From assembly GCA_947476295.1 (NCBI GenBank), contig CANJQC010000003.1, forward strand, positions 35,273 to 99,272: a stretch of DNA of 64,000 nucleotides, written 5' to 3'. Source of the stretch: Planctomycetaceae bacterium (lineage in GTDB: Bacteria; Planctomycetota; Planctomycetia; Planctomycetales; Planctomycetaceae). Within the stretch, counting starts at the first letter, position 1. The number at the start of each line of letters is the position of its first letter. Below the pieces are notes generated by a model. The model saw only the letters and a program-made list of their open reading frames with translations. It was not told where the DNA came from and did not search any database. Position numbers and translations under genes: made by a program. Positions 1 to 64,000 of the stretch are shown piece by piece.

Positions 1-136
1 TTATTGGTGGGTTGATTGGTGGTCATCGAGAATTCATAACGTGAGCGACAGGGTTCCAGCCCTCGGTGTCTTGCTGTGTTTTCTTCAGTCAACACTGACG
101 ACTGGCGTCGTGCCGGTCTCGAAGTGTTGTCAAATG

Positions 137-550
137 TTAACCGCCGGAGACCTCAATTCGCCGCGGATTGGCGCGAGGCGCGCGGGGCAGTTCGACGCGG
201 AGGACGCCGTTTGTCAGTTTCGCCTGGATACGGTCGTGATCCACTTCGTCGCTAAGAATGAACGAACGCAGAAAATCCCCGAAGTGGTATTCCTGATGCA
301 GCATCTGAGCCGACTCGGCGACGTCCGAGGTGACTCGTCCAAACAGAGTCAATCGATTGTTCTGCACCTGCAAATCCAGTCCTTCAGAATCGACGCCGGG
401 AAGATCGGCATACAAGACCAAGCCGTCCGGCGTCTCATAGATGTCGATTGGCGGATTGAATAACAAGCGAGGACCGTTCGCACCATCTTCGGACGCTGGA
501 ATCATCGAAGATGAATTGTCTGGTTGATTGAGATCCTGAGATTCGGCCAT
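137..550 (-). CDS. small heat-shock protein (Hsp20/alpha-crystallin)
   Basis: An ATP-independent holdase that would bind unfolding cytosolic proteins. The protein is about 137 aa with a disordered N-terminus of roughly 25 residues. An alpha-crystallin domain follows: a first strand region with LPGVDSEGLDLQV, then the family-typical ending LTNGVLRVELPR. I start at the internal ATG before AESQDLNQ, because the 16 residues upstream of it in the ORF do not resemble an sHSP N-terminus. A second Hsp20 gene lies just upstream on the same strand, so the two may form an operon. No CIRCE element was seen. The family assignment is secure; the exact start is inferred. Confidence 0.88.
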   Translation of the reverse strand: MAESQDLNQPDNSSSMIPASEDGANGPRLLFNPPIDIYETPDGLVLYADLPGVDSEGLDLQVQNNRLTLFGRVTSDVAESAQMLHQEYHFGDFLRSFILSDEVDHDRIQAKLTNGVLRVELPRAPRANPRRIEVSGG

Positions 551-610
551 CTTAAACACGCCTTCTGTTGCGACGGTTGTCGCGGTCAACCTTCTCATCG
601 GCCCTGTCGG

Positions 611-643
611 GCTCCTTCTCTCCCAATCCCGAGGGAGAAGGGA
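611..643. repeat. imperfect inverted repeat between the two Hsp20 genes
   Basis: The arms CCTTCTCTCCC and GGGAGAAGG face each other across a short loop. The element lies in the 120 bp between the two Hsp20 genes. It could fold as an attenuating hairpin in the transcript or be a dispersed palindromic repeat. There is no U-tract, so it is not a clear intrinsic terminator. Confidence 0.4.
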
Positions 644-670
644 CTTTGCCGCAGCGCTGGCAATTGTTTG

Positions 671-1114
671 TTACGGGCCTTCATTGACTTTGATCTGGCG
701 CGCCGCTGACGAAGGCGCCTTGGGCAGAGTAACTCGCAATACGCCGGCACGGTAGTCCGCTCGCATCCCATCTTCGTTGATTCGGTCCGGTAGCTGAATT
801 TTTCGCTGCCATGGTCCATGAAATCTTTCCTGACGTCGAAACGTATCTTCCCGAGCCTCGTCCGGTGGCAGTCGCGTGCCCTTGATCGTGAGAAAGCCGG
901 ATGCCATAGTCACATCCAGTTGGCCCACGTCAATTCCAGGGATCTCGGCAGTCAGCACGAAACTGTCGTCCAGTTCCAATAGATTGACCTGCGGAAATCG
1001 TCGGCTGAAGCGAACGCCATGCAGCGTCAGGTTGACGCCCTGCAACAAGCGATCGACTTCACGTTCAAGATCCCGAAAGGGGTCCCATGGTTGACCCCAG
1101 CGAAAAATTGGCAT
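671..1114 (-). CDS. small heat-shock protein (Hsp20/alpha-crystallin), second copy
   Basis: A second sHSP paralogue of about 147 aa, upstream of and co-directional with the first. The N-terminus is class-A-like (MPIFRWGQPWDPFRDLEREV), followed by the crystallin core (AEIPGIDVGQLDV) and the conserved close AGVLRVTLPKA. The ATG before PIFRWG is preferred over the ORF start four codons earlier because it matches the usual Hsp20 beginning. It and its neighbour diverge clearly in sequence, so they may form mixed oligomers or have separate clients (inference). It is transcribed divergently from coaD. Confidence 0.9.
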   Translation of the reverse strand: MPIFRWGQPWDPFRDLEREVDRLLQGVNLTLHGVRFSRRFPQVNLLELDDSFVLTAEIPGIDVGQLDVTMASGFLTIKGTRLPPDEAREDTFRRQERFHGPWQRKIQLPDRINEDGMRADYRAGVLRVTLPKAPSSAARQIKVNEGP

Positions 1115-1468
1115 TAAAAACTCCACGCTCTGTGGTCAATCATTGCCGCCACGAACAGCTGTCAAATACGACGAAACGCAGCAGCCGACAGATTCAGGCT
1201 GCACACGATGTTCCAATCCGCCAGAAGGTGCGTACGGACGATAATTAGGTTTCAGTCTCGGATGTAAGGCATTGCAGCACAGCAGCTTACTGAGTTTTTA
1301 CAGGTTTGTCTCGGCTAGCAGCGGAACTTGGGCGGGTTCTGCCATTTTGCCAGCTCTCCGATCCTACTATTTTCCGGACGAGACGTTCGCAGCCTCAGGA
1401 AAAATTCACTCAGGTTTGCTAACCTACGGTTGAGTGTCACCGTAATCCGAGTTTCGGACCGTCAATCA
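1115..1468. other. intergenic region, divergent promoters
   Basis: This gap of about 350 bp lies between the Hsp20 pair (-) and coaD (+) and must hold both promoters. I looked for CIRCE-type repeats, other inverted repeats and small ORFs with a credible ribosome binding site and saw none. The upstream extension of the coaD ORF (from 1328) shows no similarity to CoaD. Confidence 0.5.
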
Positions 1469-1993
1469 ATGGCCCAAAAACAAAATTCGTTCTCTGCAGT
1501 TTACGTCGGGAGTTTTGATCCGATTACTCTTGGGCATCTGGACATCATTCGCCGCGCGTCGAGAATTTTTGAACATGTGACGGTGGGAATCGGCATCAAT
1601 CCGGACAAAATGTTGTTGTTTTCTGCGGAAGAACGTCTGTGTCTATGCCGAGAGTCTGTCGCCGAATTCCAAAACGTCGAAGTTCGAACTTTTGACGGGC
1701 TGACAGTCGATTTTGTACGCAATTGCAACAGTCGAATCTTGCTGCGTGGCGTACGAACTTTGACCGACATGGAACAGGAATTCACGATGACGCTGGCAAA
1801 TCGTGTGCTGGACGAAGAAATCGAATCTGTCTTTCTTATGTCCGCCGAGCGATATGCTCACATTTCAAGTTCTCTAATTAAGCAGATTGCCAGAATGGCG
1901 AGGGGCAATGTCAGCGAACGATTGAAGGCGTTTGTTCAACCACGGATCATCGAGGCACTCGTGCAGAAACTGCACGAGCAGGAAATTGTCTAA
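1469..1993 (+). CDS. coaD: phosphopantetheine adenylyltransferase
   Basis: Catalyses ATP + 4'-phosphopantetheine to dephospho-CoA, the penultimate step of coenzyme A synthesis in the cytosol. The protein is about 174 aa, close to the usual 160-170. The nucleotidyltransferase T/HxGH signature is present near the N-terminus (GSFDPITLGHLDI). LRGVRTLTDMEQE and the late ISSSLIK segment are also CoaD-typical. The ORF extends 47 codons upstream, but those residues are not CoaD-like, so the start is placed at ATG 1469. A thioredoxin-like gene follows about 45 bp later. Confidence 0.95.
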   Translation: MAQKQNSFSAVYVGSFDPITLGHLDIIRRASRIFEHVTVGIGINPDKMLLFSAEERLCLCRESVAEFQNVEVRTFDGLTVDFVRNCNSRILLRGVRTLTDMEQEFTMTLANRVLDEEIESVFLMSAERYAHISSSLIKQIARMARGNVSERLKAFVQPRIIEALVQKLHEQEIV

Positions 1994-2036
1994 CCGTTGG
2001 TCGCAAATTACGTTTTAGATTAAGGGACAATACGCA

Positions 2037-2627
2037 ATGGTAAAAACAGCATCTACGATGTTAAGTCTCGGAACTCAGGCTCCGAATTTTTCACTGGTCA
2101 ATGTCGATGGCAACGCCGTGTCCCGAACGGATTTCACGGGCAAGCCGCTGCTGGTTGTCTTTATGTGTAACCACTGTCCGTTCGTCGTTCACATTCGCAG
2201 GACTCTGCAGGAATTTGCAGCAGAGTATCAAGCGAAGGGTCTGGCGATCGTCGGCATCAGCAGCAATGACGCCGCAGTATTTCCTCAGGATGGCCCGGAC
2301 CAAATGAAGCACGAAGCGCGAATGGCCGGATACACGTTTCCATATCTGTTTGATGGAACTCAGGAAGTTGCCAAGGCTTACCATGCAGCCTGCACTCCCG
2401 ACTTTTTTCTGTTCGACAGAGATCATGGTCTGGTTTATCGCGGGCAGTTTGATTCCAGTCGGCCAGGAAACGGCCTGCCGGTGACAGGGCAGGATTCGCG
2501 AGCGGCCGCCGACGCTGTGCTGGCCGGAAAACCGGTGTCTGATGAACAACGTCCGAGTATCGGCTGCAACATCAAATGGAGGGCTGGCGGGGAACCGGAA
2601 TACTTCACCGGAGTTTCTGCAGTTTGA
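2037..2627 (+). CDS. thioredoxin-like (AhpC/TSA, PRX-like) family protein
   Basis: A thiol-dependent redox protein of 196 aa with the peroxiredoxin/TlpA-like fold. An N-terminal LGTQAPNFSL precedes strand one, then the CNHCP redox centre at about residue 47. VGISSND and a cis-Pro-type region CTPDFFLFD complete the fold. This subfamily of cytosolic thioredoxin-domain proteins is common in planctomycetes and proteobacteria; its substrate is unknown. There is no signal peptide. It lies between coaD and a zinc-ribbon protein, all co-directional, so co-transcription is possible. Confidence 0.85.
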   Translation: MVKTASTMLSLGTQAPNFSLVNVDGNAVSRTDFTGKPLLVVFMCNHCPFVVHIRRTLQEFAAEYQAKGLAIVGISSNDAAVFPQDGPDQMKHEARMAGYTFPYLFDGTQEVAKAYHAACTPDFFLFDRDHGLVYRGQFDSSRPGNGLPVTGQDSRAAADAVLAGKPVSDEQRPSIGCNIKWRAGGEPEYFTGVSAV

Positions 2628-2699
2628 TACGGATGACATGTGTATCCGTGGATTCAAATTGCTCCCAAAATTCAAATTCAGCAGAACAGGGAACGTCGA

Positions 2700-3404
2700 A
2701 TGGCATCGGATCTGTCGATTGCTTTAAGTCAACTTCATGGATTGCTGCGGCAACTTGCTGAGGCCGAAGCGGCCTTCGCCGACGGGCCGCGGTCGATCAC
2801 GGTCTCAGAAAAACAGGTTGCTCAGGCTGAACAGAAGATTGAAGAACAAAAGGCTGCGATCAAGCAGACACGCAAAACCGCCGACGACCTGAATCTCAAA
2901 CTGAAAACGAAAGAAGCGGAACTCAAAAAGCTCCAGGGACAACTCAACGCAGCAACATCCAACAAAGAATTCGACATTTTCAAAGGTCAAATCGCCAGCG
3001 TTGGCAGCGAACGGGCAGTACTGGAAAACACCGCGTTCGAAGCGATGGAAGAAATTGATGTGGCCCAGGCGGCATTGAAGAAATTGGAAGTTGAACTCAA
3101 GAGCCGTCGTCAGGCAGCTCTGACTGTACTGGCCGAAGTACAAGCAAGCCGATCTGGTCTGGAGACAACGCTCCAAGAATTGAAGTCGCAGATCGCCGCC
3201 GCTGAGAAAGTCATTCCCCCAGGGGAAGGACTATCGGCCTATCGTCGCCTGCGAATTGCAAACGGTGCCGGTGCATTGGCAGGAATTGAAGATGACTTCT
3301 GTGAAGGTTGCAACTGCCGCGTGACCAATCAGGATCTTGTCCGCATTCGCACGGGAGAATTCCTCCGCTGCCGTGAATGCAATCGCGGGCTGTATGTCGT
3401 GTAA
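2700..3404 (+). CDS. coiled-coil protein with C-terminal C4 zinc ribbon
   Basis: A protein of about 234 aa. The first ~180 residues are a long Lys/Glu/Gln-rich coiled-coil hairpin. The end is a C4 zinc ribbon, with CEGCNC and CRECNRG pairs about 20 residues apart. This matches the widespread bacterial zf-RING_7/CT398-like family, thought to interact with RNA or with secretion and motility machinery; its function here is unknown. The start at ATG 2700 (MASDLS) follows an AGGGAA-like ribosome binding site; the upstream in-frame extension is ignored. The gene ends exactly where the ABC-transporter relic on the other strand begins. Confidence 0.8.
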   Translation: MASDLSIALSQLHGLLRQLAEAEAAFADGPRSITVSEKQVAQAEQKIEEQKAAIKQTRKTADDLNLKLKTKEAELKKLQGQLNAATSNKEFDIFKGQIASVGSERAVLENTAFEAMEEIDVAQAALKKLEVELKSRRQAALTVLAEVQASRSGLETTLQELKSQIAAAEKVIPPGEGLSAYRRLRIANGAGALAGIEDDFCEGCNCRVTNQDLVRIRTGEFLRCRECNRGLYVV

Positions 3405-3708
3405 CCATATCATCACCAGCGGGAATACGTACGACCAAAACACGGCTTCCGGCTGGCGAATAAACTCTCGGAAGCGCGCGAGGAACAGCTGGGTCACAGT
3501 TCTTCCCCAGCACAAACGCATCTCCACTGGTCGCCTGCAGCAGCCCTTCGCAGATTTCGATCGTCGTCGTTTTGCCCGCACCATTTGGCCCGAGAACTCC
3601 AAAGCACGTGCCCTGCTCCACCTGCAAATCAATCCCCCGCACCGCCTGCACCGGCGGCTTCCCCGGCCACGTGTTCGTCAACTGACGACATTCAATCGCA
3701 TAGGTCAT
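3405..3708 (-). pseudogene. ABC transporter remnant: ATPase N-terminus joined to permease N-terminus
   Basis: The reading frame starting at 3708 encodes a clear ABC-2-type ATPase N-terminus, with Walker A GPNGAGKTTT followed by EICEGLLQATSGDAFVLG. The similarity stops there, with no Q-loop, signature motif or Walker B. In the next frame the DNA then encodes QLFLARFREFIRQPEAVFW, the characteristic beginning of an ABC-2 permease, and this too stops after about 25 residues at the end of the convergent zinc-ribbon gene. The simplest reading is a two-gene ATPase-permease operon collapsed by an internal deletion and truncated at its 3' end. The product cannot function. Confidence 0.75.
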
Positions 3709-3830
3709 GCAGTGCCAATCTCTTCACTCGCAGTGGCGAGATGCTTCCGTCCTCGGATTGGTCAGAATTCGGTCCGCTGTGCAATTCCGCAACTATTTTC
3801 ACACCTTCCGATTTCAGCAGTGCATCGGTT

Positions 3831-6020
3831 CTACTTTTGCGATTTCCGCGACAGCGCGATGCGGCGGCGGTCGGGGTCGATTTCCATGACCGTGACTTTG
3901 ACAATGTCGCCCACCCCGACGATCTCAGACGGGTCGCGGACAAAGCGGTCGGCCAGTTGCGAGATGTGAATGAGCCCGTCCTGATGCACGCCGATATCCA
4001 CGAAGGCTCCGAACTTTGTCACGTTCGTGATAACGCCTTCCAGAATCATGCCGACATGCAGGTCGGAAATTTCATGGATCGATTCAGAAAATGTGGCCAC
4101 TTTGAATTCGCTGCGTGGATCCCGACCGGGGCGGGCAAGTTCGTGCAGGACATCTCGAACCGTGAATTCACCGGCGTCTGCGGAAATCAGATCGGCGAGG
4201 TTTAAGCTTGTGATGAGTGTCTCATTGCCGATCAGCGTCTTCACGTCTGTCTTCAGGTTCGTGGCCATCTTCTTGACGAGCGGATATTGTTCCGGATGCA
4301 CGGCGGAATTGTCGAGCGGCTGAATGCCGTCGCGGATGCGCAGAAATCCGGCTGCCTGTTCAAATGCTTTCTGGCCGAAACGCGGCACTTTGAGCAGTTC
4401 GCTGCGGGACTTGAACGCTCCGTGTTCATTACGGAACGCCACGATCCGTTTCGCCAGTACGGCACCTATCCCCGCGACATAGGACAGCAGCGACGGGCTG
4501 GCGGTGTTCGCATCGACTCCGACGGAATTCACGCACGATTCCACTTCGCGATCGAGTGCCTTTTTCAGCATCGTCTGATCGACGTCATGCTGGTACTGCC
4601 CGACGCCAATGGACTGCGGATCGATTTTCACAAGTTCTGACAATGGATCCTGCAGGCGATGGGCGATACTCACCGCGCCGCGAACCGTCACGTCCAGATC
4701 GGGATACTCTTCAATCGCTGTTTCGCTGGCGGAATAGACTGAGGCACCAGCTTCATTCACAACGACTTTCGTTGTCTTCAATCCATGCTGACGGATCAGA
4801 TCGGACACGAATCGATCGGTTTCGCGCGAGGCGGTCCCGTTGCCAATCGAGATGAGTGTGGCTTTATAATCGCGAATCAGCCTCAGCAGCGTGGCACCGG
4901 CTTTTTCTTTTTCTTCGCGTGGTGGCGTCGGGTAAATGGTTTCGCTGCTCAGAAATTGACCGGTTTCGTCCACCACAGCAACCTTGCAACCTGTGCGGAA
5001 ACCAGGATCGATGCCGATGGTGACCTGCGGACCTGCGGGAGATGCCATGAGCAGATCTCGCATGTTCTTCGCAAAGACCTGCACCGCTTCTGCGTCCGCC
5101 TTTTCCTTCAGTTGCTGCATGAGCACACTTTCGCCAGCCGGACGGAGCAGGCGTTTGTAGCAGTCCGCGACGGTCTCTTCGAGTTCCGTGCGAAATTCAA
5201 AGTTCGGGTTTTTGATGAGTCTGGATTTGAGATGCCTCTGGTGCATTTCATCGTCCATCGACAGACTTACGCGCAAGATGCCTTCTGCTTCACCACGCTG
5301 CATGGCCAGAAAACGATGGGCGGGCATTTTGGAAACTCGTTCGTGACAGTCAAAGTAGTTTTCAAATTTACAGCCCTCTTCCGCTTTGCCCTTTTTGACA
5401 GAGGAAACCAATTCGCCCCGCTGAACCTGCTCGACAATCCATTGGCGGTTGGCTGGTGTTTCAGCCCATGTTTCCGCCACGATGTCGCAGGCTCCACGAA
5501 TCGCGGCTTCCTCATCAGCTACGTCTTTTTCAGGATTGACGAATGCTTTGATCGCGTCTCTTCGAGTTCCCCCGAGTCGTTGTTGCCCCAACAGGATGTC
5601 GGCGAGCGGCTGCAGGCCACGTTCCCGCGCCATGGCAGCGCGAGTTCTCTTTCTGGGACGATACGGAAGATAAAGATCTTCCAGCACGCGACTGTCGGTA
5701 CACTGTTCGATTTGAATTCTCAGCGCCGGTGTCAGTTGTCCCTGTTCGGCAATCGTCTTGAGGATCGTATTCTTTCGAGCCGCCAGTTCGCGTGCCCGGG
5801 CAAGCATGTCTTCGATGGCTCGAAGCTGGCGTTCGTCCAGTCCTCGCGTGGCTTCTTTGCGATATCGGGCGATGAACGGGATTGTGTTGCCGTCTTCCAG
5901 CAACCGGACGGCACCTTCAATTTGGCCCCCGGCAACGTTGAGTTCAGTCGCAACCTGTCGGCAGAAATCTTCGACGCTGAATACGAAACCAACGGCATCG
6001 CGTGTCTGGTCACTGCTCAT
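3831..6020 (-). CDS. tex: Tex family RNA-binding transcriptional accessory protein
   Basis: A cytosolic nucleic-acid-binding protein of about 729 aa. Domain order is the Tex N-terminal helical region (RYRKEATRGLDE), a YqgF/RNase H-like domain (TIGIDPGFRTGCKVAV), helix-hairpin-helix repeats (YVAGIGAVLAKRIVAFR) and a C-terminal S1 RNA-binding domain (GVITNVTKFGAFVDIGVHQDG). Length and order are standard. The ATG before SSDQTRDA is chosen; the 20 residues upstream in the ORF contain a stray CxxC and overlap the tRNA-proximal sequence. The long opposite-strand ORFs over this gene are shadows. Confidence 0.94.
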   Translation of the reverse strand: MSSDQTRDAVGFVFSVEDFCRQVATELNVAGGQIEGAVRLLEDGNTIPFIARYRKEATRGLDERQLRAIEDMLARARELAARKNTILKTIAEQGQLTPALRIQIEQCTDSRVLEDLYLPYRPRKRTRAAMARERGLQPLADILLGQQRLGGTRRDAIKAFVNPEKDVADEEAAIRGACDIVAETWAETPANRQWIVEQVQRGELVSSVKKGKAEEGCKFENYFDCHERVSKMPAHRFLAMQRGEAEGILRVSLSMDDEMHQRHLKSRLIKNPNFEFRTELEETVADCYKRLLRPAGESVLMQQLKEKADAEAVQVFAKNMRDLLMASPAGPQVTIGIDPGFRTGCKVAVVDETGQFLSSETIYPTPPREEKEKAGATLLRLIRDYKATLISIGNGTASRETDRFVSDLIRQHGLKTTKVVVNEAGASVYSASETAIEEYPDLDVTVRGAVSIAHRLQDPLSELVKIDPQSIGVGQYQHDVDQTMLKKALDREVESCVNSVGVDANTASPSLLSYVAGIGAVLAKRIVAFRNEHGAFKSRSELLKVPRFGQKAFEQAAGFLRIRDGIQPLDNSAVHPEQYPLVKKMATNLKTDVKTLIGNETLITSLNLADLISADAGEFTVRDVLHELARPGRDPRSEFKVATFSESIHEISDLHVGMILEGVITNVTKFGAFVDIGVHQDGLIHISQLADRFVRDPSEIVGVGDIVKVTVMEIDPDRRRIALSRKSQK

Positions 6021-6100
6021 ATTCTGTCCATCCTTGCAAAGTGGGCAGCGCAAAAAATGAGGCTGTGATTCGAAAACCACAGCCTCAAACAGAGGGGAAT

Positions 6101-6182
6101 TGCGGTAGACAGGACTTGAACCTGCACGGGTTGCCCCACACGCCCCTCAAGCGTGCGCGTCTGCCAATTTCGCCACTACCGC
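6101..6182 (-). tRNA. tRNA-Leu (anticodon GAG)
   Basis: Read on the minus strand, the element has a 7-bp acceptor stem GCGGTAG/CTACCGC and a D-arm with GGCGAAATTGGCAGAC. The anticodon stem CACGC/GCGTG encloses the loop TTGAGGG, so the anticodon is GAG. There is a long variable arm (class II) and a T-loop TTCAAGT. The CCA end is not encoded: the bases after the discriminator A are ATT. It reads leucine CUC/CUU codons. It sits about 80 bp upstream of tex. Confidence 0.95.
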
Positions 6183-6453
6183 AAAGCTACTGAATTTTCG
6201 GAACATAAGTTTTAACATGTTGACCGGCCGAGGAAGCCCGTCGAACCCAGTGTTAAGCCACGAATTCGCCGCGAAGGATACCAACCGACGAACCACAGAT
6301 TCAAGCCGACACGCAGGACAACCTGAGTAGCCCTCAAATTCCCGCATTTTGCTGCGTCAGAATCACCATAAATGGCCACTTCAGGTTCGTCGGCGAATTA
6401 TCTGCCTCAAATTCATCCTGATCCGTTCTGGTGAAGGCGTTGCGTGCCCAGTG

Positions 6454-6873
6454 TCAGCCGTCTTCAAATCCATCGAGCCCCGTAATTTCATCGGTATAGG
6501 TCGCAATCCGGAAAACGATCTCCGTAGCGTCACCACGCTGAATCATGTGTTCGGCCTCAAGCACATCAATCAGGTGATTCACAAACCGCCCGAAATCGCT
6601 ACGTGTGATACCTAGATGTTGGTGGATGTGAGCAAGGTTCAAGGGTTCAATGAGGGCTGGGCCATCCAGAACGGCGTTGAAGAACAATTTCTGCATATGT
6701 TTCAGCCGATCGATGGTAGCTTGCTGGAAAAAAATCCGCAGCTCCGGATCATTGAGCACCCGGCTGTAGAATTTTTCCACCAGGGAATCGATCGCTTCGG
6801 CTCCGCCAATCCGGTCAAACAGCGTGCGGTGGTGCAGGCATGATCGACAACTTTCTGCGAATATCGATAACAA
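6454..6873 (-). CDS. truncated haemoglobin (group I-like globin)
   Basis: A haem protein of 139 aa with the 2-on-2 globin fold. LFDRIGGAEAIDSLVEKFYSRV is the family's first-helix signature. LAHIHQHLGITRSDF carries the proximal-histidine region, and NHLIDVLE follows. Such proteins bind O2 or NO; roles in NO detoxification or oxygen handling are known in the family, but the specific role here is unknown. The ~17 residues before the globin core (Cys- and His-containing) are of uncertain status, so the start may lie slightly downstream. It is monocistronic and lies upstream of the flagellar cluster on the opposite strand. Confidence 0.88.
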   Translation of the reverse strand: MLSIFAESCRSCLHHRTLFDRIGGAEAIDSLVEKFYSRVLNDPELRIFFQQATIDRLKHMQKLFFNAVLDGPALIEPLNLAHIHQHLGITRSDFGRFVNHLIDVLEAEHMIQRGDATEIVFRIATYTDEITGLDGFEDG

Positions 6874-7284
6874 GGCTGTGTCACTGGATAAAACACGAAG
6901 TGAGCTTCATCGTACTTGAGTTTTGGAACGTCGGAAAGCTTGCCCGTGGGTTGAGGCACGTCTTTTGGCCTTTTTCAGTGCATCAACCGCTTCCATCATA
7001 AGTTGAGGTTACATTGCCTTGCCACTAGCACTTTCCGGTTGCCTCAATACGCAGGCTGTGATCGCATACTCAGCATCGTGTCATGTTGAACATTCTAACG
7101 GTCCGCCACGTCGGGCGACGCGCGTGCATCAATGAATCGAGTTTGAAGGATCAAACATGCAAACACGAGTGGTGCAACTACTGCGGCGAGGGTTTCCCCT
7201 GGTTCCGTGCGTGGTAGCACTCTGTTGGAGTTGGCTTTGGTAACTGAGGTAAGGTTTGCGGGATATTCAGATTGTAGTGCCCCC
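6874..7284. other. intergenic region between globin and flagellar cluster
   Basis: This gap of about 410 bp holds the divergent starts of the globin (-) and flgB (+). Two short minus-strand frames near 6880-7000 look faintly coding (KLKYDEAHFVFYPVTQ) but overlap the globin start and match nothing I recognise. No sigma-54 or sigma-28 flagellar promoter consensus could be picked out by eye. Confidence 0.4.
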
Positions 7285-7674
7285 ATGTCGCCAGCCGATG
7301 CCGACGATATGCAGTCTCTCAATTCACAATTCGATCTGCTTGGTCGCCTCATCGACGCCACCGAAGTGCGTCATCGAGCGATCAGCAACAATATCGCTAA
7401 TGTCAATACGCCCAATTACAGGCGAATGGATGTTGAGTTTGAACAGCAACTTGCGCGAGAATTGTCCCGACAGGAACACACAAACGGGAGTTCCCTGATC
7501 ACTGCACAGCCGGAAATGGTAGTCACGCCGGGTCTGACTGCTCGAGCGGATGGGAACAACGTGGATATTGATCGCGAGATCGGACAATTGAATAAGAATG
7601 CGATGTTGCAGCAAACCTACGTTCAATTGCTCAGCACTTACCTGGAACAAATGCGTCTTGCCATCCAGGGCTAA
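7285..7674 (+). CDS. flgB: flagellar basal-body rod protein FlgB
   Basis: Proximal rod subunit of the flagellar basal body, exported by the flagellar type III system to the periplasm. The protein is about 129 aa. The N-terminal rod signature RHRAISNNIANVNTPNYRR is diagnostic, and the C-terminal amphipathic helix is present (QTYVQLLSTYLEQMRLAI). The ORF is open to 7207, but the first 26 codons are not FlgB-like. ATG 7285 or 7309 (MQSLNSQ) are both plausible. It is the first gene of a single-strand flagellar operon and is followed by flgC after about 60 bp. Confidence 0.93.
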   Translation: MSPADADDMQSLNSQFDLLGRLIDATEVRHRAISNNIANVNTPNYRRMDVEFEQQLARELSRQEHTNGSSLITAQPEMVVTPGLTARADGNNVDIDREIGQLNKNAMLQQTYVQLLSTYLEQMRLAIQG

Positions 7675-7734
7675 ATAAACAGATCTTGTTGACACTGAAT
7701 TCAAATCAGTACCAGTTGGAAAGGAGGCCCATCG

Positions 7735-8172
7735 ATGTCAATGAATCAAATCCTGTCCGGAATGGATATTAGTGCATCCGGATTGACGGGGGAGCGTCTG
7801 CGGATGGAAGTGGCCGCGAACAACATCGCCAATCAACATTCCACTAGAACTGCTCAGGGGGGGGCCTATCAGCGGCAGCAGGTCACATTCGCCGCTGCGA
7901 TGGCACAACACGGTGCAGGGTCCGCACAGGATCTGAAAGGCGTGACGGTCGTTGGTGTTTCCAGCGACACGACGCCTGGCGAAAGCATCTTCGATCCAGG
8001 TCATCCCGACGCCGATGAAACGGGCCATGTGCAGCAGTCAAACGTTAATCTTCCGCATGAGATGGTAGATCTTGTCACAGCCAGCCGCGCTTACGAAGCC
8101 AATCTGAAGTCCCTCGAGACATTTCGTCAAATGGCCGAACAAGCTCTGTCTCTGCTGCGAGGTCTGCGCTGA
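7735..8172 (+). CDS. flgC: flagellar basal-body rod protein FlgC
   Basis: Second rod protein, 145 aa, of normal length. The N-terminus ISASGLTGERLRMEVAANNIAN and the C-terminus VDLVTASRAYEANLKSLETF are the conserved FlgC ends that coil together in the rod. A strong ribosome binding site, AAGGAGG, lies just before the start. Its stop codon overlaps the fliE start (ATGA), which indicates translational coupling. Confidence 0.96.
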   Translation: MSMNQILSGMDISASGLTGERLRMEVAANNIANQHSTRTAQGGAYQRQQVTFAAAMAQHGAGSAQDLKGVTVVGVSSDTTPGESIFDPGHPDADETGHVQQSNVNLPHEMVDLVTASRAYEANLKSLETFRQMAEQALSLLRGLR

Positions 8173-8477
8173 TGTCACTGCAATCAATTAGTGCTCCTGG
8201 TAGTCTGCCGCAGTCGATTCAAAATCCCGCGCGGGACACAAAATCGGCGAACGGCGACATGCCGTTCGCAGATATGGTCAAAGGTCTGATTACGGAAACG
8301 AATCAGGAACAGCTCAAGTCACAGGACGGTGTGCGGCAATTGATTGCGGGAGAGACGGAAAGCATTCACGACGTTGTGCTGACCACTTCCCGAGCAGATC
8401 TGGCGTTTCGACTGATGATGGAGATTCGGAATCGCCTGATCGCGTCGTATCAGGAAGTGATGAGGATGCAGGTGTAG
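8172..8477 (+). CDS. fliE: flagellar hook-basal body complex protein FliE
   Basis: Adaptor between the MS ring and the proximal rod, about 101 aa. The C-terminal half has the FliE signature ESIHDVVLTTSRADLAFRLMMEIRNRL, followed by YQEVMRMQV. The N-terminus is a disordered Ser/Pro/Asn-rich stretch, as usual. The start codon overlaps the flgC stop, and fliF follows after about 75 bp. Confidence 0.95.
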   Translation: MSLQSISAPGSLPQSIQNPARDTKSANGDMPFADMVKGLITETNQEQLKSQDGVRQLIAGETESIHDVVLTTSRADLAFRLMMEIRNRLIASYQEVMRMQV

Positions 8478-8553
8478 TCAAGTTCGTTCAGAATCTGATG
8501 ATGACACTCCGTCAAGGCGACAGGGCTTAGTCGAGCGAACAGGGGATTAAACA

Positions 8554-10197
8554 ATGGCTTTCTGGATCACGTTACGAGACCAACTGCTCGCATTGTGGAA
8601 TCGCTGGACGATTGCGCAGCGAGTTGGGTTTTCTGCGGCGGCCGTGGCGTGTGTATCGGCGATCGTCGGTACCATGATCTGGGCCGCACAGCCGGATTAC
8701 GTCGTGATTGCCGGACAGCTGACTCCTCAACGATCGACGGAAATCGCGGGCATTCTGGACACAGAACAGATTCGATACAGTTTGAATTTTTCCGGCTCAG
8801 CCGTTTCAGTTCCCAGCAGCGACGTGGCCAAAGCTCGAATGGCGCTGGCATCGATCTTAAGTCCGGAAAATGAAGCTGATGTTCCGGCTGCCGGACTGTT
8901 TCCCGGTTCGCCTGGAGAGGAAGAAGATCGTCGCCGTGCTGGTCTTGAGAAGCAGATTGAACGTGCCATTAAGCAGATCCGCGGGATTGTCTCGGCGACC
9001 GTCAAAGTGAGTCGCCCTAACCCCAGTCCGTTCGTGACGGATCAGTCTCCTGTCACCGCCGCCGTCGTGATCGAACCACGGGCTGGCGACATTATTTCGG
9101 CGAGTACAGCCAACTCGATCATCGCCGTCGTCGCCGGTTCTGTTCCTGGGCTGACAACTGACAACATTGTGATGACCGATACAAACGGGCGACAATTCGG
9201 CGGTGGCGCTGGTATGGAGAGCGAACTGGCGTATCAACTCAACTATCGTCAGCAAAAAGAAGCCTATTTCGTGCAGCGAATTGAAAGTCATCTGAATCGG
9301 ATTCGAGGCGTGCAGGCTTCGGTTGTTGTGGCAGCGGAAATCGACTTCAATCAACGCACAACGACCAACAGCAAGATTGATTCGGAGAGCAAAGTCAAAC
9401 TCACTTCGAGACTTAATTCGGTAGTAACAAAAGGTCCAAAAATTGCTCCTGCTGGAGGTGTCGGAGGAGTCACCGGTGAGGCTTCGAACACTCCCGCCGG
9501 TCCCAAGATGCCGGATGACAATACTGGAAGTTCCACGTCGGAAGACATCGACGAGACCTTTGCGTACCCCGAATCGCAGGAAACGATCACATTCACTGGC
9601 GGCGATATCGTTCGGCTGAGTGTTTCAGCAGTCGTAGATCTCACAAATGCCACTGAAGCTGCATCTGATAATCCGGAGAACACTGGCACGGCGACTCCTC
9701 CGGCTGCCACGCTCACAAAAGATGACATCGAGAATCTAATCAAGAGTGCTGTCGGCTTCAGTCAAACTCGCGACGATCAGATTGAAGTGATTCTGGCTGC
9801 CCTAGAGCCGTTCGAAACGACGGAACCAGCTACTCCTAGCTTCGTTTGGGAAAAGTGGCAGCCGCTGCTTCAGTCAGTATCTCTTGGACTGGCGGCGATG
9901 CTTGCGTTCCTGATTGGCATGATGCTGATGAAACGCATGAAACCGATCGTCATTCCCGAAGCTACAGGACGCGGTGTTTCACTCGCAGACGCGCGTCGGC
10001 TGGCAACAATTTCTGCACAGGCAAAGGCACACCCTGAAGTGGTTGCAAGCATACTTACAGCATGGCTCAATGAGCAGGAAGCCAACGCTGCGGATGGGAA
10101 GTCCGAGACCTCGACTGGCATTCTCCGCACGCCGTCTGCCACGGTGGGCGGCGTGTCGGGAGCGAAATCAGTGAATCCGGTCGCGAGGGCGGCATAG
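8554..10197 (+). CDS. fliF: flagellar M-ring protein FliF
   Basis: Forms the MS ring in the inner membrane, the base for rod and C-ring assembly. The protein is 547 aa with two membrane segments: residues ~26-46 (FSAAAVACVSAIVGTMIWA) and ~435-458 (LGLAAMLAFLIGMMLM). Between them lies the periplasmic ring-building region, with EKQIERAIKQIRGIVSATVKV and a Ser/Thr/Pro-rich loop at ~290-330. The cytoplasmic tail after the second segment would bind FliG. The order flgBC-fliEFG is standard. Confidence 0.95.
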   Translation: MAFWITLRDQLLALWNRWTIAQRVGFSAAAVACVSAIVGTMIWAAQPDYVVIAGQLTPQRSTEIAGILDTEQIRYSLNFSGSAVSVPSSDVAKARMALASILSPENEADVPAAGLFPGSPGEEEDRRRAGLEKQIERAIKQIRGIVSATVKVSRPNPSPFVTDQSPVTAAVVIEPRAGDIISASTANSIIAVVAGSVPGLTTDNIVMTDTNGRQFGGGAGMESELAYQLNYRQQKEAYFVQRIESHLNRIRGVQASVVVAAEIDFNQRTTTNSKIDSESKVKLTSRLNSVVTKGPKIAPAGGVGGVTGEASNTPAGPKMPDDNTGSSTSEDIDETFAYPESQETITFTGGDIVRLSVSAVVDLTNATEAASDNPENTGTATPPAATLTKDDIENLIKSAVGFSQTRDDQIEVILAALEPFETTEPATPSFVWEKWQPLLQSVSLGLAAMLAFLIGMMLMKRMKPIVIPEATGRGVSLADARRLATISAQAKAHPEVVASILTAWLNEQEANAADGKSETSTGILRTPSATVGGVSGAKSVNPVARAA

Positions 10198-10216
10198 TAC
10201 GGTGTAGAGTCAGTCG

Positions 10217-10296
10217 TGGGGCGGGCTTCCAGCGTGCCATTCATTTCTGACCAACTTGTGTTCAAGACAAATTTTGCAGGCTGGAAGCCTGCCCCA
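10217..10296. repeat. inverted repeat between fliF and fliG
   Basis: Two 21-nt arms, TGGGGCGGGCTTCCAGCGTGC (10217-10237) and GCAGGCTGGAAGCCTGCCCCA (10276-10296), are reverse complements at 19 of 21 positions, separated by about 38 nt. This GC-rich palindromic form recurs in planctomycete genomes as a dispersed intergenic repeat (family knowledge). In the fliF-fliG transcript it would form a strong hairpin and could set differential expression. Confidence 0.7.
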
Positions 10297-10316
10297 TAGT
10301 CAACCACGGACGGAAA

Positions 10317-11351
10317 ATGGATCGCGAACGTCAAACATTCGAACTGCTTCAACTGCTCGGTGACGACGTAGCTGAAGTCGTTTTGTCGCGACTTCAGCCT
10401 GAACGAGCGGCCATGCTTCGTTCCGGAATGCAGTCGGACAAGACACGTCGTTCGACAATTGGGAGACAACGCGCAGTGCTCGACGATTTTGACTGCTTTT
10501 TTCAGTTCGCACTCAAGTCATTGCCCAAAGAGTCACGCGAAGACATCGAGATTACGAATTCAGACTTTGGTTCAAGCTCAGCCTCTGTCGCTGAATCATC
10601 AGATGTGTCTCCGGATACAGATCCCGGTGACGACGCTGACAACTCAACATCCGCGACTTCAGAGCAATCTCCAGCGGCAGCACCTAAGCTCACCGGAATT
10701 CCGCTGCTGGATCTGCAGACTCTAAGCGTGCATCAGCTTGCATTGGCCCTGTCCTCCGAGCAGCCGCGAACGTGTGCGATACTGATGAGCAATCTTCCGG
10801 CGAAACTAGCGGGCGATATCCTGAGTTTGCTCAAGGCGGAAAATCAAAATCTGGTTATGAGGGAACTGACGAAAGAACAACACGCTCCGGAAGTTCTGAT
10901 CGAACGCATCGCCAAGGCAACGTTCGTGCGAGCCCGTCAGTTGCCAGCCGATCCTCCGGACACGCGAGATCATGCGGACCGTGTAGCCGAAGTACTGCGA
11001 AGTGTCCCAAAAGCAGGCCGTCGGAATATGCTGGCCGTGATTGAAGAACAAGATCCGGACCTGGCCAAGTCGTTGCTGACGCGTATCTATCGTTTCGACG
11101 ACATAGCAACGCTAAAAAAGACAGTTATTCAGCGGGTTTTGGGCGAAATTGACAGCGCCAATCTGACGACAGCGCTGTACGGAGCAGAGCAGGAAATCAC
11201 GGATGCTGTCTTTGCGAATCTGTCGAAGCGAGCACGCCAGACAATCGAAGAAGAAATGCAGTTCATGTCAAACATGACCGAGTCGCGGATTCAACAGGCA
11301 CGCGATTCCATCGCAGAAATCATTGCAAAGATCGATATGGAAAGTGAATGA
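10317..11351 (+). CDS. fliG: flagellar motor switch protein FliG
   Basis: C-ring subunit linking FliF to the stator and switch. The protein is 344 aa. The N-terminus contains LLQLLGDDVAEVVLSRLQPE, followed by an unusual Ser/Asp/Pro-rich acidic linker at ~80-120. The middle domain (LALALSSEQPRTCAILMSNLPAKLAGDIL) and the C-terminal charged-helix domain (IPEDxx-like region replaced by DIATLKKTVIQRVLGEI) follow. C-terminal similarity to FliG is clear (TALYGAEQEITDAVFANLSKRA, EEEMQFM). It lies between fliF and fliH. Confidence 0.9.
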   Translation: MDRERQTFELLQLLGDDVAEVVLSRLQPERAAMLRSGMQSDKTRRSTIGRQRAVLDDFDCFFQFALKSLPKESREDIEITNSDFGSSSASVAESSDVSPDTDPGDDADNSTSATSEQSPAAAPKLTGIPLLDLQTLSVHQLALALSSEQPRTCAILMSNLPAKLAGDILSLLKAENQNLVMRELTKEQHAPEVLIERIAKATFVRARQLPADPPDTRDHADRVAEVLRSVPKAGRRNMLAVIEEQDPDLAKSLLTRIYRFDDIATLKKTVIQRVLGEIDSANLTTALYGAEQEITDAVFANLSKRARQTIEEEMQFMSNMTESRIQQARDSIAEIIAKIDMESE

Positions 11352-11397
11352 CGGTGAGCGAAATCGCGATAGCCGCCGGTAACTGTTCTTGAAAACG

Positions 11398-11428
11398 CAG
11401 CAGAACACCGGCGCTTGGTGCCATACAG
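11398..11428 (+). repeat. 31-nt dispersed repeat, copy A (before fliH)
   Basis: CAGCAGAACACCGGCGCTTG and the following GTGCCATACAG match a second copy before fliJ at 24 of 31 positions. Both copies lie in the leader of a downstream fli gene. They contain short palindromes, so this is probably a mobile intergenic repeat; a regulatory role cannot be excluded. Confidence 0.55.
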
Positions 11429-11449
11429 CTCACAGGACCATCTAGAATC

Positions 11450-12280
11450 ATGTCCACACTTCGAATTAAACTCAATCGCTCACCTCGCACGATCACCGTG
11501 GGTAACAGGACGGTGTCTGTTCCACGCATTTCGTGCGCTCAGCGCTCGCCGGAGCTGAACGCAGCGGCTGCACCCGCTGCAAAAGCATCCCACGGCAGTT
11601 CACCGGCGCCACGGCCAAAGTCCGCTTCTGTCGCCACCGTGATCACAAACCCTGTCGATCGATCTATGACTCCGTTGTCAAAATCCAACGCCGTGCCTGT
11701 GCTTTCAAACTCGGCGCATGAAGTCGTGACGGCGGAAGAAGTCGGTCTGGGTGGGATTGATCCTGATGAAATCAGTCGACTGCAACAACTGCTCGGCGAT
11801 GCTTCGGAAGCCGTCCTTGAGTTACAGACACAGCATCGGCAATCGCTTGGTGAAATGCAGGAAGTCGCCGTCGAACTTGCCACCGCCGCCGCGTCATGGT
11901 TGGTGGGCGTTGCTCTTGATCGAGACCTGTTTGCTGTCGATGATCTGATTCTGAAGGCGCTCGAACATCTGGAGCTGAATCAGTCTGTCAAGGTACGGCT
12001 GAACCCGGCAGACCATGACCTGTTATACACATTGCTTAGAGATCCCGTCAGCCAGAAGCAGTTGGATCAGTTGTTGTGTTTGAAGGACGAATCAATTTCG
12101 CGCGGTTCTGTTCGAGTGGAATCCGGACGGCGAATTCTGTTGACAGAGATGGACTCGCGGCTGGAAAAAATCCGCCGGACATGGATGGAGAAACTTGATG
12201 ACTCTCAGATTGAACGTCGCGGAGATGGCTCAGGTACCCGGACATTGCGCCGCTTTCCGGAACGTCGGGAAACTGCGTAG
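11450..12280 (+). CDS. fliH: flagellar assembly protein FliH
   Basis: Negative regulator and stator of the FliI export ATPase. The protein is 276 aa with a low-complexity Ala/Ser/Pro N-terminal ~90 residues. A helical region follows (ISRLQQLLGDASEAVLELQTQHRQ), then the FliH/HrpE-type C-terminal domain (VELATAAASWLVGVALD... KVRLNPADHDLL). The family assignment rests on this C-terminal pattern and on position immediately before fliI. Its 3' end overlaps the fliI start by more than 80 nt, an unusually long overlap. Confidence 0.85.
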   Translation: MSTLRIKLNRSPRTITVGNRTVSVPRISCAQRSPELNAAAAPAAKASHGSSPAPRPKSASVATVITNPVDRSMTPLSKSNAVPVLSNSAHEVVTAEEVGLGGIDPDEISRLQQLLGDASEAVLELQTQHRQSLGEMQEVAVELATAAASWLVGVALDRDLFAVDDLILKALEHLELNQSVKVRLNPADHDLLYTLLRDPVSQKQLDQLLCLKDESISRGSVRVESGRRILLTEMDSRLEKIRRTWMEKLDDSQIERRGDGSGTRTLRRFPERRETA

Positions 12281-13517
12281 CGTTCGCGGATTGATGCGAG
12301 CGGACATGCAAGCGTTCGTTGGGGAAACCTGCTCTATTGGCCTCCAGAACGGCGACCAATTGATGGCGGAGGTGGTTGGTTTTGACGAAACCGAATCGCA
12401 ACTGATGTGTTTTGACAGCACAGCTGGACTGCATCCCGGTCTCGAAATCACAGGTACCGGCTACAGCCGCGCTGTACCAGTTGGCAATGGTCTTTTAGGG
12501 CGAGTCATTGATGGTATCGGCCGACCGATCGACGGACGTGGTCCACTGCGCGTTCGACGATGGCGACCTGAGTCCGCCAAGGTACCCGATGCAATGCAGC
12601 GTACACGCATCACCGAACCGCTTGTTACCGGTCAGCGCGTGATTGACGGTTTACTCACGATTGGTCGGGGGCAGCGCGTTGGTCTGTTTGCTGGCAGCGG
12701 TGTCGGCAAAAGTACGCTCATGGGTGAGATCGCCAAGAGCGCAGAATCGGACGTGAACGTCATTGCAATGGTCGGCGAACGTGGACGTGAAGTGCGACCC
12801 TTCATTGAAGATTGCCTCGGCGATCTGGGCCTTGCACGATCTGTCGTCGTCGTGGCGACGTCCGATCAGACGCCATTGATGCGAATTAAGGCGGTTCTCA
12901 CGGCGGCGACCATCGCGGAAGAATTCCGTGATCAGGGAGCCCATGTGTTGTTCTTTCTTGACAGTCTCACACGACTGGCAATGGCACAGCGAGAATTGGG
13001 GCTGTTGCTGGGAGAACCTCCGGGATCGCGTGGTTATCCACCCTCCGTGCAATCGTTACTTGCGAGCGTACTTGAACGGCTGGGGTGCGGTGAGGTTGGA
13101 GCTATAACTGGACTCATTACGGTTCTGGTCGATGGTGACGATATGGACGAACCAATCACCGATGCTGCACGTGGAATTCTCGATGGTCACATTGTCCTGA
13201 GCAGAAAACTTGCCGCTCAGGGCCATTATCCTGCTGTTGATGTGCTGCCCAGCGTCAGCCGAGTCTTCCGGGAAGTCACAACTGAAGAACATCAAAAGAA
13301 CGCCACCAAGCTTCGCTCGTTGCTGGCCACACATGCGGAGATCGCCGACCTCATTCAGATCGGAGCTTACAAAGCTGGAACTTCGCAGCAGGTGGATCGT
13401 GCTGTCCAGATTATTCCTGCCGCAAAGCGATTCCTGCAACAGAGCGTTAATCAGAAAACTGGATGGCAGGAGACTCAGGCACAATTGAAAACCCTTGCCG
13501 CAGCCTGGCCTTGGTAA
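12198..13517 (+). CDS. fliI: flagellum-specific ATP synthase FliI
   Basis: Export ATPase of the flagellar type III secretion apparatus, about 439 aa. Walker A is FAGSGVGKST and Walker B is HVLFFLDSLTRLAMAQRE. The conserved GDDMDEPI and DGHIVLSR segments are present, and the C-terminal helical domain is complete. The track starts at TTG 12195; the adjacent ATG 12198 is used here. A downstream start would shorten the fliH overlap, but the N-terminal RLNVAEMAQV could be genuine beta-barrel sequence. Confidence 0.95.
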   Translation: MTLRLNVAEMAQVPGHCAAFRNVGKLRSVRGLMRADMQAFVGETCSIGLQNGDQLMAEVVGFDETESQLMCFDSTAGLHPGLEITGTGYSRAVPVGNGLLGRVIDGIGRPIDGRGPLRVRRWRPESAKVPDAMQRTRITEPLVTGQRVIDGLLTIGRGQRVGLFAGSGVGKSTLMGEIAKSAESDVNVIAMVGERGREVRPFIEDCLGDLGLARSVVVVATSDQTPLMRIKAVLTAATIAEEFRDQGAHVLFFLDSLTRLAMAQRELGLLLGEPPGSRGYPPSVQSLLASVLERLGCGEVGAITGLITVLVDGDDMDEPITDAARGILDGHIVLSRKLAAQGHYPAVDVLPSVSRVFREVTTEEHQKNATKLRSLLATHAEIADLIQIGAYKAGTSQQVDRAVQIIPAAKRFLQQSVNQKTGWQETQAQLKTLAAAWPW

Positions 13518-13574
13518 GCGAATGTGCGGCACGGCGCTATCCCCCCGGTATCTGTTCAATCAAATACGGCGACA

Positions 13575-13605
13575 CAGCAAAACACCGGTGGCTGGCGCCA
13601 TTCCG
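13575..13605 (+). repeat. 31-nt dispersed repeat, copy B (before fliJ)
   Basis: CAGCAAAACACCGGTGGCTG and the following GCGCCATTCCG form the second copy of the repeat seen before fliH. ACCGGT and TGGCGCCA are perfect short palindromes within it. It fills much of the 110-bp fliI-fliJ spacer. Confidence 0.55.
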
Positions 13606-13627
13606 TTCATCTACAGACACATTTCCA

Positions 13628-14089
13628 ATGAAACGATTTATATCACGATACGAACGAATTCGCCACTTGAGGGCGCAGCAGGAAGACGCCTGCCGCGCTG
13701 CCGCTGCAGCATGCAACGCGGAACGAACGGTTGCGGAAGAACATCGGAACGCGGTACGACAATGGCTGAATACAGTTCACCGCAACGCGGCACGCGATCT
13801 GGCAAATGGCCTGAGCGGCGGGGTTCTCGTTTCAATGACCAGCATGATGGAATACGGTGGACAAAAATTGCAGAGCGCTAAAGAAGCTCTGAACACGGCT
13901 GAAGAAAATCTGCGGTTAGCTCTGCAACAGCACAGTCAGGCTCGAGCCGAATTGAAGATCATGGAAGAAGTCATCCATCGGGAACAAACAGAACATCGAC
14001 GGGAACAACTGAAACGCGAAGAAATTCAAATGCAGGAGCAGGCATCGCAGGCTTACTACCGGATGCAGGAAATCAGGAGTGAACAATGA
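13628..14089 (+). CDS. fliJ: flagellar export chaperone FliJ
   Basis: A two-helix coiled-coil chaperone of about 153 aa that works with FliH/FliI at the export gate. The N-terminus FISRYERIRHLRAQQEDACRA and the Glu/Gln/Arg-rich second helix are FliJ-like. The track ORF begins far upstream at 13463, inside fliI; ATG 13628 is the natural start. Its stop overlaps the next start by 4 nt, indicating coupling. Confidence 0.85.
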   Translation: MKRFISRYERIRHLRAQQEDACRAAAAACNAERTVAEEHRNAVRQWLNTVHRNAARDLANGLSGGVLVSMTSMMEYGGQKLQSAKEALNTAEENLRLALQQHSQARAELKIMEEVIHREQTEHRREQLKREEIQMQEQASQAYYRMQEIRSEQ

Positions 14090-15273
14090 AGAAAATTCTT
14101 GGCCTCGTGCTGTACGCTGCGGTGATGTTCGGTGTGACTGCCGGACTTGGCATGTTCATGATGAAGAAGAATGCACCGCATGGAAGTGATCTTGCGGAGA
14201 ATGGTGCAGAGCATATCGACTCGGAGCGTGATGCCGCCGGACACTCCACTGGCGATTCGACTGATAGCGAATCCGGGACAACTCATGTTCAGACCGTTGA
14301 TGCTTCGTCGTCGCATAGTGGTGGCCATGCCACGGTGGCAGACTCGCATGCTCAGACAGGAGGTCACAGCGATCTGCAGCTTCCCGTCGCCATTCGAAGC
14401 TCGCCAATGAGCGTTGAAGAGATCGTCCGCATGGGATTAAGCCTGAAGTCGCGGGATGAGTCCCTCCGACAGCGAGAATCGTCACTGAAAGATGCAGAAT
14501 CTCAGCACCGTCTGATTCATGCGGACGTGGAAGGCGCTCAGCAGGAAGTAGAAAACCTGCTGGCTCAGGCAAACGATCAACGCGCGGCAATCGAGGAATT
14601 GGTCGCGCGGATGAATACTCAGAAAGAAGCGGTGAGCAATGAACGGCTGGCAATCGTCAGCGAAAAGCAACAGCTACACGCTGATCGCGAAAAGCTGGAC
14701 ATCGACCGCGGGCAACTGGAGGCTCAGAAAATCGCGTTGGCTGAGAACGAAACCGAACTGCAGCTCAAACGCCGCGAACTGGACAACGACCGGCAGCAGT
14801 TTGATAACGACCGCACCAAAATTACGGTCGATGGCGACAAACTCGTCAAGGATCGTGATAAATGGGTGATGGAAGTTGAACGCATGAACCTTGAGAAACA
14901 GGAGCTTGCTGCAGAGAAGGAACGAATCCGGGTCGAACGCGCAACGCTGGAGCAGGAAAAACGACTTCTGGCCAGTACGCCCGGTGCGGCTGCACTGCCG
15001 TCACAAAAGAAGCCACTTGATGCGGCATCCGCGAAGCAGAATCTCAAAGAACTCATAGAGATGTTTGAAGGCATGAGTCCCGAAACAGCCGCCAGCACAA
15101 TCAAAGCGCTTTCTACCGATGGTAAAACCGACATGGTGGTCGATGTTCTTGTACAGTTGGACGAGCGTAAAGCCTCCGCCATTCTCGAAGCCATCGCTGA
15201 TGAGAATCTTGTGAGCGAGTTCCTTATAAAGATCAATAGTCGCCACAGTCAACCCAAGGCGGCGAAGAAATAG
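14086..15273 (+). CDS. MotE-like coiled-coil protein with MgtE-N-type C-terminus
   Basis: A 395-aa protein with an N-terminal membrane segment (LGLVLYAAVMFGVTAGLGMFMM) and a His/Ser-rich stretch to ~110. A very long coiled coil (~120-300) has repeated LELDRGQLE-like heptads. The C-terminal ~70-residue domain (LIEMFEGMSPETAASTIKAL ... ASAILEAIADENL) resembles the MgtE N-terminal/FliG-like fold found in MotE. MotE chaperones MotC in rhizobia, and similar genes sit after fliJ in many bacteria. The coiled coil is much longer than in a standard MotE. A role at the motor or stator is inferred from position. Confidence 0.75.
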   Translation: MKKILGLVLYAAVMFGVTAGLGMFMMKKNAPHGSDLAENGAEHIDSERDAAGHSTGDSTDSESGTTHVQTVDASSSHSGGHATVADSHAQTGGHSDLQLPVAIRSSPMSVEEIVRMGLSLKSRDESLRQRESSLKDAESQHRLIHADVEGAQQEVENLLAQANDQRAAIEELVARMNTQKEAVSNERLAIVSEKQQLHADREKLDIDRGQLEAQKIALAENETELQLKRRELDNDRQQFDNDRTKITVDGDKLVKDRDKWVMEVERMNLEKQELAAEKERIRVERATLEQEKRLLASTPGAAALPSQKKPLDAASAKQNLKELIEMFEGMSPETAASTIKALSTDGKTDMVVDVLVQLDERKASAILEAIADENLVSEFLIKINSRHSQPKAAKK

Positions 15274-15375
15274 CGCAGCACGCACGATGGGCAAAAGGCA
15301 TGCGTCCTATACGACCTCCAGCCCCCATATCGCTTTCCTTTTGCCAGCAGCCCACATCCGATTGGATCAAATCGC

Positions 15376-15645
15376 ATGGACACACTCAACGTTGTCGAAA
15401 TCGGTCAGGATTTCCTGCTCACAGCCATGTGGCTTTCCGGGCCCGCGATTGCCGTCAGTCTCGTCGTCGGTTTGATGATCAGTTTGGCGCAAACGGTGAC
15501 CAGCGTCCAGGAGCAAACGCTTTCGTTTGCTCCCCGCATCGTCGCTGTCGGCGCGGTGATGCTGCTGACATTGCCATGGATGCTGCAGCAGTCGTCCGCG
15601 TTTACCATGCGCATGATGGAACGATTGCTGCAGGTGACGCAATGA
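15376..15645 (+). CDS. fliQ: flagellar biosynthesis protein FliQ
   Basis: An 89-aa export-gate subunit with two membrane helices. The diagnostic pattern is GPAIAVSLVVGLMISLAQTVTSVQEQTLSF followed by a second hydrophobic helix. The ORF is open in another frame from 15300, but ATG 15376 gives the canonical N-terminus. It overlaps fliR by 4 nt. fliP, normally immediately upstream, is not here. Confidence 0.95.
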   Translation: MDTLNVVEIGQDFLLTAMWLSGPAIAVSLVVGLMISLAQTVTSVQEQTLSFAPRIVAVGAVMLLTLPWMLQQSSAFTMRMMERLLQVTQ

Positions 15646-16427
15646 TCGATGCAGGCAACTCAATTACCGCGGCGATGGTCTTGGCATCATTGCTGATCTT
15701 TTTTCGAGTCAGTGCGTTCATCGTTTTTCTGCCGCCCTTGAACGGTCAGGGAGTCCCGGCTACGGTCAAGATCGGACTGTCCGTGGCGATCACTTTCCTG
15801 CTGGCAAATCGCTATGCCCCCGTATTAGCGTTGTCGCTGGATATGCCTGCCAATGGTGCCGGTGCATGGCTGGAACTTGCGTTTCTGGGGATTCGAGAGA
15901 CGGCGTTGGGCGCCGGTCTGGCATGGCTGTTCAGCCTGTGTCTGGTTCCCGTGCGAATCGCTGGGGCCTGGATTGCTCAGGAAATGGGCCTGACACTTGG
16001 TGGACTTTCTTCGCCGATGGACCAACAGCCCAGCAATGTGATCTCAACAATGCTGGAAGCATTCAGCATCATTATGTTTTTCGTGCTGGACCTGCATCAT
16101 ATCATGCTCTATTCCCTTGGTCAGTCGTTTGCCATTCGTCCGGCGGCTGGTGCTTGGTCCATGCCCTCGTGGGAAACCGTCGTCTGGAGCGTGACGCACG
16201 CCGTGGACGATGGATTTCTGATTGTCGCCCCGATTGGGATCTTACTTTTCGTCGTGGCCCTCACGATCCTGATCACAATGCGCACGGCGCCACAGTTTAA
16301 TTTCATGTCTTACGGGATGACGCTGCGACTGGCTGCGGGTCTCGGCGGGTTGATCATGTTCCTGCCGGAAGTCTGCGGAGCTATCCAGCAACTGCTGTAT
16401 CGCGCTGGTCAGGGAGTCACAAGCTGA
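15642..16427 (+). CDS. fliR: flagellar biosynthesis protein FliR
   Basis: Integral membrane export-gate protein of about 261 aa with at least five hydrophobic helices. Conserved segments include SAFIVFLPPLNGQGVPATVKIGLSVAI, GAWIAQEMGLTLG and the FliR-typical LDLHHIMLYSL. The track merges it with an upstream extension from 15300. The real start is the ATG overlapping the fliQ stop. flhB follows after 1 nt. Confidence 0.94.
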   Translation: MIDAGNSITAAMVLASLLIFFRVSAFIVFLPPLNGQGVPATVKIGLSVAITFLLANRYAPVLALSLDMPANGAGAWLELAFLGIRETALGAGLAWLFSLCLVPVRIAGAWIAQEMGLTLGGLSSPMDQQPSNVISTMLEAFSIIMFFVLDLHHIMLYSLGQSFAIRPAAGAWSMPSWETVVWSVTHAVDDGFLIVAPIGILLFVVALTILITMRTAPQFNFMSYGMTLRLAAGLGGLIMFLPEVCGAIQQLLYRAGQGVTS

Positions 16428-16428
16428 A

Positions 16429-17502
16429 ATGGCAGATATCGAACATCATGGTACCGAAGCACCAACACCACGGCGACGTGAGCAGGCACGCGAAGATGGC
16501 CAGGTTGTCCTCAGTACAGATCTGACGGCCGCCGTCGCACTGTTGACCGGCTGCGCGATTCTCCTCTGGACCGGCAGCACGCTCGGCGCTCGCCTGATGA
16601 ATGGATTTCGTGAGTGGATGACGGATGTTCCCGGCTCAGAATGGAATGAATGGAACGTGACGCTGGGGGCTCGCTGGATGTCCGCAGAATTGGCGGGAAT
16701 CTGTGGCTTTTTTGTACTGGCGATCCTGTCGATCGGCCTTGCGTTTGGATTTGCGCAGGTCGGATTCATAATTTCGTTCAAACCTCTGGCGCTCAAGTGG
16801 GATCGGCTGATCCCTGAAAATCCATTTTCAAAACTAATCTCGATGGACTCGGGTATCAAGGGCATTCTGAACGCAATGAAGGTCACGCTCCTGCTGGGCA
16901 TTTCGATACTGATGATATGGCTGCGACGCGGTGAATTGTCGGTTCGCAATTTCGGATCAATCGATGCGGTCGCTGCGTACGCTTGGAAACTCGGACTTAT
17001 GATTTGCATGGCAATGGCCGGAGTTTCCGTCGGACTGGCCCTCGCGGACTATCTAATCAAGTGGTTCCGCCAGGAGCAGAAGCTCAAAATGACTCGGGAA
17101 GAAATCAAACAGGAACAGAAAGACGATAGCGGCGATCCTCACGTCAAAGCAGCGGTTCGGAGAAAGCAAAGAGAGGCCAGAAAGCAACAGTCGGTGAAGG
17201 ATGTGCCAAAGGCCGATTTGATTTTGACGAACCCTACGCACCTTGCGATCGCGATTCAGTACCAGCCCGGAAAAATGCGTGCTCCAAAGATCGTGGCCAA
17301 AGGCGCAGGAGTCTTTGCACAGAATATCATTCGGATCGCAAAGGAAAACAAGATTCCCGTCATGGAACGCAAACCACTGGCGCGCGCGCTGTTCAGGATC
17401 GTCGATGTCGGTCAAGAAATCCCGTTCGAATTCTTCCGCGCGATCGCTGAGATCCTTGCACAGATTTACAAAGCAAAAAATGGGGCCGGGACTCGTGTCT
17501 GA
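16429..17502 (+). CDS. flhB: flagellar biosynthesis protein FlhB
   Basis: Export-gate switch protein of 357 aa. The N-terminus EAPTPRRREQAREDGQV is diagnostic. Four membrane helices are followed by a cytoplasmic domain with the autocleavage motif NPTH at about residue 268 (ILTNPTHLAIAIQY), which controls substrate specificity switching. VMERKPLARALF and a complete C-terminus follow. It is tightly coupled to fliR. Confidence 0.96.
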   Translation: MADIEHHGTEAPTPRRREQAREDGQVVLSTDLTAAVALLTGCAILLWTGSTLGARLMNGFREWMTDVPGSEWNEWNVTLGARWMSAELAGICGFFVLAILSIGLAFGFAQVGFIISFKPLALKWDRLIPENPFSKLISMDSGIKGILNAMKVTLLLGISILMIWLRRGELSVRNFGSIDAVAAYAWKLGLMICMAMAGVSVGLALADYLIKWFRQEQKLKMTREEIKQEQKDDSGDPHVKAAVRRKQREARKQQSVKDVPKADLILTNPTHLAIAIQYQPGKMRAPKIVAKGAGVFAQNIIRIAKENKIPVMERKPLARALFRIVDVGQEIPFEFFRAIAEILAQIYKAKNGAGTRV

Positions 17503-17558
17503 TTTGATTATTTGAAATTTGAGATCTGAAATTGGTCATTTAAAATCCGGGGGACTTT
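17503..17558 (+). other. AT-rich spacer between flhB and motA
   Basis: A run of near-repeats such as TTTGAAATTTGAGATCTGAA makes this spacer strongly AT-rich compared with its surroundings. Similar low-complexity text appears near 54865-54910. It ends in GGGGGAC, which probably serves as the motA ribosome binding site. Confidence 0.35.
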
Positions 17559-18341
17559 ATGGATGTCGCAACTATTCTTGGTCTGGTGACCGGACTGGTC
17601 ATGGTCGGCTCGGCGATGTGGTATGGTGGTGATGCACTGCCGTTTATTCATGCGCCGTCTATGCTGATCACATTCGGAGGAACGCTCGCTGCTGTGCTTA
17701 TTCACTTTCCGGCGCATCGTGCTCGAAACGCCTTTGCTGTGGCACGCAATTGCTTTGTGTCATCGCTTCCGGAACCGACGGAAGTGCTGGAACAGTTTCG
17801 ACACTTCGCCACGATCGTTCGACGCGGTGGGTTGTTGGCGTTAGAACCAATCGCTGAGCAACAATCGGATCCGTTTCTGAGAACCGGACTCGAACTCACC
17901 GCCAGCGGCTGCGATCCGGAAACACTCGCTGCTGCGCTTCAGCGTGAAACACAGGCGATTGCCCAGCGACATGCCTCCGGTCGCCAACTTTTTGAAGTGA
18001 TGGCTTCTGCGGCGCCTGCCTGGGGCATGATCGGCACACTCATCGGACTCACGCAGATGCTCAGTCATCTGACCGATCCGAAGCAAATCGGTTCCGGCCT
18101 CGCCTTGGCGCTGCTGACCACACTTTACGGCGCGTTGTTTTCTCATCTGTTCTGTATTCCGCTTGCTGGAAAACTGGAATCACGGCATACCGAAGAAACG
18201 ATGATTCGTGACATCATGCTGGAAGGTTTTCTGGCACTTCAGGAAGAACATTCCCCCGGTTTAATCGAAGAGCGTCTTCGCGCATGGATCCCACCTCAAC
18301 ATCGATCTGAGGTGCTGTCTGAACGCGCAAAGGCGGCGTAG
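17559..18341 (+). CDS. motA: flagellar motor stator protein MotA
   Basis: Stator ion-channel subunit in the inner membrane, 260 aa, with four hydrophobic segments. The N-terminus LGLVTGLVMVGSAMW leads to APSMLITFGGTLAAVLI. The conserved proline regions PAWGMIGTLIGL and LLTTLYGALFSHLFCIPLAGKLE are both present. The cytoplasmic loop includes ERLRAWIPP-type charged residues. It should pair with a MotB, but the next two genes are not standard MotB proteins. Confidence 0.92.
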   Translation: MDVATILGLVTGLVMVGSAMWYGGDALPFIHAPSMLITFGGTLAAVLIHFPAHRARNAFAVARNCFVSSLPEPTEVLEQFRHFATIVRRGGLLALEPIAEQQSDPFLRTGLELTASGCDPETLAAALQRETQAIAQRHASGRQLFEVMASAAPAWGMIGTLIGLTQMLSHLTDPKQIGSGLALALLTTLYGALFSHLFCIPLAGKLESRHTEETMIRDIMLEGFLALQEEHSPGLIEERLRAWIPPQHRSEVLSERAKAA

Positions 18342-18348
18342 TGTCCCC

Positions 18349-18894
18349 ATGAAAATAATGATTACACCTCAGCGTGGGCAATCACTCTACGCCGCAGGAT
18401 GGCAGTATGTGGGTTCGGGGATTGTTGTCGCTTTGATGTTTGTCATCATTGCGTCTGCAGCCATGTTTCGCGAGCAACGTGCGGCGGGCGCGTCAGGAAT
18501 CATGTCACGCGAAGGCCAGTTCTTCGACGACGGGTTGAACGATTTGAGGGCGGGCAAGAATCGTGCGATCAGCCATTCTGTACGGCTGGCGCTTCCAATG
18601 CAGCAGCTACGCGATGCCGAGGGACGATTGACCTCGAACGGCGAATCGTTCTTTCTGCTTCTGGCTCGTCGAATGAAATCGCTTTCATTCAGCGTCATGC
18701 TCACCACAAATTCAATCGCCGATGCGAAATTCGCAACCATCATCGCAGCCCGCATGATGCGTGAGGTTTCCCTGGAATCAACGCAGCTCAAAATCAGTAT
18801 TGAAGGCCGTATGGCCAGCGTTGACGCGCAGAGTGATTCGCTCTTGACCGTTACGATTGCCCAGCATGAAACTGTCGATGGAGATACAGAATGA
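18349..18894 (+). CDS. single-TM protein in the MotB position, degenerate OmpA/MotB-like
   Basis: A 181-aa protein with one N-terminal membrane segment (VGSGIVVALMFVIIASAAMF), 7 nt after motA and overlapping the next gene by 4 nt. MotB proteins carry a membrane Asp that conducts protons and a C-terminal OmpA-like peptidoglycan-binding domain. No Asp is visible in or near this segment. The C-terminal part (LSFSVMLTTNSIADAKFATIIAARMM) only faintly resembles the OmpA pattern and lacks its usual signature residues. Assignment as a MotB derivative rests on synteny and topology. Function unknown. Confidence 0.5.
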   Translation: MKIMITPQRGQSLYAAGWQYVGSGIVVALMFVIIASAAMFREQRAAGASGIMSREGQFFDDGLNDLRAGKNRAISHSVRLALPMQQLRDAEGRLTSNGESFFLLLARRMKSLSFSVMLTTNSIADAKFATIIAARMMREVSLESTQLKISIEGRMASVDAQSDSLLTVTIAQHETVDGDTE

Positions 18895-19607
18895 AGTCGC
18901 CTGGCTCTGGCATTCATAAACCAACGACGCTGACAATGCTGAGTGGACTTGCGACAATCGTTGCTGCGACTTTAGCACTTGGCTCAATGGCGCAGGATCG
19001 GTCAGGACAGTCGACAGCGATGGTGTCGAAGTCGTTTCGTACGGAACTGGGTGCCAACGATCATGAATTCGAGTTGATTCCGCTGGTCAACGATAATTCA
19101 AGAGACGTCGATGTTGCGAAACCGCATTTGCCGGGGCGTCTTGTCATGTCGTTTGGTCAAGTGAAGGACAATGTCGATCCTGCGAGGGAATTTGCAAGCC
19201 TGTTGCCAGAACTGGAACGGATTGCGGGGCGTTGTACTGCAGACGCACCGGTTCGGGAAGTTCGTATTGATGTCTTTTATAAAGATCCCGAATCCGTCAC
19301 TTCGCTGGTCGAACAAGCATGTCAACAGGCATGTCATACGTCGGAGGACAGGGAATCGTTGTTATTGCGCGAGGGAGTGCATGTGGAGATTCAGACATGG
19401 GCGGCATCACCGACGCAGGCGGCATGGATCGATGCTGTCCGTGAAGCCAGCCGTCTGCGTGATGGCTTGAATGCGGAGTTTTCGCAAGCAAATTCGCCGC
19501 AGTTCTTGATTTCATCATCAGCCGCCCTTTGGCCGTATGCCGACCGAATGCGCCCGGCAATGACAATCGTTTTTGGGTTTCCGATTGCGGAACAGACGGT
19601 TTTCTAA
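18891..19607 (+). CDS. hypothetical single-TM protein, last gene of the flagellar operon
   Basis: A 238-aa protein with a signal-anchor-like segment (LSGLATIVAATLALGSMA) and a periplasmic-looking remainder. It shares an ATGA overlap with the preceding gene, so the two are probably made together. No family was recognised. Alpha/beta text such as VREVRIDVFYKDPESVTSLV could be a diverged OmpA-like or ferredoxin-like fold. Like its neighbour, it has no acidic residue inside the membrane segment. A stator accessory role is inferred from position only. Confidence 0.5.
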   Translation: MKSPGSGIHKPTTLTMLSGLATIVAATLALGSMAQDRSGQSTAMVSKSFRTELGANDHEFELIPLVNDNSRDVDVAKPHLPGRLVMSFGQVKDNVDPAREFASLLPELERIAGRCTADAPVREVRIDVFYKDPESVTSLVEQACQQACHTSEDRESLLLREGVHVEIQTWAASPTQAAWIDAVREASRLRDGLNAEFSQANSPQFLISSSAALWPYADRMRPAMTIVFGFPIAEQTVF

Positions 19608-19737
19608 AAAATTGTTTTTGTGACTTCGATAATCAACGAATTGGAGGCTGGGACGGCGGTTGATACACCGCCCCGGCCCGCCAGCACTGACATCGGTTAC
19701 GGTGAGCCAGCGCTCCCGTTGCTTCGCTTGTCTCACT

Positions 19738-20712
19738 CTACAGAGACGCAAATGCTTTGAGGTGGCTGTGCAGGAAATGAGGTCTCCGAATTCGGTGTTG
19801 GATGCGATTAAGGATACGCTCGGCCTGAATGGTCGGATGATCGGCAGCGTCAGCTGAAAAGCCAACGACTGAACCGATTCCGAACACTCCGGAACACCAC
19901 GTTTCCAAATTTGCGGCGCACCATAACTGACCGTGTTCATCTGGTTCGATTCCGATTGCTGGCAAACCTAGATGCTCGGTGAAACCTACCGTTCGTCTGC
20001 AATCCACGATCTGTTGTTCGTCTGGCGAAACAGGTCCTTCACTCGTCAGACCGAGTTTCGACGGATGATGCACGATCTGCACACCGGCGTCTTCAGCCAA
20101 TTCCAGAAGGTCACAATCGTCTTTCTCAGGAGCCACCAGGCTGGTCTGAACTCCAAACAGACTAAGCAGGGAAGCAATCCCGGCACCAAAGGCTTCGCCG
20201 CCCAGCACGATCAACGAATCAGGAAGACTGCGTCCTTCGAGAACGGATTCGACGCGACGGAATGGCAACAGTCCAAGTGGACGATACACGGCCGCTCGAC
20301 GCACGCCTGTCCCGATCACAATGTTGGTCGCACTCATAACCGTCCGCTTGCACGACATTCCACTTGTGACAGCGAGGCTGTTGCGACTTACAAAACGGGA
20401 CTCCCCTGGCACAACGTCCACACCCAGTCGCTCCAGCAACTCAATCGCTTCTGAAGTTTCCGCATTGATGGCACCGGCAAGCAATCGCCGCAGCAAACGT
20501 GGCGTAGCGATGCGGCGGAGAAGCGAACGACGAATTGCGGTGTAGTCGATGGATAGTTCCGTCACGAGTCGGCGGAGCGCTTGTTCCATCATCCATGAAG
20601 AATGGCGTTGTTCTGGCACTGCCATTGCTACCCGCTGCCCGGCACCGATTGCGGCGCACGCTATTTCCATCGCAGCTTCGTCGTTTCCAAGAATCGCGAT
20701 GTCGTATCGCAT
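19738..20712 (-). CDS. FAD/NAD(P)-dependent oxidoreductase-like protein, degenerate
   Basis: About 324 aa with the outline of a pyridine-nucleotide oxidoreductase. There is an N-terminal dinucleotide-binding-like beta-alpha-beta (DIAILGNDEAAMEIACAA) and a second Rossmann-like unit (SLIVLGGEAFGAGIASLLSLFG). A C-terminal GVFGIGSVVGF stands where FAD enzymes have a G-D motif. The first glycine motif is missing, the Asp of the last motif is Ser, the redox CxxxxC is absent and there is no dimerisation domain. It may have lost cofactor binding or activity. It is closest in style to SthA-like transhydrogenases. The start at MRYDIAI is preferred over the upstream ORF start. Confidence 0.6.
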   Translation of the reverse strand: MRYDIAILGNDEAAMEIACAAIGAGQRVAMAVPEQRHSSWMMEQALRRLVTELSIDYTAIRRSLLRRIATPRLLRRLLAGAINAETSEAIELLERLGVDVVPGESRFVSRNSLAVTSGMSCKRTVMSATNIVIGTGVRRAAVYRPLGLLPFRRVESVLEGRSLPDSLIVLGGEAFGAGIASLLSLFGVQTSLVAPEKDDCDLLELAEDAGVQIVHHPSKLGLTSEGPVSPDEQQIVDCRRTVGFTEHLGLPAIGIEPDEHGQLWCAANLETWCSGVFGIGSVVGFSADAADHPTIQAERILNRIQHRIRRPHFLHSHLKAFASL

Positions 20713-20982
20713 TATGTCACCTAGCCTCTGAATGCTTGACCACGAGGCTCGGAACCCATTTCGATTCAAGGCCACGTACAATGTTGGACACGCTGTTGCT
20801 GAATTTGCAAAATAGGCAATCTGGTGATTTTGATCGGCAGTCTTCCGATCGCTCCTGAGGCGAAGACCAGAGAAGCGAGGAAAGATGAATCAGGCATTTC
20901 GCTGGACACGGGTTGTAACGATGCTGAGACTTATAGCGTTCCGAGTTCTCGAAGCGCGGCAACGGAAGCCGATCCATCAGTC

Positions 20983-21993
20983 ATGACACAAAATGAATTA
21001 CTCCCCGCGCCGACAGGCAACGACCAGTTTTACAGGAGGCGGATGTTGGTTGTCGCGACCATTGCCGGAATTCTTGCGATGGTGCTGGTGTATCCGTTTT
21101 CGCTGCCAGGACGGCATTGGTCGGAATTATTCAATCTGGCTCATGCGCCGTCGTTCTTTGCGGCGTACCTGCTGGTTGCCGGTCTGTTCGATCCATCCAG
21201 CATCGGTTTTCCAAAGACATGGCGCCGTATTCTGCCGCTCGGTGCGGTACGACTGCTGATTCTTGTGATCGCGCTGACAGCGTTTGGTGCTTCTTGCGAA
21301 GTGTTACAGGGATTCGTCGGTCGTTCGCCCACCGCGAGCGACATTGTTGCTAACGGATGTGGTCTGTTCGCTGGGTTGTTCTGGTGTCTCAATCGACAAC
21401 GAACTGAGCGAGCTGGCCGCATCGGTTTTTCACTGATCGCCGCAGGCTTGTTGATCGTGGTGAGTTGGTCTCCGATCCTGGAGCTGCATGATTGCTTCCG
21501 GCAGCACCAAGATTTTCCGCTGCTGGCGTCCTTTGAACGCCCCAAGGAACTGCACGCATGGTACGCGCATGAAGCCACAATTGACCAATCAACGGCGTGG
21601 TCGACTCGCGGGTCCGCATCCATGCGCGTCCAAGGATCCGCTGGTACAGCGTATCCGGGGGTCAACTTTCAATGGCCAATCGCTGACTGGCATGGATGGA
21701 CCGCTTTGGAATTTGACGTCTTCAATCCCTGTGACAAACAGCTCAAGCTGAGAATCAAAGTCACCGACAAATTGCATGCCGCAACCGATTTCGCGGCAAC
21801 TGATCGTTATACCACATCCGTTGAATTGCCACCTGGAAAACATGTCTGCATCCGTATTGAACTTGCAGACGTGAAAAAAGGCCCTGTAACTCGACCGATG
21901 GACTTGAGCCAGATCGAATCGATGAATCTCATCATCGTACGTCCGAAAACGGACTTCGTGTTTATGATTGACAATGTGCGGTTGACAGATTAG
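20983..21993 (+). CDS. VanZ-like membrane protein with C-terminal beta-rich domain
   Basis: About 336 aa. The N-terminal half has four hydrophobic segments with the VanZ pattern, including FNLAHAPSFFAAYLL and CEVLQGFVGRSPTASDIVANG. After the last helix (LIAAGLLIVVSWSPILEL) there is an extracytoplasmic domain of about 160 residues (LASFERPKELHAWY ... GWTALEFDVFNPCDKQLKLRIKV ... MIDNVRL). This reads like a carbohydrate-binding or galactose-binding jelly roll. A ligand-binding surface role is inferred. The track ORF begins at 20824, but ATG 20983 (MTQNEL) fits better. Confidence 0.7.
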   Translation: MTQNELLPAPTGNDQFYRRRMLVVATIAGILAMVLVYPFSLPGRHWSELFNLAHAPSFFAAYLLVAGLFDPSSIGFPKTWRRILPLGAVRLLILVIALTAFGASCEVLQGFVGRSPTASDIVANGCGLFAGLFWCLNRQRTERAGRIGFSLIAAGLLIVVSWSPILELHDCFRQHQDFPLLASFERPKELHAWYAHEATIDQSTAWSTRGSASMRVQGSAGTAYPGVNFQWPIADWHGWTALEFDVFNPCDKQLKLRIKVTDKLHAATDFAATDRYTTSVELPPGKHVCIRIELADVKKGPVTRPMDLSQIESMNLIIVRPKTDFVFMIDNVRLTD

Positions 21994-22170
21994 AGATAAA
22001 TGAGGCCACGCACGAAAATGCCAGTTGGATGCACTGCCCCGTTTCGTCTCGATGATGCAGCGACAGTAGGGCGGGAATATCGAGTCTCGCGTGCGCTGGC
22101 CCACGATGACGGGGGGCGATCACACAGTTGCAGCAGTAGGACGACCTCGCCGCTCGCGCGGTCGCCTCAG

Positions 22171-22644
22171 TCATACCTGCGAGCGGACACCGTAGCGAAT
22201 AGATTTGATTTGTTCTTCAACGTCATCATCGTCAAGTGATTCGTCTCCGGCCATGAATTCGCGGCGATGATACGCAACTTGCTCGTTCGGTGTGTTATCG
22301 CGCATCTCGGCGTCATTGAGTCTGTACGCACCTTCGTCGCAACGGTTGAAGAACATGCGAAACCAAAGCATTTGCTCGACATTCCTCTGTGGATAGTACA
22401 AGCGGACTTTTAGACCCTGCTCGTGCCATTCAAACAGCATCCCGAAGAAACCGCTCGGGATATATTTTACTGCAGACAAATCCACACCAATCGCTCGAAA
22501 TTCATCCCGTTCGATAAGATTTGTGAGCGTTTCGCGGATTAGTGCAAGGTCTGCACCGTCCCAGATTTCCATATCGTCGAGCGAAACGATCGCAAAATCT
22601 TCCTCGGTCCGAACGGTCAGACGCTGCCTCTTTCGTGAACTCAT
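22171..22644 (-). CDS. STAS-domain protein (anti-sigma-factor-antagonist-like)
   Basis: A 157-aa protein. The first ~100 residues fit the STAS fold: EDFAIVSLDDMEIWDGADLALIRETL, then VDLSAVKYIPSGFFGMLFEW. The usual D-S-S/T-G phosphosite appears as P-S-G, so a serine is kept in the expected loop but the preceding Asp is lost. The C-terminal ~55 residues are an acidic extension (ESLDDDDVEEQIKSI) not typical of SpoIIAA. A partner-switching role is possible; no cognate kinase is encoded nearby. It is transcribed divergently from the SufR-like regulator. Confidence 0.65.
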   Translation of the reverse strand: MSSRKRQRLTVRTEEDFAIVSLDDMEIWDGADLALIRETLTNLIERDEFRAIGVDLSAVKYIPSGFFGMLFEWHEQGLKVRLYYPQRNVEQMLWFRMFFNRCDEGAYRLNDAEMRDNTPNEQVAYHRREFMAGDESLDDDDVEEQIKSIRYGVRSQV

Positions 22645-23144
22645 CTCCGCCTTCTTCCTTCCAATCCTGAGTGCCCACGGTAAATCTTGCTTGAGTCAAC
22701 ACGAACGAATGCTGCAAAGGGTGAACCGAACAAAGATGATTTGTCGTCCTTCCATCTAAAAACGACGTAAGTGAATGTGAACAATTAACTTGCGATGACG
22801 AGATTTCCTGGAATCATCTGCCACTTGATGCAGGCGGTGTTGCGATAATGCCCCGCTCCCCCATTCAGAATGATGCTTTTGTTGAACGCAAGCCTGCGGA
22901 AACAAGGTTACTGAGGATGGCGGGAACACATGGTACACGCAGCGCCGCTACAACTGAGACGTCATTGTTTGGCCCAGAAAAATCTAACCCGTGGTTGCCG
23001 ACGCGTTTTCTTCAGCACCGATTGAAAAACTTTGTTTTGTTCGACTGCGGGCAATTACTCCAGGCACAGGCGGTGTGCGGTAACACTCGCAATCTGAGCT
23101 CTATGCTGTCGCATTCCTTGAGAATCACGTCTCATCTTTAGGCA

Positions 23145-23170
23145 TTTTTGGCAATGTAAATTGCCAAAAA
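23145..23170. promoter_or_regulatory. perfect 11-bp palindrome, candidate SufR-type operator
   Basis: The arms TTTTTGGCAAT and ATTGCCAAAAA are exact reverse complements around a GTAA centre. The element lies about 100 bp before the SufR-like start in a divergent intergenic region, where a terminator is not expected for either gene. It covers the -35 and spacer of a candidate promoter, the ideal position for a repressor. Binding by the adjacent regulator is inferred. Confidence 0.6.
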
Positions 23171-23176
23171 TATGTT
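23148..23176 (+). promoter_or_regulatory. candidate sigma-70 promoter of the suf locus
   Basis: TTGGCA, an exact 17-nt spacer, and TATGTT form a reasonable -35/-10 pair. Transcription would begin near 23183, giving a leader of about 85 nt before the regulator. The palindrome overlaps it almost completely. Confidence 0.45.
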
Positions 23177-23267
23177 TAAGCTTATCATCTTGCAAAATTA
23201 CTTGGTATGAGCTACGCGGAGCGACAATCGTTTTGAGGTCTGGCACCGAGAATTTGGAGTTATTGTA

Positions 23268-23936
23268 ATGTCTTCATCTATTGATGCGCGAGATCGCCAG
23301 ATCCTTGAGCATCTGCATCAGGCGACCGGGGGCGATGTTCAATCGCTCTGCGAAGTCCTAGGGGTCACACGAACGGCCATTCGGCAGCGGATTGGACGGC
23401 TGGAGTCTGCGGGGTTTGTGTTGTCGGAGTTGCAAGGGCAGTTGAGGGGGAGGCCTAGACATCTGTACCGTGTTACGCCCGAAGGACTCCACGAATTGGG
23501 TGAAAACTACCGCGAACTTGCGGTAGTGCTGTGGGAGGCGATTACGGGTTACGAAGATTCCGCCGTTCGTGAATCATTGATTGGCCGTGTTCAGAATGGG
23601 TTGGCGGAACGCTTCCGGAGGCAACTGATCGGTTGCGAGTCGATTGATGATCGGCTTGACCATTTGGCCGATGAAATGAAGTCGAGCGGCTTCAACGTGG
23701 AGAGTGATCATTCCGGCGGGTTGCGGATTCTTCGTGAAACGTCGTGTCCGTTTCCGATGCTGGCAGATGTGGACGAAGCGATTTGTCAGGTGGAGCGGCG
23801 TGTTTTGGAGCAAGTGTTGGGGGCTCCGGTGCAGTTTCGCTCACGTTGTCGCGACGGTCATGGCTGCTGCGAATTTCAGGTTTTGGACGCGCCAGTAGGG
23901 GCTGATCAGAGTTTGGAAAGTTCCAGAGGCGATTGA
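23268..23936 (+). CDS. sufR: SufR-like Fe-S-sensing transcriptional regulator
   Basis: A 222-aa DNA-binding protein. An N-terminal winged helix (DVQSLCEVLGVTRTAIRQRIGRLESAGFV) is followed by RGRPRHLYRVTPEG, the wing typical of the SufR/DeoR-like group. The C-terminal cysteines are arranged as in SufR: CPFPMLADVDEAIC, then RSRCRDGHGCCEF. SufR represses suf genes when its cluster is intact (known in cyanobacteria and actinobacteria). The gene heads a suf locus, which supports the call. GGAG precedes ATG 23268. Confidence 0.82.
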   Translation: MSSSIDARDRQILEHLHQATGGDVQSLCEVLGVTRTAIRQRIGRLESAGFVLSELQGQLRGRPRHLYRVTPEGLHELGENYRELAVVLWEAITGYEDSAVRESLIGRVQNGLAERFRRQLIGCESIDDRLDHLADEMKSSGFNVESDHSGGLRILRETSCPFPMLADVDEAICQVERRVLEQVLGAPVQFRSRCRDGHGCCEFQVLDAPVGADQSLESSRGD

Positions 23937-24052
23937 AAGACGAAGTCATGCTGATAAAGTGCGGGCTGCAGTTCCTGTGACGTGGCACTTGCGGGGTTCA
24001 GTCAGTGCTTTCCAAGTATTTGGTAGCGGTTTTAGCAAGAGGTTTGAGCGAC

Positions 24053-24589
24053 ATGACATGGGTTGAAGGTCGATTCGAAGAAAACATGATCACGACCACG
24101 ATGGAGCAGGCCCTGAATTGGGGTCAACAGTCGAGCATCTGGCCGATGACATTCGGTCTCGCATGTTGCGCTATTGAAATGATGGCCGCAGGTGCAAGCA
24201 AGTATGACCTCGACCGTTTCGGTGCCGGAGCGTTTCGCGCGACGCCTCGTCAGGCTGACCTGATGATCGTGGCTGGCACTGTGACCTTCAAGATGGCGAG
24301 TCGCGTACGTCGTCTGTATGAACAAATGCCGGATCCGAAATACGTCATCGCAATGGGCGCCTGTACGGTCGGCGGTGGCCCGTACTTTAAGCACGGCTAT
24401 CACGTTGTTAAAGGCGTGGACCTTGTCGTTCCTGTTGATGTTTATGTTCCCGGATGTCCTCCGCGACCGGAAGCTCTGCTGGAAGGTCTGATGAGAATTC
24501 AGGATAAGATCAAAGCTCGTAAAGTAACTCGAGGTGAAACGGCATTACCAGTGCCGCATCATTCAGGTTATTCGGCTCTGAATGTGTGA
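24053..24589 (+). CDS. nuoB: NADH-quinone oxidoreductase subunit B
   Basis: A subunit of respiratory complex I that carries the terminal [4Fe-4S] cluster N2 next to the quinone site, about 178 aa. Cluster ligands are visible in [19 protein letters not shown] and [10 protein letters not shown]. The ATG giving [11 protein letters not shown] is the natural start; the track ORF extends 16 codons further. No other nuo gene is in the window. A lone nuoB between a SufR-like regulator and sufC is unusual. It may be co-regulated with cluster assembly or be a paralogue with another partner. Confidence 0.93.
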
Positions 24590-24597
24590 ATTGTTGC

Positions 24598-24675
24598 AGG
24601 GTGCGTGAAGCGAAGCGAAATGCACCATTGATAAAGATGTGGATTTGGTGTGTTCCGCTTCGCTTCACACACCCT
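24598..24675. repeat. inverted repeat between nuoB and sufC
   Basis: The 29-nt arms AGGGTGCGTGAAGCGAAGCG... (24598-24626) and ...CGCTTCGCTTCACACACCCT (24647-24675) are nearly perfect reverse complements, with a ~20-nt loop. Palindromes built on GAAGCGAAGC recur as dispersed repeats in planctomycetes (family knowledge). In the transcript it would form a strong hairpin between nuoB and sufC. Confidence 0.7.
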
Positions 24676-24803
24676 ACCCGGCGCTGCCACTGCTGGTCTG
24701 AAGTACGAAACAAATCTGACTGAATCCCGTTGAATTTTTTTCACCAGCGATAAGGTTTCCGTGTAAGCCCCGCGCTTGGTGTCTGTGAGGAAGTGCGACC
24801 GCA

Positions 24804-25613
24804 ATGAACAGTGTATTGAAAATCTCTGACCTTCATGTTTCCGTTGGAGAGACGCCCATTTTGAATGGGGTCAACATGGAGATTCGCCAGGGCGAAGTTC
24901 ACGCTCTGATGGGCCCGAATGGTTCCGGGAAAAGCACGCTGGCCTACGCATTGGCTGGCCACCCGAACTACACCGTGACAGAAGGCCGCATTGAGATTGA
25001 TGGCGTGAACGTCACCGAAATGGAAGCCGACGAGCGGGCTCGCCTAGGCATGTTCCTCGCGTTCCAGTATCCCGTTGTGATTCCCGGCGTGAAGGTTGCC
25101 GACTTTCTGCGACATGCCGTGTCCAATGTTCGCAATCCGGAACGCAAAGAGGGTGAAGGTCTGATCGGAATGCGGGAGTTCCGTAAGGAAATCCGAGAAC
25201 GCATGACTGCGTTGGATATGGATCATGAGTTTGCTCGCCGCTACCTGAACGATGGATTCTCTGGTGGAGAAAAGAAGCGGATGGAAATCCTGCAGCTGGC
25301 GATGCTTCAGCCGCGATTCGCGATCCTCGACGAAACAGACAGCGGGCTCGACAGCGATGCCGTACGAGTGGTCAGTGAGGGGCTTGCGAAACTCGCCGGC
25401 CCACAAATGGGTGTGCTGATCATTACGCACCACGAACGATTGCTGGAATTTAATCCGCCACAGTTTACACACGTGATGCTCGGTGGACGGATCGTCGAAA
25501 TCGGCGATGCAGCGCTCGCGCATGATCTGCACGCCAACGGATACGCCACTGTGCGGGCTCGGCATCCTGACGCTGAAGCGGAAAATGCAAAAGTTGAAGC
25601 GGCAGCGGTTTAG
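24804..25613 (+). CDS. sufC: Fe-S cluster assembly ATPase SufC
   Basis: The ABC-type ATPase of the SufBCD scaffold, cytosolic, 269 aa. Walker A is GPNGSGKST, the signature is [13 protein letters not shown] and Walker B is [25 protein letters not shown] and [11 protein letters not shown] are SufC-typical. The last ~25 residues form an Ala/Glu-rich tail. It lies about 80 bp before sufB on the same strand. Confidence 0.97.
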
Positions 25614-25692
25614 TGAAAATCGACTGCATGGAAGCCTTCCTCGCGGTCAGACAGATTTTGAAGTTATCGTTATCAGAATAAGTGAGTCAGTC

Positions 25693-27123
25693 ATGTCAAC
25701 AGATGCTCCTGTAAAGCCTGATGTGAAAAAGTCCGACGTTGAGTTTGGTTCGTACAAATACGGATTCCATGACTCGATGGACAACTATGCGTTCAAGAGC
25801 CGTAAAGGGCTGGACCCTCAGATTGTCCGCCAGATTTCGGAAATGAAGGGCGAACCAGAGTGGATGACCAACTTCCGCCTGGATTCACTCGCCATTTTTG
25901 AATCACGCCCGATGCCAAACTGGGGCGGCGACATGAGCGACCTAGATTTTCAGGATATTTTTTACTACATGAAGGCTGCGAACGAGCAGGAAACTTCGTG
26001 GGACGACGTTCCGGAAGACATCCGTCGAACTTACGATCGCCTCGGAATTCCGGAAGCGGAAAAGAAGTACCTGTCCGGCGTGAAAGCTCAGTACGATTCT
26101 GAAGTGGTGTACGGCAGCCTTCAGGAAGATCTCTCAAAGCAGGGTGTCATCTTCACCGACACCGACTCCGCACTGCGGGATTATCCTGACTTGTTCCGAG
26201 AGTATTTTGCGACCATCATTCCTCCCGGCGACAACAAGTTTGCCGCTTTGAACTCTGCGGTATGGTCAGGCGGTTCGTTCATCTACATTCCGAAAGGGGT
26301 GAAGATTGAGTTTCCGCTGCAGGCTTATTTCCGAATCAATAGCCAGAACATGGGACAGTTTGAACGCACACTGATCATCGTCGATGAAGGTGCCTCCGTT
26401 CACTACGTTGAAGGCTGCACCGCCCCGACCTACAGCAGCAACAGCCTGCATTCAGCTGTGGTCGAAATCGTCGTCAAGCGTGGCGCGCGATGTCGCTACA
26501 CCACGATCCAGAATTGGTCTAGCAACGTTTATAATCTGGTCACGAAGCGAGCCATGGCATATGGCGATTCGCTGATGGAATGGATCGACGGAAATCTCGG
26601 CTCCAAACTGACCATGAAGTATCCTGCGATCTGGTTGATGGAACCCGGGGCTCGTGGCGAAACGCTGTCAATTGCATTTGCCGGGCCGGGCCAGCATCAG
26701 GACGCAGGTGCCAAGATGGTTCACTGTGCTCCAAACACATCCAGCCGAATTATCAGCAAGAGTATTTCCAGAGGCGGTGGGCGCTCAAGCTATCGTGGTC
26801 TGGTCAAGATCCATAAAGATGCGAAGAACTGCCGTTCAAACGTTGTCTGTGATGCCTTGATTCTCGACCCAGCCAGCCGCAGCGATACCTATCCATACAT
26901 CGAAGTCGAAGAGCAGGACGTAGCGATTGAGCACGAAGCCAGCGTCTCGAAGATCGGCGAAGAACAATTGTTTTATCTGATGAGTCGCGGTCTGACCGAA
27001 GCCGAAGCCTCCGCCATGATCGTGACAGGCTTCATCGAGCCGCTCGTGAAAGAACTGCCGATGGAATACGCGGTCGAAATGAATCGTCTGATCGAACTTC
27101 AGATGGAAGGATCGGTTGGGTAG
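25693..27123 (+). CDS. sufB: Fe-S cluster assembly protein SufB
   Basis: Core scaffold subunit of SufBCD, 476 aa. Standard SufB stretches are [24 protein letters not shown], the Cys-containing [20 protein letters not shown] and [14 protein letters not shown]. The C-terminal [21 protein letters not shown] is complete. The track ORF starts inside sufC; ATG 25693 ([10 protein letters not shown]) is the real start. sufD normally follows directly, but here a toxin-antitoxin relic intervenes. Confidence 0.97.
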
Positions 27124-27242
27124 TACTTCCTGCGAGCTGCAGGACGTCAATCCTCCGACTGATTCGTGATGTCTTCGCTCAGCTTTGTTAAGCTTGAAGC
27201 TGCCGAGCTGACAACTGGTGCTTCATAGGAGCTAGGATAGCG

Positions 27243-27512
27243 ATGGTAAAACTCAACGAAGAAGTTGCCCAGGCGTTGATGAAATGCCATGCGGAACTGC
27301 TTTCAGTTGAAGTGCCGGGGTCAGACCAACGTTTGGTCCTCGTCGAACAATCGACATTCGACACAGCGATGGTGGCTGTAAAACTTCAACAGAATGTGGA
27401 ATTGATACGGGAGGGGATTGCCGACTTGGAAGCTGGTAAAGTGCTGCCGTTGGATAAAGCGATGGAGCAGATCAGACGAGAGTTGCGTTTCCAGCCGCGG
27501 CAAGCAACATGA
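27243..27512 (+). CDS. probable antitoxin of a ParE/RelE-type module
   Basis: A small 89-aa protein. A helical C-terminus (GKVLPLDKAMEQIRREL) resembles the toxin-binding tail of ParD/RHH-type antitoxins. The N-terminal half (EVAQALMKCHAELLSVEV ... VLVEQSTFDTAMVAVKL) contains no motif I can name. Identification rests mainly on context: its stop overlaps by ATGA the start of a clearly ParE-like but broken reading frame. Without an active toxin it is probably a relic in use or decay. It is inserted between sufB and sufD. Confidence 0.55.
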   Translation: MVKLNEEVAQALMKCHAELLSVEVPGSDQRLVLVEQSTFDTAMVAVKLQQNVELIREGIADLEAGKVLPLDKAMEQIRRELRFQPRQAT

Positions 27513-27845
27513 AGGAGCAGATCTCAATGCGAGCCATGCTGGATATCCAGCGGAACGCGGAATGGTGAGAATCGCACCATAGTTGCAGTCAGGCAGCCGA
27601 ATGGTTCTATCGTGTTTACGATCAACTTGAAGCGATTTCCAATGCTGCATTGAGTTATGGTGTGTCTGCTCAGAATGGAATGTTTCTATTCGAGGTGCGC
27701 GATGCCCTTAATTCGTCTGGGAAAACGGAAGAGCTATCGGGCCATTTTTCGAGTTCAGAATAATAACATAACTGTCTATCGTGTCGTTCGAGCGGCAGAG
27801 GGCACAATCGAGGCTGACGACCTTGAGAAGGGCGCGGCCTTTTGA
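27509..27845 (+). pseudogene. frameshifted ParE/RelE-superfamily toxin
   Basis: Three pieces in different frames line up as one toxin. First is MRAMLDIQRNAEW, then a stop. Next is AAEWFYRVYDQLEAISNAAL through QNGMFLFEVRDAL. Last is LGKRKSYRAIFRV through VYRVVRAAEGTIEADDL. This order, with an R-D-I-like start, N-G-L-F/EVR, GKRKSYR and a V-R-AA ending, is the ParE pattern. At least two frame disruptions (near 27570 and 27705) prevent a full product. It begins at an ATGA overlap with the antitoxin gene. Confidence 0.75.
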
Positions 27846-27870
27846 TTTGTCTCAGAGAGTTTTAACAATT

Positions 27871-29211
27871 ATGTCATCTATGTCATCCACAATCATCGAT
27901 GTTTCTCGTATCGGCTTCAGTACCGAAGTTTTCAAACAGTTCCTTGCAACATGCAACGAGCCGTCATGGATCACGGACGCGCGTCGAGTGGCGTTCGAGA
28001 CTTACCAAAACTTACTGCAGGAAGATCTTGATCCCGAAGAATTCAAACGAGTCGATTTGCGTGTCTTTAATGCCGCAAAGTTTCGACCGTCGAACGAGGA
28101 TGTCGATACGTCTGCGATTGATACGTTGCTAAGTAATCAGACCGAATTCGGCGGGGCGATCTCGCACGTGAATGGCCAATGCACGCAGTCAAGTGTGTCA
28201 GAAGTGATCGCGGCTCAGGGAGTGCTGTTCGGTGAACTGAATTCGCTGCTGACCAGCCATCGTGAATTGCTCGAACCATATTTCATGAAAAAGGCCGTGC
28301 GACCAGACTCGGACCGATTTTCGGCGTGGCACGCTGCGTTCTGGACCGGTGGGACACTTCTGTATATCCCGCGCAATGTTGAGGTCGCTCTGCCACTACA
28401 CAGTTTGATCGCTCATAGCCGCAACGGCGTGGCGGAGTTCAGCCACACACTGATCATCCTTGAAGACGGTGCCCGTGCGACGCTGTTGGAAGAAACGTCC
28501 TCCGCTTCAGAAAGCATTGCAGGCCTGCATGTTGGTTGTGTCGAATTGATCGTCGGCAAGAATGCGAATCTGCGATACGTGCAATTGCAGAACTGGAATC
28601 AGAATTCTTGGCATTTCGCGCATCAGGCTGGCGTCGTGGGCAGCAACGCTTCGTTGCAATGGACGGTTGTCGGTCTGGGCAGCAAATTGTCCCACATTCA
28701 TCAGGATATCAATCTGAACGGTCGCGCTGCCACTGCCGAAGTGAACGGCGTAACATTCGCAAGTGATCGCCAGAAGATCAGTTATTACACGCAGCAGCAT
28801 CATAAAGCGCAGGGAACGCACAGTGACCTGCTTTACAAAGAAGTCCTGAGGGATGAAGCGCGTGTTATCTGGCGCGGCATGATCAAAGTCGATCCCGCCG
28901 CGCAGCAGACAGACGGTTATCAGCGCAGCGATGCGTTGATGCTGAGTGATCATGCTCGCTGCGATTCCATCCCCGGTCTTGAAATCGAAGCCGACGATGT
29001 CCGATGCACCCACGGGGCAACAATGGGCCGAGTCGATCAGGACCAGATCTTCTACTGCATGAGTCGCGGGATATCCCGAAAAGAAGCCATGCACATGATT
29101 GTCGAAGGATTCTTCCAGCAGGTCTACGACCGGATCCCGGTCGAAGTTGTCCGCGAAACCCTCAGCCGTACCGTCCAGGGCAAACTCGGAATCGAAGCTG
29201 TCGCGATTTGA
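27871..29211 (+). CDS. sufD: Fe-S cluster assembly protein SufD
   Basis: Partner of SufB in the scaffold, about 446 aa. The SufB/D core is clear: FWTGGTLLYIPRNVEVALPLHSLI, HHKAQGTHSDLLYKEVL, ARVIWRGMIKVDPAAQQTDGY and CTHGATMGRVDQDQIFYCMSRG. It is longer at the N-terminus than typical SufD and keeps some SufB-like traits. ATG 27871 is chosen; the track ORF starts within the toxin relic. The gene closes the suf locus. Confidence 0.93.
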   Translation: MSSMSSTIIDVSRIGFSTEVFKQFLATCNEPSWITDARRVAFETYQNLLQEDLDPEEFKRVDLRVFNAAKFRPSNEDVDTSAIDTLLSNQTEFGGAISHVNGQCTQSSVSEVIAAQGVLFGELNSLLTSHRELLEPYFMKKAVRPDSDRFSAWHAAFWTGGTLLYIPRNVEVALPLHSLIAHSRNGVAEFSHTLIILEDGARATLLEETSSASESIAGLHVGCVELIVGKNANLRYVQLQNWNQNSWHFAHQAGVVGSNASLQWTVVGLGSKLSHIHQDINLNGRAATAEVNGVTFASDRQKISYYTQQHHKAQGTHSDLLYKEVLRDEARVIWRGMIKVDPAAQQTDGYQRSDALMLSDHARCDSIPGLEIEADDVRCTHGATMGRVDQDQIFYCMSRGISRKEAMHMIVEGFFQQVYDRIPVEVVRETLSRTVQGKLGIEAVAI

Positions 29212-29554
29212 GCGACTGATCAATAGTCAACAGCAGATCAAGAAATCTGTGTTGAGCTTTCAATACTCATTTCCAGACCACGGCCCAATGTTTCCCCTGA
29301 CACTTCCGAACCGGAAGCGTCATTACTCAGACTAAATTGCACTTGCAGAACAGATACCGCGGCCGTTCAAGGCGGAGTGTGCAGTGCGGTTGGCCTCATT
29401 TCTTCCGGAACATCTTGTGAAGGGAGCAGGCAAGTTCTGTCGCAGGCTTGCTGAATTCGTGCCGTCTACGTTAAATTCCGTGAATTCGGGGGTTTGCCGG
29501 TTCTGGTGAAGCATCTCAGTGGGCATAAACAACATAGGGCAGGAGGCCGTTTTT
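29212..29554. other. intergenic region after sufD
   Basis: This gap of about 340 bp has no credible ORF. A small hairpin, CTTCCG/CGGAAG (around 29305), lies about 95 bp after sufD and could be a weak terminator, but it lacks a U-tract. A good ribosome binding site, AGGAGG, appears at the end for the next gene. Confidence 0.4.
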
Positions 29555-31378
29555 ATGACATCTTCACACGGTCGCAGAATACAGGGTCGCCGCGCCTTGG
29601 CAATGATGGCGTGGGTGTCACTGGTTATAATTGCCGGACTGCTATGGTACGGGCAGGAAGAAGGTGTCATCCGAATTCAGGCGTGGGAACCGGCAGCATT
29701 GCTTCTGTCCGCGTACTCCGCGTTCTTGGCAATTTTTGGCTGGCTGCTGTTTGCGCCCGAGAGAAAATCCGCGGAAGAATCCCCCGCTCTGTTTTTCTCT
29801 GGCATGTTGACACTCATTCCGCCCTGCTTTATTGCCTATCACCTGATGCCACCATCGTCCCCACTCCGAGGTTGGCTTACACTGGGTGTGTTTGTGTTTG
29901 GGCTTTTTGCAATCTTGAGTCCGCTGCCAGACGAAGTGTTTGCTGTTCCTCGCGATCGCAAGTCGTATCTGCGGCCGCTCACCGATTGTTATCTTTCGGT
30001 CCTTGATGTGGAAGGGCCGCAACTCGACCTGCAAAACCTGGTGCCACGGTCCAATGACACACTCACCAGACCCGACGCCAAATCGCCTCCGGACATCCGC
30101 AGCGGAGATTCACATGATCCGTGGACCGATCCGTTTTATGGGACGGGGCGAACGATGAGCGAAGTTGGTTCCGCGCTGCGACCGACGTATTCAGAAGGCC
30201 GATCTCGCGGTTCTCATGTGCGTTCGGACTCTGCACCGCTGCGTGAACCTGTTTCACGAGAATCCGGTCGTGAGGCAACTTATCGCGATGCCGCGAGCCG
30301 TGACTCAGCGAGCCGCGTCAGAACTCAGGAAGAGTATCGCGATCGATCGTTGTCGCAGACTCGTGAGACGCAGCGGGCACCCGGACTTGGATACCCAGCG
30401 TCTCAGACAAATCTACCTCCTGCGCCACCGATGCCGCCTGCAATTCCTTCCGATCCGACGATTCAGACGACATCAGTTTTGTCACGACCTCCAATGACAG
30501 CTCGTTCCGCATTTGCCCCGCGAGAATCCAGAGCTCCCAACTATCAGCCACAGTCAACAACGCAGGTCACTGGTGCCCCACGAACAATCGATCCATTGAC
30601 AACATCGGTTTCCAGCACCGCTCCGCGGCGACCGTTGACGGAACCCGGCGGACGGACGGCGCCACCCGTGGAATTCCAAACGCATCCCGCCTCATGGCCA
30701 ATCACTTCATCACTGCCGCCCGTGCTAGCGTATATGGCTCCGACCTCGTTGCCAGGTTCAATTTCGAAACAGATACCGTCAGTTTCGCAATGTGCATTTT
30801 CGGAATCCAATCGAGCGACTTCATCGCATGTTGCTCCTGTCGTAAGATCCACGTTTTTGCCACAGGTTCCGCCGGCAGTGCCTCAGGAACTGCTATCTCG
30901 ACCGGCGCCACCGGTGTTCGATTCGTCGCTGGGACTGGGGGTGATTGCGCCAGCCACTCCGTTGGCCTCCTCAGATACATACGACGACATGCTCGAGTCT
31001 GCCGTTTCTGAAGTCCGTTCGATCACCGATCTTGATCCGCAAGTGACGTCACCGACAGTTCGAACATCGCCTTTGAACGACGTTAAGATGGAACGTCTCA
31101 TGGATGAACAGGGCGGAGAAATGATCGACGGCACGATCCGCGTTTTTTTCGAAATCGGCCAGAAGCGGGCTCATTTGCACGTTCCGTTTTCTCCACCGCT
31201 GGCCGGGTTGCCGGAAGTGGAGTGTGAAGCCGTCAGTGACGATTCGGTGCGTTGTAAAGTCGCTGTCCGCCAGCCGTACGGCATCCGGATTGAAGCTCGA
31301 CGATCTGACGCATCGCGCCCCCTGAACACCGATATCGGATTCGCAGCGGTCTATACACCATCGACGCGACGCGGATAA
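29555..31378 (+). CDS. membrane protein with long disordered region, unknown function
   Basis: About 607 aa. Four hydrophobic helices lie in the first ~140 residues (MAWVSLVIIAGLLWYG, LLSAYSAFLAIFGWLLF, FFSGMLTLIPPCFIAY, LGVFVFGLFAIL). About 330 residues rich in Ser, Pro, Arg and Thr with no fold follow. A compact C-terminal ~80 residues (GTIRVFFEIGQKRAHLHVPF ... GIRIEARRSD) looks beta-rich and ordered. I do not recognise the family. AGGAGG before ATG 29555 fixes the start. It stands alone and converges on the M16 protease gene. Confidence 0.65.
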   Translation: MTSSHGRRIQGRRALAMMAWVSLVIIAGLLWYGQEEGVIRIQAWEPAALLLSAYSAFLAIFGWLLFAPERKSAEESPALFFSGMLTLIPPCFIAYHLMPPSSPLRGWLTLGVFVFGLFAILSPLPDEVFAVPRDRKSYLRPLTDCYLSVLDVEGPQLDLQNLVPRSNDTLTRPDAKSPPDIRSGDSHDPWTDPFYGTGRTMSEVGSALRPTYSEGRSRGSHVRSDSAPLREPVSRESGREATYRDAASRDSASRVRTQEEYRDRSLSQTRETQRAPGLGYPASQTNLPPAPPMPPAIPSDPTIQTTSVLSRPPMTARSAFAPRESRAPNYQPQSTTQVTGAPRTIDPLTTSVSSTAPRRPLTEPGGRTAPPVEFQTHPASWPITSSLPPVLAYMAPTSLPGSISKQIPSVSQCAFSESNRATSSHVAPVVRSTFLPQVPPAVPQELLSRPAPPVFDSSLGLGVIAPATPLASSDTYDDMLESAVSEVRSITDLDPQVTSPTVRTSPLNDVKMERLMDEQGGEMIDGTIRVFFEIGQKRAHLHVPFSPPLAGLPEVECEAVSDDSVRCKVAVRQPYGIRIEARRSDASRPLNTDIGFAAVYTPSTRRG

Positions 31379-31498
31379 GGAAGGTCCAAGAGATTACGGT
31401 CTCAGCGGGCACAGTTGCAACTCGTTTACCATGATCGGCGAATCGCAATGTACTGGTGGGCTGACGCCGGCCTGCTCGCCGGAATCACAGTGGCGGAT

Positions 31499-31515
31499 GG
31501 CACAGGGACTGTGCC
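31499..31515. terminator. short GC hairpin between convergent genes
   Basis: GGCACAG-GGA-CTGTGCC is a perfect 7-bp stem with a 3-nt loop, 2 nt from the M16 stop codon and between two convergent genes. There is no U-run on either strand, so it is a bidirectional terminator candidate only. Confidence 0.35.
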
Positions 31516-31517
31516 TG

Positions 31518-34256
31518 CTACTCTGAAGCGACCGACTCGAAGTCACCGGCGGAGACGATGAAGAGGCGTTCTGGTTTCAGATGTTTTCTTAACGCAGTAT
31601 TAACGTCCTCCACGGTCAAGTTGCGAATTTTCGATTCGAAGTCGGCGACATATTTCATATCGCGTCCGATGAATGCATACGCTTCCAGTTGCGGGATCAA
31701 GGAGTTTTCGTCGGTGCGTGACACCTGCTGTGACTGCAGATAACCCTCTTTGGCTTCGTCCAGTTCTTCCTGAGTAATTCCGTCTACAACCAGTCGCTTC
31801 AGTTCTTCCTGAATGGCTTCGTGAAGTTTGCCGGCGTTAGCAGGATTGGAAATCGCAAAGATGTAAAACGATGTGCGTTCATCGACGGCTGATGGCTGCA
31901 GATTGGATTGCACGGTATAGGAAAGTCCGTCTTTCTGCCGAACGCGATCTGCGAGGCGCGACGAAAGACCACCGGAACCCAGCACAAAATTTCCGATCGC
32001 CAACGCCGGATAGTCGGGATCACTGTCCTTCATCGGCAGCGTCATGGCAGCGAAGTACGCAGCATTGGCCTTATCCGGCGTGTTGATCTGCACAAAATCA
32101 CCGGTCAAATTGTTGACGGAGATTCGAGGAATGCGTTCAAACGCCACATTCGATGACCAGCCCTTCGTGAATTCATCCACTGCCGGAACCACAAGGTCTT
32201 TGTCAAAGTCACCGATGATCGTCAGTTCGCCTACAGATGCGCCCACCAGTCGCTGAAACACGTATTGTATCTGTTCGATTGTCACGGCCTTTGTTCGTTC
32301 CATGTCTTCTTTGAGTTCAGCGATGTAGCGTGCGTCATCGACTTCATACGGTGCCAGTTTTCGAGTGACCATATTGGAGGCAATGGCAATTGGATCGCTG
32401 ACACGTTCTGCCGCATTCGACAACAGTTCTTCGCGAATCAGTTCCAGTTCCTCTGCAGGGAGTTTTGGTCGTCTGAGGATTTCTTCAATCACGCGCAGCA
32501 CGGGAATCAAGTTCTCACGATTCGTCTGTACGATGACAGATAAATTGCCGGCGTCGCCCGACAGGTTCATTTCGGCTCGGTAGTTATTAAGTTCATCGCT
32601 GATCTGCTGGCGTGTCAGATTCTCGGTACCACGATCCAGCAGTCGGGGAAGCATCTTCGCGGCGACGGCGAGCCCCTTCAGATCATTGAGATTTCCATAA
32701 CGCAGATTGAGCTTGAGTGTCACCGACGAACCGCGAGTTTTGCGAGGCAGAAGCGTTACTTTGATTCCTGACGAAAGTTGAGATCGTTCCAGACGCGATT
32801 CAATGCCGTCCGGAGATGCATCAAATTCTTCGCCCTGAACGACATCCGAGCGACCGGTGTAATCGCCTATCATTTCCGCCAGATCGGGCGTCGGAGGCAC
32901 GGAAGCACGTTCTGCTTCTTTCGTGGGTTCAAACAATCCCGCTGTGCGATTGCTGCGAACCATGTAAGTTGCAGCCACGCGGTTGACATCGTCGGCAGTG
33001 ACCTTTTCCAGGCGATCGCGATAAATGAAGAACAACCGCCAGTCACCCTGCGCCGCCCAGTCGCTCAATTGAATGGCGAGCCCCTGCGAATCGGCAACCT
33101 GGATTTCTCGCTGTCGCAGCATCTCCTGCCGCGCACGTTCGACTTCTTCGGCAGTGAACGGTTTATCGACAGAACTTTCTACGGTTTCAATCAGGTTCTG
33201 CAGCATGGTGGTGCCGTCGGTTCCGGGAGCGGCCTGACTGCCAAACAGAATGACGCCTGGATCGTGCAGGGCGAAGCTGCTTCCGAAGACTCCGGCGGCC
33301 AAACGACGCTTCACCATTGCGTCGTAGAGTCGACCGGATGGCTCGCTGGCCATAATCGTGGTCAGGACGTCGATCGTGGCATAGTCCGGATGGCCACCGG
33401 CGGGAATATGGTAAGCCAGGGCCGCGACCGGGACGTCGCCGACACGTCGCACTGTCACCATCCGATCACCATCCTGCGCAGGTTCTTCAGTGTAGGTCTT
33501 GTCAAGTTCACGTTCGGGTTTCGGAATCGCACCGAAGTGCTGCTGTATGAGAGCCACCGCTTTCTGCGGGTTGAACTTTCCGGCGACGATCAGCATCGCG
33601 TTATCGGGCTGATAAAATCGTTTGTAAAACCGGCGAAGGTTTTCCACGGGAACGCGTTCAATGTCTGCACGATTGCCGATCGTAGACTTGCCGTAATTGT
33701 GCCATTCGTAGGCCGTCGAAAAAATTCGTTGCATCAATACTCGTTGCGGACTGTTTTCGCCACGTTCAAATTCATTACGTACCACGGTCATTTCTGAAGC
33801 CAGATCCTCTGCCTTGATGAGGCTGTTGATCATTCGATCGGCTTCCATCGAGATTGCATATTCAAGATTTGAATCGCTTGCAGACAGCGTTTCGTAATAG
33901 TTCGTGCGGTCCAGCCATGTCGTACCATTAAACTGCGCGCCACGTTTCGTGAGTTCCGCAGGAATGGCTGGCCGCGATGGTGTGCCTTTAAAGAGCATGT
34001 GCTCAAGCAGATGCGCCATTCCCGCTTCCCCGTATCCTTCGTGCCGAGAACCTACGAAGAACGTCAGGTTGACGGTGACCGTTGGGCGCGAGACGTCCGG
34101 AAACAACAGAACCTGCATTCCGTTCGCGAGTTTCAGTTCCGCAATTCCTTCTACGGCACGGACAAGTGACGGTTCCTCATCCGCGCGGACCCTATCGATG
34201 ACAGCAAAAATCAGAAGTGCAACGACTAAACATCGGGCGATCAAAGAAATTTTCAT
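31518..34256 (-). CDS. M16 family zinc metalloprotease (two-domain)
   Basis: An exported or membrane-anchored protease of about 912 aa. The hydrophobic N-terminus (IARCLVVALLIFAVIDRVRA) is a signal peptide. The catalytic inverted zinc motif HLLEH lies near residue 80, in AGMAHLLEHMLFKG. The rest of the first M16 pair follows, then a second, inactive pair without HxxEH, giving the usual two-half pitrilysin/insulinase-like architecture. The start at MKISL is chosen over the ATG seven codons upstream. A periplasmic peptide-degrading role is inferred. It is divergent from the Hsp70 gene. Confidence 0.92.
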   Translation of the reverse strand: MKISLIARCLVVALLIFAVIDRVRADEEPSLVRAVEGIAELKLANGMQVLLFPDVSRPTVTVNLTFFVGSRHEGYGEAGMAHLLEHMLFKGTPSRPAIPAELTKRGAQFNGTTWLDRTNYYETLSASDSNLEYAISMEADRMINSLIKAEDLASEMTVVRNEFERGENSPQRVLMQRIFSTAYEWHNYGKSTIGNRADIERVPVENLRRFYKRFYQPDNAMLIVAGKFNPQKAVALIQQHFGAIPKPERELDKTYTEEPAQDGDRMVTVRRVGDVPVAALAYHIPAGGHPDYATIDVLTTIMASEPSGRLYDAMVKRRLAAGVFGSSFALHDPGVILFGSQAAPGTDGTTMLQNLIETVESSVDKPFTAEEVERARQEMLRQREIQVADSQGLAIQLSDWAAQGDWRLFFIYRDRLEKVTADDVNRVAATYMVRSNRTAGLFEPTKEAERASVPPTPDLAEMIGDYTGRSDVVQGEEFDASPDGIESRLERSQLSSGIKVTLLPRKTRGSSVTLKLNLRYGNLNDLKGLAVAAKMLPRLLDRGTENLTRQQISDELNNYRAEMNLSGDAGNLSVIVQTNRENLIPVLRVIEEILRRPKLPAEELELIREELLSNAAERVSDPIAIASNMVTRKLAPYEVDDARYIAELKEDMERTKAVTIEQIQYVFQRLVGASVGELTIIGDFDKDLVVPAVDEFTKGWSSNVAFERIPRISVNNLTGDFVQINTPDKANAAYFAAMTLPMKDSDPDYPALAIGNFVLGSGGLSSRLADRVRQKDGLSYTVQSNLQPSAVDERTSFYIFAISNPANAGKLHEAIQEELKRLVVDGITQEELDEAKEGYLQSQQVSRTDENSLIPQLEAYAFIGRDMKYVADFESKIRNLTVEDVNTALRKHLKPERLFIVSAGDFESVASE

Positions 34257-34620
34257 TGTGTTACTGCTCACAGACAAGCCGTTTGTTGTACTAAATTTCC
34301 CGCATCCGTGGTGGGCCGTGGCCGTATGTTACCGTTCGATGAGTCATGCAGAAAGGCAGCAAAAGCATTTGCCTCGGCCGAGCCACGCATTCATTTCCTG
34401 ACCAGGCTTCGGCGGTCCTTATGCGGGATCCGATATTCCCGACATTCTGCCACGAAATTGAACGAGACTGAATGCATGATCGATAAATCTTTGATCTGTT
34501 GCGCCGCAAGCAGGACGTTTCTGTAGTGATTCGGTGAAGCGGCTAGTACGATGTGGGGATTGATGAAACATTGTCCGGACGGCTACAGAGACATGTCCTG
34601 CGCAGTTGTTGAGATTCCTT
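34257..34620. other. divergent intergenic region, M16 protease / Hsp70
   Basis: About 360 bp between the starts of two oppositely transcribed genes. No CIRCE element, strong inverted repeat or small gene was seen. Confidence 0.4.
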
Positions 34621-36651
34621 ATGAAGCACACTCATGCTGTTGGAATTGACCTTGGTACCACATATTCCTGTATTGCATGGCTGAACGAGTACGGTCAGCC
34701 GGTCACGATTCCGAATCAGGAAAGTGAACTCTCTACCCCATCGGTCGTCTTCTTCGATGGCGATCAGCCGATCGTCGGTACCGAAGCAATGCGGAACGCA
34801 ATCGCCAGTCCGGACCGCGTCGTGCAACACGCAAAACGGTTCATGGGTGATTCTCAGAAGTTCTGGAAGATCGATGACACGCGATACACGCCGGTGCATA
34901 TTTCCAGCATGATTCTGCGAAAACTGATCGCGGCAGCTCAGGAACAGATCGGCGAAATCAGTGAAGCCGTAATCACCGTTCCTGCGCAGTTCAGTGATGC
35001 GCAGCGACACGCGACCATGCAGGCGGGTCATGCGGCCGGTTTGGAACGCATTGAAATGATCAATGAGCCTGTGGCGGCAGCGCTGTGCCATGTACTGGGC
35101 AATGAAGGACTGGCGTTTACAGAACTTGCTGTCGATCAGCAGTTGCTCGTGTTCGACCTTGGTGGTGGCACGCTGGATCTGGCGATTGTGAAGTACCAGA
35201 CCAACCAGGTTCGCGTCGTCGCATCCGACGGTGATCTGGAACTGGGTGGTCTGGATTTCACGAAAGTGCTCGTTGATGCCGCCGCTGAAAAATTCATCGC
35301 AGACTTTGGCAACGATCCTCGTTCTCATCGCGGCAGTCTGCAATTTCTGTCGCTGGAAGCGGAACAGGCCAAACGCAGTCTTTCTGTCCGGTCGCGAGCC
35401 GCGATCACGGTGCAGCATGAAGGGCATCGAAAGACGTATCAGATCGAACAGGCCGAATTCGAATCGCTGAGTCGCAGGTTGATTCAGCGTTCAGAAGAAA
35501 TTACACGCCGCATTCTGAAGGACAACAAATTCGGCTGGGCTCACATCGATGTGGTACTCACCACCGGTGGAGCGTCGCGGATGCCGATGATTCGCGAGAG
35601 TTTAAAGAAACTCAGCGGTCGAACTCTGAATTCGTCACTGTCTCCCGATCAGTCGATCGCGCACGGTGCGGCCTATTATGCAGGCATGCTGCTGTCGAAT
35701 GATCATTACGCACGGACGGTATTCAACAGCACCGCCTCGTCGCGGCTGGCTAAAGTGCAGCAACAAAGCGTTAATGCTCGTGCGCTGGGAATTCTGGTGC
35801 GAGACGAATCGGGGCAACGAGTACCGCACTATCTGATTCCGGCGAATACTCCGTTGCCTATCGCGAAGACTCATGTTTTCGGAACTGTTGTGGATCATCA
35901 AACCCGAGTCCACGTGCAAATCGTTGAAAGTGGTGCAGGGGCTGATCGTCCGCCGACTGTGCTTGGTGATTGTCAGATCAGTAATTTGCCTGCCGATCTG
36001 CCGGAAGGCACAGAGATTGAAGTCACGATTAGTTACGATCATCAGGCCCGCGTGCATGTGTCAGCTCGGGAACCGGTGAGTGGTCTGCGGACGGAAATAG
36101 AAATCATCCGTCAGGAGAATGTGAACTCCCAGTTGCAGGAACTCTCCGGCACGGTCGCATCTCCGAAACCATCACCTGTCGAGGCAACGTTATCAAACAC
36201 AAAGCCCCCTGCTTCCATCCCGAGTATCGCCGGCCAACCGCTGGCAAAAGGTGTTGCAAAGGCGGTTGCCTTAAAAGCAGTTGCAGGACCGGTCGCTGCG
36301 ATCAGATCCGACCTTGACGCACTGGAAGAGCTGTCGAATCTTTCAAATGCCGCCGTACGAATTGCAGACCAGCCGGTTCTGCTCTGCAACGACTGCAGTA
36401 CGCCGCTGCTGCCAAATGGACGCTGTTCAAATTGCAGCAGCGTTTCAGTGAAGCAGAATCCGAACGGGAACCGTAAACCCGCACCACAGAAATCCACAAG
36501 TCCCGCAAAACGAGCGAGGGCGAAGCCAACAACAGCCAACCCGCCGCCGGACAACCCGCAATCCACCGGCAGCATCAATACTTCAGCGCGCGGGAAGCCA
36601 CAGGCAGATCCTCATGAAGCGGAGTTTTGGGATATGGTAGACGATGAATAA
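34621..36651 (+). CDS. Hsp70/DnaK-like chaperone with C-terminal zinc ribbon
   Basis: About 676 aa. The nucleotide-binding domain has the three Hsp70 signatures: GIDLGTTYSCIAW, LVFDLGGGTLDLAIVK and VVLTTGGASRMPM. A substrate-binding beta domain follows (LGILVRDESGQRVPHYLIPANTPLP). Instead of the helical lid there is a Ser/Pro/Ala-rich linker and a C4 element, CNDCSTPLLPNGRCSNC, near residue 595, then a basic tail. No dnaJ or grpE is adjacent, so this is a specialised Hsp70 and not the main DnaK (inference). The start at MKHTHAVG matches the family. Confidence 0.88.
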   Translation: MKHTHAVGIDLGTTYSCIAWLNEYGQPVTIPNQESELSTPSVVFFDGDQPIVGTEAMRNAIASPDRVVQHAKRFMGDSQKFWKIDDTRYTPVHISSMILRKLIAAAQEQIGEISEAVITVPAQFSDAQRHATMQAGHAAGLERIEMINEPVAAALCHVLGNEGLAFTELAVDQQLLVFDLGGGTLDLAIVKYQTNQVRVVASDGDLELGGLDFTKVLVDAAAEKFIADFGNDPRSHRGSLQFLSLEAEQAKRSLSVRSRAAITVQHEGHRKTYQIEQAEFESLSRRLIQRSEEITRRILKDNKFGWAHIDVVLTTGGASRMPMIRESLKKLSGRTLNSSLSPDQSIAHGAAYYAGMLLSNDHYARTVFNSTASSRLAKVQQQSVNARALGILVRDESGQRVPHYLIPANTPLPIAKTHVFGTVVDHQTRVHVQIVESGAGADRPPTVLGDCQISNLPADLPEGTEIEVTISYDHQARVHVSAREPVSGLRTEIEIIRQENVNSQLQELSGTVASPKPSPVEATLSNTKPPASIPSIAGQPLAKGVAKAVALKAVAGPVAAIRSDLDALEELSNLSNAAVRIADQPVLLCNDCSTPLLPNGRCSNCSSVSVKQNPNGNRKPAPQKSTSPAKRARAKPTTANPPPDNPQSTGSINTSARGKPQADPHEAEFWDMVDDE

Positions 36652-36687
36652 CACACCACACTAACCTGATGCGTCGCGGCCGGAGGC

Positions 36688-37203
36688 TCAATCAGTCACA
36701 ACATTCGGCAACTGCAGTTCGCTGTCCTGCAGAACGGTGTTCGTCTGCTGCTGCTGAAAATGATGCAGCTTCTGATTCAGAATCTGGTTTTCGAGAGCAA
36801 GAATTCTGACGGCCAGCAAACCTGCATTTCTCGCGCCGGCAATTCCAATCGCGAGCGTTCCAACAGGAACTCCTCCGGGCATTTGCACGATTGACAATAA
36901 GGAATCCAGCCCATTCAATGCTTTGCTCTGCACGGGAACACCCAGCACCGGTAAGACAGTCTGAGCGGCGATCATTCCTGGCAAATGAGCTGCCCCGCCA
37001 GCGCCAGCGATAATGACCTTCAGGCCTCTGGATTCCGCTTGCGTTGCGTACTCAGCCATCCACGCGGGTGTGCGATGTGCCGAAACGACCCGGCATTCAA
37101 ATGACACGCCAAACTGCCGCAGGATATCGGCAGAGACCGCCATGGTGTCCCAGTCAGATCGACTCCCCATAATGACGCCTACGACAGGGTTCACAGTACT
37201 CAT
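36688..37203 (-). CDS. purE: N5-carboxyaminoimidazole ribonucleotide mutase
   Basis: Purine biosynthesis enzyme converting N5-CAIR to CAIR in the cytosol. The protein is 171 aa. The N-terminal [13 protein letters not shown], the [10 protein letters not shown] active-site region and [16 protein letters not shown] are diagnostic class I PurE motifs. The C-terminus carries a Gln-rich tail. purK is not in the window. It converges on the Hsp70 gene with only ~35 bp between stops. Confidence 0.96.
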
Positions 37204-37429
37204 TTCATTTCACCGATCGTTTGAGCTTCGTGCAGCGGATGTTGTCAAATTTATTATCGCCACAGCTTACTGGTCGCGGCCCATTTTCCAATCGAACGGG
37301 CTGCGGGCGGCAGAACGTTCTCGTGTTTTTCTCTGTCGCGAGTTCGGGAAGTGATTGAAAACGACGGCAGGTCGCTCGACGGTGTCTGAGCGTGGCCTAG
37401 ACTCTGCTGCTGCGGAGGATTGTGACTGC

Positions 37430-38539
37430 ATGAGATTCGCCATTATCGGCAATAACGCGACGGCCATTGATGTGCTGCGGGAACTGGCGGGTTCCACTGA
37501 GCACACTCTTGTGCGCTGCGCTCTGTCAGGGAACCTGGCAGCGTCAGTGAGTCGAGCGGGCGTTCCGGTGAGATTGGCGGCGACGGCAGAAGATGCTCTG
37601 CTGGCGGGCGATACAGATACTGTCATCGTGGCGACCGATGACCTCGACGAATCGCTGCGAATCGTCCGAGCTGCGGCACAGGCAGATCGGCATGTGGTCG
37701 TGATTCCGCCCGCATTGTGTTCGCCGGCATACTCATTTGAGCTGCATCTTATTCTGGACGAATCGCAGTGCAGCATTATGCCGTTGTTGCCGCGTGCGGC
37801 GATTACTGAACTACCGTGTTCTGCGGTTGACCTAGGCCTTGACGCACATGCGACTAGGCAATTGTCGATTGAACTGCCTTTATTAACAGCCGATCCTGCG
37901 GAGCTGCGAGCGTCCGTCATTCGGGGACTCGACTGTCTGTCTGCCAGTGGCTTCAGGTTTACCGAAGTCACAGCGCTGGACTCGAACGCTTCTGACGGAA
38001 GCCTGCTGTCGCGATTGATTACACTCAGCGCTGCAACGATGGCGGAAAAGCCGCTACCGCCCGCGACGCTGACTATCAGGCCGACTGCGGTTGCTGAAAA
38101 CTGCAGCGTGCTTCAGATTCTGCAGAACAACGCGACACTCAGGCCAGTACCAATCGCTGACGCCGCGACTGTCCTTGATCGCATCGTGACGATCTGCCAG
38201 TCTCGCGAATTGTGTGGAAAATGGATGGAAGCATTTTCAGTCACACTGGAACTTGCCGAAGCGGTGAGCAAATCGATACGACGACGCAGAACAGTCGATG
38301 TCCATTTCGATTCGGGCAGCGAAAAAGGCGTCTTCAAAAGTCAGATGACCGCCATGGGCTGCTGCGTTTTGACCTTTATGATGCTGGGCATGGTCGTCTA
38401 TCTGATCGTGGCACAACTGGTGCCACTCCCCGACACCGTTCTGCACATTCTGCGAATCCTGTGGATCACGCCGCTGGTGCTGTTCCTGATCGCCCAGGTT
38501 CTGCTGCCACTGGCGCGTGATCGCGCGAACCGTGAATAA
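37430..38539 (+). CDS. Rossmann-like protein with C-terminal membrane helices
   Basis: About 369 aa. The N-terminus reads as a Gfo/Idh/MocA-like or DapB-like nucleotide-binding unit (RFAIIGNNATAIDVLRELAG ... DTVIVATDDLDESLRIVRAA). However, the glycine motif is G-N-N-A, without the usual GxGxxG. The central part has no recognised domain. Two hydrophobic helices end the protein (CVLTFMMLGMVVYLIVAQL and ILWITPLVLFLIAQVLLPLA). The membrane tether on a dehydrogenase-like fold is unusual. The start at MRFAIIG is inferred from the fold. Confidence 0.55.
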   Translation: MRFAIIGNNATAIDVLRELAGSTEHTLVRCALSGNLAASVSRAGVPVRLAATAEDALLAGDTDTVIVATDDLDESLRIVRAAAQADRHVVVIPPALCSPAYSFELHLILDESQCSIMPLLPRAAITELPCSAVDLGLDAHATRQLSIELPLLTADPAELRASVIRGLDCLSASGFRFTEVTALDSNASDGSLLSRLITLSAATMAEKPLPPATLTIRPTAVAENCSVLQILQNNATLRPVPIADAATVLDRIVTICQSRELCGKWMEAFSVTLELAEAVSKSIRRRRTVDVHFDSGSEKGVFKSQMTAMGCCVLTFMMLGMVVYLIVAQLVPLPDTVLHILRILWITPLVLFLIAQVLLPLARDRANRE

Positions 38540-38689
38540 GGCATCGAGACTGGCACCGGAGTGCCGCTCATCCAACAGGCAGTGAATCCTGACAAGCGAA
38601 TGATACCAATCACCCGGTCGCGGCCAAGAGACTATGATTTCAGGAAACGTCCGATCCACGACTCGCGTGCATTGGATTAGTTAGACGTT

Positions 38690-39952
38690 TTATTTAACCA
38701 GTTGAGAGACCGTAACGTCGGATACTTGAGCGTCCTTGAATGCAGTGGTGAGCAGGTCCTTCAGTATGCCAAGGCCTTTTGGACGAACACCATCGGCAAA
38801 ATATTCGTCCTTGTACGTGTACCCCTCTTCTTTTTTTACTTCCACGATCTTGATTGATCCTGGCACTTCATCATACGAGCGACTGTATTCCCAGTTCTTG
38901 TCCGCCGCCGCATCGACTTGTTCCGGCAAATAGCGCAGAACGGCATCAAGAAGTCGTAATCGGATAAAGGGACAATATCGATAACGATTCAAATTTGTCA
39001 TCAATTCATGCTTGATTCGCTCTTTATCAAATACCCAGACATACGTGGTTTTCAGTATGCCAGTTCGAACGAATTTTCCGTACGAAAACCATCGGGACCA
39101 ATCAGTCCAATCCATTTGCGATAGCTTGCAGCCCCAAGGGTTTAGCCGATTTTCGTCTTTTCCAAAACAAAACTCTGCAGGACGGTAAGCTGTCGAACGT
39201 TCTTCGGCGCATGAAATGAATCCGAAAAGCTCCTCCCAAGGGACGACCTGTCCGTCGCGATATGCCTTTTTGTTGCGAATTCCCCCAAGGTGCTGAGCGA
39301 CTTTGCATACAGCGTCGAAGTCATTTTCGCTCCATGTAGCGCAATGCCAAGCCTTTTTGCTTCGGACTAGTGATGCAAATGTCGAAGATTCTTTTGCCTG
39401 CTTCAAGGCGTCCGGAAACGAAGCGGCAGTAGATTCGCAAAATTCTATTGCATACCCTTTAATTGGTATCTGAAATTCAGTGATCGCCGGAACTGTTTCG
39501 ACCGTACCAATAGGCTTTCCACAACTTGGACAAAACTTGGAGTTTGCTAGCAACTCCGCACTACAGGAAGGGCATATCTCCTTCAGTTGAGTTCTGTCCG
39601 AACGGGTAATGGCTTCTTTCGCCATTAAGTTCAATTGTTCTTGGGTAAGCCCAACTTTCTTGCAAAACGCGGTGACAACATTGCGTTCAATTGCATCAAG
39701 TTCGCCGTCAACAAATGCAAGATAAAGCATGTCAGCAGCGTTCGAGACTTGTGTCGCAAATGACCCAACCTTAGCGGGAGCGTATCCACCGGATGTTACC
39801 GCTTTCATCGCTGAGTTGAGTACGGACTTCTTCGCTCCAATCGCGATTCGTATTTCTTCGATTGCAGCACTCTCTTTTGGTGACAGAGACGAGTCCGCAT
39901 GTGCAATGCTAATTGCATTCGCCAGGTAGACGAGTTGTTCCTGCTCGGTCAT
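38690..39952 (-). CDS. TerB-like domain / zinc-ribbon protein, unknown function
   Basis: A 420-aa protein. Residues ~1-120 are helical and resemble the tellurite-resistance TerB fold (LVYLANAISIAHADSSLSPKE, LAFVDGELDAIERNVV). A C4 zinc ribbon follows at ~126-146 (CPSCSAELLANSKFCPSCG). The remaining ~270 residues are rich in Trp and Tyr and unrecognised. TerB-ribbon pairings occur in proteins of stress or conflict systems (family knowledge), but no ter genes are nearby. The coding DNA looks more AT-rich than its neighbours, so acquisition by transfer is possible. Confidence 0.6.
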   Translation of the reverse strand: MTEQEQLVYLANAISIAHADSSLSPKESAAIEEIRIAIGAKKSVLNSAMKAVTSGGYAPAKVGSFATQVSNAADMLYLAFVDGELDAIERNVVTAFCKKVGLTQEQLNLMAKEAITRSDRTQLKEICPSCSAELLANSKFCPSCGKPIGTVETVPAITEFQIPIKGYAIEFCESTAASFPDALKQAKESSTFASLVRSKKAWHCATWSENDFDAVCKVAQHLGGIRNKKAYRDGQVVPWEELFGFISCAEERSTAYRPAEFCFGKDENRLNPWGCKLSQMDWTDWSRWFSYGKFVRTGILKTTYVWVFDKERIKHELMTNLNRYRYCPFIRLRLLDAVLRYLPEQVDAAADKNWEYSRSYDEVPGSIKIVEVKKEEGYTYKDEYFADGVRPKGLGILKDLLTTAFKDAQVSDVTVSQLVK

Positions 39953-40167
39953 GTTGCTTCAGTTTCCTCGTCTACTTTGAAATACACGCACCGCGTGATA
40001 TTGGCCAGGAGTGGCAAAAACACGAGCGGTGTGGTGGTTTGTTCCAATAGCACACGGCGCGTCCACTATCGAATATCGGACGCGCTGCGGAGATCACGGT
40101 ATCAACATGCCCGATGGGTGTCAATTTGCACAAACTAGCAGTTGGCCTGGCCCCCCGACGATACATT

Positions 40168-41892
40168 TTACCGCCTGATCAGCGTCTTCAACGCAAACTC
40201 AATCGCATCCATCAACGCTGCGATGTCATCGACGGTGTTGTAGGCCGCAAGGCTCACGCGCGTCGTGGCAGAAACACCGAGATACGTGTGAAGCGGCATG
40301 GTGCAATGATGGCCATGGCGCGCAGAGACGTCCTTTTGGTCGAGAAGTGCAGCAAGGTCTTCCGGATGCATTCCATCAATGCGAAACGTGATAATGCCGC
40401 CGCGATGAGCAACATCAGGGCCGTAAATCGTGATGCCCGGGACTGTTTGCAGTCGTTCCATCGCCAAGGTCGTCAGTGATTGCTCGTGTTGATGAATGGA
40501 AGCCAGCCCCGTCTTCTGCACCCATTCCACCGCTGTGCCCAGCGCGATTGCCTGCACGATCGGCATTGTGCCCGCCTCAAATTTTGCCGGTGCTGCGGAC
40601 CATGAAGAATCGTCAATACGAACTTCGGAGATCATGTGCCCGCCAAAAATAATGGGGTCCATTTCTTCTAGGCGTTCGGGCTTTCCATAAAGCACTCCAA
40701 CCCCCGTGGGACCGTACAACTTGTGGCCACTGAAGACCAGAAAGTCCAGATCGTCGGCAATCACATCCGTTGGCAGATGCGGCACGCTCTGAGCTCCGTC
40801 TACCACGACACAGGTTCCCATGGCGCGGGCTCTTCGTACCAATTCGCGGATTGGGTTAACGGTGCCCAGCATATTCGACATGCCAGTGATCGCCAGCACC
40901 CGCGTGCGTTTGTTTAACACAGAATCCAGTTGATCCAAATCGATCCGACCGTCGGGCGTGAGCGGAATCAGCTTCAACGTCGCGCCGCGTTCTTTCGCCA
41001 ACTGCTGCCACGGAACAAAGTTCGCGTGATGTTCCATGATCGTCGTCAGGATTTCATCGCCCGCATGAACATGTCTGCGTCCCCAGCCGGACGCGATCAT
41101 GTTGATTCCAATCGTGGTGCCAGGCGTGAAAACAATGTTGTTCGGCGACGCAGCGTTCAGAAACGTCGCGATCGTCGCTCGAGATCCCTCAAATTCTTCG
41201 TCAATCCTCAGGCCGAATTGATACGTGCCGCGATGGGCATTGGCGAAATACTGCTCTTCAACTTCGCGTTCCTTTTCGATCACGCATTGCGGCTTCTGGG
41301 CCGATGCGGCGCTGTCTAGGAAAATCGGTCGCAAACCGCTGGGATGCAACTTACAGAGTACCGGAAATTGTCGCCGAATGTCGTCAGGATTGAGAGGCGG
41401 AATGTTTTTTAGATCCGGCCGAGATTCAACGGCCGGCGATCGCCCCCGGACAACAGGTTCACCGCCGCCGCATGTGACAAGGTGCATGCGAGCCAGCGTC
41501 AGGACTCGATCCACCATACCGCGTAAACCATTGCGACGTTGAGGTGTGATATGCTGCTGCAGGTTAAGCCGATGGAACACGGCATCAATGTCGTATTCCA
41601 GTATCTCTCGAGCTGTTTTACCGTTATACGATGCTGCCAAGATGGCAATCAGCCCGCGGACGATGTTCGAATCACTGTCAGCGATGATCGTAAACGGAGC
41701 AGTCTCTTGAGTACCGCTGATGTCAGCAATCAGCCATACTTGGCTTTGACAACCATGCACTCTATTTTCGTCCGTCCGACCACAGACCGGAAATTCCGGC
41801 AACCCATCACCCAATTCGAGGAGGTATAGCGACTGGTCTTGCCGATCGAGGTCAGCGAATTCTTCGAAGATTTCGTCGAGTGTCATGAGCAT
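40168..41892 (-). CDS. SufE-SufS fusion: sulfur acceptor plus cysteine desulfurase
   Basis: One 574-aa polypeptide holds both halves of the SUF sulfur donor. Residues ~1-140 are SufE, with the acceptor cysteine at about 48 in RVHGCQSQVW. From ~165 it is a group II cysteine desulfurase. The PLP lysine is near 391 (SGHKLYGPTGVGVLYG), the persulfide-forming cysteine near 530 (RHGHHCTMPL), and the PLP-binding histidine region is MEHHANFVPW. It would take sulfur from cysteine and hand it internally to the SufE Cys for SufBCD. It lies directly upstream of nothing else in suf, and Mrp follows 34 bp away on the same strand. Confidence 0.93.
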   Translation of the reverse strand: MLMTLDEIFEEFADLDRQDQSLYLLELGDGLPEFPVCGRTDENRVHGCQSQVWLIADISGTQETAPFTIIADSDSNIVRGLIAILAASYNGKTAREILEYDIDAVFHRLNLQQHITPQRRNGLRGMVDRVLTLARMHLVTCGGGEPVVRGRSPAVESRPDLKNIPPLNPDDIRRQFPVLCKLHPSGLRPIFLDSAASAQKPQCVIEKEREVEEQYFANAHRGTYQFGLRIDEEFEGSRATIATFLNAASPNNIVFTPGTTIGINMIASGWGRRHVHAGDEILTTIMEHHANFVPWQQLAKERGATLKLIPLTPDGRIDLDQLDSVLNKRTRVLAITGMSNMLGTVNPIRELVRRARAMGTCVVVDGAQSVPHLPTDVIADDLDFLVFSGHKLYGPTGVGVLYGKPERLEEMDPIIFGGHMISEVRIDDSSWSAAPAKFEAGTMPIVQAIALGTAVEWVQKTGLASIHQHEQSLTTLAMERLQTVPGITIYGPDVAHRGGIITFRIDGMHPEDLAALLDQKDVSARHGHHCTMPLHTYLGVSATTRVSLAAYNTVDDIAALMDAIEFALKTLIRR

Positions 41893-41926
41893 TGGAACGA
41901 AGGAAAATAAGGATTGAATCGGGCGT

Positions 41927-42991
41927 TCACAGAATTTCTAGGACTGGTCCTGTTGGAGACTTAATCAGTTCCTTAAAGACCTGCATAGCGACGTTCTGGC
42001 AGACCAGGCGAAGTGCATCGCGGGATGGATTGTCTTCAGTCAGCATCTCCATGATCTTACCCCGGTCACAGTATTCCCGAATGCAGCCGTTCATCGGGAT
42101 TTCGCCCAAGAACGGGACTTTTAGTTCCTGAGCCACCTTCTGAGCACCGCCGCGACCAAAGATGTCGCCCGACATGTTTTCGACAAACCCGAGAATCGGC
42201 ACGTTGACTTTCTGATACATATCCACGGCTTTGATCGCGTCCAGCAGTGCGACTTGCTGCGGTGTGCATACCACGACTGCACCTGCAAGACTTACCTGCT
42301 GTGCAAGAGTCAACGCAACATCACCGGTGCCAGGCGGAAGGTCAATGATCAGATAATCCAGTTCGCCCCATTGCGTATCCTTCAGGAACTGAGTCAACGC
42401 TTTGTGGAGCATCGGGCCACGCCAAACAACCGATTGCCCCTGTTCGATGAAGAACCCCATTGACATCAGCTTCACGCCGCCGACATCGATCGGTTCCATT
42501 CTCATGATGCGGTTACCCTGCTCATCCTTCATTTCAGACGCCGCAGGCTGCCCCTTGGCGCTCATCATGTGAGGGATACTCGGACCATAAACGTCCGCAT
42601 CCATTAGGCCCACGCGGCAACCCATCGAATGCAGTCCGCAGGCCAGCGCGGCTGCCACGGTACTTTTGCCGACGCCGCCCTTGCCACTCCCAACTGCGAT
42701 GATGTTGTGGACGTTCAGGCCAATGCGGCCGCCAGCATCCTTACCGCGTACGATTGAATGGAGTTCAATTCGAGGTTCCAGTTCTGCGGCTGCGAACTTG
42801 ATCCGCTGACGGATAAGTTCTTCCAGTTTCTTCGATGCGGGATATGCTGGCGTAGGAAGTTCAATGCGAACGCGAGCGTCATTGCCGTTGACAAACGTAT
42901 CACGAACCATCCGCAGGTCACCCAACGGTTTTTCGGTGCATGGTTCTATGACGTTGGATACGAGAATCTTGAGTTGTTCAGCGGTCGGCAT
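41927..42991 (-). CDS. Mrp/ApbC-family P-loop ATPase, Fe-S carrier type
   Basis: About 354 aa. An N-terminal MIP18/DUF59-like domain (EQLKILVSNVIEPCTEKPLGDL) is followed by an ATPase with a deviant Walker A, SGKGGVGKST (~104-113). Other matches are LMDADVYGPSIPHM, LIIDLPPGTGDVALT and GFVENMSG. Mrp proteins deliver Fe-S clusters to apoproteins. The CxxC that normally follows ENMS is absent: the text runs ENMSGDIFGRGG. The start at MPTAEQL is chosen; 47 codons upstream are not Mrp-like. Its location between SufE-SufS and a carrier-like gene supports an Fe-S role. Confidence 0.9.
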   Translation of the reverse strand: MPTAEQLKILVSNVIEPCTEKPLGDLRMVRDTFVNGNDARVRIELPTPAYPASKKLEELIRQRIKFAAAELEPRIELHSIVRGKDAGGRIGLNVHNIIAVGSGKGGVGKSTVAAALACGLHSMGCRVGLMDADVYGPSIPHMMSAKGQPAASEMKDEQGNRIMRMEPIDVGGVKLMSMGFFIEQGQSVVWRGPMLHKALTQFLKDTQWGELDYLIIDLPPGTGDVALTLAQQVSLAGAVVVCTPQQVALLDAIKAVDMYQKVNVPILGFVENMSGDIFGRGGAQKVAQELKVPFLGEIPMNGCIREYCDRGKIMEMLTEDNPSRDALRLVCQNVAMQVFKELIKSPTGPVLEIL

Positions 42992-43301
42992 GGCAGTGGG
43001 CTGAGTGAATCCTGTGGAAGAAGCGTACGAAGTCAACGACCCATCTCTTGGGACATATTCTTGCATCGTACGTCGGCAGGACGTCAGTTCAACCGTTGAG
43101 AGAACGCAAGTTCCGCTGATTCGCAGAAACAAGTCAAACCGCGCTGGGCAGCGAAAGTTTTCAAGCAGCCTAGATCGCTCTGCAACCGAGAATCGCCAAG
43201 AGATACCCAGCAGCGAGTCTCAGAGAGAGACTCGACGACGAGGTGGACGCAGCCAATGTTGGATATTACCGAGACTGTCGCACGAAAGCGCCAATCCCCC
43301 G
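42992..43301. other. spacer between mrp and the carrier-like gene
   Basis: About 310 bp. Plus-strand ORF 43005-43523 and minus-strand ORF 43220-43504 cross it but show no domain. No repeat or strong promoter was recognised. Confidence 0.4.
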
Positions 43302-43568
43302 TTACGCAGGGCGAACGAATCGCAAACGATCACCATCGAGCGTTTTGACAACGTCAAGCGTGCGATTCGTGATGCGTTTCGCTGTCTCCAAGCCGACCAG
43401 CAGAAGCGACTGACCGCTTTGAGCGAAGACGACGTCACCTTTCTGTTCAGTATCGGGGCGGAACTGGACGTGTCCATCTTCGACCGTGATCCGAACGGCA
43501 ACACCTTCTGGTTGACGCTTTAGTTTTCGTTTCAGACGTGACAATGCTGTTTCTGTGACCTTAACCAT
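43302..43568 (-). CDS. cysteine-free A-type-carrier-like (HesB/IscA-fold) protein
   Basis: An 88-aa protein whose order follows the A-type carrier fold: VKVTETALSRLKRKL at the start, then VAVRITVEDGHVQF, DVVFAQSGQSLLLVGLETAKRI, and the closing TLDVVKTLDGDRLRF. All three cluster-binding cysteines of IscA/SufA/ErpA are missing, and there is no Cys in the whole protein. It cannot bind a cluster the usual way. Alignment by eye is suggestive, not certain. The location beside Mrp and SufE-SufS supports the relationship. The start at MVKVTE is used. Confidence 0.55.
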   Translation of the reverse strand: MVKVTETALSRLKRKLKRQPEGVAVRITVEDGHVQFRPDTEQKGDVVFAQSGQSLLLVGLETAKRITNRTLDVVKTLDGDRLRFVRPA

Positions 43569-43659
43569 GACACCCCCCCCCAATAATCAGGACTGACCAG
43601 AACCGCTCGGTGTAGCACAAACATGCATGTCCGAACCAAAATTCTAAATCATCGCACTT

Positions 43660-43965
43660 CTAAAGCGAATCCAGCAAAGCAGATCGGCGACCTGTGGCCG
43701 CGCCAAACGGCCTTGTCTCATCGCGAGCACGCGCTTCATTGACAGTCATCGATCGACCACCAAGCGAATTGCCATTGAGCCGTGCAATGGCTTCTTCAGC
43801 GTTTTCCAAGCCTGGCATGTTCACAAACGCAAACCCGCGCGGTGAACCAGAACCACGCTCAGTCGCAATACGGACCGAAGTCACGTGACCATAGCGTTCG
43901 AATGCATTTCGCACCTCAGTTTCCGTGGTCTGGAAGGAGAGGTTTCCAACGAAAATCGTAGTCAT
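43660..43965 (-). CDS. RRM-type RNA-binding protein
   Basis: A 101-aa single RNA-recognition-motif protein. RNP2 is IFVGNL and RNP1 is RGFAFVNM. It is of the small bacterial RRM type with a basic Gly/Arg-containing tail (RDETRPFGAATGRR). Cyanobacterial and planctomycete members are often cold-regulated RNA chaperones (family knowledge). The start at MTTIFVGN is standard; the track adds nine residues. A candidate promoter ~150 nt upstream implies a long leader. Confidence 0.92.
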   Translation of the reverse strand: MTTIFVGNLSFQTTETEVRNAFERYGHVTSVRIATERGSGSPRGFAFVNMPGLENAEEAIARLNGNSLGGRSMTVNEARARDETRPFGAATGRRSALLDSL

Positions 43966-44115
43966 TCCATACTTCTTGCCCAAACTGGGCATAACAACAA
44001 GTCAGCGAACGGAGCAGGAGATCGCAACCGCACATCAAGCCTTTCATGTGAAAAAGCCGAACCGGACCACTCCGGAGAAACACCGCGCAGACGGCTACTG
44101 ACTTGTAACAATGTC

Positions 44116-44121
44116 ATTATA
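44116..44121 (-). promoter_or_regulatory. candidate -10 box (TATAAT) for the RRM gene
   Basis: On the minus strand the text GGTTCTATAATGACATTG contains a perfect TATAAT. The -35 is weak (ATGACA at a 20-nt spacing). Transcription from here would give a 5' leader of roughly 145 nt before the RRM start, as in cold-inducible RNA-binding protein genes. Confidence 0.35.
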
Positions 44122-44431
44122 GAACCACACAGCTCGGTGGTTGTCATTCTGCGTAAATGGTCTTCATTGCCAATGATCGGCGAAACGAACCATTCTGACT
44201 GCAATCCAAAGCATCTCAAGCCGGTAAGTTGTGATGGCTGTAACAGACAGCATCACTCGGGACGCTTTGCACTTCAGGTGAGTCACGATTAGAGGGGTCG
44301 GTCTTTGCAAACACGCCCCCCACTCCGCAGCCAGAACAAGCATCAAATCTCGGCAACGAGCACTCGGCTCAGAAGTTTCACACGTGGAGTATAGGCACTA
44401 TCGGCGAAGAATGTGAGCAAAATCTCCAAAT

Positions 44432-44453
44432 ACTTCTGTCACACTTCTGTCAC
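44432..44453 (-). repeat. tandem duplication of an 11-mer
   Basis: ACTTCTGTCAC occurs twice in direct succession. It lies about 90 bp past the stop of the GT39-like gene. It may be a regulatory half-site pair or a replication slippage product. Confidence 0.4.
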
Positions 44454-44539
44454 AGGTCGTAACACACTTCACAGAATCACTTTACGTGGCTTTAGCGGTT
44501 GGGGATTCAACCTTCAGACGATACAATGTGAGTTCATCA

Positions 44540-46090
44540 TTATTGTGCCAGCGTTTTGCGGTCGTGGCGATCTATAGCGGGCGAGACGTGCGTTTTTTCA
44601 TAGCGCGGCCATTGGAGTGCTGCGGAATGAGATCCTTTGTAGGGCACGACGTAGAATCTGGGTTCGTCTAGAAGCGAACGGAGTGTCCTCATCCTGTATT
44701 CGGGATACCACTGCACGATCCGTCGGCCGACGTCGCGTTGTACAGTGCGAAGTGGGGAGTCTCCCGAAAGCTGATCGTCAGTGAAATCGACCAGCGAACA
44801 CCGAGCGAACAGTTCCGGGTGTGAGTGCAGGACCGGCATGGAAACAGTTCGGTCCTCAAACACGATCGGCCCGTCTGCCGGGAGGAGTTGCAACTGTTGT
44901 GCGAGGTCGTTGCGTGCTTGGTCGATCTCACGCCATTGATTACTACAGGATCCGACTGCCTGCAGAAAAATGGCACCACTCACGACGACCATCAGTATTT
45001 GGAGGCGAAGGCCGCAGCTGGAGAGCAGAATCGCGAAGACGGCCCCAAATCCCAGTACTCCGGTCACAGCATATCGCGTAACCAACGCGGGCTGCACCGT
45101 CCATGAGAGCAGCACTATCACCAGCGGCATCAGTGCCAGAAGCAGGCACGGGGCGAGTTGTCTGGCCACTGCGCCAAATGTGTGAGCCCCCTGCGAGGTT
45201 CGAACATCATCTGGCAACACCGCCGGGTGCGCGCCTTGATGTTTTGGTTTGTTCAGTGTCAGAGAAATGAGAAACGCAACTCCGCAGACAGCCGTCGGTA
45301 TCAAAGGAAACATGGCCGTCAGGAAGCCGATGCTGTCGTCCAATGTCGCTGGCGAAACCCACGTAGCCCTTGTCAGTGCGGCGCGCTGTCCGATCAGGAA
45401 GGGCAAACAGCCGGCAAGGCACAGTCCGCCCGTGAGTCCGACCACTGCGATCATACAGCGTCGATGGCTGGAAAGATTTGGCACAAGCATCGCACCGACG
45501 CAGATCAGGCCGAGAGCCAGAATGCCGAAATAGTGCGTCGTGGTGATGACGCCTGCCAGCAAGAGTGCCACGATGTTGTTCAATCGTTGCAGCCACGGTT
45601 TCTGCATTGTGCGTATGTCCAGCGCGACGCATAGCCACGCGCACGCGGCACACCACAATGGGTAAAATCGAATCTCCACCGACTGATGAATCAAATGCAC
45701 GCTGGAGGCCATCATCAGCACTGTAGACACGCACACGAGCAGCGGAAAGCGACGATTCAGGACGACAAAGATGCCGATGAGCGCCAGAATCATCAGGCCG
45801 AGTGAAAGCCCGCGCAGACTGGATTCTGTAATGCCACCGGGCAGATAATGAAGTTGTCGAGCCAGCAAAAGATACGTCGGTGGGTTGTAATCGACGCCGT
45901 CCGCCAGTGCCTGGAGTGATCGTTGCGTCTGCGGTTCCTGAATGAGCAGCCAGGAATGGATCTCATCCATCCATAACTGCCGTCGCATCAGATAACTCCC
46001 GCCGCCAGCCCACGCGATGCCCAGGAGAAGCAGAACGAGCAATGCTGTCTGGACGAGCCCCCGAAGTATCGTTGATCGCTGAGTTGCCAT
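44540..46090 (-). CDS. GT39/ArnT-like membrane glycosyltransferase
   Basis: A polytopic membrane protein of about 516 aa with roughly ten hydrophobic helices. The first external loop carries the acidic GT-C signature in RRQLWMDEIHSW, followed by VDYNPPTYLLLARQL. This matches the dolichyl-phosphate-mannose/ArnT-type transferase superfamily, which uses lipid-linked sugars on the periplasmic side. Substrate and acceptor are unknown. The C-terminal soluble part (DGPIVFEDRTVSMPVLHSHPEL) is short. The start at MATQRST avoids overlap with fumarase; the ATG at 46126 is the alternative. Confidence 0.8.
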   Translation of the reverse strand: MATQRSTILRGLVQTALLVLLLLGIAWAGGGSYLMRRQLWMDEIHSWLLIQEPQTQRSLQALADGVDYNPPTYLLLARQLHYLPGGITESSLRGLSLGLMILALIGIFVVLNRRFPLLVCVSTVLMMASSVHLIHQSVEIRFYPLWCAACAWLCVALDIRTMQKPWLQRLNNIVALLLAGVITTTHYFGILALGLICVGAMLVPNLSSHRRCMIAVVGLTGGLCLAGCLPFLIGQRAALTRATWVSPATLDDSIGFLTAMFPLIPTAVCGVAFLISLTLNKPKHQGAHPAVLPDDVRTSQGAHTFGAVARQLAPCLLLALMPLVIVLLSWTVQPALVTRYAVTGVLGFGAVFAILLSSCGLRLQILMVVVSGAIFLQAVGSCSNQWREIDQARNDLAQQLQLLPADGPIVFEDRTVSMPVLHSHPELFARCSLVDFTDDQLSGDSPLRTVQRDVGRRIVQWYPEYRMRTLRSLLDEPRFYVVPYKGSHSAALQWPRYEKTHVSPAIDRHDRKTLAQ

Positions 46091-46113
46091 CGTTGCCGTA
46101 GCTGGACTCTCTA

Positions 46114-47763
46114 CTAATGCGAACACCCGGAGCCGACGTTTTCAAAGAAGTCGTGACCCTTATTATCAACCAGAATGAACGCTGGAAAATCAATCACATC
46201 GATTTTCCAGATGGCTTCCATGCCGAGTTCAGCAAATTCAATCACTTCTACGCTTCGAATATTCTCTTTCGCCAGAATTGCTGCCGGTCCGCCGATACTG
46301 CCGAGGTAAAATCCGCCGTGTTTGTGGCAGGCTTCGGTCACCTGCTTGCCTCGATTGCCTTTCGCAATCATCACCATACTGCCGCCAGCGGATTGAAATA
46401 GTTCGACATAAGAATCCATGCGACCTGCTGTTGTCGGGCCGAAAGAACCGCTCGCATAACCTTCCGGCTTCTTTGCAGGACCTGCATAGTAGACCGGATG
46501 CTTTTTGAAATACTCCGGCAACGGTTCACCAGAATCGAGGCGTTCCTTGAGTCTCGCATGCGCGATATCGCGAGCCACCACGAGCGGACCACTCAGCAAA
46601 AGCCGCGTCGTGACTGGATACTGATTCAGGTCTGCGAGAATCTCCTGCATCGGTCGATTCAGATCAATTCGCACGGCGCTTTCGTCTTTGCGATGTCGCA
46701 AATGTTCGGGGATGTACTTAAGCGGCTCCGTTTCAAGCTGCTCAATAAACACGCCATTTTCTGTGATCTTCGCCCTCGCTTGGCGATCCGCGCTGCAGGA
46801 CACGCCGATTCCAATCGGCAACGACGCGCCATGTCGAGGTAACCGAATCACGCGGACGTCCAAAGCGAAATATTTTCCGCCGAACTGTGCTCCAATGCCA
46901 CAGTTGCGAGCTGCTTGCAGCATTTTCTCTTCCATCTCCACATCGCGAAACGCACGGCCAAGAGCGTCACCCGTGGTAGGGAGATGATCGAGGTACTTTG
47001 TTGACCCCAGTTTGACAGTCTTCATTGTGGCTTCTGCGGATGTGCCGCCGATGACAAACACCAAGTGATATGGCGGACAAGCAGCTGTGCCCAGAGTCAG
47101 CATTTTCGATGTGAGATATTCGACAAGTGCCTTCGGATTGAGGACGGCGCGGGTTTCCTGATAGAAGAAGGATTTATTCGCCGATCCTCCACCTTTGGCA
47201 ATGAACAGAAACTTATACTCATTGCCGTCGCAGGCCATGAGTTCCAACTGTGCCGGCAGGTTCGTGTTGGTGTTTTTTTCGTCCCACATTGTCAGTGCTG
47301 CGTTTTGTGAATACCGGAGATTGTTCTCCGTGTACGCATTGTAGACGCCCCGTGCCAGAGCTTCTTCGTCACCATTCGACCATACGGCGTGCCCTTTTTT
47401 CCCCTGCACGATCGCCGTTCCGGTATCCTGGCAAAACGGCAGCACGCCCGCGCTGGCGACGTCGGCATTCTTGAGCATCGTCAAAGCGACCATGCGGTCA
47501 TTGTCGGATGCTTCCGGGTCGTCCAGAATGGCGGCGACCTGCTTCAAGTGCGCGGAACGCAGGAAAAAATTGATGTCGTGAAACGCTTGAGAACACAACA
47601 ACGTGAGCGCTTGCGGATCGATGCACAGAATATCCTGACCTTCAAACTGGCGGACTTTTACATGATCTTTCGTGAGCAGCCGGTATCGAGTGTCATCGAT
47701 TCCTGTATCAAACAGTGGTTCGTAAACAAAAGGAGCGGTTGGCACTTCAGGTTCACCATTCAA
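46114..47763 (-). CDS. fum: class I (iron-sulfur) fumarate hydratase
   Basis: Interconverts fumarate and malate in the TCA cycle using a [4Fe-4S] cluster. The protein is 549 aa, the full one-chain FumA/FumB type with alpha and beta parts. The cluster ligand regions [11 protein letters not shown] and [28 protein letters not shown] ... GVSCSADR are present. The C-terminal beta part ends with [30 protein letters not shown] and a GSCH-like close. It is oxygen-sensitive in the family, so it is a client of the nearby Fe-S machinery. Confidence 0.95.
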
Positions 47764-47970
47764 GAAAAGGGATCGGTCGCAGCTTCCCGCGGCATTGTAC
47801 TTTACACGGCTTTAAATGTTTAGTCTGCATGCCATCGGCGTGACCGCGGATAGATTTTCAAACGGCAATTGTAAAGGAAGAAATGACACCATAGCACGAT
47901 GTTTTGGCGTGGACGTTTCCAGCCAAGATGCACGCGGCGCTCACGCCGATGGCGTTGGACGTTAGACGAC

Positions 47971-48927
47971 TTAAGCAGCAGTTTCTCGGCGTTTTCGGCG
48001 TACGTTGGACGGTGTTTTCCAGCGGCGGTGAACCCAGAAGTATTGTTCGGGGGCTTTTCGAATCAGGGCTTCCAGCGATGTTGTGAATCGCTGAGTCAGT
48101 TCGTTGATGCCGTTGACACCCTGAAAATCGCTCGGATCGATTACGTCCTGCGTTGTCAGACTGAATCGAACCCAGCGACAATCCTTCTGGGAAGCTTCCG
48201 GCAATCGAAATGCGCCACCGACGACGACCAATGCGTTGTACTGCAACGCCAGCAGGGCGATGGACTTAAACGTCGATGCTGGCCGACCGAAGAAATCGAC
48301 GAATACACCCGAGCGTCCAGCGTCCTGATCACACAGCAACGACGCCATGCCTCGCTTCTCCATGATGTCTGAAAGTTCTGAGCCCGCACCGTGCTTGAGG
48401 ATCAGTGAATTTCCGGTCGATTCACGGAACTCCTTGAACCACTTGTGCAGATAAGGGTTGTCCAGATGTCGCGCGACAACCCCCATAGGAAACCCGAAAT
48501 GCCCGAACGTGTTTACGCTGATTTCCCAGTTCCCAAAATGCCCTCCGAGAAACAGCACTGGGCGACCGGAACATAATGCCTTCACGCAGTCGTTGCGGCG
48601 TTCGAAATCCAGAATTTCCGCACAATTGGCAAGTCGGAATCGGCGTGGAAGCTGAACCATTTCGCATACCATGCGAAACAGATGCCGCCACATCCCGTGA
48701 ATAATGCGATTTGCCTGATCGTCGGACAGTGATTCACCAAACGCAAACTTCAGATTGTCTTTCGCCACGTCGTGGCGACTCAACTTCTTCGGGACCACCC
48801 GCATCATCATCCACGCCAGCCCCTCAGCCAGCACTATGCTCGAGCGCACTGGAAGACACTTCACGACAAAAAGCAGTGTCTGAAAGATCGTATATTCGAG
48901 CAGTTGTCGGAGATTGAACAGGGACAT
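47971..48927 (-). CDS. lysophospholipid/lipid A-type acyltransferase (LpxL/HtrB family)
   Basis: About 318 aa with an N-terminal membrane helix (TIFQTLLFVVKCLPVRSSIVLAEGLAWM). The catalytic HX4(D/E) motif is HFGNWE near residue 125, followed by ARHLDNPYLHKWFKEFR and LLCDQDAGRSGVFVDFFGRPAS. It would transfer acyl chains to a lipid A precursor at the inner membrane. The track ORF starts at 49176, but the first ~83 residues are not LpxL-like, so the start is ATG 48927 (MSLFNLRQL). Divergent from the TolC-like gene. Confidence 0.88.
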   Translation of the reverse strand: MSLFNLRQLLEYTIFQTLLFVVKCLPVRSSIVLAEGLAWMMMRVVPKKLSRHDVAKDNLKFAFGESLSDDQANRIIHGMWRHLFRMVCEMVQLPRRFRLANCAEILDFERRNDCVKALCSGRPVLFLGGHFGNWEISVNTFGHFGFPMGVVARHLDNPYLHKWFKEFRESTGNSLILKHGAGSELSDIMEKRGMASLLCDQDAGRSGVFVDFFGRPASTFKSIALLALQYNALVVVGGAFRLPEASQKDCRWVRFSLTTQDVIDPSDFQGVNGINELTQRFTTSLEALIRKAPEQYFWVHRRWKTPSNVRRKRRETAA

Positions 48928-49205
48928 TCGGATTTGATGAAAATCTACATGTTCTGGCCTTGACCAGTATTTATGCCACGCCCGTGATTGTAAGAAATGT
49001 TGAACTTCGACGCCATTGGCGAACTGGTGGCACACAGATACGGGTCGGTCTGTAACGTTTCTGACGAGTCTTCCGGACAAAATCCCCATGAAACGGCATA
49101 TTCTCAGGGACTCGTGGTGCGGGTCGTTTCGATTTGTCCGATGACTCTGTAGGGGACGGCCGGAGGCTGTTTTCAAGGCGTTCGTTCCAGGGATGGATAT
49201 CGCTC

Positions 49206-50816
49206 ATGCTTCAGCTCCGTTGCACCACAAGTCTTCGGCTTGTCCAGATCGCAGCTCTAAAAGTCATGCTGCCATGTGCGTGCTTCTCCGTCACATTATT
49301 TGCTGCCGGTTGTTCGACATCGCGGCCCCTAGTTACGCGGGCGCACCGGCCCGTCGTGACCTCGGAATCGATTGCCAGCCGAAAGTTGCCGGCAACGCCG
49401 ACGCTGGATGCGAATCAAGCACTCAATGACTCCGAATTTGCCCGACCGCAGAATTCCTCGAATCCTGATCGCCGTATTGAACTCCATTCAGACAGCATCC
49501 TGCCCGTGGGATTTGAGGAACAACAAGCCCTTGCGACAATGAGCGACGTTCCCTGCGTAGAAACAGTTCAGGCCGAACAATTGTCGGTTGCTACCGATTC
49601 AGTCGGTTGGTCTCTTGCGCAGCTAGAGGCAACCGCGCTGCAACAGAATCCAGCGATTCTGCAGGCATCCGCATCGGCACAGAAGGCGGTCGGTTATCGC
49701 AACCAAGTTGGTCGCAAGCCAAATCCGATCATTGGCTACCAGGGTCAGCAGCTGGGCGACGCTGGAACGGATCAGCATGTTGCGTTCGTCGAACAAGACA
49801 TTGTCATGGGCGACAAACTCAGGAAGAATCAATCTGTTTTGATTCAGGAGATCCAGTCGCAGTTGTGGGAAGTGGAAACACAACGGATACGAGTCCTGAC
49901 CGATGTGCGTCAGCGTTTCTACGAGGCACTTGCAGCCCAGCGACGGAAGGAGCTGGCAATCGCATTTGAGACCGTTGCGGCAAAAGGCGTCAGGTTTGCC
50001 GAAGCGCGTATGCGAGCCAAAGAAGGCACTCGGCCGGAAGTCCTGCAGGCAGAAATTCAACTGAAGGAAGTTCAGTTGCAGCGCCGCAACGCCGATGCTG
50101 CGTTTCGAGGTGCGTGGACGCAACTGATGGCCGTCTCCGGCATGCCGGACTTGCAGCCGGGCACACTGAACGGACAACTTTCCGTAGCCACAGCAGATCG
50201 TGATTGGGAAGCGATTCAGGGGCAGATTCTTTCATCCAGTCCAGAACTTCAAGGTGCCCGTGCTCGATTTGCAAGGGCTCGCGCCAATCTGGATCGTCAA
50301 CAGTCACAGGCAATTCCGAACCTGTCGCTGATACTTGGTGCGGGACAGGACAACGGCACCGGATCAAGCATGATCAATACTCAAATCGGTTTGCCCGTTC
50401 CCATTCACAACCGGAATCAGGGAAACATCGCGGCCGCTCATGCGGAATTCTGTCGGGCGTCACAGGATGTGCGTCGAACTGAAAACGCTATTCAATCAAG
50501 ACTTGCCGGAGCCCGCCGTGACTTCGAAGTGTCTGCTGCGACGGTCCTGCAATATGAGGGGGAAATTCTTCCTCGCGCTCAGGAGACACTGACACTTGCC
50601 GAATCGGCCTACGAGGCGGGTGAATTTGATTTCCTGCAAGTCCTGATTGTGCGACGTACCTATTTCGAATCCAACATCGCGTACGTCGCTGCTCAGGTTG
50701 ACCTCGCTCGGGCATCGGCACTCGTCGATGGTTCCGTACTTTCCGGAGGCCTCGAATCCACTCGCGACACCGAATTTGACAGTGGCCTGCGAGATCAATC
50801 TTTGAGCGGTCAGTAG
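49206..50816 (+). CDS. TolC-family outer-membrane efflux lipoprotein
   Basis: About 536 aa. A lipoprotein signal with LFAAGC (lipobox cysteine near residue 33) is followed by a low-complexity linker. Two outer-membrane-efflux repeats of alpha-helical coiled coil then follow (LEATALQQNPAILQASASAQKA and DWEAIQGQILSSSPELQGARAR). The second repeat includes LGAGQDNGTGSSMINTQIGLPVPIHNRNQGNIAAA, which is CzcC/CusC-like. It would form the exit duct of a tripartite metal or drug pump; no membrane-fusion or RND gene lies within the window. The start at MLQLRC is the first with a signal peptide. Confidence 0.88.
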   Translation: MLQLRCTTSLRLVQIAALKVMLPCACFSVTLFAAGCSTSRPLVTRAHRPVVTSESIASRKLPATPTLDANQALNDSEFARPQNSSNPDRRIELHSDSILPVGFEEQQALATMSDVPCVETVQAEQLSVATDSVGWSLAQLEATALQQNPAILQASASAQKAVGYRNQVGRKPNPIIGYQGQQLGDAGTDQHVAFVEQDIVMGDKLRKNQSVLIQEIQSQLWEVETQRIRVLTDVRQRFYEALAAQRRKELAIAFETVAAKGVRFAEARMRAKEGTRPEVLQAEIQLKEVQLQRRNADAAFRGAWTQLMAVSGMPDLQPGTLNGQLSVATADRDWEAIQGQILSSSPELQGARARFARARANLDRQQSQAIPNLSLILGAGQDNGTGSSMINTQIGLPVPIHNRNQGNIAAAHAEFCRASQDVRRTENAIQSRLAGARRDFEVSAATVLQYEGEILPRAQETLTLAESAYEAGEFDFLQVLIVRRTYFESNIAYVAAQVDLARASALVDGSVLSGGLESTRDTEFDSGLRDQSLSGQ

Positions 50817-51155
50817 TCATATTATCTCGTCGAACCGCTCGATGGAGTTTTGTGCCGCGTCGTTGATGACGATCCTGAGGTCTGTCGAACGAAATCTCTC
50901 GCGTGCGCAATTCACGACGGCGCAATTCATGACACTTGCCGAAGTCTGGCAGTGAAGCTACGCTCATAGACGTCGGCGGTCCGCGACGGAACGCCCTTCG
51001 TTGGCCGTTCGTGGTGAAAAATCGCTCCCGCGAAACTGGCCGGGCGTGGGTGAACAAATCGGAGACTGATGCTGAATTCAATGTTCTGTCTATGAAAGAA
51101 TTGCGTCCATGCTGTCTCCTTTTTCCCGTCGAAGGAAACGGAAAGAAATAACCCC
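50817..51155. other. intergenic region with a shared leader for the TolB-like gene
   Basis: About 340 bp with no recognised gene; the minus-strand ORF 50488-51081 is a shadow. The last ~50 bp before the next start are closely similar to the leader of the GH10-like gene at 60559-60611. Confidence 0.5.
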
Positions 51156-51254
51156 ATGAAAATCACGCTGACAGGACGTCGATTTCTACGCTTCGCCACG
51201 TTCTATTTCGTAGCCACGCTCTCGACCGCTCAACTCTTTGCTGGCGACCAGCCC
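51102..51254 (+). repeat. duplicated leader and signal-peptide segment, copy A
   Basis: From TGCGTCCATGCTGTC to the end of the signal peptide, this stretch matches 60559-60710. The two signal peptides share 18 of 33 residues, and the similarity also covers the upstream leader. After it the two proteins are unrelated. This suggests duplication of an expression/secretion cassette. Confidence 0.6.
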
Positions 51255-52364
51255 ACCGAATACCTCATCGCCTACATGGGTGTTGGCGGGACCGACACTG
51301 AGATTGCCCATATCCTAGGGTTGATCAAACCAGATGGCACAGCCGAACGATATCCCGATTTTGGACAGCCCACTCAGCGCAGCTGGGGCTTCGGTCCGCA
51401 ATTCTCCGACGGACGCCGCATTTTTCTCGCCAGCTATGAAGATACGAATATCACAAAGGTCCGCTCCGGCAAAGTGGTGACCCACGACTGGATCTACGAT
51501 CTCCAAACCGGCGACCTCACTGCGGCTCTGGAAAAGAACCGGCCAGCCGATCAGCTTCGCCCCTACGCTCTCGTCTCAGGCGATCAACGAATCATCGAAA
51601 CCGCCTACATCGGGAACGAAGAACGAATCTTCATCAAAGACCTTGATGGCGGAAACCCTCTCGAACTCACCGTTGCCGGCGGCGGCTTTCACTACGGTCT
51701 CGAACTAAGCCACAATGCTTCCCGCCTCGCTTGCCACGTCACCGGCGGCACACCCAGCTTCTACAACCCAGGGATGTACTCCATCAACGTCTTCGACCTC
51801 GCTTCGAGAAAACGAACTCTCATTGCCGGTCAACCCGAACACCTCATGTTTGGCCCTCACTGGTCACCCGATGATACCCAACTCGTTTACCTCGACTGCC
51901 ACGCCGCCAAAGACCCCGTTCACTTCCGCGCCGCTCTCGCTGTCGGACGTGCCGATGGAACCGAGCACCGCGTAATTACCCACGGCCAGACCCATTGGTT
52001 CGGCACCCCCTTCGGCTCCAACATGTCTGAATGGTCTCCCGATGGCCAGACCGTCACTTACACCAGACTCCAAGAGAACTCCACTCGAGACATCTCCGTT
52101 GGAGGCTCCCAACTCTGCCTCCTTAACCCCACCACCGGCCAAATCACCGAACTTACCCCGGCTGTCGAAGGAATCTGGGACTACCGCGCCACATGGGCTC
52201 CCGATGGAACCAAAATCGCCTTTGCCCGCACCCGACTCGGACAACCACGCGAACTCTGGATCATGCACTCCGACGGCTCTGACCCCAAACGCATCACCGA
52301 CGGTTACCTGCACAAGGGTGCTGACCACTTCCGCTGGCTGCGTGTGAGCACCGCCGTTCCTTGA
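51156..52364 (+). CDS. exported TolB-like/WD40-type beta-propeller protein
   Basis: A 402-aa protein with a Sec signal peptide (FATFYFVATLSTAQLFAG). Five or more TolB/PD40-like blades follow, each with a WSPDG-like turn: HWSPDDTQLVYLD, EWSPDGQTVTYTR, TWAPDGTKIAFAR. Such proteins bind partner proteins or oligosaccharides; some are oligogalacturonate-lyase-like propellers. No catalytic motif can be assigned. The coding strand is unusually C-rich (CTC, ACC and CCC codons), unlike its neighbours. Confidence 0.75.
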   Translation: MKITLTGRRFLRFATFYFVATLSTAQLFAGDQPTEYLIAYMGVGGTDTEIAHILGLIKPDGTAERYPDFGQPTQRSWGFGPQFSDGRRIFLASYEDTNITKVRSGKVVTHDWIYDLQTGDLTAALEKNRPADQLRPYALVSGDQRIIETAYIGNEERIFIKDLDGGNPLELTVAGGGFHYGLELSHNASRLACHVTGGTPSFYNPGMYSINVFDLASRKRTLIAGQPEHLMFGPHWSPDDTQLVYLDCHAAKDPVHFRAALAVGRADGTEHRVITHGQTHWFGTPFGSNMSEWSPDGQTVTYTRLQENSTRDISVGGSQLCLLNPTTGQITELTPAVEGIWDYRATWAPDGTKIAFARTRLGQPRELWIMHSDGSDPKRITDGYLHKGADHFRWLRVSTAVP

Positions 52365-52409
52365 CGTTCGTAACGCATTTGCCGACGTACCCTTCTGGGA
52401 TGAATTGCC

Positions 52410-54806
52410 ATGTTATTGAATCGACTGATTACTTTCTTTTGCGTGTTGCTTCTGGTGTCGAACGCACTGCCGTTGCACGCTGAACAGATCGACCTGTCCA
52501 AAGCGGTGATCGTGACGCGTGCTGGTGACTTGCCGTCCGCAGAGAAAGTGGCTCCGCAGGTTCTGGTTGAAGAGCTTGCCAAACGGACCGATCTGCAACT
52601 TCCCGTGGTGAATCAATGGCCCACCAAAGCGTCGGCGATCATCGCTCTCTCTGTCATAAAAAATCCTCCTGCATGGAAGGAAGAGATTCCCGCAGACGCA
52701 GTGAAGGGAGCCTCGCTCAACCTTGCCGAAGGGTTTTCAATCCGTGTTGTTCCGGCCACCGGGGACCAGCCAGCCATCGTGTTCGTGACCGGAGCCGATC
52801 CCAGAGGACTGTTGTTCGGAGTCGGCAAACTCCTGACCAATGTTGAGTGGAGTCAGGGTGCGGTCAGTCTCGATGCGGCCTTTCACGCAGATCTGGCTCC
52901 CGACGTTCCGCTTCGCGGTCATCAATTGGGCTATCGCGCCCGCGCCAACAGTTGGGATGCATGGACCCCGGCGCAATTCGATCAGTATATCCGTGAGTTA
53001 GTTATCTTCGGTACCAACGCGATTGAAAATATCCCGTTTGAAGATGCCGACAAGTCGCCGCACATGCCCGTGACGCGCGAGGTGATGAATTCAGAAATGT
53101 CGAGGATCTGTGCAAAGTATGACATCGAGTATTGGGTTTGGATTCCGGTCGAGTTTTCCCTGCCCGATCAGGCCAAGGAAGAGGAGTTTCTGAAAACTCA
53201 GGCCGCCTTCTACAAGTCCTGCGAACGACTGGATGCCGTGTTTGTACCCGGAGGTGATCCCGGGGATAATGAATCCGAAAATCTAATGCCTTTCATGAAG
53301 CGAATGGGCGAGCTACTGCAGCAGCACCACCCGCACGCGAAGGTCTGGATTTCACTGCAAGGTTTCACGCCGAAGAGCGTCGAGGATTTCTTTTCGTGGG
53401 TCAAGCAGCACAACCCCGACTGGCTGGGTGGAGTCGTCATGGGGCCCAGCAGCCCTCCCCTGGAAGTGACCCGCAAACTGCTCCCAGAACGCTACGCACA
53501 GCGCTGGTATCCCGACATCACGCACATTGTTCGTTGCCAATATCCCGTTCCCTGGCTTGATCCGGCCTGGGGATTGACCATCGGTCGTGAGCCGGTCAAC
53601 CCGCGTCCCAAAGATTACACGGCCATCTATCGCGATGGCTATCGCTCTACAAACGGATTCGTCAGCTACTCCGATGGAATTCACGACGACTTCAACAAGG
53701 TGCTTTGGAGTCAATTGGGCTGGAATCCCGAACGTAACGCACGCGACATTGCCATCGAGTACGCTCGTTTCTTCTTCCGCCCCGATCAGGCCATCGCCGG
53801 GGCTGACGCAATTTTCGGACTGGAGACCAATCTTCGAGGCAGCCTAGCAGACAACAGTTCCATCGACGGGACGCTCCTGCTGTGGCAGCAAGTGGAATCG
53901 GCGATGCAAGGTTATACGGCGGATTGGCGATTTGATATGCACCTGATGCGTGCCTACTACGATGCTTACACGCGACAACGTTTGCTTTACGAAACCGATT
54001 TGGAAAATCAGGCCTTGGCTGTTCTTGACGAGTCATCCGCGACGGGTATCAAACCCTCTCTCGATCAGGCTCGCGAGATCCTCAACCTCGCCACGACCCA
54101 TCGCGTCCATCAACCGTGGCTGGATAAGCTTTACGCCTTCGCTGATTCCCTGTTTGAAAGAATTGGCTACCAGACTCTCATGGAAAAACACCGCGCCAGT
54201 GGATCGGAACGCGGTGTCGTGATGGAATTCGTGAACTATCCTCTGAACAATCGCTGGTGGCTCGAAGACCAGTTTTCTGCGATTGAGAAGCTTTCTGACC
54301 CGGCACAACAGGCAGAGAAGATCAAGAACATCGTCAACTGGGATCAGCCGACTCCCGGCAGTTTCCACGAGATTATTGGACATGTCGCGTACTCACCCGG
54401 CATTTCCAAACTCTTGAATGGGGGCGATGCGATGCGACATTACTACGATACTCCTATGCCTACTCAACGCTGGATGGGTGAGACGCGCCGCGGTCTCCGA
54501 CTTTCATGGCACAACTACCTGAATGCCCCCAATGCGATGGCTTATTCCGGCCTGAATCCGAAGGCGAGATACATCGTGAAATTATTTGCACAACGGCCCT
54601 CTCCACTCAAAGTGGACGGAGTTCGAGCGAAGCAGACTCGCACGGGCGAAACGTACGACGAAGTCACCGAGCAGGAGTTTGAGGTTCCCGCAGACGCACT
54701 GCGGGACGGAAAGATTGAACTCACCTGGGAGCCGCTCGATGAAAAACATCTGAACTGGCGAAACAGGCATTACGTCTGCGAACTCTGGGTCATCAAGTTA
54801 CCTTGA
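52410..54806 (+). CDS. exported alpha-glucuronidase-like glycoside hydrolase
   Basis: A 798-aa protein with a signal peptide (ITFFCVLLLVSNALPLHA). An N-terminal GH20/GH67-type alpha/beta domain (VAPQVLVEELAKRTDLQLPV ... ITGADPRGLLFGVGKLL-like) is followed by a TIM-barrel-like domain (GHQLGYRARANSWDAWTPAQFDQYI, FVPGGDPGDNESENL). An all-helical region and a C-terminal beta domain complete it. The layout resembles GH67/GH115-like enzymes acting on uronic-acid polysaccharides. Catalytic residues cannot be fixed by eye, so the substrate is open. It stands beside other secreted enzymes. Confidence 0.65.
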   Translation: MLLNRLITFFCVLLLVSNALPLHAEQIDLSKAVIVTRAGDLPSAEKVAPQVLVEELAKRTDLQLPVVNQWPTKASAIIALSVIKNPPAWKEEIPADAVKGASLNLAEGFSIRVVPATGDQPAIVFVTGADPRGLLFGVGKLLTNVEWSQGAVSLDAAFHADLAPDVPLRGHQLGYRARANSWDAWTPAQFDQYIRELVIFGTNAIENIPFEDADKSPHMPVTREVMNSEMSRICAKYDIEYWVWIPVEFSLPDQAKEEEFLKTQAAFYKSCERLDAVFVPGGDPGDNESENLMPFMKRMGELLQQHHPHAKVWISLQGFTPKSVEDFFSWVKQHNPDWLGGVVMGPSSPPLEVTRKLLPERYAQRWYPDITHIVRCQYPVPWLDPAWGLTIGREPVNPRPKDYTAIYRDGYRSTNGFVSYSDGIHDDFNKVLWSQLGWNPERNARDIAIEYARFFFRPDQAIAGADAIFGLETNLRGSLADNSSIDGTLLLWQQVESAMQGYTADWRFDMHLMRAYYDAYTRQRLLYETDLENQALAVLDESSATGIKPSLDQAREILNLATTHRVHQPWLDKLYAFADSLFERIGYQTLMEKHRASGSERGVVMEFVNYPLNNRWWLEDQFSAIEKLSDPAQQAEKIKNIVNWDQPTPGSFHEIIGHVAYSPGISKLLNGGDAMRHYYDTPMPTQRWMGETRRGLRLSWHNYLNAPNAMAYSGLNPKARYIVKLFAQRPSPLKVDGVRAKQTRTGETYDEVTEQEFEVPADALRDGKIELTWEPLDEKHLNWRNRHYVCELWVIKLP

Positions 54807-54823
54807 GCATCGTGTCCCCAATC

Positions 54824-54855
54824 GTAGGGTGGGGCCACCGGAGCGCCGGCCCACC
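54824..54855. repeat. GC-rich imperfect palindrome after the hydrolase gene
   Basis: GTAGGGTGGGGCCACCGGAG followed by CGCCGGCCCACC folds on itself (GGTGGGGCC with GGCCCACC). It is of the dispersed planctomycete palindrome type and could also serve as a terminator, though no U-run follows directly. Confidence 0.5.
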
Positions 54856-54952
54856 AATGAAATTTTTGAATATCGATTTGCGATTCAATCCAAAATCACA
54901 AATCTAAAATAACATGGTGGCTATCAAACATTCGTAGTGCAGGCGATGAAAT

Positions 54953-55894
54953 TTGCCAGACCACATGATTCAGCCTCAAACAACCATCCTTCCCAAGTGC
55001 CTATTTACACTTGGGCAGCCACTGGATCTTTCGCAGGATCGATTTGGTTTCTTCTACGAGACAAAAATCGACGAAGAGATCGGCGTTTTGCGCCAGCGGA
55101 TGAAGGACGACGGCTACTTGTATCTCCGCAATTTTTGGAGTCGAGAAGCGGTTCAGGTTGTTCGAGATTCACTGACAAGCCAACTCGATCGACTGGGCTT
55201 TCTGCGTCCGGGAGCACCGCGCGATGAGGCGCGCTTCGATGGACGGGAAGTCGGCCGAGCGATGGGGAATCCTCTCGATCAACGAGACCCGGTCCTGCGC
55301 GATCTCGTTTTTGGGCCGCAGATCACCGATTTCTTTCAGACATTTCTGGCAGGACCTGTGCGGCATTTCGATTTCATCTGGTTCCGCACCAAAGGCCCCG
55401 GTTACGGTAGTCCGCTCCATTGCGATCTGGTCTACATGGGACGCGGTACGCATGATCTTTACACGACGTGGGTGCCGCTCGGAGACGTGAGCCTCGAACT
55501 TGGCGGTTTAATTGTCCTCGAAGGATCTCACAAGAAAGGAGATCGATTGAAACCCTATCTGTCACGCGACGTCGATGACTACTGCACCAATCGCGACGAC
55601 GCGGCTGATTACGCCGCTGGCAAAAGATGGTGGGACGGCACTCTCTCGAAGAATGCCGTCGCATTGCAAAAGAGCCTCGGAGGTCGCTGGCTGACCGCCC
55701 CCGAATTTCGGATGGGTGACGCGGTGATTTTCAACATGACGCTCGTCCACGGCAGCCTCGACAACCAGACAGATCGCTTTCGCCTTTCCACCGACACACG
55801 CTATCAACTTGCCTCCCAGCCGATTGATGAACGCTGGGTGGGAGACCAGCCACCCGGCCACGCCGTCACCCAACGTCGCGGGCGAGTCTGTTAG
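54953..55894 (+). CDS. phytanoyl-CoA dioxygenase (PhyH) family protein
   Basis: A 313-aa Fe(II)/2-oxoglutarate oxygenase-like protein. The metal-binding HxD is in LHCDLVYMG, and the distal histidine/arginine region is MTLVHGSLDNQTDRFRLSTDTRYQL. GGLIVLEGSHKKGDRL is the typical PhyH strand. PhyH-like proteins are strongly expanded in planctomycetes; the substrate is unknown and there is no signal peptide. The start could be ATG 54965 (MIQPQTT) instead of 54953. Confidence 0.88.
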   Translation: MPDHMIQPQTTILPKCLFTLGQPLDLSQDRFGFFYETKIDEEIGVLRQRMKDDGYLYLRNFWSREAVQVVRDSLTSQLDRLGFLRPGAPRDEARFDGREVGRAMGNPLDQRDPVLRDLVFGPQITDFFQTFLAGPVRHFDFIWFRTKGPGYGSPLHCDLVYMGRGTHDLYTTWVPLGDVSLELGGLIVLEGSHKKGDRLKPYLSRDVDDYCTNRDDAADYAAGKRWWDGTLSKNAVALQKSLGGRWLTAPEFRMGDAVIFNMTLVHGSLDNQTDRFRLSTDTRYQLASQPIDERWVGDQPPGHAVTQRRGRVC

Positions 55895-55957
55895 GCGGGC
55901 GGACAAAAAGGCGGATTCACACCTGGATGGCCCCGGCGTCGCAGTTACCAGATCGAG

Positions 55958-55986
55958 GCGAGCGGCAGGGCGTCAGCTCTCCGAGT
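55958..55986 (+). repeat. dispersed repeat unit, copy 1
   Basis: GCGAGCGGCAGGGCGTCAGC and the following TCTCCGAGT closely match a second unit 100 bp downstream (GCGAGCGGCATGCGTCAGCT). This unit family is common in planctomycete intergenic DNA (family knowledge). Confidence 0.5.
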
Positions 55987-56057
55987 GATCACCGTTTGCA
56001 ACGTTGTGAGCCGACTCGACCGTGCATTGGAGACTTCGCCAGGTTACACTAGGACTG

Positions 56058-56085
56058 GCGAGCGGCATGCGTCAGCTTGCCGGTA
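56058..56085 (+). repeat. dispersed repeat unit, copy 2
   Basis: GCGAGCGGCATGCGTCAGCT and the following TGCCGGTA form the second unit, in the same orientation as copy 1. Confidence 0.5.
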
Positions 56086-56231
56086 CGTTGCGATTTCTCA
56101 GCGTTCGTCAGTCACGACGGACAAGCACGTCGATCCTGAGGAATCGCAATTGTACCGGTGGGCTATCGATCATTTTGTAGAAGTCCTGCTGAGTTGAGCC
56201 AGACAAACTGAGGGTCTTGTGACAGGTCAAT

Positions 56232-56399
56232 TCATTCGGCGAGGTTCTTAACGAGTCGATCGACCGTCGCGTTGATCCGTGATTCGATTCCCTCCACCCA
56301 CTCCTCTGCGGGGAGTCCGTACGCCCAGAGAACTCCAACTTCCTGACCTCCCCCTTCGTGCAACACTCGAGTGCGGAACTCTACTTGTTCTGTGTTCAT
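56232..56399 (-). CDS. possible small protein of 55 aa
   Basis: A minus-strand frame too short for the track. It encodes MNTEQVEFRTRVLHEGGGQE, then VGVLWAYGLPAEEWVEGIES and a helical basic/acidic end (VDRLVKNLAE). The composition is protein-like, and the frame runs cleanly from ATG to TGA. No family is recognised and no strong ribosome binding site is evident. It could be a real microprotein or a relic. Confidence 0.4.
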   Translation of the reverse strand: MNTEQVEFRTRVLHEGGGQEVGVLWAYGLPAEEWVEGIESRINATVDRLVKNLAE

Positions 56400-56474
56400 T
56401 GAAGTAAACGCCAGACACCACGATCCGATGCCGCGCCGTCGGGGTACCGAATGTGGAGTTGCATATGCTGAAGA

Positions 56475-57317
56475 TTAAGGTTCCTCTCGCGCTGCCTGAC
56501 AGTGTCGATCGATGAATTCGATGATCGGTGTTGAATCGTCGAGTCCATGCACATGCCCGATGCCCCGTTTAGCGATCAGCGTGATCTCGCCGCCAAGTTG
56601 ACGATAACGATCAGCCAGCACGCCGGTATTTTCATCCCAGGGCACGCCTGTGTCAGTGTCACCGTAGACGTGCAACAGCGGCACTCCGGCCTTCGCCAGA
56701 GGTTCCAGATGGTCGATCGGATTCAGAGCTTTTTCAAAAAGTTCGTCGTCCGATGCCGCGCCGTAGACATTCTTCAATTGCACCAGCTCGGTTGGGTTTC
56801 CTGTCCCTTTGCCCTTGCCAGCCGGCCAACTGCGGACATCGCAGACGGGAGCGTCGCCGTAGATGCAGGCGACTTTGTCCGGGTTCGCAGCGGCCCAGTT
56901 GTAACAATACAGTCCGCCACGACTGACACCAACCAGTGCAGCTCGCTTGGCAAACCCATATTTTTCAGTGAGTTCCCGATGAAATTCATTCCAGAGTTCC
57001 ACCGCCTTTGGCGACCCGAACTGGTCTGGAATCGCCATGTGGACGATGTGAAAACCTCGCCCTAACAGAGCAACGTCCGGCACCGGTTTGTGGCCGAAAA
57101 ACTCGCCATGCCAGACCCACGGTTTCCCAGGAGCAACCTCGCGTGGGACGATCACCAGCACCGGTTTTCCGACGACCTCGAAGTCATACCGGACAAACCC
57201 ATTCCAGGTGCTCTGCTGACCAGGAAAGGGAGGACCATCGGCCCGCAGCGCCGTAACCGTCGAGGGCAGCAGTGCCAGACACATCATCCACGCACACTGG
57301 CGAAATAATCGTTGCAT
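56475..57317 (-). CDS. exported alpha/beta-hydrolase (esterase-like)
   Basis: About 280 aa. The N-terminus QCAWMMCLALLPSTVTALRA is a signal peptide. The nucleophile elbow is GVSRGG in AALVGVSRGGLYCY. VPLLHVYGDTDTGVPWDEN supplies the acid, and GIGHVHGL the histidine, completing the Ser-Asp-His triad. Typical of planctomycete secreted carbohydrate esterases or peptidases. The substrate is unknown. MQRLFRQ is taken as the start; MRSF eight codons earlier is possible. Confidence 0.82.
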   Translation of the reverse strand: MQRLFRQCAWMMCLALLPSTVTALRADGPPFPGQQSTWNGFVRYDFEVVGKPVLVIVPREVAPGKPWVWHGEFFGHKPVPDVALLGRGFHIVHMAIPDQFGSPKAVELWNEFHRELTEKYGFAKRAALVGVSRGGLYCYNWAAANPDKVACIYGDAPVCDVRSWPAGKGKGTGNPTELVQLKNVYGAASDDELFEKALNPIDHLEPLAKAGVPLLHVYGDTDTGVPWDENTGVLADRYRQLGGEITLIAKRGIGHVHGLDDSTPIIEFIDRHCQAAREEP

Positions 57318-57608
57318 CAATTCGTCTCTGTTGAAACTGCGCATGAACGGCTGGAGCGGCACGCCTTGGCCAACGGTCTGTTGTGGAATGCTGAGGCGAG
57401 ATGTTGAGTGTATAAAAAATTTATCTGTGGAACAACAATGTCAGGAACGGGTGGTTTCGCTTCAGTGGTTTCGCTTCAATTGCTAGCGGCTTCTTGGAGG
57501 TCTATATTCCACGCGGTTAAACGAGTGAAAGGTCAATCGAGTTGCGAAGCATCGCCAGAAGCGCGACGTCGCTAGAATTCTTCCTGCCTTCAACATTTGG
57601 AAACTATC

Positions 57609-59612
57609 ATGCGTCCAAGACAAGCTGTTCTCTTGATGCTGCTGGCGCTGTTCGCGTTCCCCTTGTGTGCTCAGGAATTCAAACAGGTGGATTATAATCA
57701 CCCGGGTCTGGTCGTGGATCTCGGCGTAGGCTTGTGGGCCTGGCCAGTCCCCTGCGATGCCGATGGTGATGGTGATTACGATCTGATCGTCTCTTGTCCT
57801 GATAAACCGTCGAACGGAGTCTGGTTGTTTGAGAACACCACGGATGACACTTCAGTACAGAAGTTCCCGGTATTCAAGTCCGGTCGTAAACTGGGGCCGA
57901 CATCGAGGTACGTCACGCCGAGCTACCAGCAGGGAAAAGTCCGCGTCCTGACTCCCGGGTACGAATATGTGAATTTTGAAACCTCGGGAGTGTCGCAGGC
58001 GGTCGAGATTCCCTTGAGTATGAACTTCTATAAGCCGGTGGGAAACAGGTCAAAGGGCTCCGGAATCCGGCACAATCAATGGCGATATGTCGATTTCAAC
58101 GGCGATGGTCTTCTGGACCTCTCCATTGCCGTGGAAGACTGGAGTGACTACGGCTGGGACGCTGCATGGAATGCTCAAGGAGAGTGGACCAATGGTCCGT
58201 TGCACGGATTCGTCTTCATCGCCCTGAACACCGGAACAAAAGAGAAACCAGTCTATGCAGAACCTGAGAAGGTCTCGGCAGGTGACGGGCCACTGGATGT
58301 CTTTGGTTGTCCCTCACCAAATTTTGAAGACTTCGATGGTGATGGTGACCTCGACCTCATCTGTGGCGAATTTCTGGATGGATTCACTTGGTTCGAAAAC
58401 ACTGGCTCGCGGCAACAGCCCCGTTACGTCCAAGGGAAGCGGCTGCTACTGGAGGACAACACACCCCTGACGATGGAGCTGGAGATGATTGTGCCGGTGG
58501 CCTTCGATTGGGATCGCGATGGCGATTTCGATCTTGTCGTGGGAGATGAAGATGGCCGGGTCGCTCTTGTTGAGAACACTGGCCGGATGTCAGCGGATCA
58601 CGGACCGATTTTTCTTCCACCTCACTATTTTCAGCAGGAAGCCGGGACACTGAAGTGTGGTGCTCTCGCGACTCCTGTCGGAACGGATTGGGACGGTGAT
58701 GGGGACTTCGATATTCTATCGGGAAACACGGCGGGATACGTTGAATTCTTCGAGAACCTCAGCGGACCAGGCGTCGAACATCCCCGCTGGGCTGCTCCCG
58801 TCAGATTGAAAGCGGGAGGAGCCGTGTTCCGGATTCAGGCCGGGAAGAATGGCAGCATTCAGGGTCCGGCTGAGGCCAAATGGGGATACTCAACGCTGTC
58901 CGTCGCCGATTGGGATCACGATGGTCTTCCCGACGTTATTGTCAATGGCATCCTGGGGAAAGTTCGCTGGCTCAAAAACATCGGTACGCGCTCGCAGCCG
59001 GTTCTGGACACCGCTGCTCCCATTGAAGTGGAATGGCCAGACAGCGTGCCTCAGCCATCCTGGAACTGGTCGCCCCCGATCGGTCACGAACTCATCAGCC
59101 AATGGAGAACAACACCAGTGGCCTCCGATTGGAATGGCGACGGGTTGGTGGATCTCGTCATGCTCGACCACGAGGGATATCTGGCCCTTTACCGTCGCGC
59201 CAAACAAGACGACAAATTGGTTCTCCTGCCTGGCGAGCGAGTGTTTCGCGGAACCAATCTCTCGGTCTGCTCCAGCAAACACGAGATTGTGAACCCGGAG
59301 CCTGGTATGCTGCGGCTCAACAATGGCGAACGCGGAGCCAGCGGTCGCCGAAACTTCAGTTTCGCCGACTGGGACGGCGATGGTCGTCAGGATCTGCTCG
59401 TAAATTCTGCCAACGCCAACGTCCTCCGGCAGACCAGTTCGGAAGCCAACAGTTGGTCGTTCGAAGATCAAGGCTCGCTCGTCGAACAGAACATTCAGGG
59501 ACACGCCACGAGTCCCACGACCGTTGATTTTAACGGCGATGAGGTTCCCGACTTCCTGTGCGGTGCCGAAGACGGACGTTTCTATTACATGCGTAACCCT
59601 AGCAGCCGGTAG
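57609..59612 (+). CDS. exported FG-GAP/VCBS repeat protein
   Basis: About 667 aa with a signal peptide (AVLLMLLALFAFPLCAQ). At least eight FG-GAP/VCBS repeats each carry a calcium-binding D-x-D-x-D-G-style loop: DADGDGDYDLIV, DFNGDGLLDL, DFDGDGDLDLI, DWDRDGDFDLVVG, DWDGDGDFDIL, DWDHDGLPDVIV, DWNGDGLVDLV, DWDGDGRQDLLV. They would fold as a beta-propeller on the cell surface or periplasm. Binding or lyase-linked roles are known for the fold. No catalytic domain is present. Confidence 0.9.
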   Translation: MRPRQAVLLMLLALFAFPLCAQEFKQVDYNHPGLVVDLGVGLWAWPVPCDADGDGDYDLIVSCPDKPSNGVWLFENTTDDTSVQKFPVFKSGRKLGPTSRYVTPSYQQGKVRVLTPGYEYVNFETSGVSQAVEIPLSMNFYKPVGNRSKGSGIRHNQWRYVDFNGDGLLDLSIAVEDWSDYGWDAAWNAQGEWTNGPLHGFVFIALNTGTKEKPVYAEPEKVSAGDGPLDVFGCPSPNFEDFDGDGDLDLICGEFLDGFTWFENTGSRQQPRYVQGKRLLLEDNTPLTMELEMIVPVAFDWDRDGDFDLVVGDEDGRVALVENTGRMSADHGPIFLPPHYFQQEAGTLKCGALATPVGTDWDGDGDFDILSGNTAGYVEFFENLSGPGVEHPRWAAPVRLKAGGAVFRIQAGKNGSIQGPAEAKWGYSTLSVADWDHDGLPDVIVNGILGKVRWLKNIGTRSQPVLDTAAPIEVEWPDSVPQPSWNWSPPIGHELISQWRTTPVASDWNGDGLVDLVMLDHEGYLALYRRAKQDDKLVLLPGERVFRGTNLSVCSSKHEIVNPEPGMLRLNNGERGASGRRNFSFADWDGDGRQDLLVNSANANVLRQTSSEANSWSFEDQGSLVEQNIQGHATSPTTVDFNGDEVPDFLCGAEDGRFYYMRNPSSR

Positions 59613-59623
59613 GAGAATGTTGG

Positions 59624-59875
59624 GTGACCACGAAATATGCGAAAAACACGAAAGAAGGCAAAACACAAATCAAACGGCATCTCTTGAAACAGAGGTTCAT
59701 TCCGGATTTTTTGTTGTTCGACAAGATTGTCGTCGAATTGAAGGCAGTGACACAACTTACTGATGATCACCGGGCACAGGTTCACAACTATCTTCGAGCG
59801 GCAGAGTTCAGACTCGGCCTGCTGATCAACTTTGGGCATTTTCCGAAGGTGCAGTACGAACGTATTGTGCTTTAA
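59624..59875 (+). pseudogene. N-terminally truncated GxxExxY (PD-(D/E)XK-like) protein
   Basis: The frame keeps the C-terminal half of a GxxExxY protein: RFIPDFLLFDKIVVELKAV, then HRAQVHNYLRAAEFRLGLLINFG. The N-terminal part bearing the GxxExxY motif itself is missing. It is replaced by MTTKYAKNTKEGK, whose DNA (ACCACGAAATATGCGAAAAA) is itself a common repeat near such genes. The full family is about 125 aa; this is 83. Probably a non-functional remnant. Confidence 0.7.
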
Positions 59876-60611
59876 AGACCAATTTATCCCTCGCGTTGCT
59901 CCTTGTCTCCCGACGGATCCTTCTTCATTTACTTCGCTGCCTGCCATCGTAAGACTTCGCGATGGCCTTGGGGGTTTGCATGGACAGCAATCAGCAAGCC
60001 CCCGTGGCTTACAGCGTTGATTCGTTGGCCTCAAAGCGATACGTGGAATGGCGGAGGTACCTTCAATAGCAATCAGTCTGTATTCCTGAATTTTTCGCGG
60101 TGGCGTCACTGGTTGTTCCGGCGTGGCCACATCCCGAAAAGTTACCGTCTTTTCTTTTCGCCCCAAGTTGACGCTGGTATTCCCATGTTACTTCCAGGCA
60201 AATGCTCTTACGAGAACGGAATTGGTATCGACCAGCAAGGGCGTGGTTTTGCTTATCGGAACGCTTGTCTCGTTCGTCAAACTGGCGATAACTTCATTCA
60301 AATTGTAGACTTATCGGACATGTCTCCTGATCCGCAACCATCACCACAAAGTGCCAAGGGTTGGTGAACAGCGGCTGAATATAGGGTGCCACGCCGCGCA
60401 GGAGAAACGCATTTGCGGCAGCGTGCGTTTCGGTGATGTCAGTGTTCGAACGTCCGGTGCGTACTGCATAGTGGCTCGATGCTTCCGCAGCGAGAATTCC
60501 CGCCACGGAGTGTCGGGGCACATTGGGTTGCGGGCGAACCCTGCGGCAGGAAATGGGTTGCGTACATGCCGTCCTCTTTTTTTCTCGAACGAAACCGATG
60601 GAATCAACCCA
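59876..60611. other. relic-rich intergenic region
   Basis: About 735 bp without an intact gene. On the minus strand one frame (about 60310 to 59960) reads as a coherent protein fragment. EVIASLTNETSVPISKTTPL and SVLVRAFAWK come first, then a TAA, then KTVTFRDVATPEQPVTPPRK and EYRLIAIEGTSAIPRIAL. It has no recognisable start and is interrupted by the stop, so it is a possible decayed gene. Plus-strand ORF 59903-60367 overlaps it and is rejected. The 3' end carries the leader shared with the TolB-like gene. Confidence 0.35.
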
Positions 60612-60710
60612 ATGAAAACCACGCAGACGATTCTTCGATCTCAGCGCATTGCCACGCTCTTCTTCGTAGCGGTGTTCTCGACCTCTTTACTCTTTGCGCA
60701 GGACAAGCCC
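60559..60710 (+). repeat. duplicated leader and signal-peptide segment, copy B
   Basis: TGCGTACATGCCGTC onwards matches the segment before the TolB-like gene. The leader, start region and signal peptide are similar; the mature proteins are not. Confidence 0.6.
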
Positions 60711-62855
60711 GACAGGAATCTCCGCGAGCGTCGAGTGATCTACAACTTTGACGGGGATTCGTGCCTGACAACGAAGGCCGGCGGCAAGGGGCCGGTGGCG
60801 GTGGATGTCGATGACGTGAAGCGCTTGATCGAGGAAGTCGCTTACGACCGGAGTTGCGTCGATACGGTGCTGGTCTGCGTCAATGCGCAGGTCATGTACT
60901 ACCCAACGAAAGTCGGGACCATGCGCGGCACCCTATCGACTCCGGAAGAGCGAGCTGCGTGGCCAGCTTCAGAAAAGCAGCGGTTTGAAAACATGAAGGC
61001 GTTCTTTGACAACGGAATCGATCCGTACGCGGTCATGCTGGCCGAAGCGAAACGTCGCGGGTGTGAAGCGTTGCTGACGTTCCGTATGAATGATGATCAT
61101 GGCAACGATTTTCTGCGTACGCAGTTCCTCACCGACCATCCCGACTGGCGTCTGGGAACCGAACAGTACAAGGGCAGCGGAGCGATGGATTTCGGACGCG
61201 GCGAGGTCCGCGATTACACATTTCGGCTGATCGAAGAAGCCGTGCATCGCTATGACTGCGACGGGATTGAACTCGACTTCAATCGCTTCCCGACGTTCTT
61301 CAAGGATGGCTCAACCGACGAACGTGTTACGAAAATGGACTCACTGGTCGAGCGAGTTCGCAGGATGCTTGACGATGTCGGACGCGAGCGGGGTCGGCGA
61401 CTTACGCTCGCAGTGCGCGTGCCATCCAACTATGGTCGGACGCCACCGACGCCCGAGACTGCGCGGCTGCTGGGCTGCGACATACCCGCGTGGGTAAAAC
61501 ATGGCTGGGTCGATTTCGTAGCCGTCTCTGAGTTCTTGTTCGAACGCGGCGATCTGCCCATCGACGTGTGGAAGCTGGCCATCACGACCGTCCCTGTTTA
61601 CGGTGGCATCGAATGCACAAAAGGCAGCGGCCAGAAAAATCTCACTGCTCATGAATATCGCCATGCAGCGACGCATCTTATGAATGCAGGTTCCGATGGC
61701 GTCTATCTGTTCAACTTCTTCACGTCCCGCGAAGGTGGTGAGGCGGCCTATGAACCTCCATTCGAAGTGCTGCGTAATCTGGTAACGGCGGACGATGAGT
61801 TGGAAGGCAAACGCGATGCTGAGCAGCCTGGTCTCGCACGGCCCGACGTTGAATTTCAGATCTTTCAATTTCCGGCTGACAGAATTCCACGGATCGACGG
61901 CAACACAGACGACTGGTCTATGGTTCCGGACTCCTACGCCGTCGGCACGAATCAGCTGCGTGAGACCGTTATGGGAACCGGCGACAAGCATGATCCCGCC
62001 AATCTGGATGTCAGCGTGAAGGTCGGCTGGGTGCAGGGGCAGAACCATCTGTATTTTCTGTATGAGGCCAGCGACAACTACTGGGATTTTTCCCGCGAAG
62101 ACCTGCACAACGATCTCTTTGAAATCGTTGTTGATGGCGACCTGTCAGGCGGGCCGCTGATCCGTCAGATGCATCCCAACAAAACGCTGCGTGACAGGAT
62201 GGATACACATTTTCTGTTTCATGGGGTACACGCACAGAACTATCACATTTTCACGCCCGCCGAAGACAAGGACTGGGCGATGGTGTGGGGCTCGCAGCCG
62301 TGGATCAAGCAGCTGCCCTGGGCCAACGCAGCGTACAAATACAACTTCAAGCAGGGTGAAAGCGGCAAACTGGTGCTGGAGTTCTTCGTTACGCCGTTTG
62401 ACTACGCACCGCCCGATCGTTCGCGCGCGGTACAGACGAAACTGGAAGAGGACAAAGTGATCGGCTTGTCATGGGCAATTCTTGACTACGATGACGAGAA
62501 AGCGGAGACCTATGCCGGGTTCTGGAACCTTTCGCACAAGACGACGATGTATGGGGATGCGTCGGATCTGGTAGCGTTCCGCTTAATGCCGATTGAGAAG
62601 AGCCTCCGCAAGTCGGTCGAGGCCGATTGGTCTTTTCAGGTGGTGAGACAGGAGGATCGCGTCGTTGCGTTCCGTGATCGTTCCTATGGTAACATCACCT
62701 CGTGGCACTGGGATTTTGGTGACGGAACAGAATCGACGGAACGCCACCCGACTCACCGATACGAAAAGCCGGGCGAATTTATCGTGACGCTCAGAGTCGA
62801 AGGGCCGGAAGGGAAAGCGCGTCGGACGAAAATCTGGGACGTTACGTTGCCTTAA
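60612..62855 (+). CDS. exported GH10-like/DUF4015-type protein with CBM9-like and PKD domains
   Basis: About 747 aa with a Sec signal peptide (IATLFFVAVFSTSLLFAQ). A TIM-barrel-like domain covers ~35-400, with NDDHGNDFLRTQFLTDHPDW and CDGIELDFNRFPTFF, the latter carrying acidic residues at a typical GH strand end. A CBM9-like beta domain covers ~430-650 (GNTDDWSMVPDSY ... NDLFEIVVDGDLSG). A C-terminal PKD domain ends the protein (SWHWDFGDGTESTERHPTHRYEKPGEFIVTLRV). Likely a secreted polysaccharide hydrolase; the substrate is unknown. The track ORF begins 87 codons upstream; ATG 60612 gives the signal peptide. Confidence 0.82.
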   Translation: MKTTQTILRSQRIATLFFVAVFSTSLLFAQDKPDRNLRERRVIYNFDGDSCLTTKAGGKGPVAVDVDDVKRLIEEVAYDRSCVDTVLVCVNAQVMYYPTKVGTMRGTLSTPEERAAWPASEKQRFENMKAFFDNGIDPYAVMLAEAKRRGCEALLTFRMNDDHGNDFLRTQFLTDHPDWRLGTEQYKGSGAMDFGRGEVRDYTFRLIEEAVHRYDCDGIELDFNRFPTFFKDGSTDERVTKMDSLVERVRRMLDDVGRERGRRLTLAVRVPSNYGRTPPTPETARLLGCDIPAWVKHGWVDFVAVSEFLFERGDLPIDVWKLAITTVPVYGGIECTKGSGQKNLTAHEYRHAATHLMNAGSDGVYLFNFFTSREGGEAAYEPPFEVLRNLVTADDELEGKRDAEQPGLARPDVEFQIFQFPADRIPRIDGNTDDWSMVPDSYAVGTNQLRETVMGTGDKHDPANLDVSVKVGWVQGQNHLYFLYEASDNYWDFSREDLHNDLFEIVVDGDLSGGPLIRQMHPNKTLRDRMDTHFLFHGVHAQNYHIFTPAEDKDWAMVWGSQPWIKQLPWANAAYKYNFKQGESGKLVLEFFVTPFDYAPPDRSRAVQTKLEEDKVIGLSWAILDYDDEKAETYAGFWNLSHKTTMYGDASDLVAFRLMPIEKSLRKSVEADWSFQVVRQEDRVVAFRDRSYGNITSWHWDFGDGTESTERHPTHRYEKPGEFIVTLRVEGPEGKARRTKIWDVTLP

Positions 62856-62994
62856 ACGGCAGAGGCGTCATTTTTTCACATATTCAGCGTAGACAGTCAG
62901 CTTGTAATAGGTCAGCGCTTCGGCGATGCTTTCTTGAAATTGCGGTGAAAATCGGGCAACTAAGGCGAGCGTTAACTTTGAAAGAGACGACCGT

Positions 62995-64000
62995 ATGTGT
63001 CACATGGCCACATTCAAAACTGTGAGATTTGTCGCCGCGCTGATACTGATCTTCGCAGCCCTGATGGCAATACGATGCACCGTGATGGCTGACGAGTTGA
63101 AGGTCGGGATCGATAAGCGAGTGGCGTGGACAACTTCGCGAATCACTGGTTCGCCGGAACCGCCGCTGCCGTATGTCACTGAACGCGCCTTTCCTTCTCT
63201 CACGTTCAACCAGTGTCTCGACATTACCACGGCACCCGGAAGCGATCGCCTGTTTGTCGTCGAGCAGTCGGGAAAAATCTTCTCATTTCCGAACAAACCG
63301 GACGTGGCAGAGGCAGACTTGGTCGTGGACTTCGCCAAAGAGAAACCGGGAGTGAAGCAAGTCTACTCGCTTATCTTTCACCCCAACTTCGAACAAAATC
63401 GGTACTGCTACGTATGCTACATCGAGGCGGCGGATCTCGTAGAAGGAACTCATGTTTCGAGGTTTCGCATGTCGGATACCAACCCGCCGACGATCGATGT
63501 AATCAGCGAAACACCGCTGATTACTTGGCGGTCGGGCGGACACAACGGCTGCTGTCTGAAATTTGGGCCGGATGGTTATCTGTATATTTCGACGGGCGAC
63601 GCAGGTCCGGCAAATCCTCCAGACATTTTGCGAACCGGTCAGGATATCGGCGACTTGCTGTCGTCGATTCTCCGGATCGACGTGGACCGCGCCGACGATG
63701 GAAAGAACTACCACATTCCGGCTGATAATCCATTTGTCGGCGTCGAAAGGGCGCGTGGGGAAGTCTGGGCTTATGGACTGCGCAATCCTTGGCGAATGAG
63801 CTTCGATCGGAAGACCGGCGACCTGTGGGTCGGTGATGTTGGCTGGGAATTATGGGAAATGCTCTACCGCATCGAGCGCGGTGGCAATTACGGCTGGGCT
63901 GTGATGGAAGGCCGAGCATCGACCAACCCGGAATGGCCGCGCGGGCCGACGCCGTTTCTTCCTCCAACGATCGACCATCGGCACTCAGAGTCCTCGTCGA
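62995..64000 (+). CDS. exported PQQ-dependent sugar dehydrogenase-like protein (3' end beyond window)
   Basis: The open frame runs to the window edge and is not in the ORF track. A signal peptide (FVAALILIFAALMAIRCTVMA) is followed by a glucose/sorbosone-dehydrogenase-type beta-propeller: LDITTAPGSDRLFVVEQSGKI, GGHNGCCLKFGPDGYLYISTGDAG, YGLRNPWRMSFDR and DVGWELWEML. These are the PQQ-sGDH family hallmarks, and the enzyme would act on sugars in the periplasm. Planctomycete homologues often carry a C-terminal cytochrome domain, which may lie outside. ATG 62995 and 63004 are both possible. Confidence 0.88.
   Translation, partial: MCHMATFKTVRFVAALILIFAALMAIRCTVMADELKVGIDKRVAWTTSRITGSPEPPLPYVTERAFPSLTFNQCLDITTAPGSDRLFVVEQSGKIFSFPNKPDVAEADLVVDFAKEKPGVKQVYSLIFHPNFEQNRYCYVCYIEAADLVEGTHVSRFRMSDTNPPTIDVISETPLITWRSGGHNGCCLKFGPDGYLYISTGDAGPANPPDILRTGQDIGDLLSSILRIDVDRADDGKNYHIPADNPFVGVERARGEVWAYGLRNPWRMSFDRKTGDLWVGDVGWELWEMLYRIERGGNYGWAVMEGRASTNPEWPRGPTPFLPPTIDHRHSESSS

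Follow-up and report, generated by a model that had tools for sequence, protein, structure and literature searches.

How could a flagellar stator work if neither of its B proteins carried an ion-binding residue? The aspartate of MotB is regarded as indispensable to a stator, and the window, a 64,000-nucleotide stretch of a planctomycete genome (G000; 252 contigs, 99% complete), raises this question. In the window, the 3' end of a flagellar operon consists of motA and two small genes, hereafter B1 and B2 (Table 1). The gene order of the upstream operon, which includes a FliG_C match, is the same in relatives, as determined by tblastn. The motA stop and the B1 start are separated by a gap of 7 nt, and B1 and B2 overlap by 4 nt. 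The original prediction, made from the window's sequence, described two overlapping genes directly after motA, each encoding one membrane segment, and the open reading frames and the AF2 models both agree with this description. The prediction that neither protein has the membrane aspartate was also borne out, the corresponding residue being glycine in B1 and serine in B2, with no aspartate or glutamate in the membrane part of either. Elsewhere in the operon, a coiled-coil protein between fliJ and fliQ (14086-15273) has an N-terminal membrane helix and is kept in the operons of relatives; its C-terminal part appears MgtE-N/MotE-like by eye.

Table 1. Positions of the features in the window and, where a locus is named, elsewhere. 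In the one-aspartate loci, motB2 is the gene without the aspartate.
Feature	Position	Strand	Basis
Upstream operon (position of the whole operon): flgB, flgC, fliF, fliG, fliH, fliI, fliJ	7207..17502	+	ORFs
Same operon after fliJ (position of the whole operon): coiled-coil membrane protein, fliQ, fliR, flhB	7207..17502	+	ORFs
motA, PomA/MotP type, 260 aa	17559..18341	+	ORF; Pfam MotA_ExbB, E 3.2e-26
MotA T160, kept; aligns with PomA ion-site T158	18036..18038	+	Alignment
MotA T187 and T188, kept; align with PomA T185 and T186	18117..18122	+	Alignment
B1, motB1 descendant without the aspartate, 181 aa	18349..18894	+	Synteny; alignment with aspartate-bearing motB1
B1 membrane helix, residues 18-40, no acidic residue	18400..18468	+	Sequence; AF2 helix 12-45
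B1 G24, position of the MotB ion-binding aspartate	18418..18420	+	Alignment
B1 reduced OmpA-like domain, residues 75-173	18571..18867	+	AF2 pLDDT mostly 86-95; Foldseek
B2, motB2 descendant without the aspartate, 238 aa	18891..19607	+	Synteny; alignment with aspartate-bearing motB2
B2 membrane helix, residues 11-35, no acidic residue in core	18921..18995	+	Sequence; AF2 (confidence low to moderate across the helix)
B2 S18, position of the MotB ion-binding aspartate	18942..18944	+	MAFFT alignment
B2 OmpA-like domain, residues 121-229	19251..19577	+	AF2 pLDDT mostly 79-94; Foldseek
One-aspartate motB2 locus	L133:8266-8976		
One-aspartate motB2 locus	L170:1429-2205	reverse	
One-aspartate motB2 locus	L175:1480-2202		
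Short MotB loci	L104:10571-11155; L179-L198; L199:14259-14825		

Many planctomycetes have a tandem MotB1 and MotB2 encoded after motA, and synteny and alignment identify B1 and B2 as their orthologues. The same slot of the operon is occupied in relatives by motA and then a pair of motB genes that both encode the MotB membrane motif (WF[VM]TYSDVITLLMTFF in B1 and Y[LM][LIV]SFGD[CT]MTALLAFF in B2), and in the window two consecutive B genes likewise stand directly behind motA in the flagellar operon. We compared the family profiles with canonical planctomycete MotB by hhalign. Both matched over the membrane and periplasmic parts (E 2.5e-14 for B1 and 2.7e-9 for B2), and, as the profiles include the aspartate-bearing orthologues, it is by way of these that the window proteins are linked to MotB. 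Unrelated proteins standing in for MotB were ruled out by the profile comparison and the synteny. Therefore, what the original prediction took for non-canonical proteins replacing MotB are diverged MotB1 and MotB2. No match to FliL or another known stator accessory was found for B1 or B2 at E values up to 10 in Pfam and NCBIfam. The window proteins also had no match to ExbD (PF02472), for which one orthologue gave an E value of 0.06.

The periplasmic parts of both proteins have diverged strongly. Neither B1 nor B2 was matched by the Pfam OmpA model (PF00691) or by an NCBIfam model of MotB or OmpA, and the usual peptidoglycan-binding loop was missing from the B1 family in the profile alignment. 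To this extent, the prediction that a clear OmpA-like peptidoglycan-binding domain is lacking stood; nevertheless, AF2 predicts a reduced OmpA-like fold (beta-alpha-beta-alpha-beta-beta), which the OmpA sequence models would miss because the domains are too diverged. The profile comparison and single-chain structure prediction, which had been proposed as a check, gave an OmpA-like fold that was clear in B1 and weak in B2. The B1 model matched OmpA-like and MotB periplasmic domains in Foldseek (E 4e-5 to 9e-4), with E values of 4e-5 to 3e-4 for those of OprF and MotB. The matches of B2 were weak (E 2e-3 to 6e-3), and its domain model contained one weak pLDDT stretch, so that the overall confidence was mixed compared with the high confidence in B1. 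The MotB_plug model (PF13677) matched 11 of the 17 members of each orthologue alignment but neither window protein in Pfam, and B1 is shortened (181 aa vs. 212-226 aa in the aspartate-bearing triads).

The loss of the aspartates is a property of the genus. We classified 18 genomes of the window's genus by FliG; seven were flagellated by a strong match, and the eleven others included two with marginal matches (E 3e-4 to 8e-4). All seven flagellated genomes carry the window-type motA together with the second stator described below, and all eleven others carry neither. Flagellin splits in the same way, except in G017 (one flagellin; genome only 61% complete). Both aspartates are absent in every one of the seven flagellated genomes. 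The residue at the ion site is glycine in B1 throughout, except in G006, where it is unclear but is not aspartate, and is serine, glycine, or alanine in B2. A sequencing or frameshift artefact was ruled out, since six further genomes share the loss with open frames. The frames are open in all seven genomes despite a deep divergence (MotA 60% identical). The dN/dS values in the aspartate-less group were 0.06-0.13 for MotA, 0.16-0.29 for B1, and 0.22-0.42 for B2, with distant pairs near saturation; an aspartate-bearing pair gave 0.12 for MotA and 0.13 for B1. Relative to silent sites, change is two to three times as fast in B1 and B2 as in MotA. A simple count test on close pairs rejected neutral change (p 2e-5 or less, a rough value given that the test ignores transition bias, which acts in the same direction). 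Thus motA, B1, and B2 are under purifying selection. With dN/dS well below 1, the three genes do not look like pseudogenes, and this candidate was dropped as unsupported.

The partner MotA is of a familiar type. It matched PomA and MotA structures in the PDB (E about 1e-50), and its NCBIfam PomA score of 229 bits lies below the 341-bit cut-off of that model. The three ion-site threonines of Table 1 are kept in the aspartate-less group, as are the rotor-facing residues R88 and E96. This retention is not special, because about half of all MotA sites that are invariant among the aspartate-bearing relatives (38 of 71) are kept in this group; as proof of ion flow, the threonines are too weak. The group has 15 MotA changes of its own. 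These include D25 and H31 in the periplasmic loop, which every MotA of the aspartate-less group carries and none of the aspartate-bearing group does; in the alignment, H31 corresponds to PomA D31. In the MotA tree, the aspartate-less proteins form one branch beside the aspartate-bearing ones, with a support of 86/100 that falls under the tool's strict mark and with a long G006 branch whose own placement is less sure. The single branch suggests that the aspartate-less group arose once. The G006 MotA (L123:11059-11802) is without its first 22 residues, the first membrane helix region, because of a deletion at the flhB-motA junction, observed in a single metagenome assembly.

We then considered the tandem arrangement beyond the genus. 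The B2 family had a match in 97 of 392 genomes of the phylum, ordinary MotB proteins being among the matches, and the full motA-motB1-motB2 triad was present at 24 of the 30 best loci (L149-L178). The triad occurs across Planctomycetota, normally with the aspartate in both B proteins. The combination of one motA with two different motB genes suggests that the B axle of the stator is mixed. Three lineages have lost the aspartate from B2 only and keep it in B1, the B2 residue being serine in G041 and alanine in G158 and G229. G041 (L133) has no other MotB_plug match. Its genome contains three FliG_C matches (contigs C1, C8, and C179), the strongest of which is remote from the tandem stator; this may point to a second flagellum-like system. 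Nine tandem-pair genomes from other genera have no third MotB. The exception is G013, with three MotB_plug matches. On its contig C169 (L126:2095-4352), an aspartate-bearing triad lies beside 2-oxoacid:ferredoxin oxidoreductase-like genes. We considered G013 as a genome with all three stators and judged this improbable, as the C169 MotA groups with other genera. For one neighbouring gene on C169, identity to relatives reaches no more than 72%, and no counterpart was found in the remaining flagellated genomes of the genus; the C169 triad is probably a binning contaminant, or else a third stator.

A genome without any true MotB was ruled out by a search of G000. The genome encodes a single additional MotB, on contig C38, and a MotA gene immediately precedes it there. 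It keeps the aspartate (AYADFVTAMMAFFMVMWL), is 195 aa long, and has no OmpA domain, so the search proposed for an aspartate-bearing MotB, whose success had been named as one half of a refutation, returned a MotAB pair that is not fully canonical. Across the genus, C38-type MotB proteins are 75-86% identical and their MotA proteins 86-90% identical. The neighbours of the C38 locus are metabolic genes. This short MotB form (about 190-200 aa, with the aspartate and without an OmpA domain) is widespread in the class, and FliG was present in all 20 short-MotB genomes tested. In G086, of the same family, the short motA-motB pair comes immediately after flhB, where the window has motA, B1, and B2, and the operon is identical in other respects; in G483 and G098 the pair is about 4.5 kb from flhB. 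Four other members of the family, G220, G087, G067, and G607, have no window-type motA behind flhB. Given the linkage to flhB in relatives, the presence of FliG in 20 of 20 genomes, and the genomes without window-type motA, the short MotAB is very probably a working flagellar stator. A non-flagellar role for the C38 pair is unlikely, as pairs of the same family stand behind or near flhB in G086, G483, and G098. The short MotB is apparently the sole stator in several FliG-bearing genomes. Five family genomes with the short stator have no tandem stator behind flhB, indicating that the tandem stator is dispensable. The original prediction had also allowed that the real MotB is elsewhere and that B1 and B2 are accessories. 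The first part is supported by the aspartate-bearing MotAB on C38 and by the occurrence of its family in the operon slot of G086; an accessory role for B1 and B2 is plausible.

Homology, synteny, the loss of both aspartates, purifying selection, the second MotAB, and the co-occurrence with FliG are the observations from which our explanation sets out. We consider that there is about an even chance that the window encodes a former two-MotB stator, now ion-dead and retained as a passive motor component, and that the short MotAB powers rotation. In the ancestor of the genus, both B proteins would have lost the ion-binding aspartate, and B1 would also have shed much of its plug and linker. MotA, B1, and B2 probably continue to form a membrane complex next to the rotor, in a geometry that would place a MotA ring around a B1/B2 axle, with MotA towards FliG. 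In Vibrio, PomB D24 and PomA T158 and T186 are required for sodium flow, motility is abolished in PomB-D24N, and the membrane region of PomAB contains no carboxylate besides D24 (PMC6677748). Because PomB D24 is indispensable there, a MotA-B1-B2 complex should by analogy not conduct ions, and it would generate no torque of its own. It may act passively at the motor, for example as an idler, a brake, or a scaffold, and rotation would be driven by the aspartate-bearing MotAB from C38. We infer a passive role because the genes are selected, are found only in flagellated members of the genus, and lie behind flhB. Against this reading, MotA keeps ion-site threonines that a passive ring should not need, B1 and B2 evolve faster, the G006 MotA is truncated, and five genomes dispense with the tandem stator.

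Several of these points would also fit a decaying relic, in which the stator function passed to the short MotAB, the older stator lost its aspartates before anything else, and the operon end is slowly disappearing. The short-stator relatives without a tandem stator behind flhB, such as G067, the faster change of B1 and B2, and the missing first helix region of the G006 MotA all favour it. However, seven of seven genomes keep open frames over the deep divergence in MotA, and dN/dS is low in close pairs as well (0.06-0.13 for MotA, 0.16-0.35 for B1/B2). We regard a relic as a less likely but live alternative. Still less probable, though also live, is a mixed stator, in which the window MotA would form its ring around the short MotB of C38, with B1 and B2 as assembly or anchoring partners replacing its wall-binding domain. 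The retained threonines, R88, and E96 of MotA are consistent with such an arrangement, as are the complementary domain contents (no OmpA domain in the short MotB, a reduced one in B1 and B2) and the constant joint presence of both stators within the genus. On the other hand, the short MotB has an adjoining and highly conserved MotA of its own, FliG is present in genomes with the short MotAB alone, the usual wall-binding loop is missing in B1 and B2, and the G006 MotA has no first helix region to contribute.

The most improbable possibility, in our view, is a stator that still conducts through another ion path, for example by the periplasmic side of MotA around D25 and H31 or by hydroxyls of the B helices. 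The fixation of D25 and H31 in the aspartate-less group alone and the alignment of H31 with PomA D31 speak for it. Yet these two residues sit at the membrane edge, neither B helix holds an acidic residue, the B2 site varies between species (S, G, A), and the PomB-D24N phenotype argues against a path that bypasses the carboxylate. The suggestion in the original prediction of a stator with a different ion pathway thus found no support, as no replacement acidic residue is present in either B helix.

Planctomycetota present a natural series in a stator that apparently has two different B subunits; it runs from two aspartates in most members to one in G041, G158, and G229 and to none in the window's genus. 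We propose tentatively, and as a single proposition, that the window's genus is the end point of this two/one/no-aspartate series and that its motor combines ion-driven stators with a selected class of stator-like units, whose axle consists of two proteins without an ion-binding residue and which serve passively as gears or brakes of the rotor. The series allows tests of whether both ion sites are required, whether an asymmetric stator is possible, and what role a non-conducting unit has. Here, too, one type of stator is seen replacing another, and the common MotB family that has no wall-binding domain poses the question of how it is anchored. No description of tandem, duplicated, or mixed MotB was found in the open-access literature, where absence is no proof of novelty. 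The portions of a survey of MotAB evolution on which we drew place Planctomycetota in both main stator groups, treat the gene next after motA as encoding the B subunit, and make no mention of a second B gene (PMC12505986).

Compared with the PomAB, MotPS, and MotAB stators (5 A : 2 B), the window has a MotA of the PomA/MotP type and MotB-homologous B proteins behind motA, each with one membrane helix and an OmpA-like fold. It differs from them in having two different B genes, neither with the ion-binding aspartate, a reduced plug and linker in B1, and no recognisable peptidoglycan-binding signature. OmpA-like stator partners such as Vibrio MotY resemble the window B proteins in their OmpA-like periplasmic domain near the stator; unlike MotY, B1 and B2 are MotB descendants that are encoded after motA and have a membrane helix of the MotB type. 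The aspartate-bearing triad of Planctomycetota shares gene order, operon context, and sequence homology with the window, which differs in the loss of both aspartates and in the shortened B1. Bacillus subtilis, with MotAB and MotPS, likewise has two sets of stator genes in its genome and a single type of flagellum, but both sets are ion-driven, whereas one set in the window's genome is without an ion-binding residue (PMC5380961). The nearest described case of one A and two B proteins is the Myxococcus gliding motor, in which AglR, a MotA homologue, works with two different MotB homologues, AglQ and AglS; whether these two form a mixed dimer is reported as unknown (PMC9389320). Unlike the window proteins, both Agl B proteins keep the aspartate, have TolR-like periplasmic domains, and serve gliding rather than a flagellum (PMC9389320).
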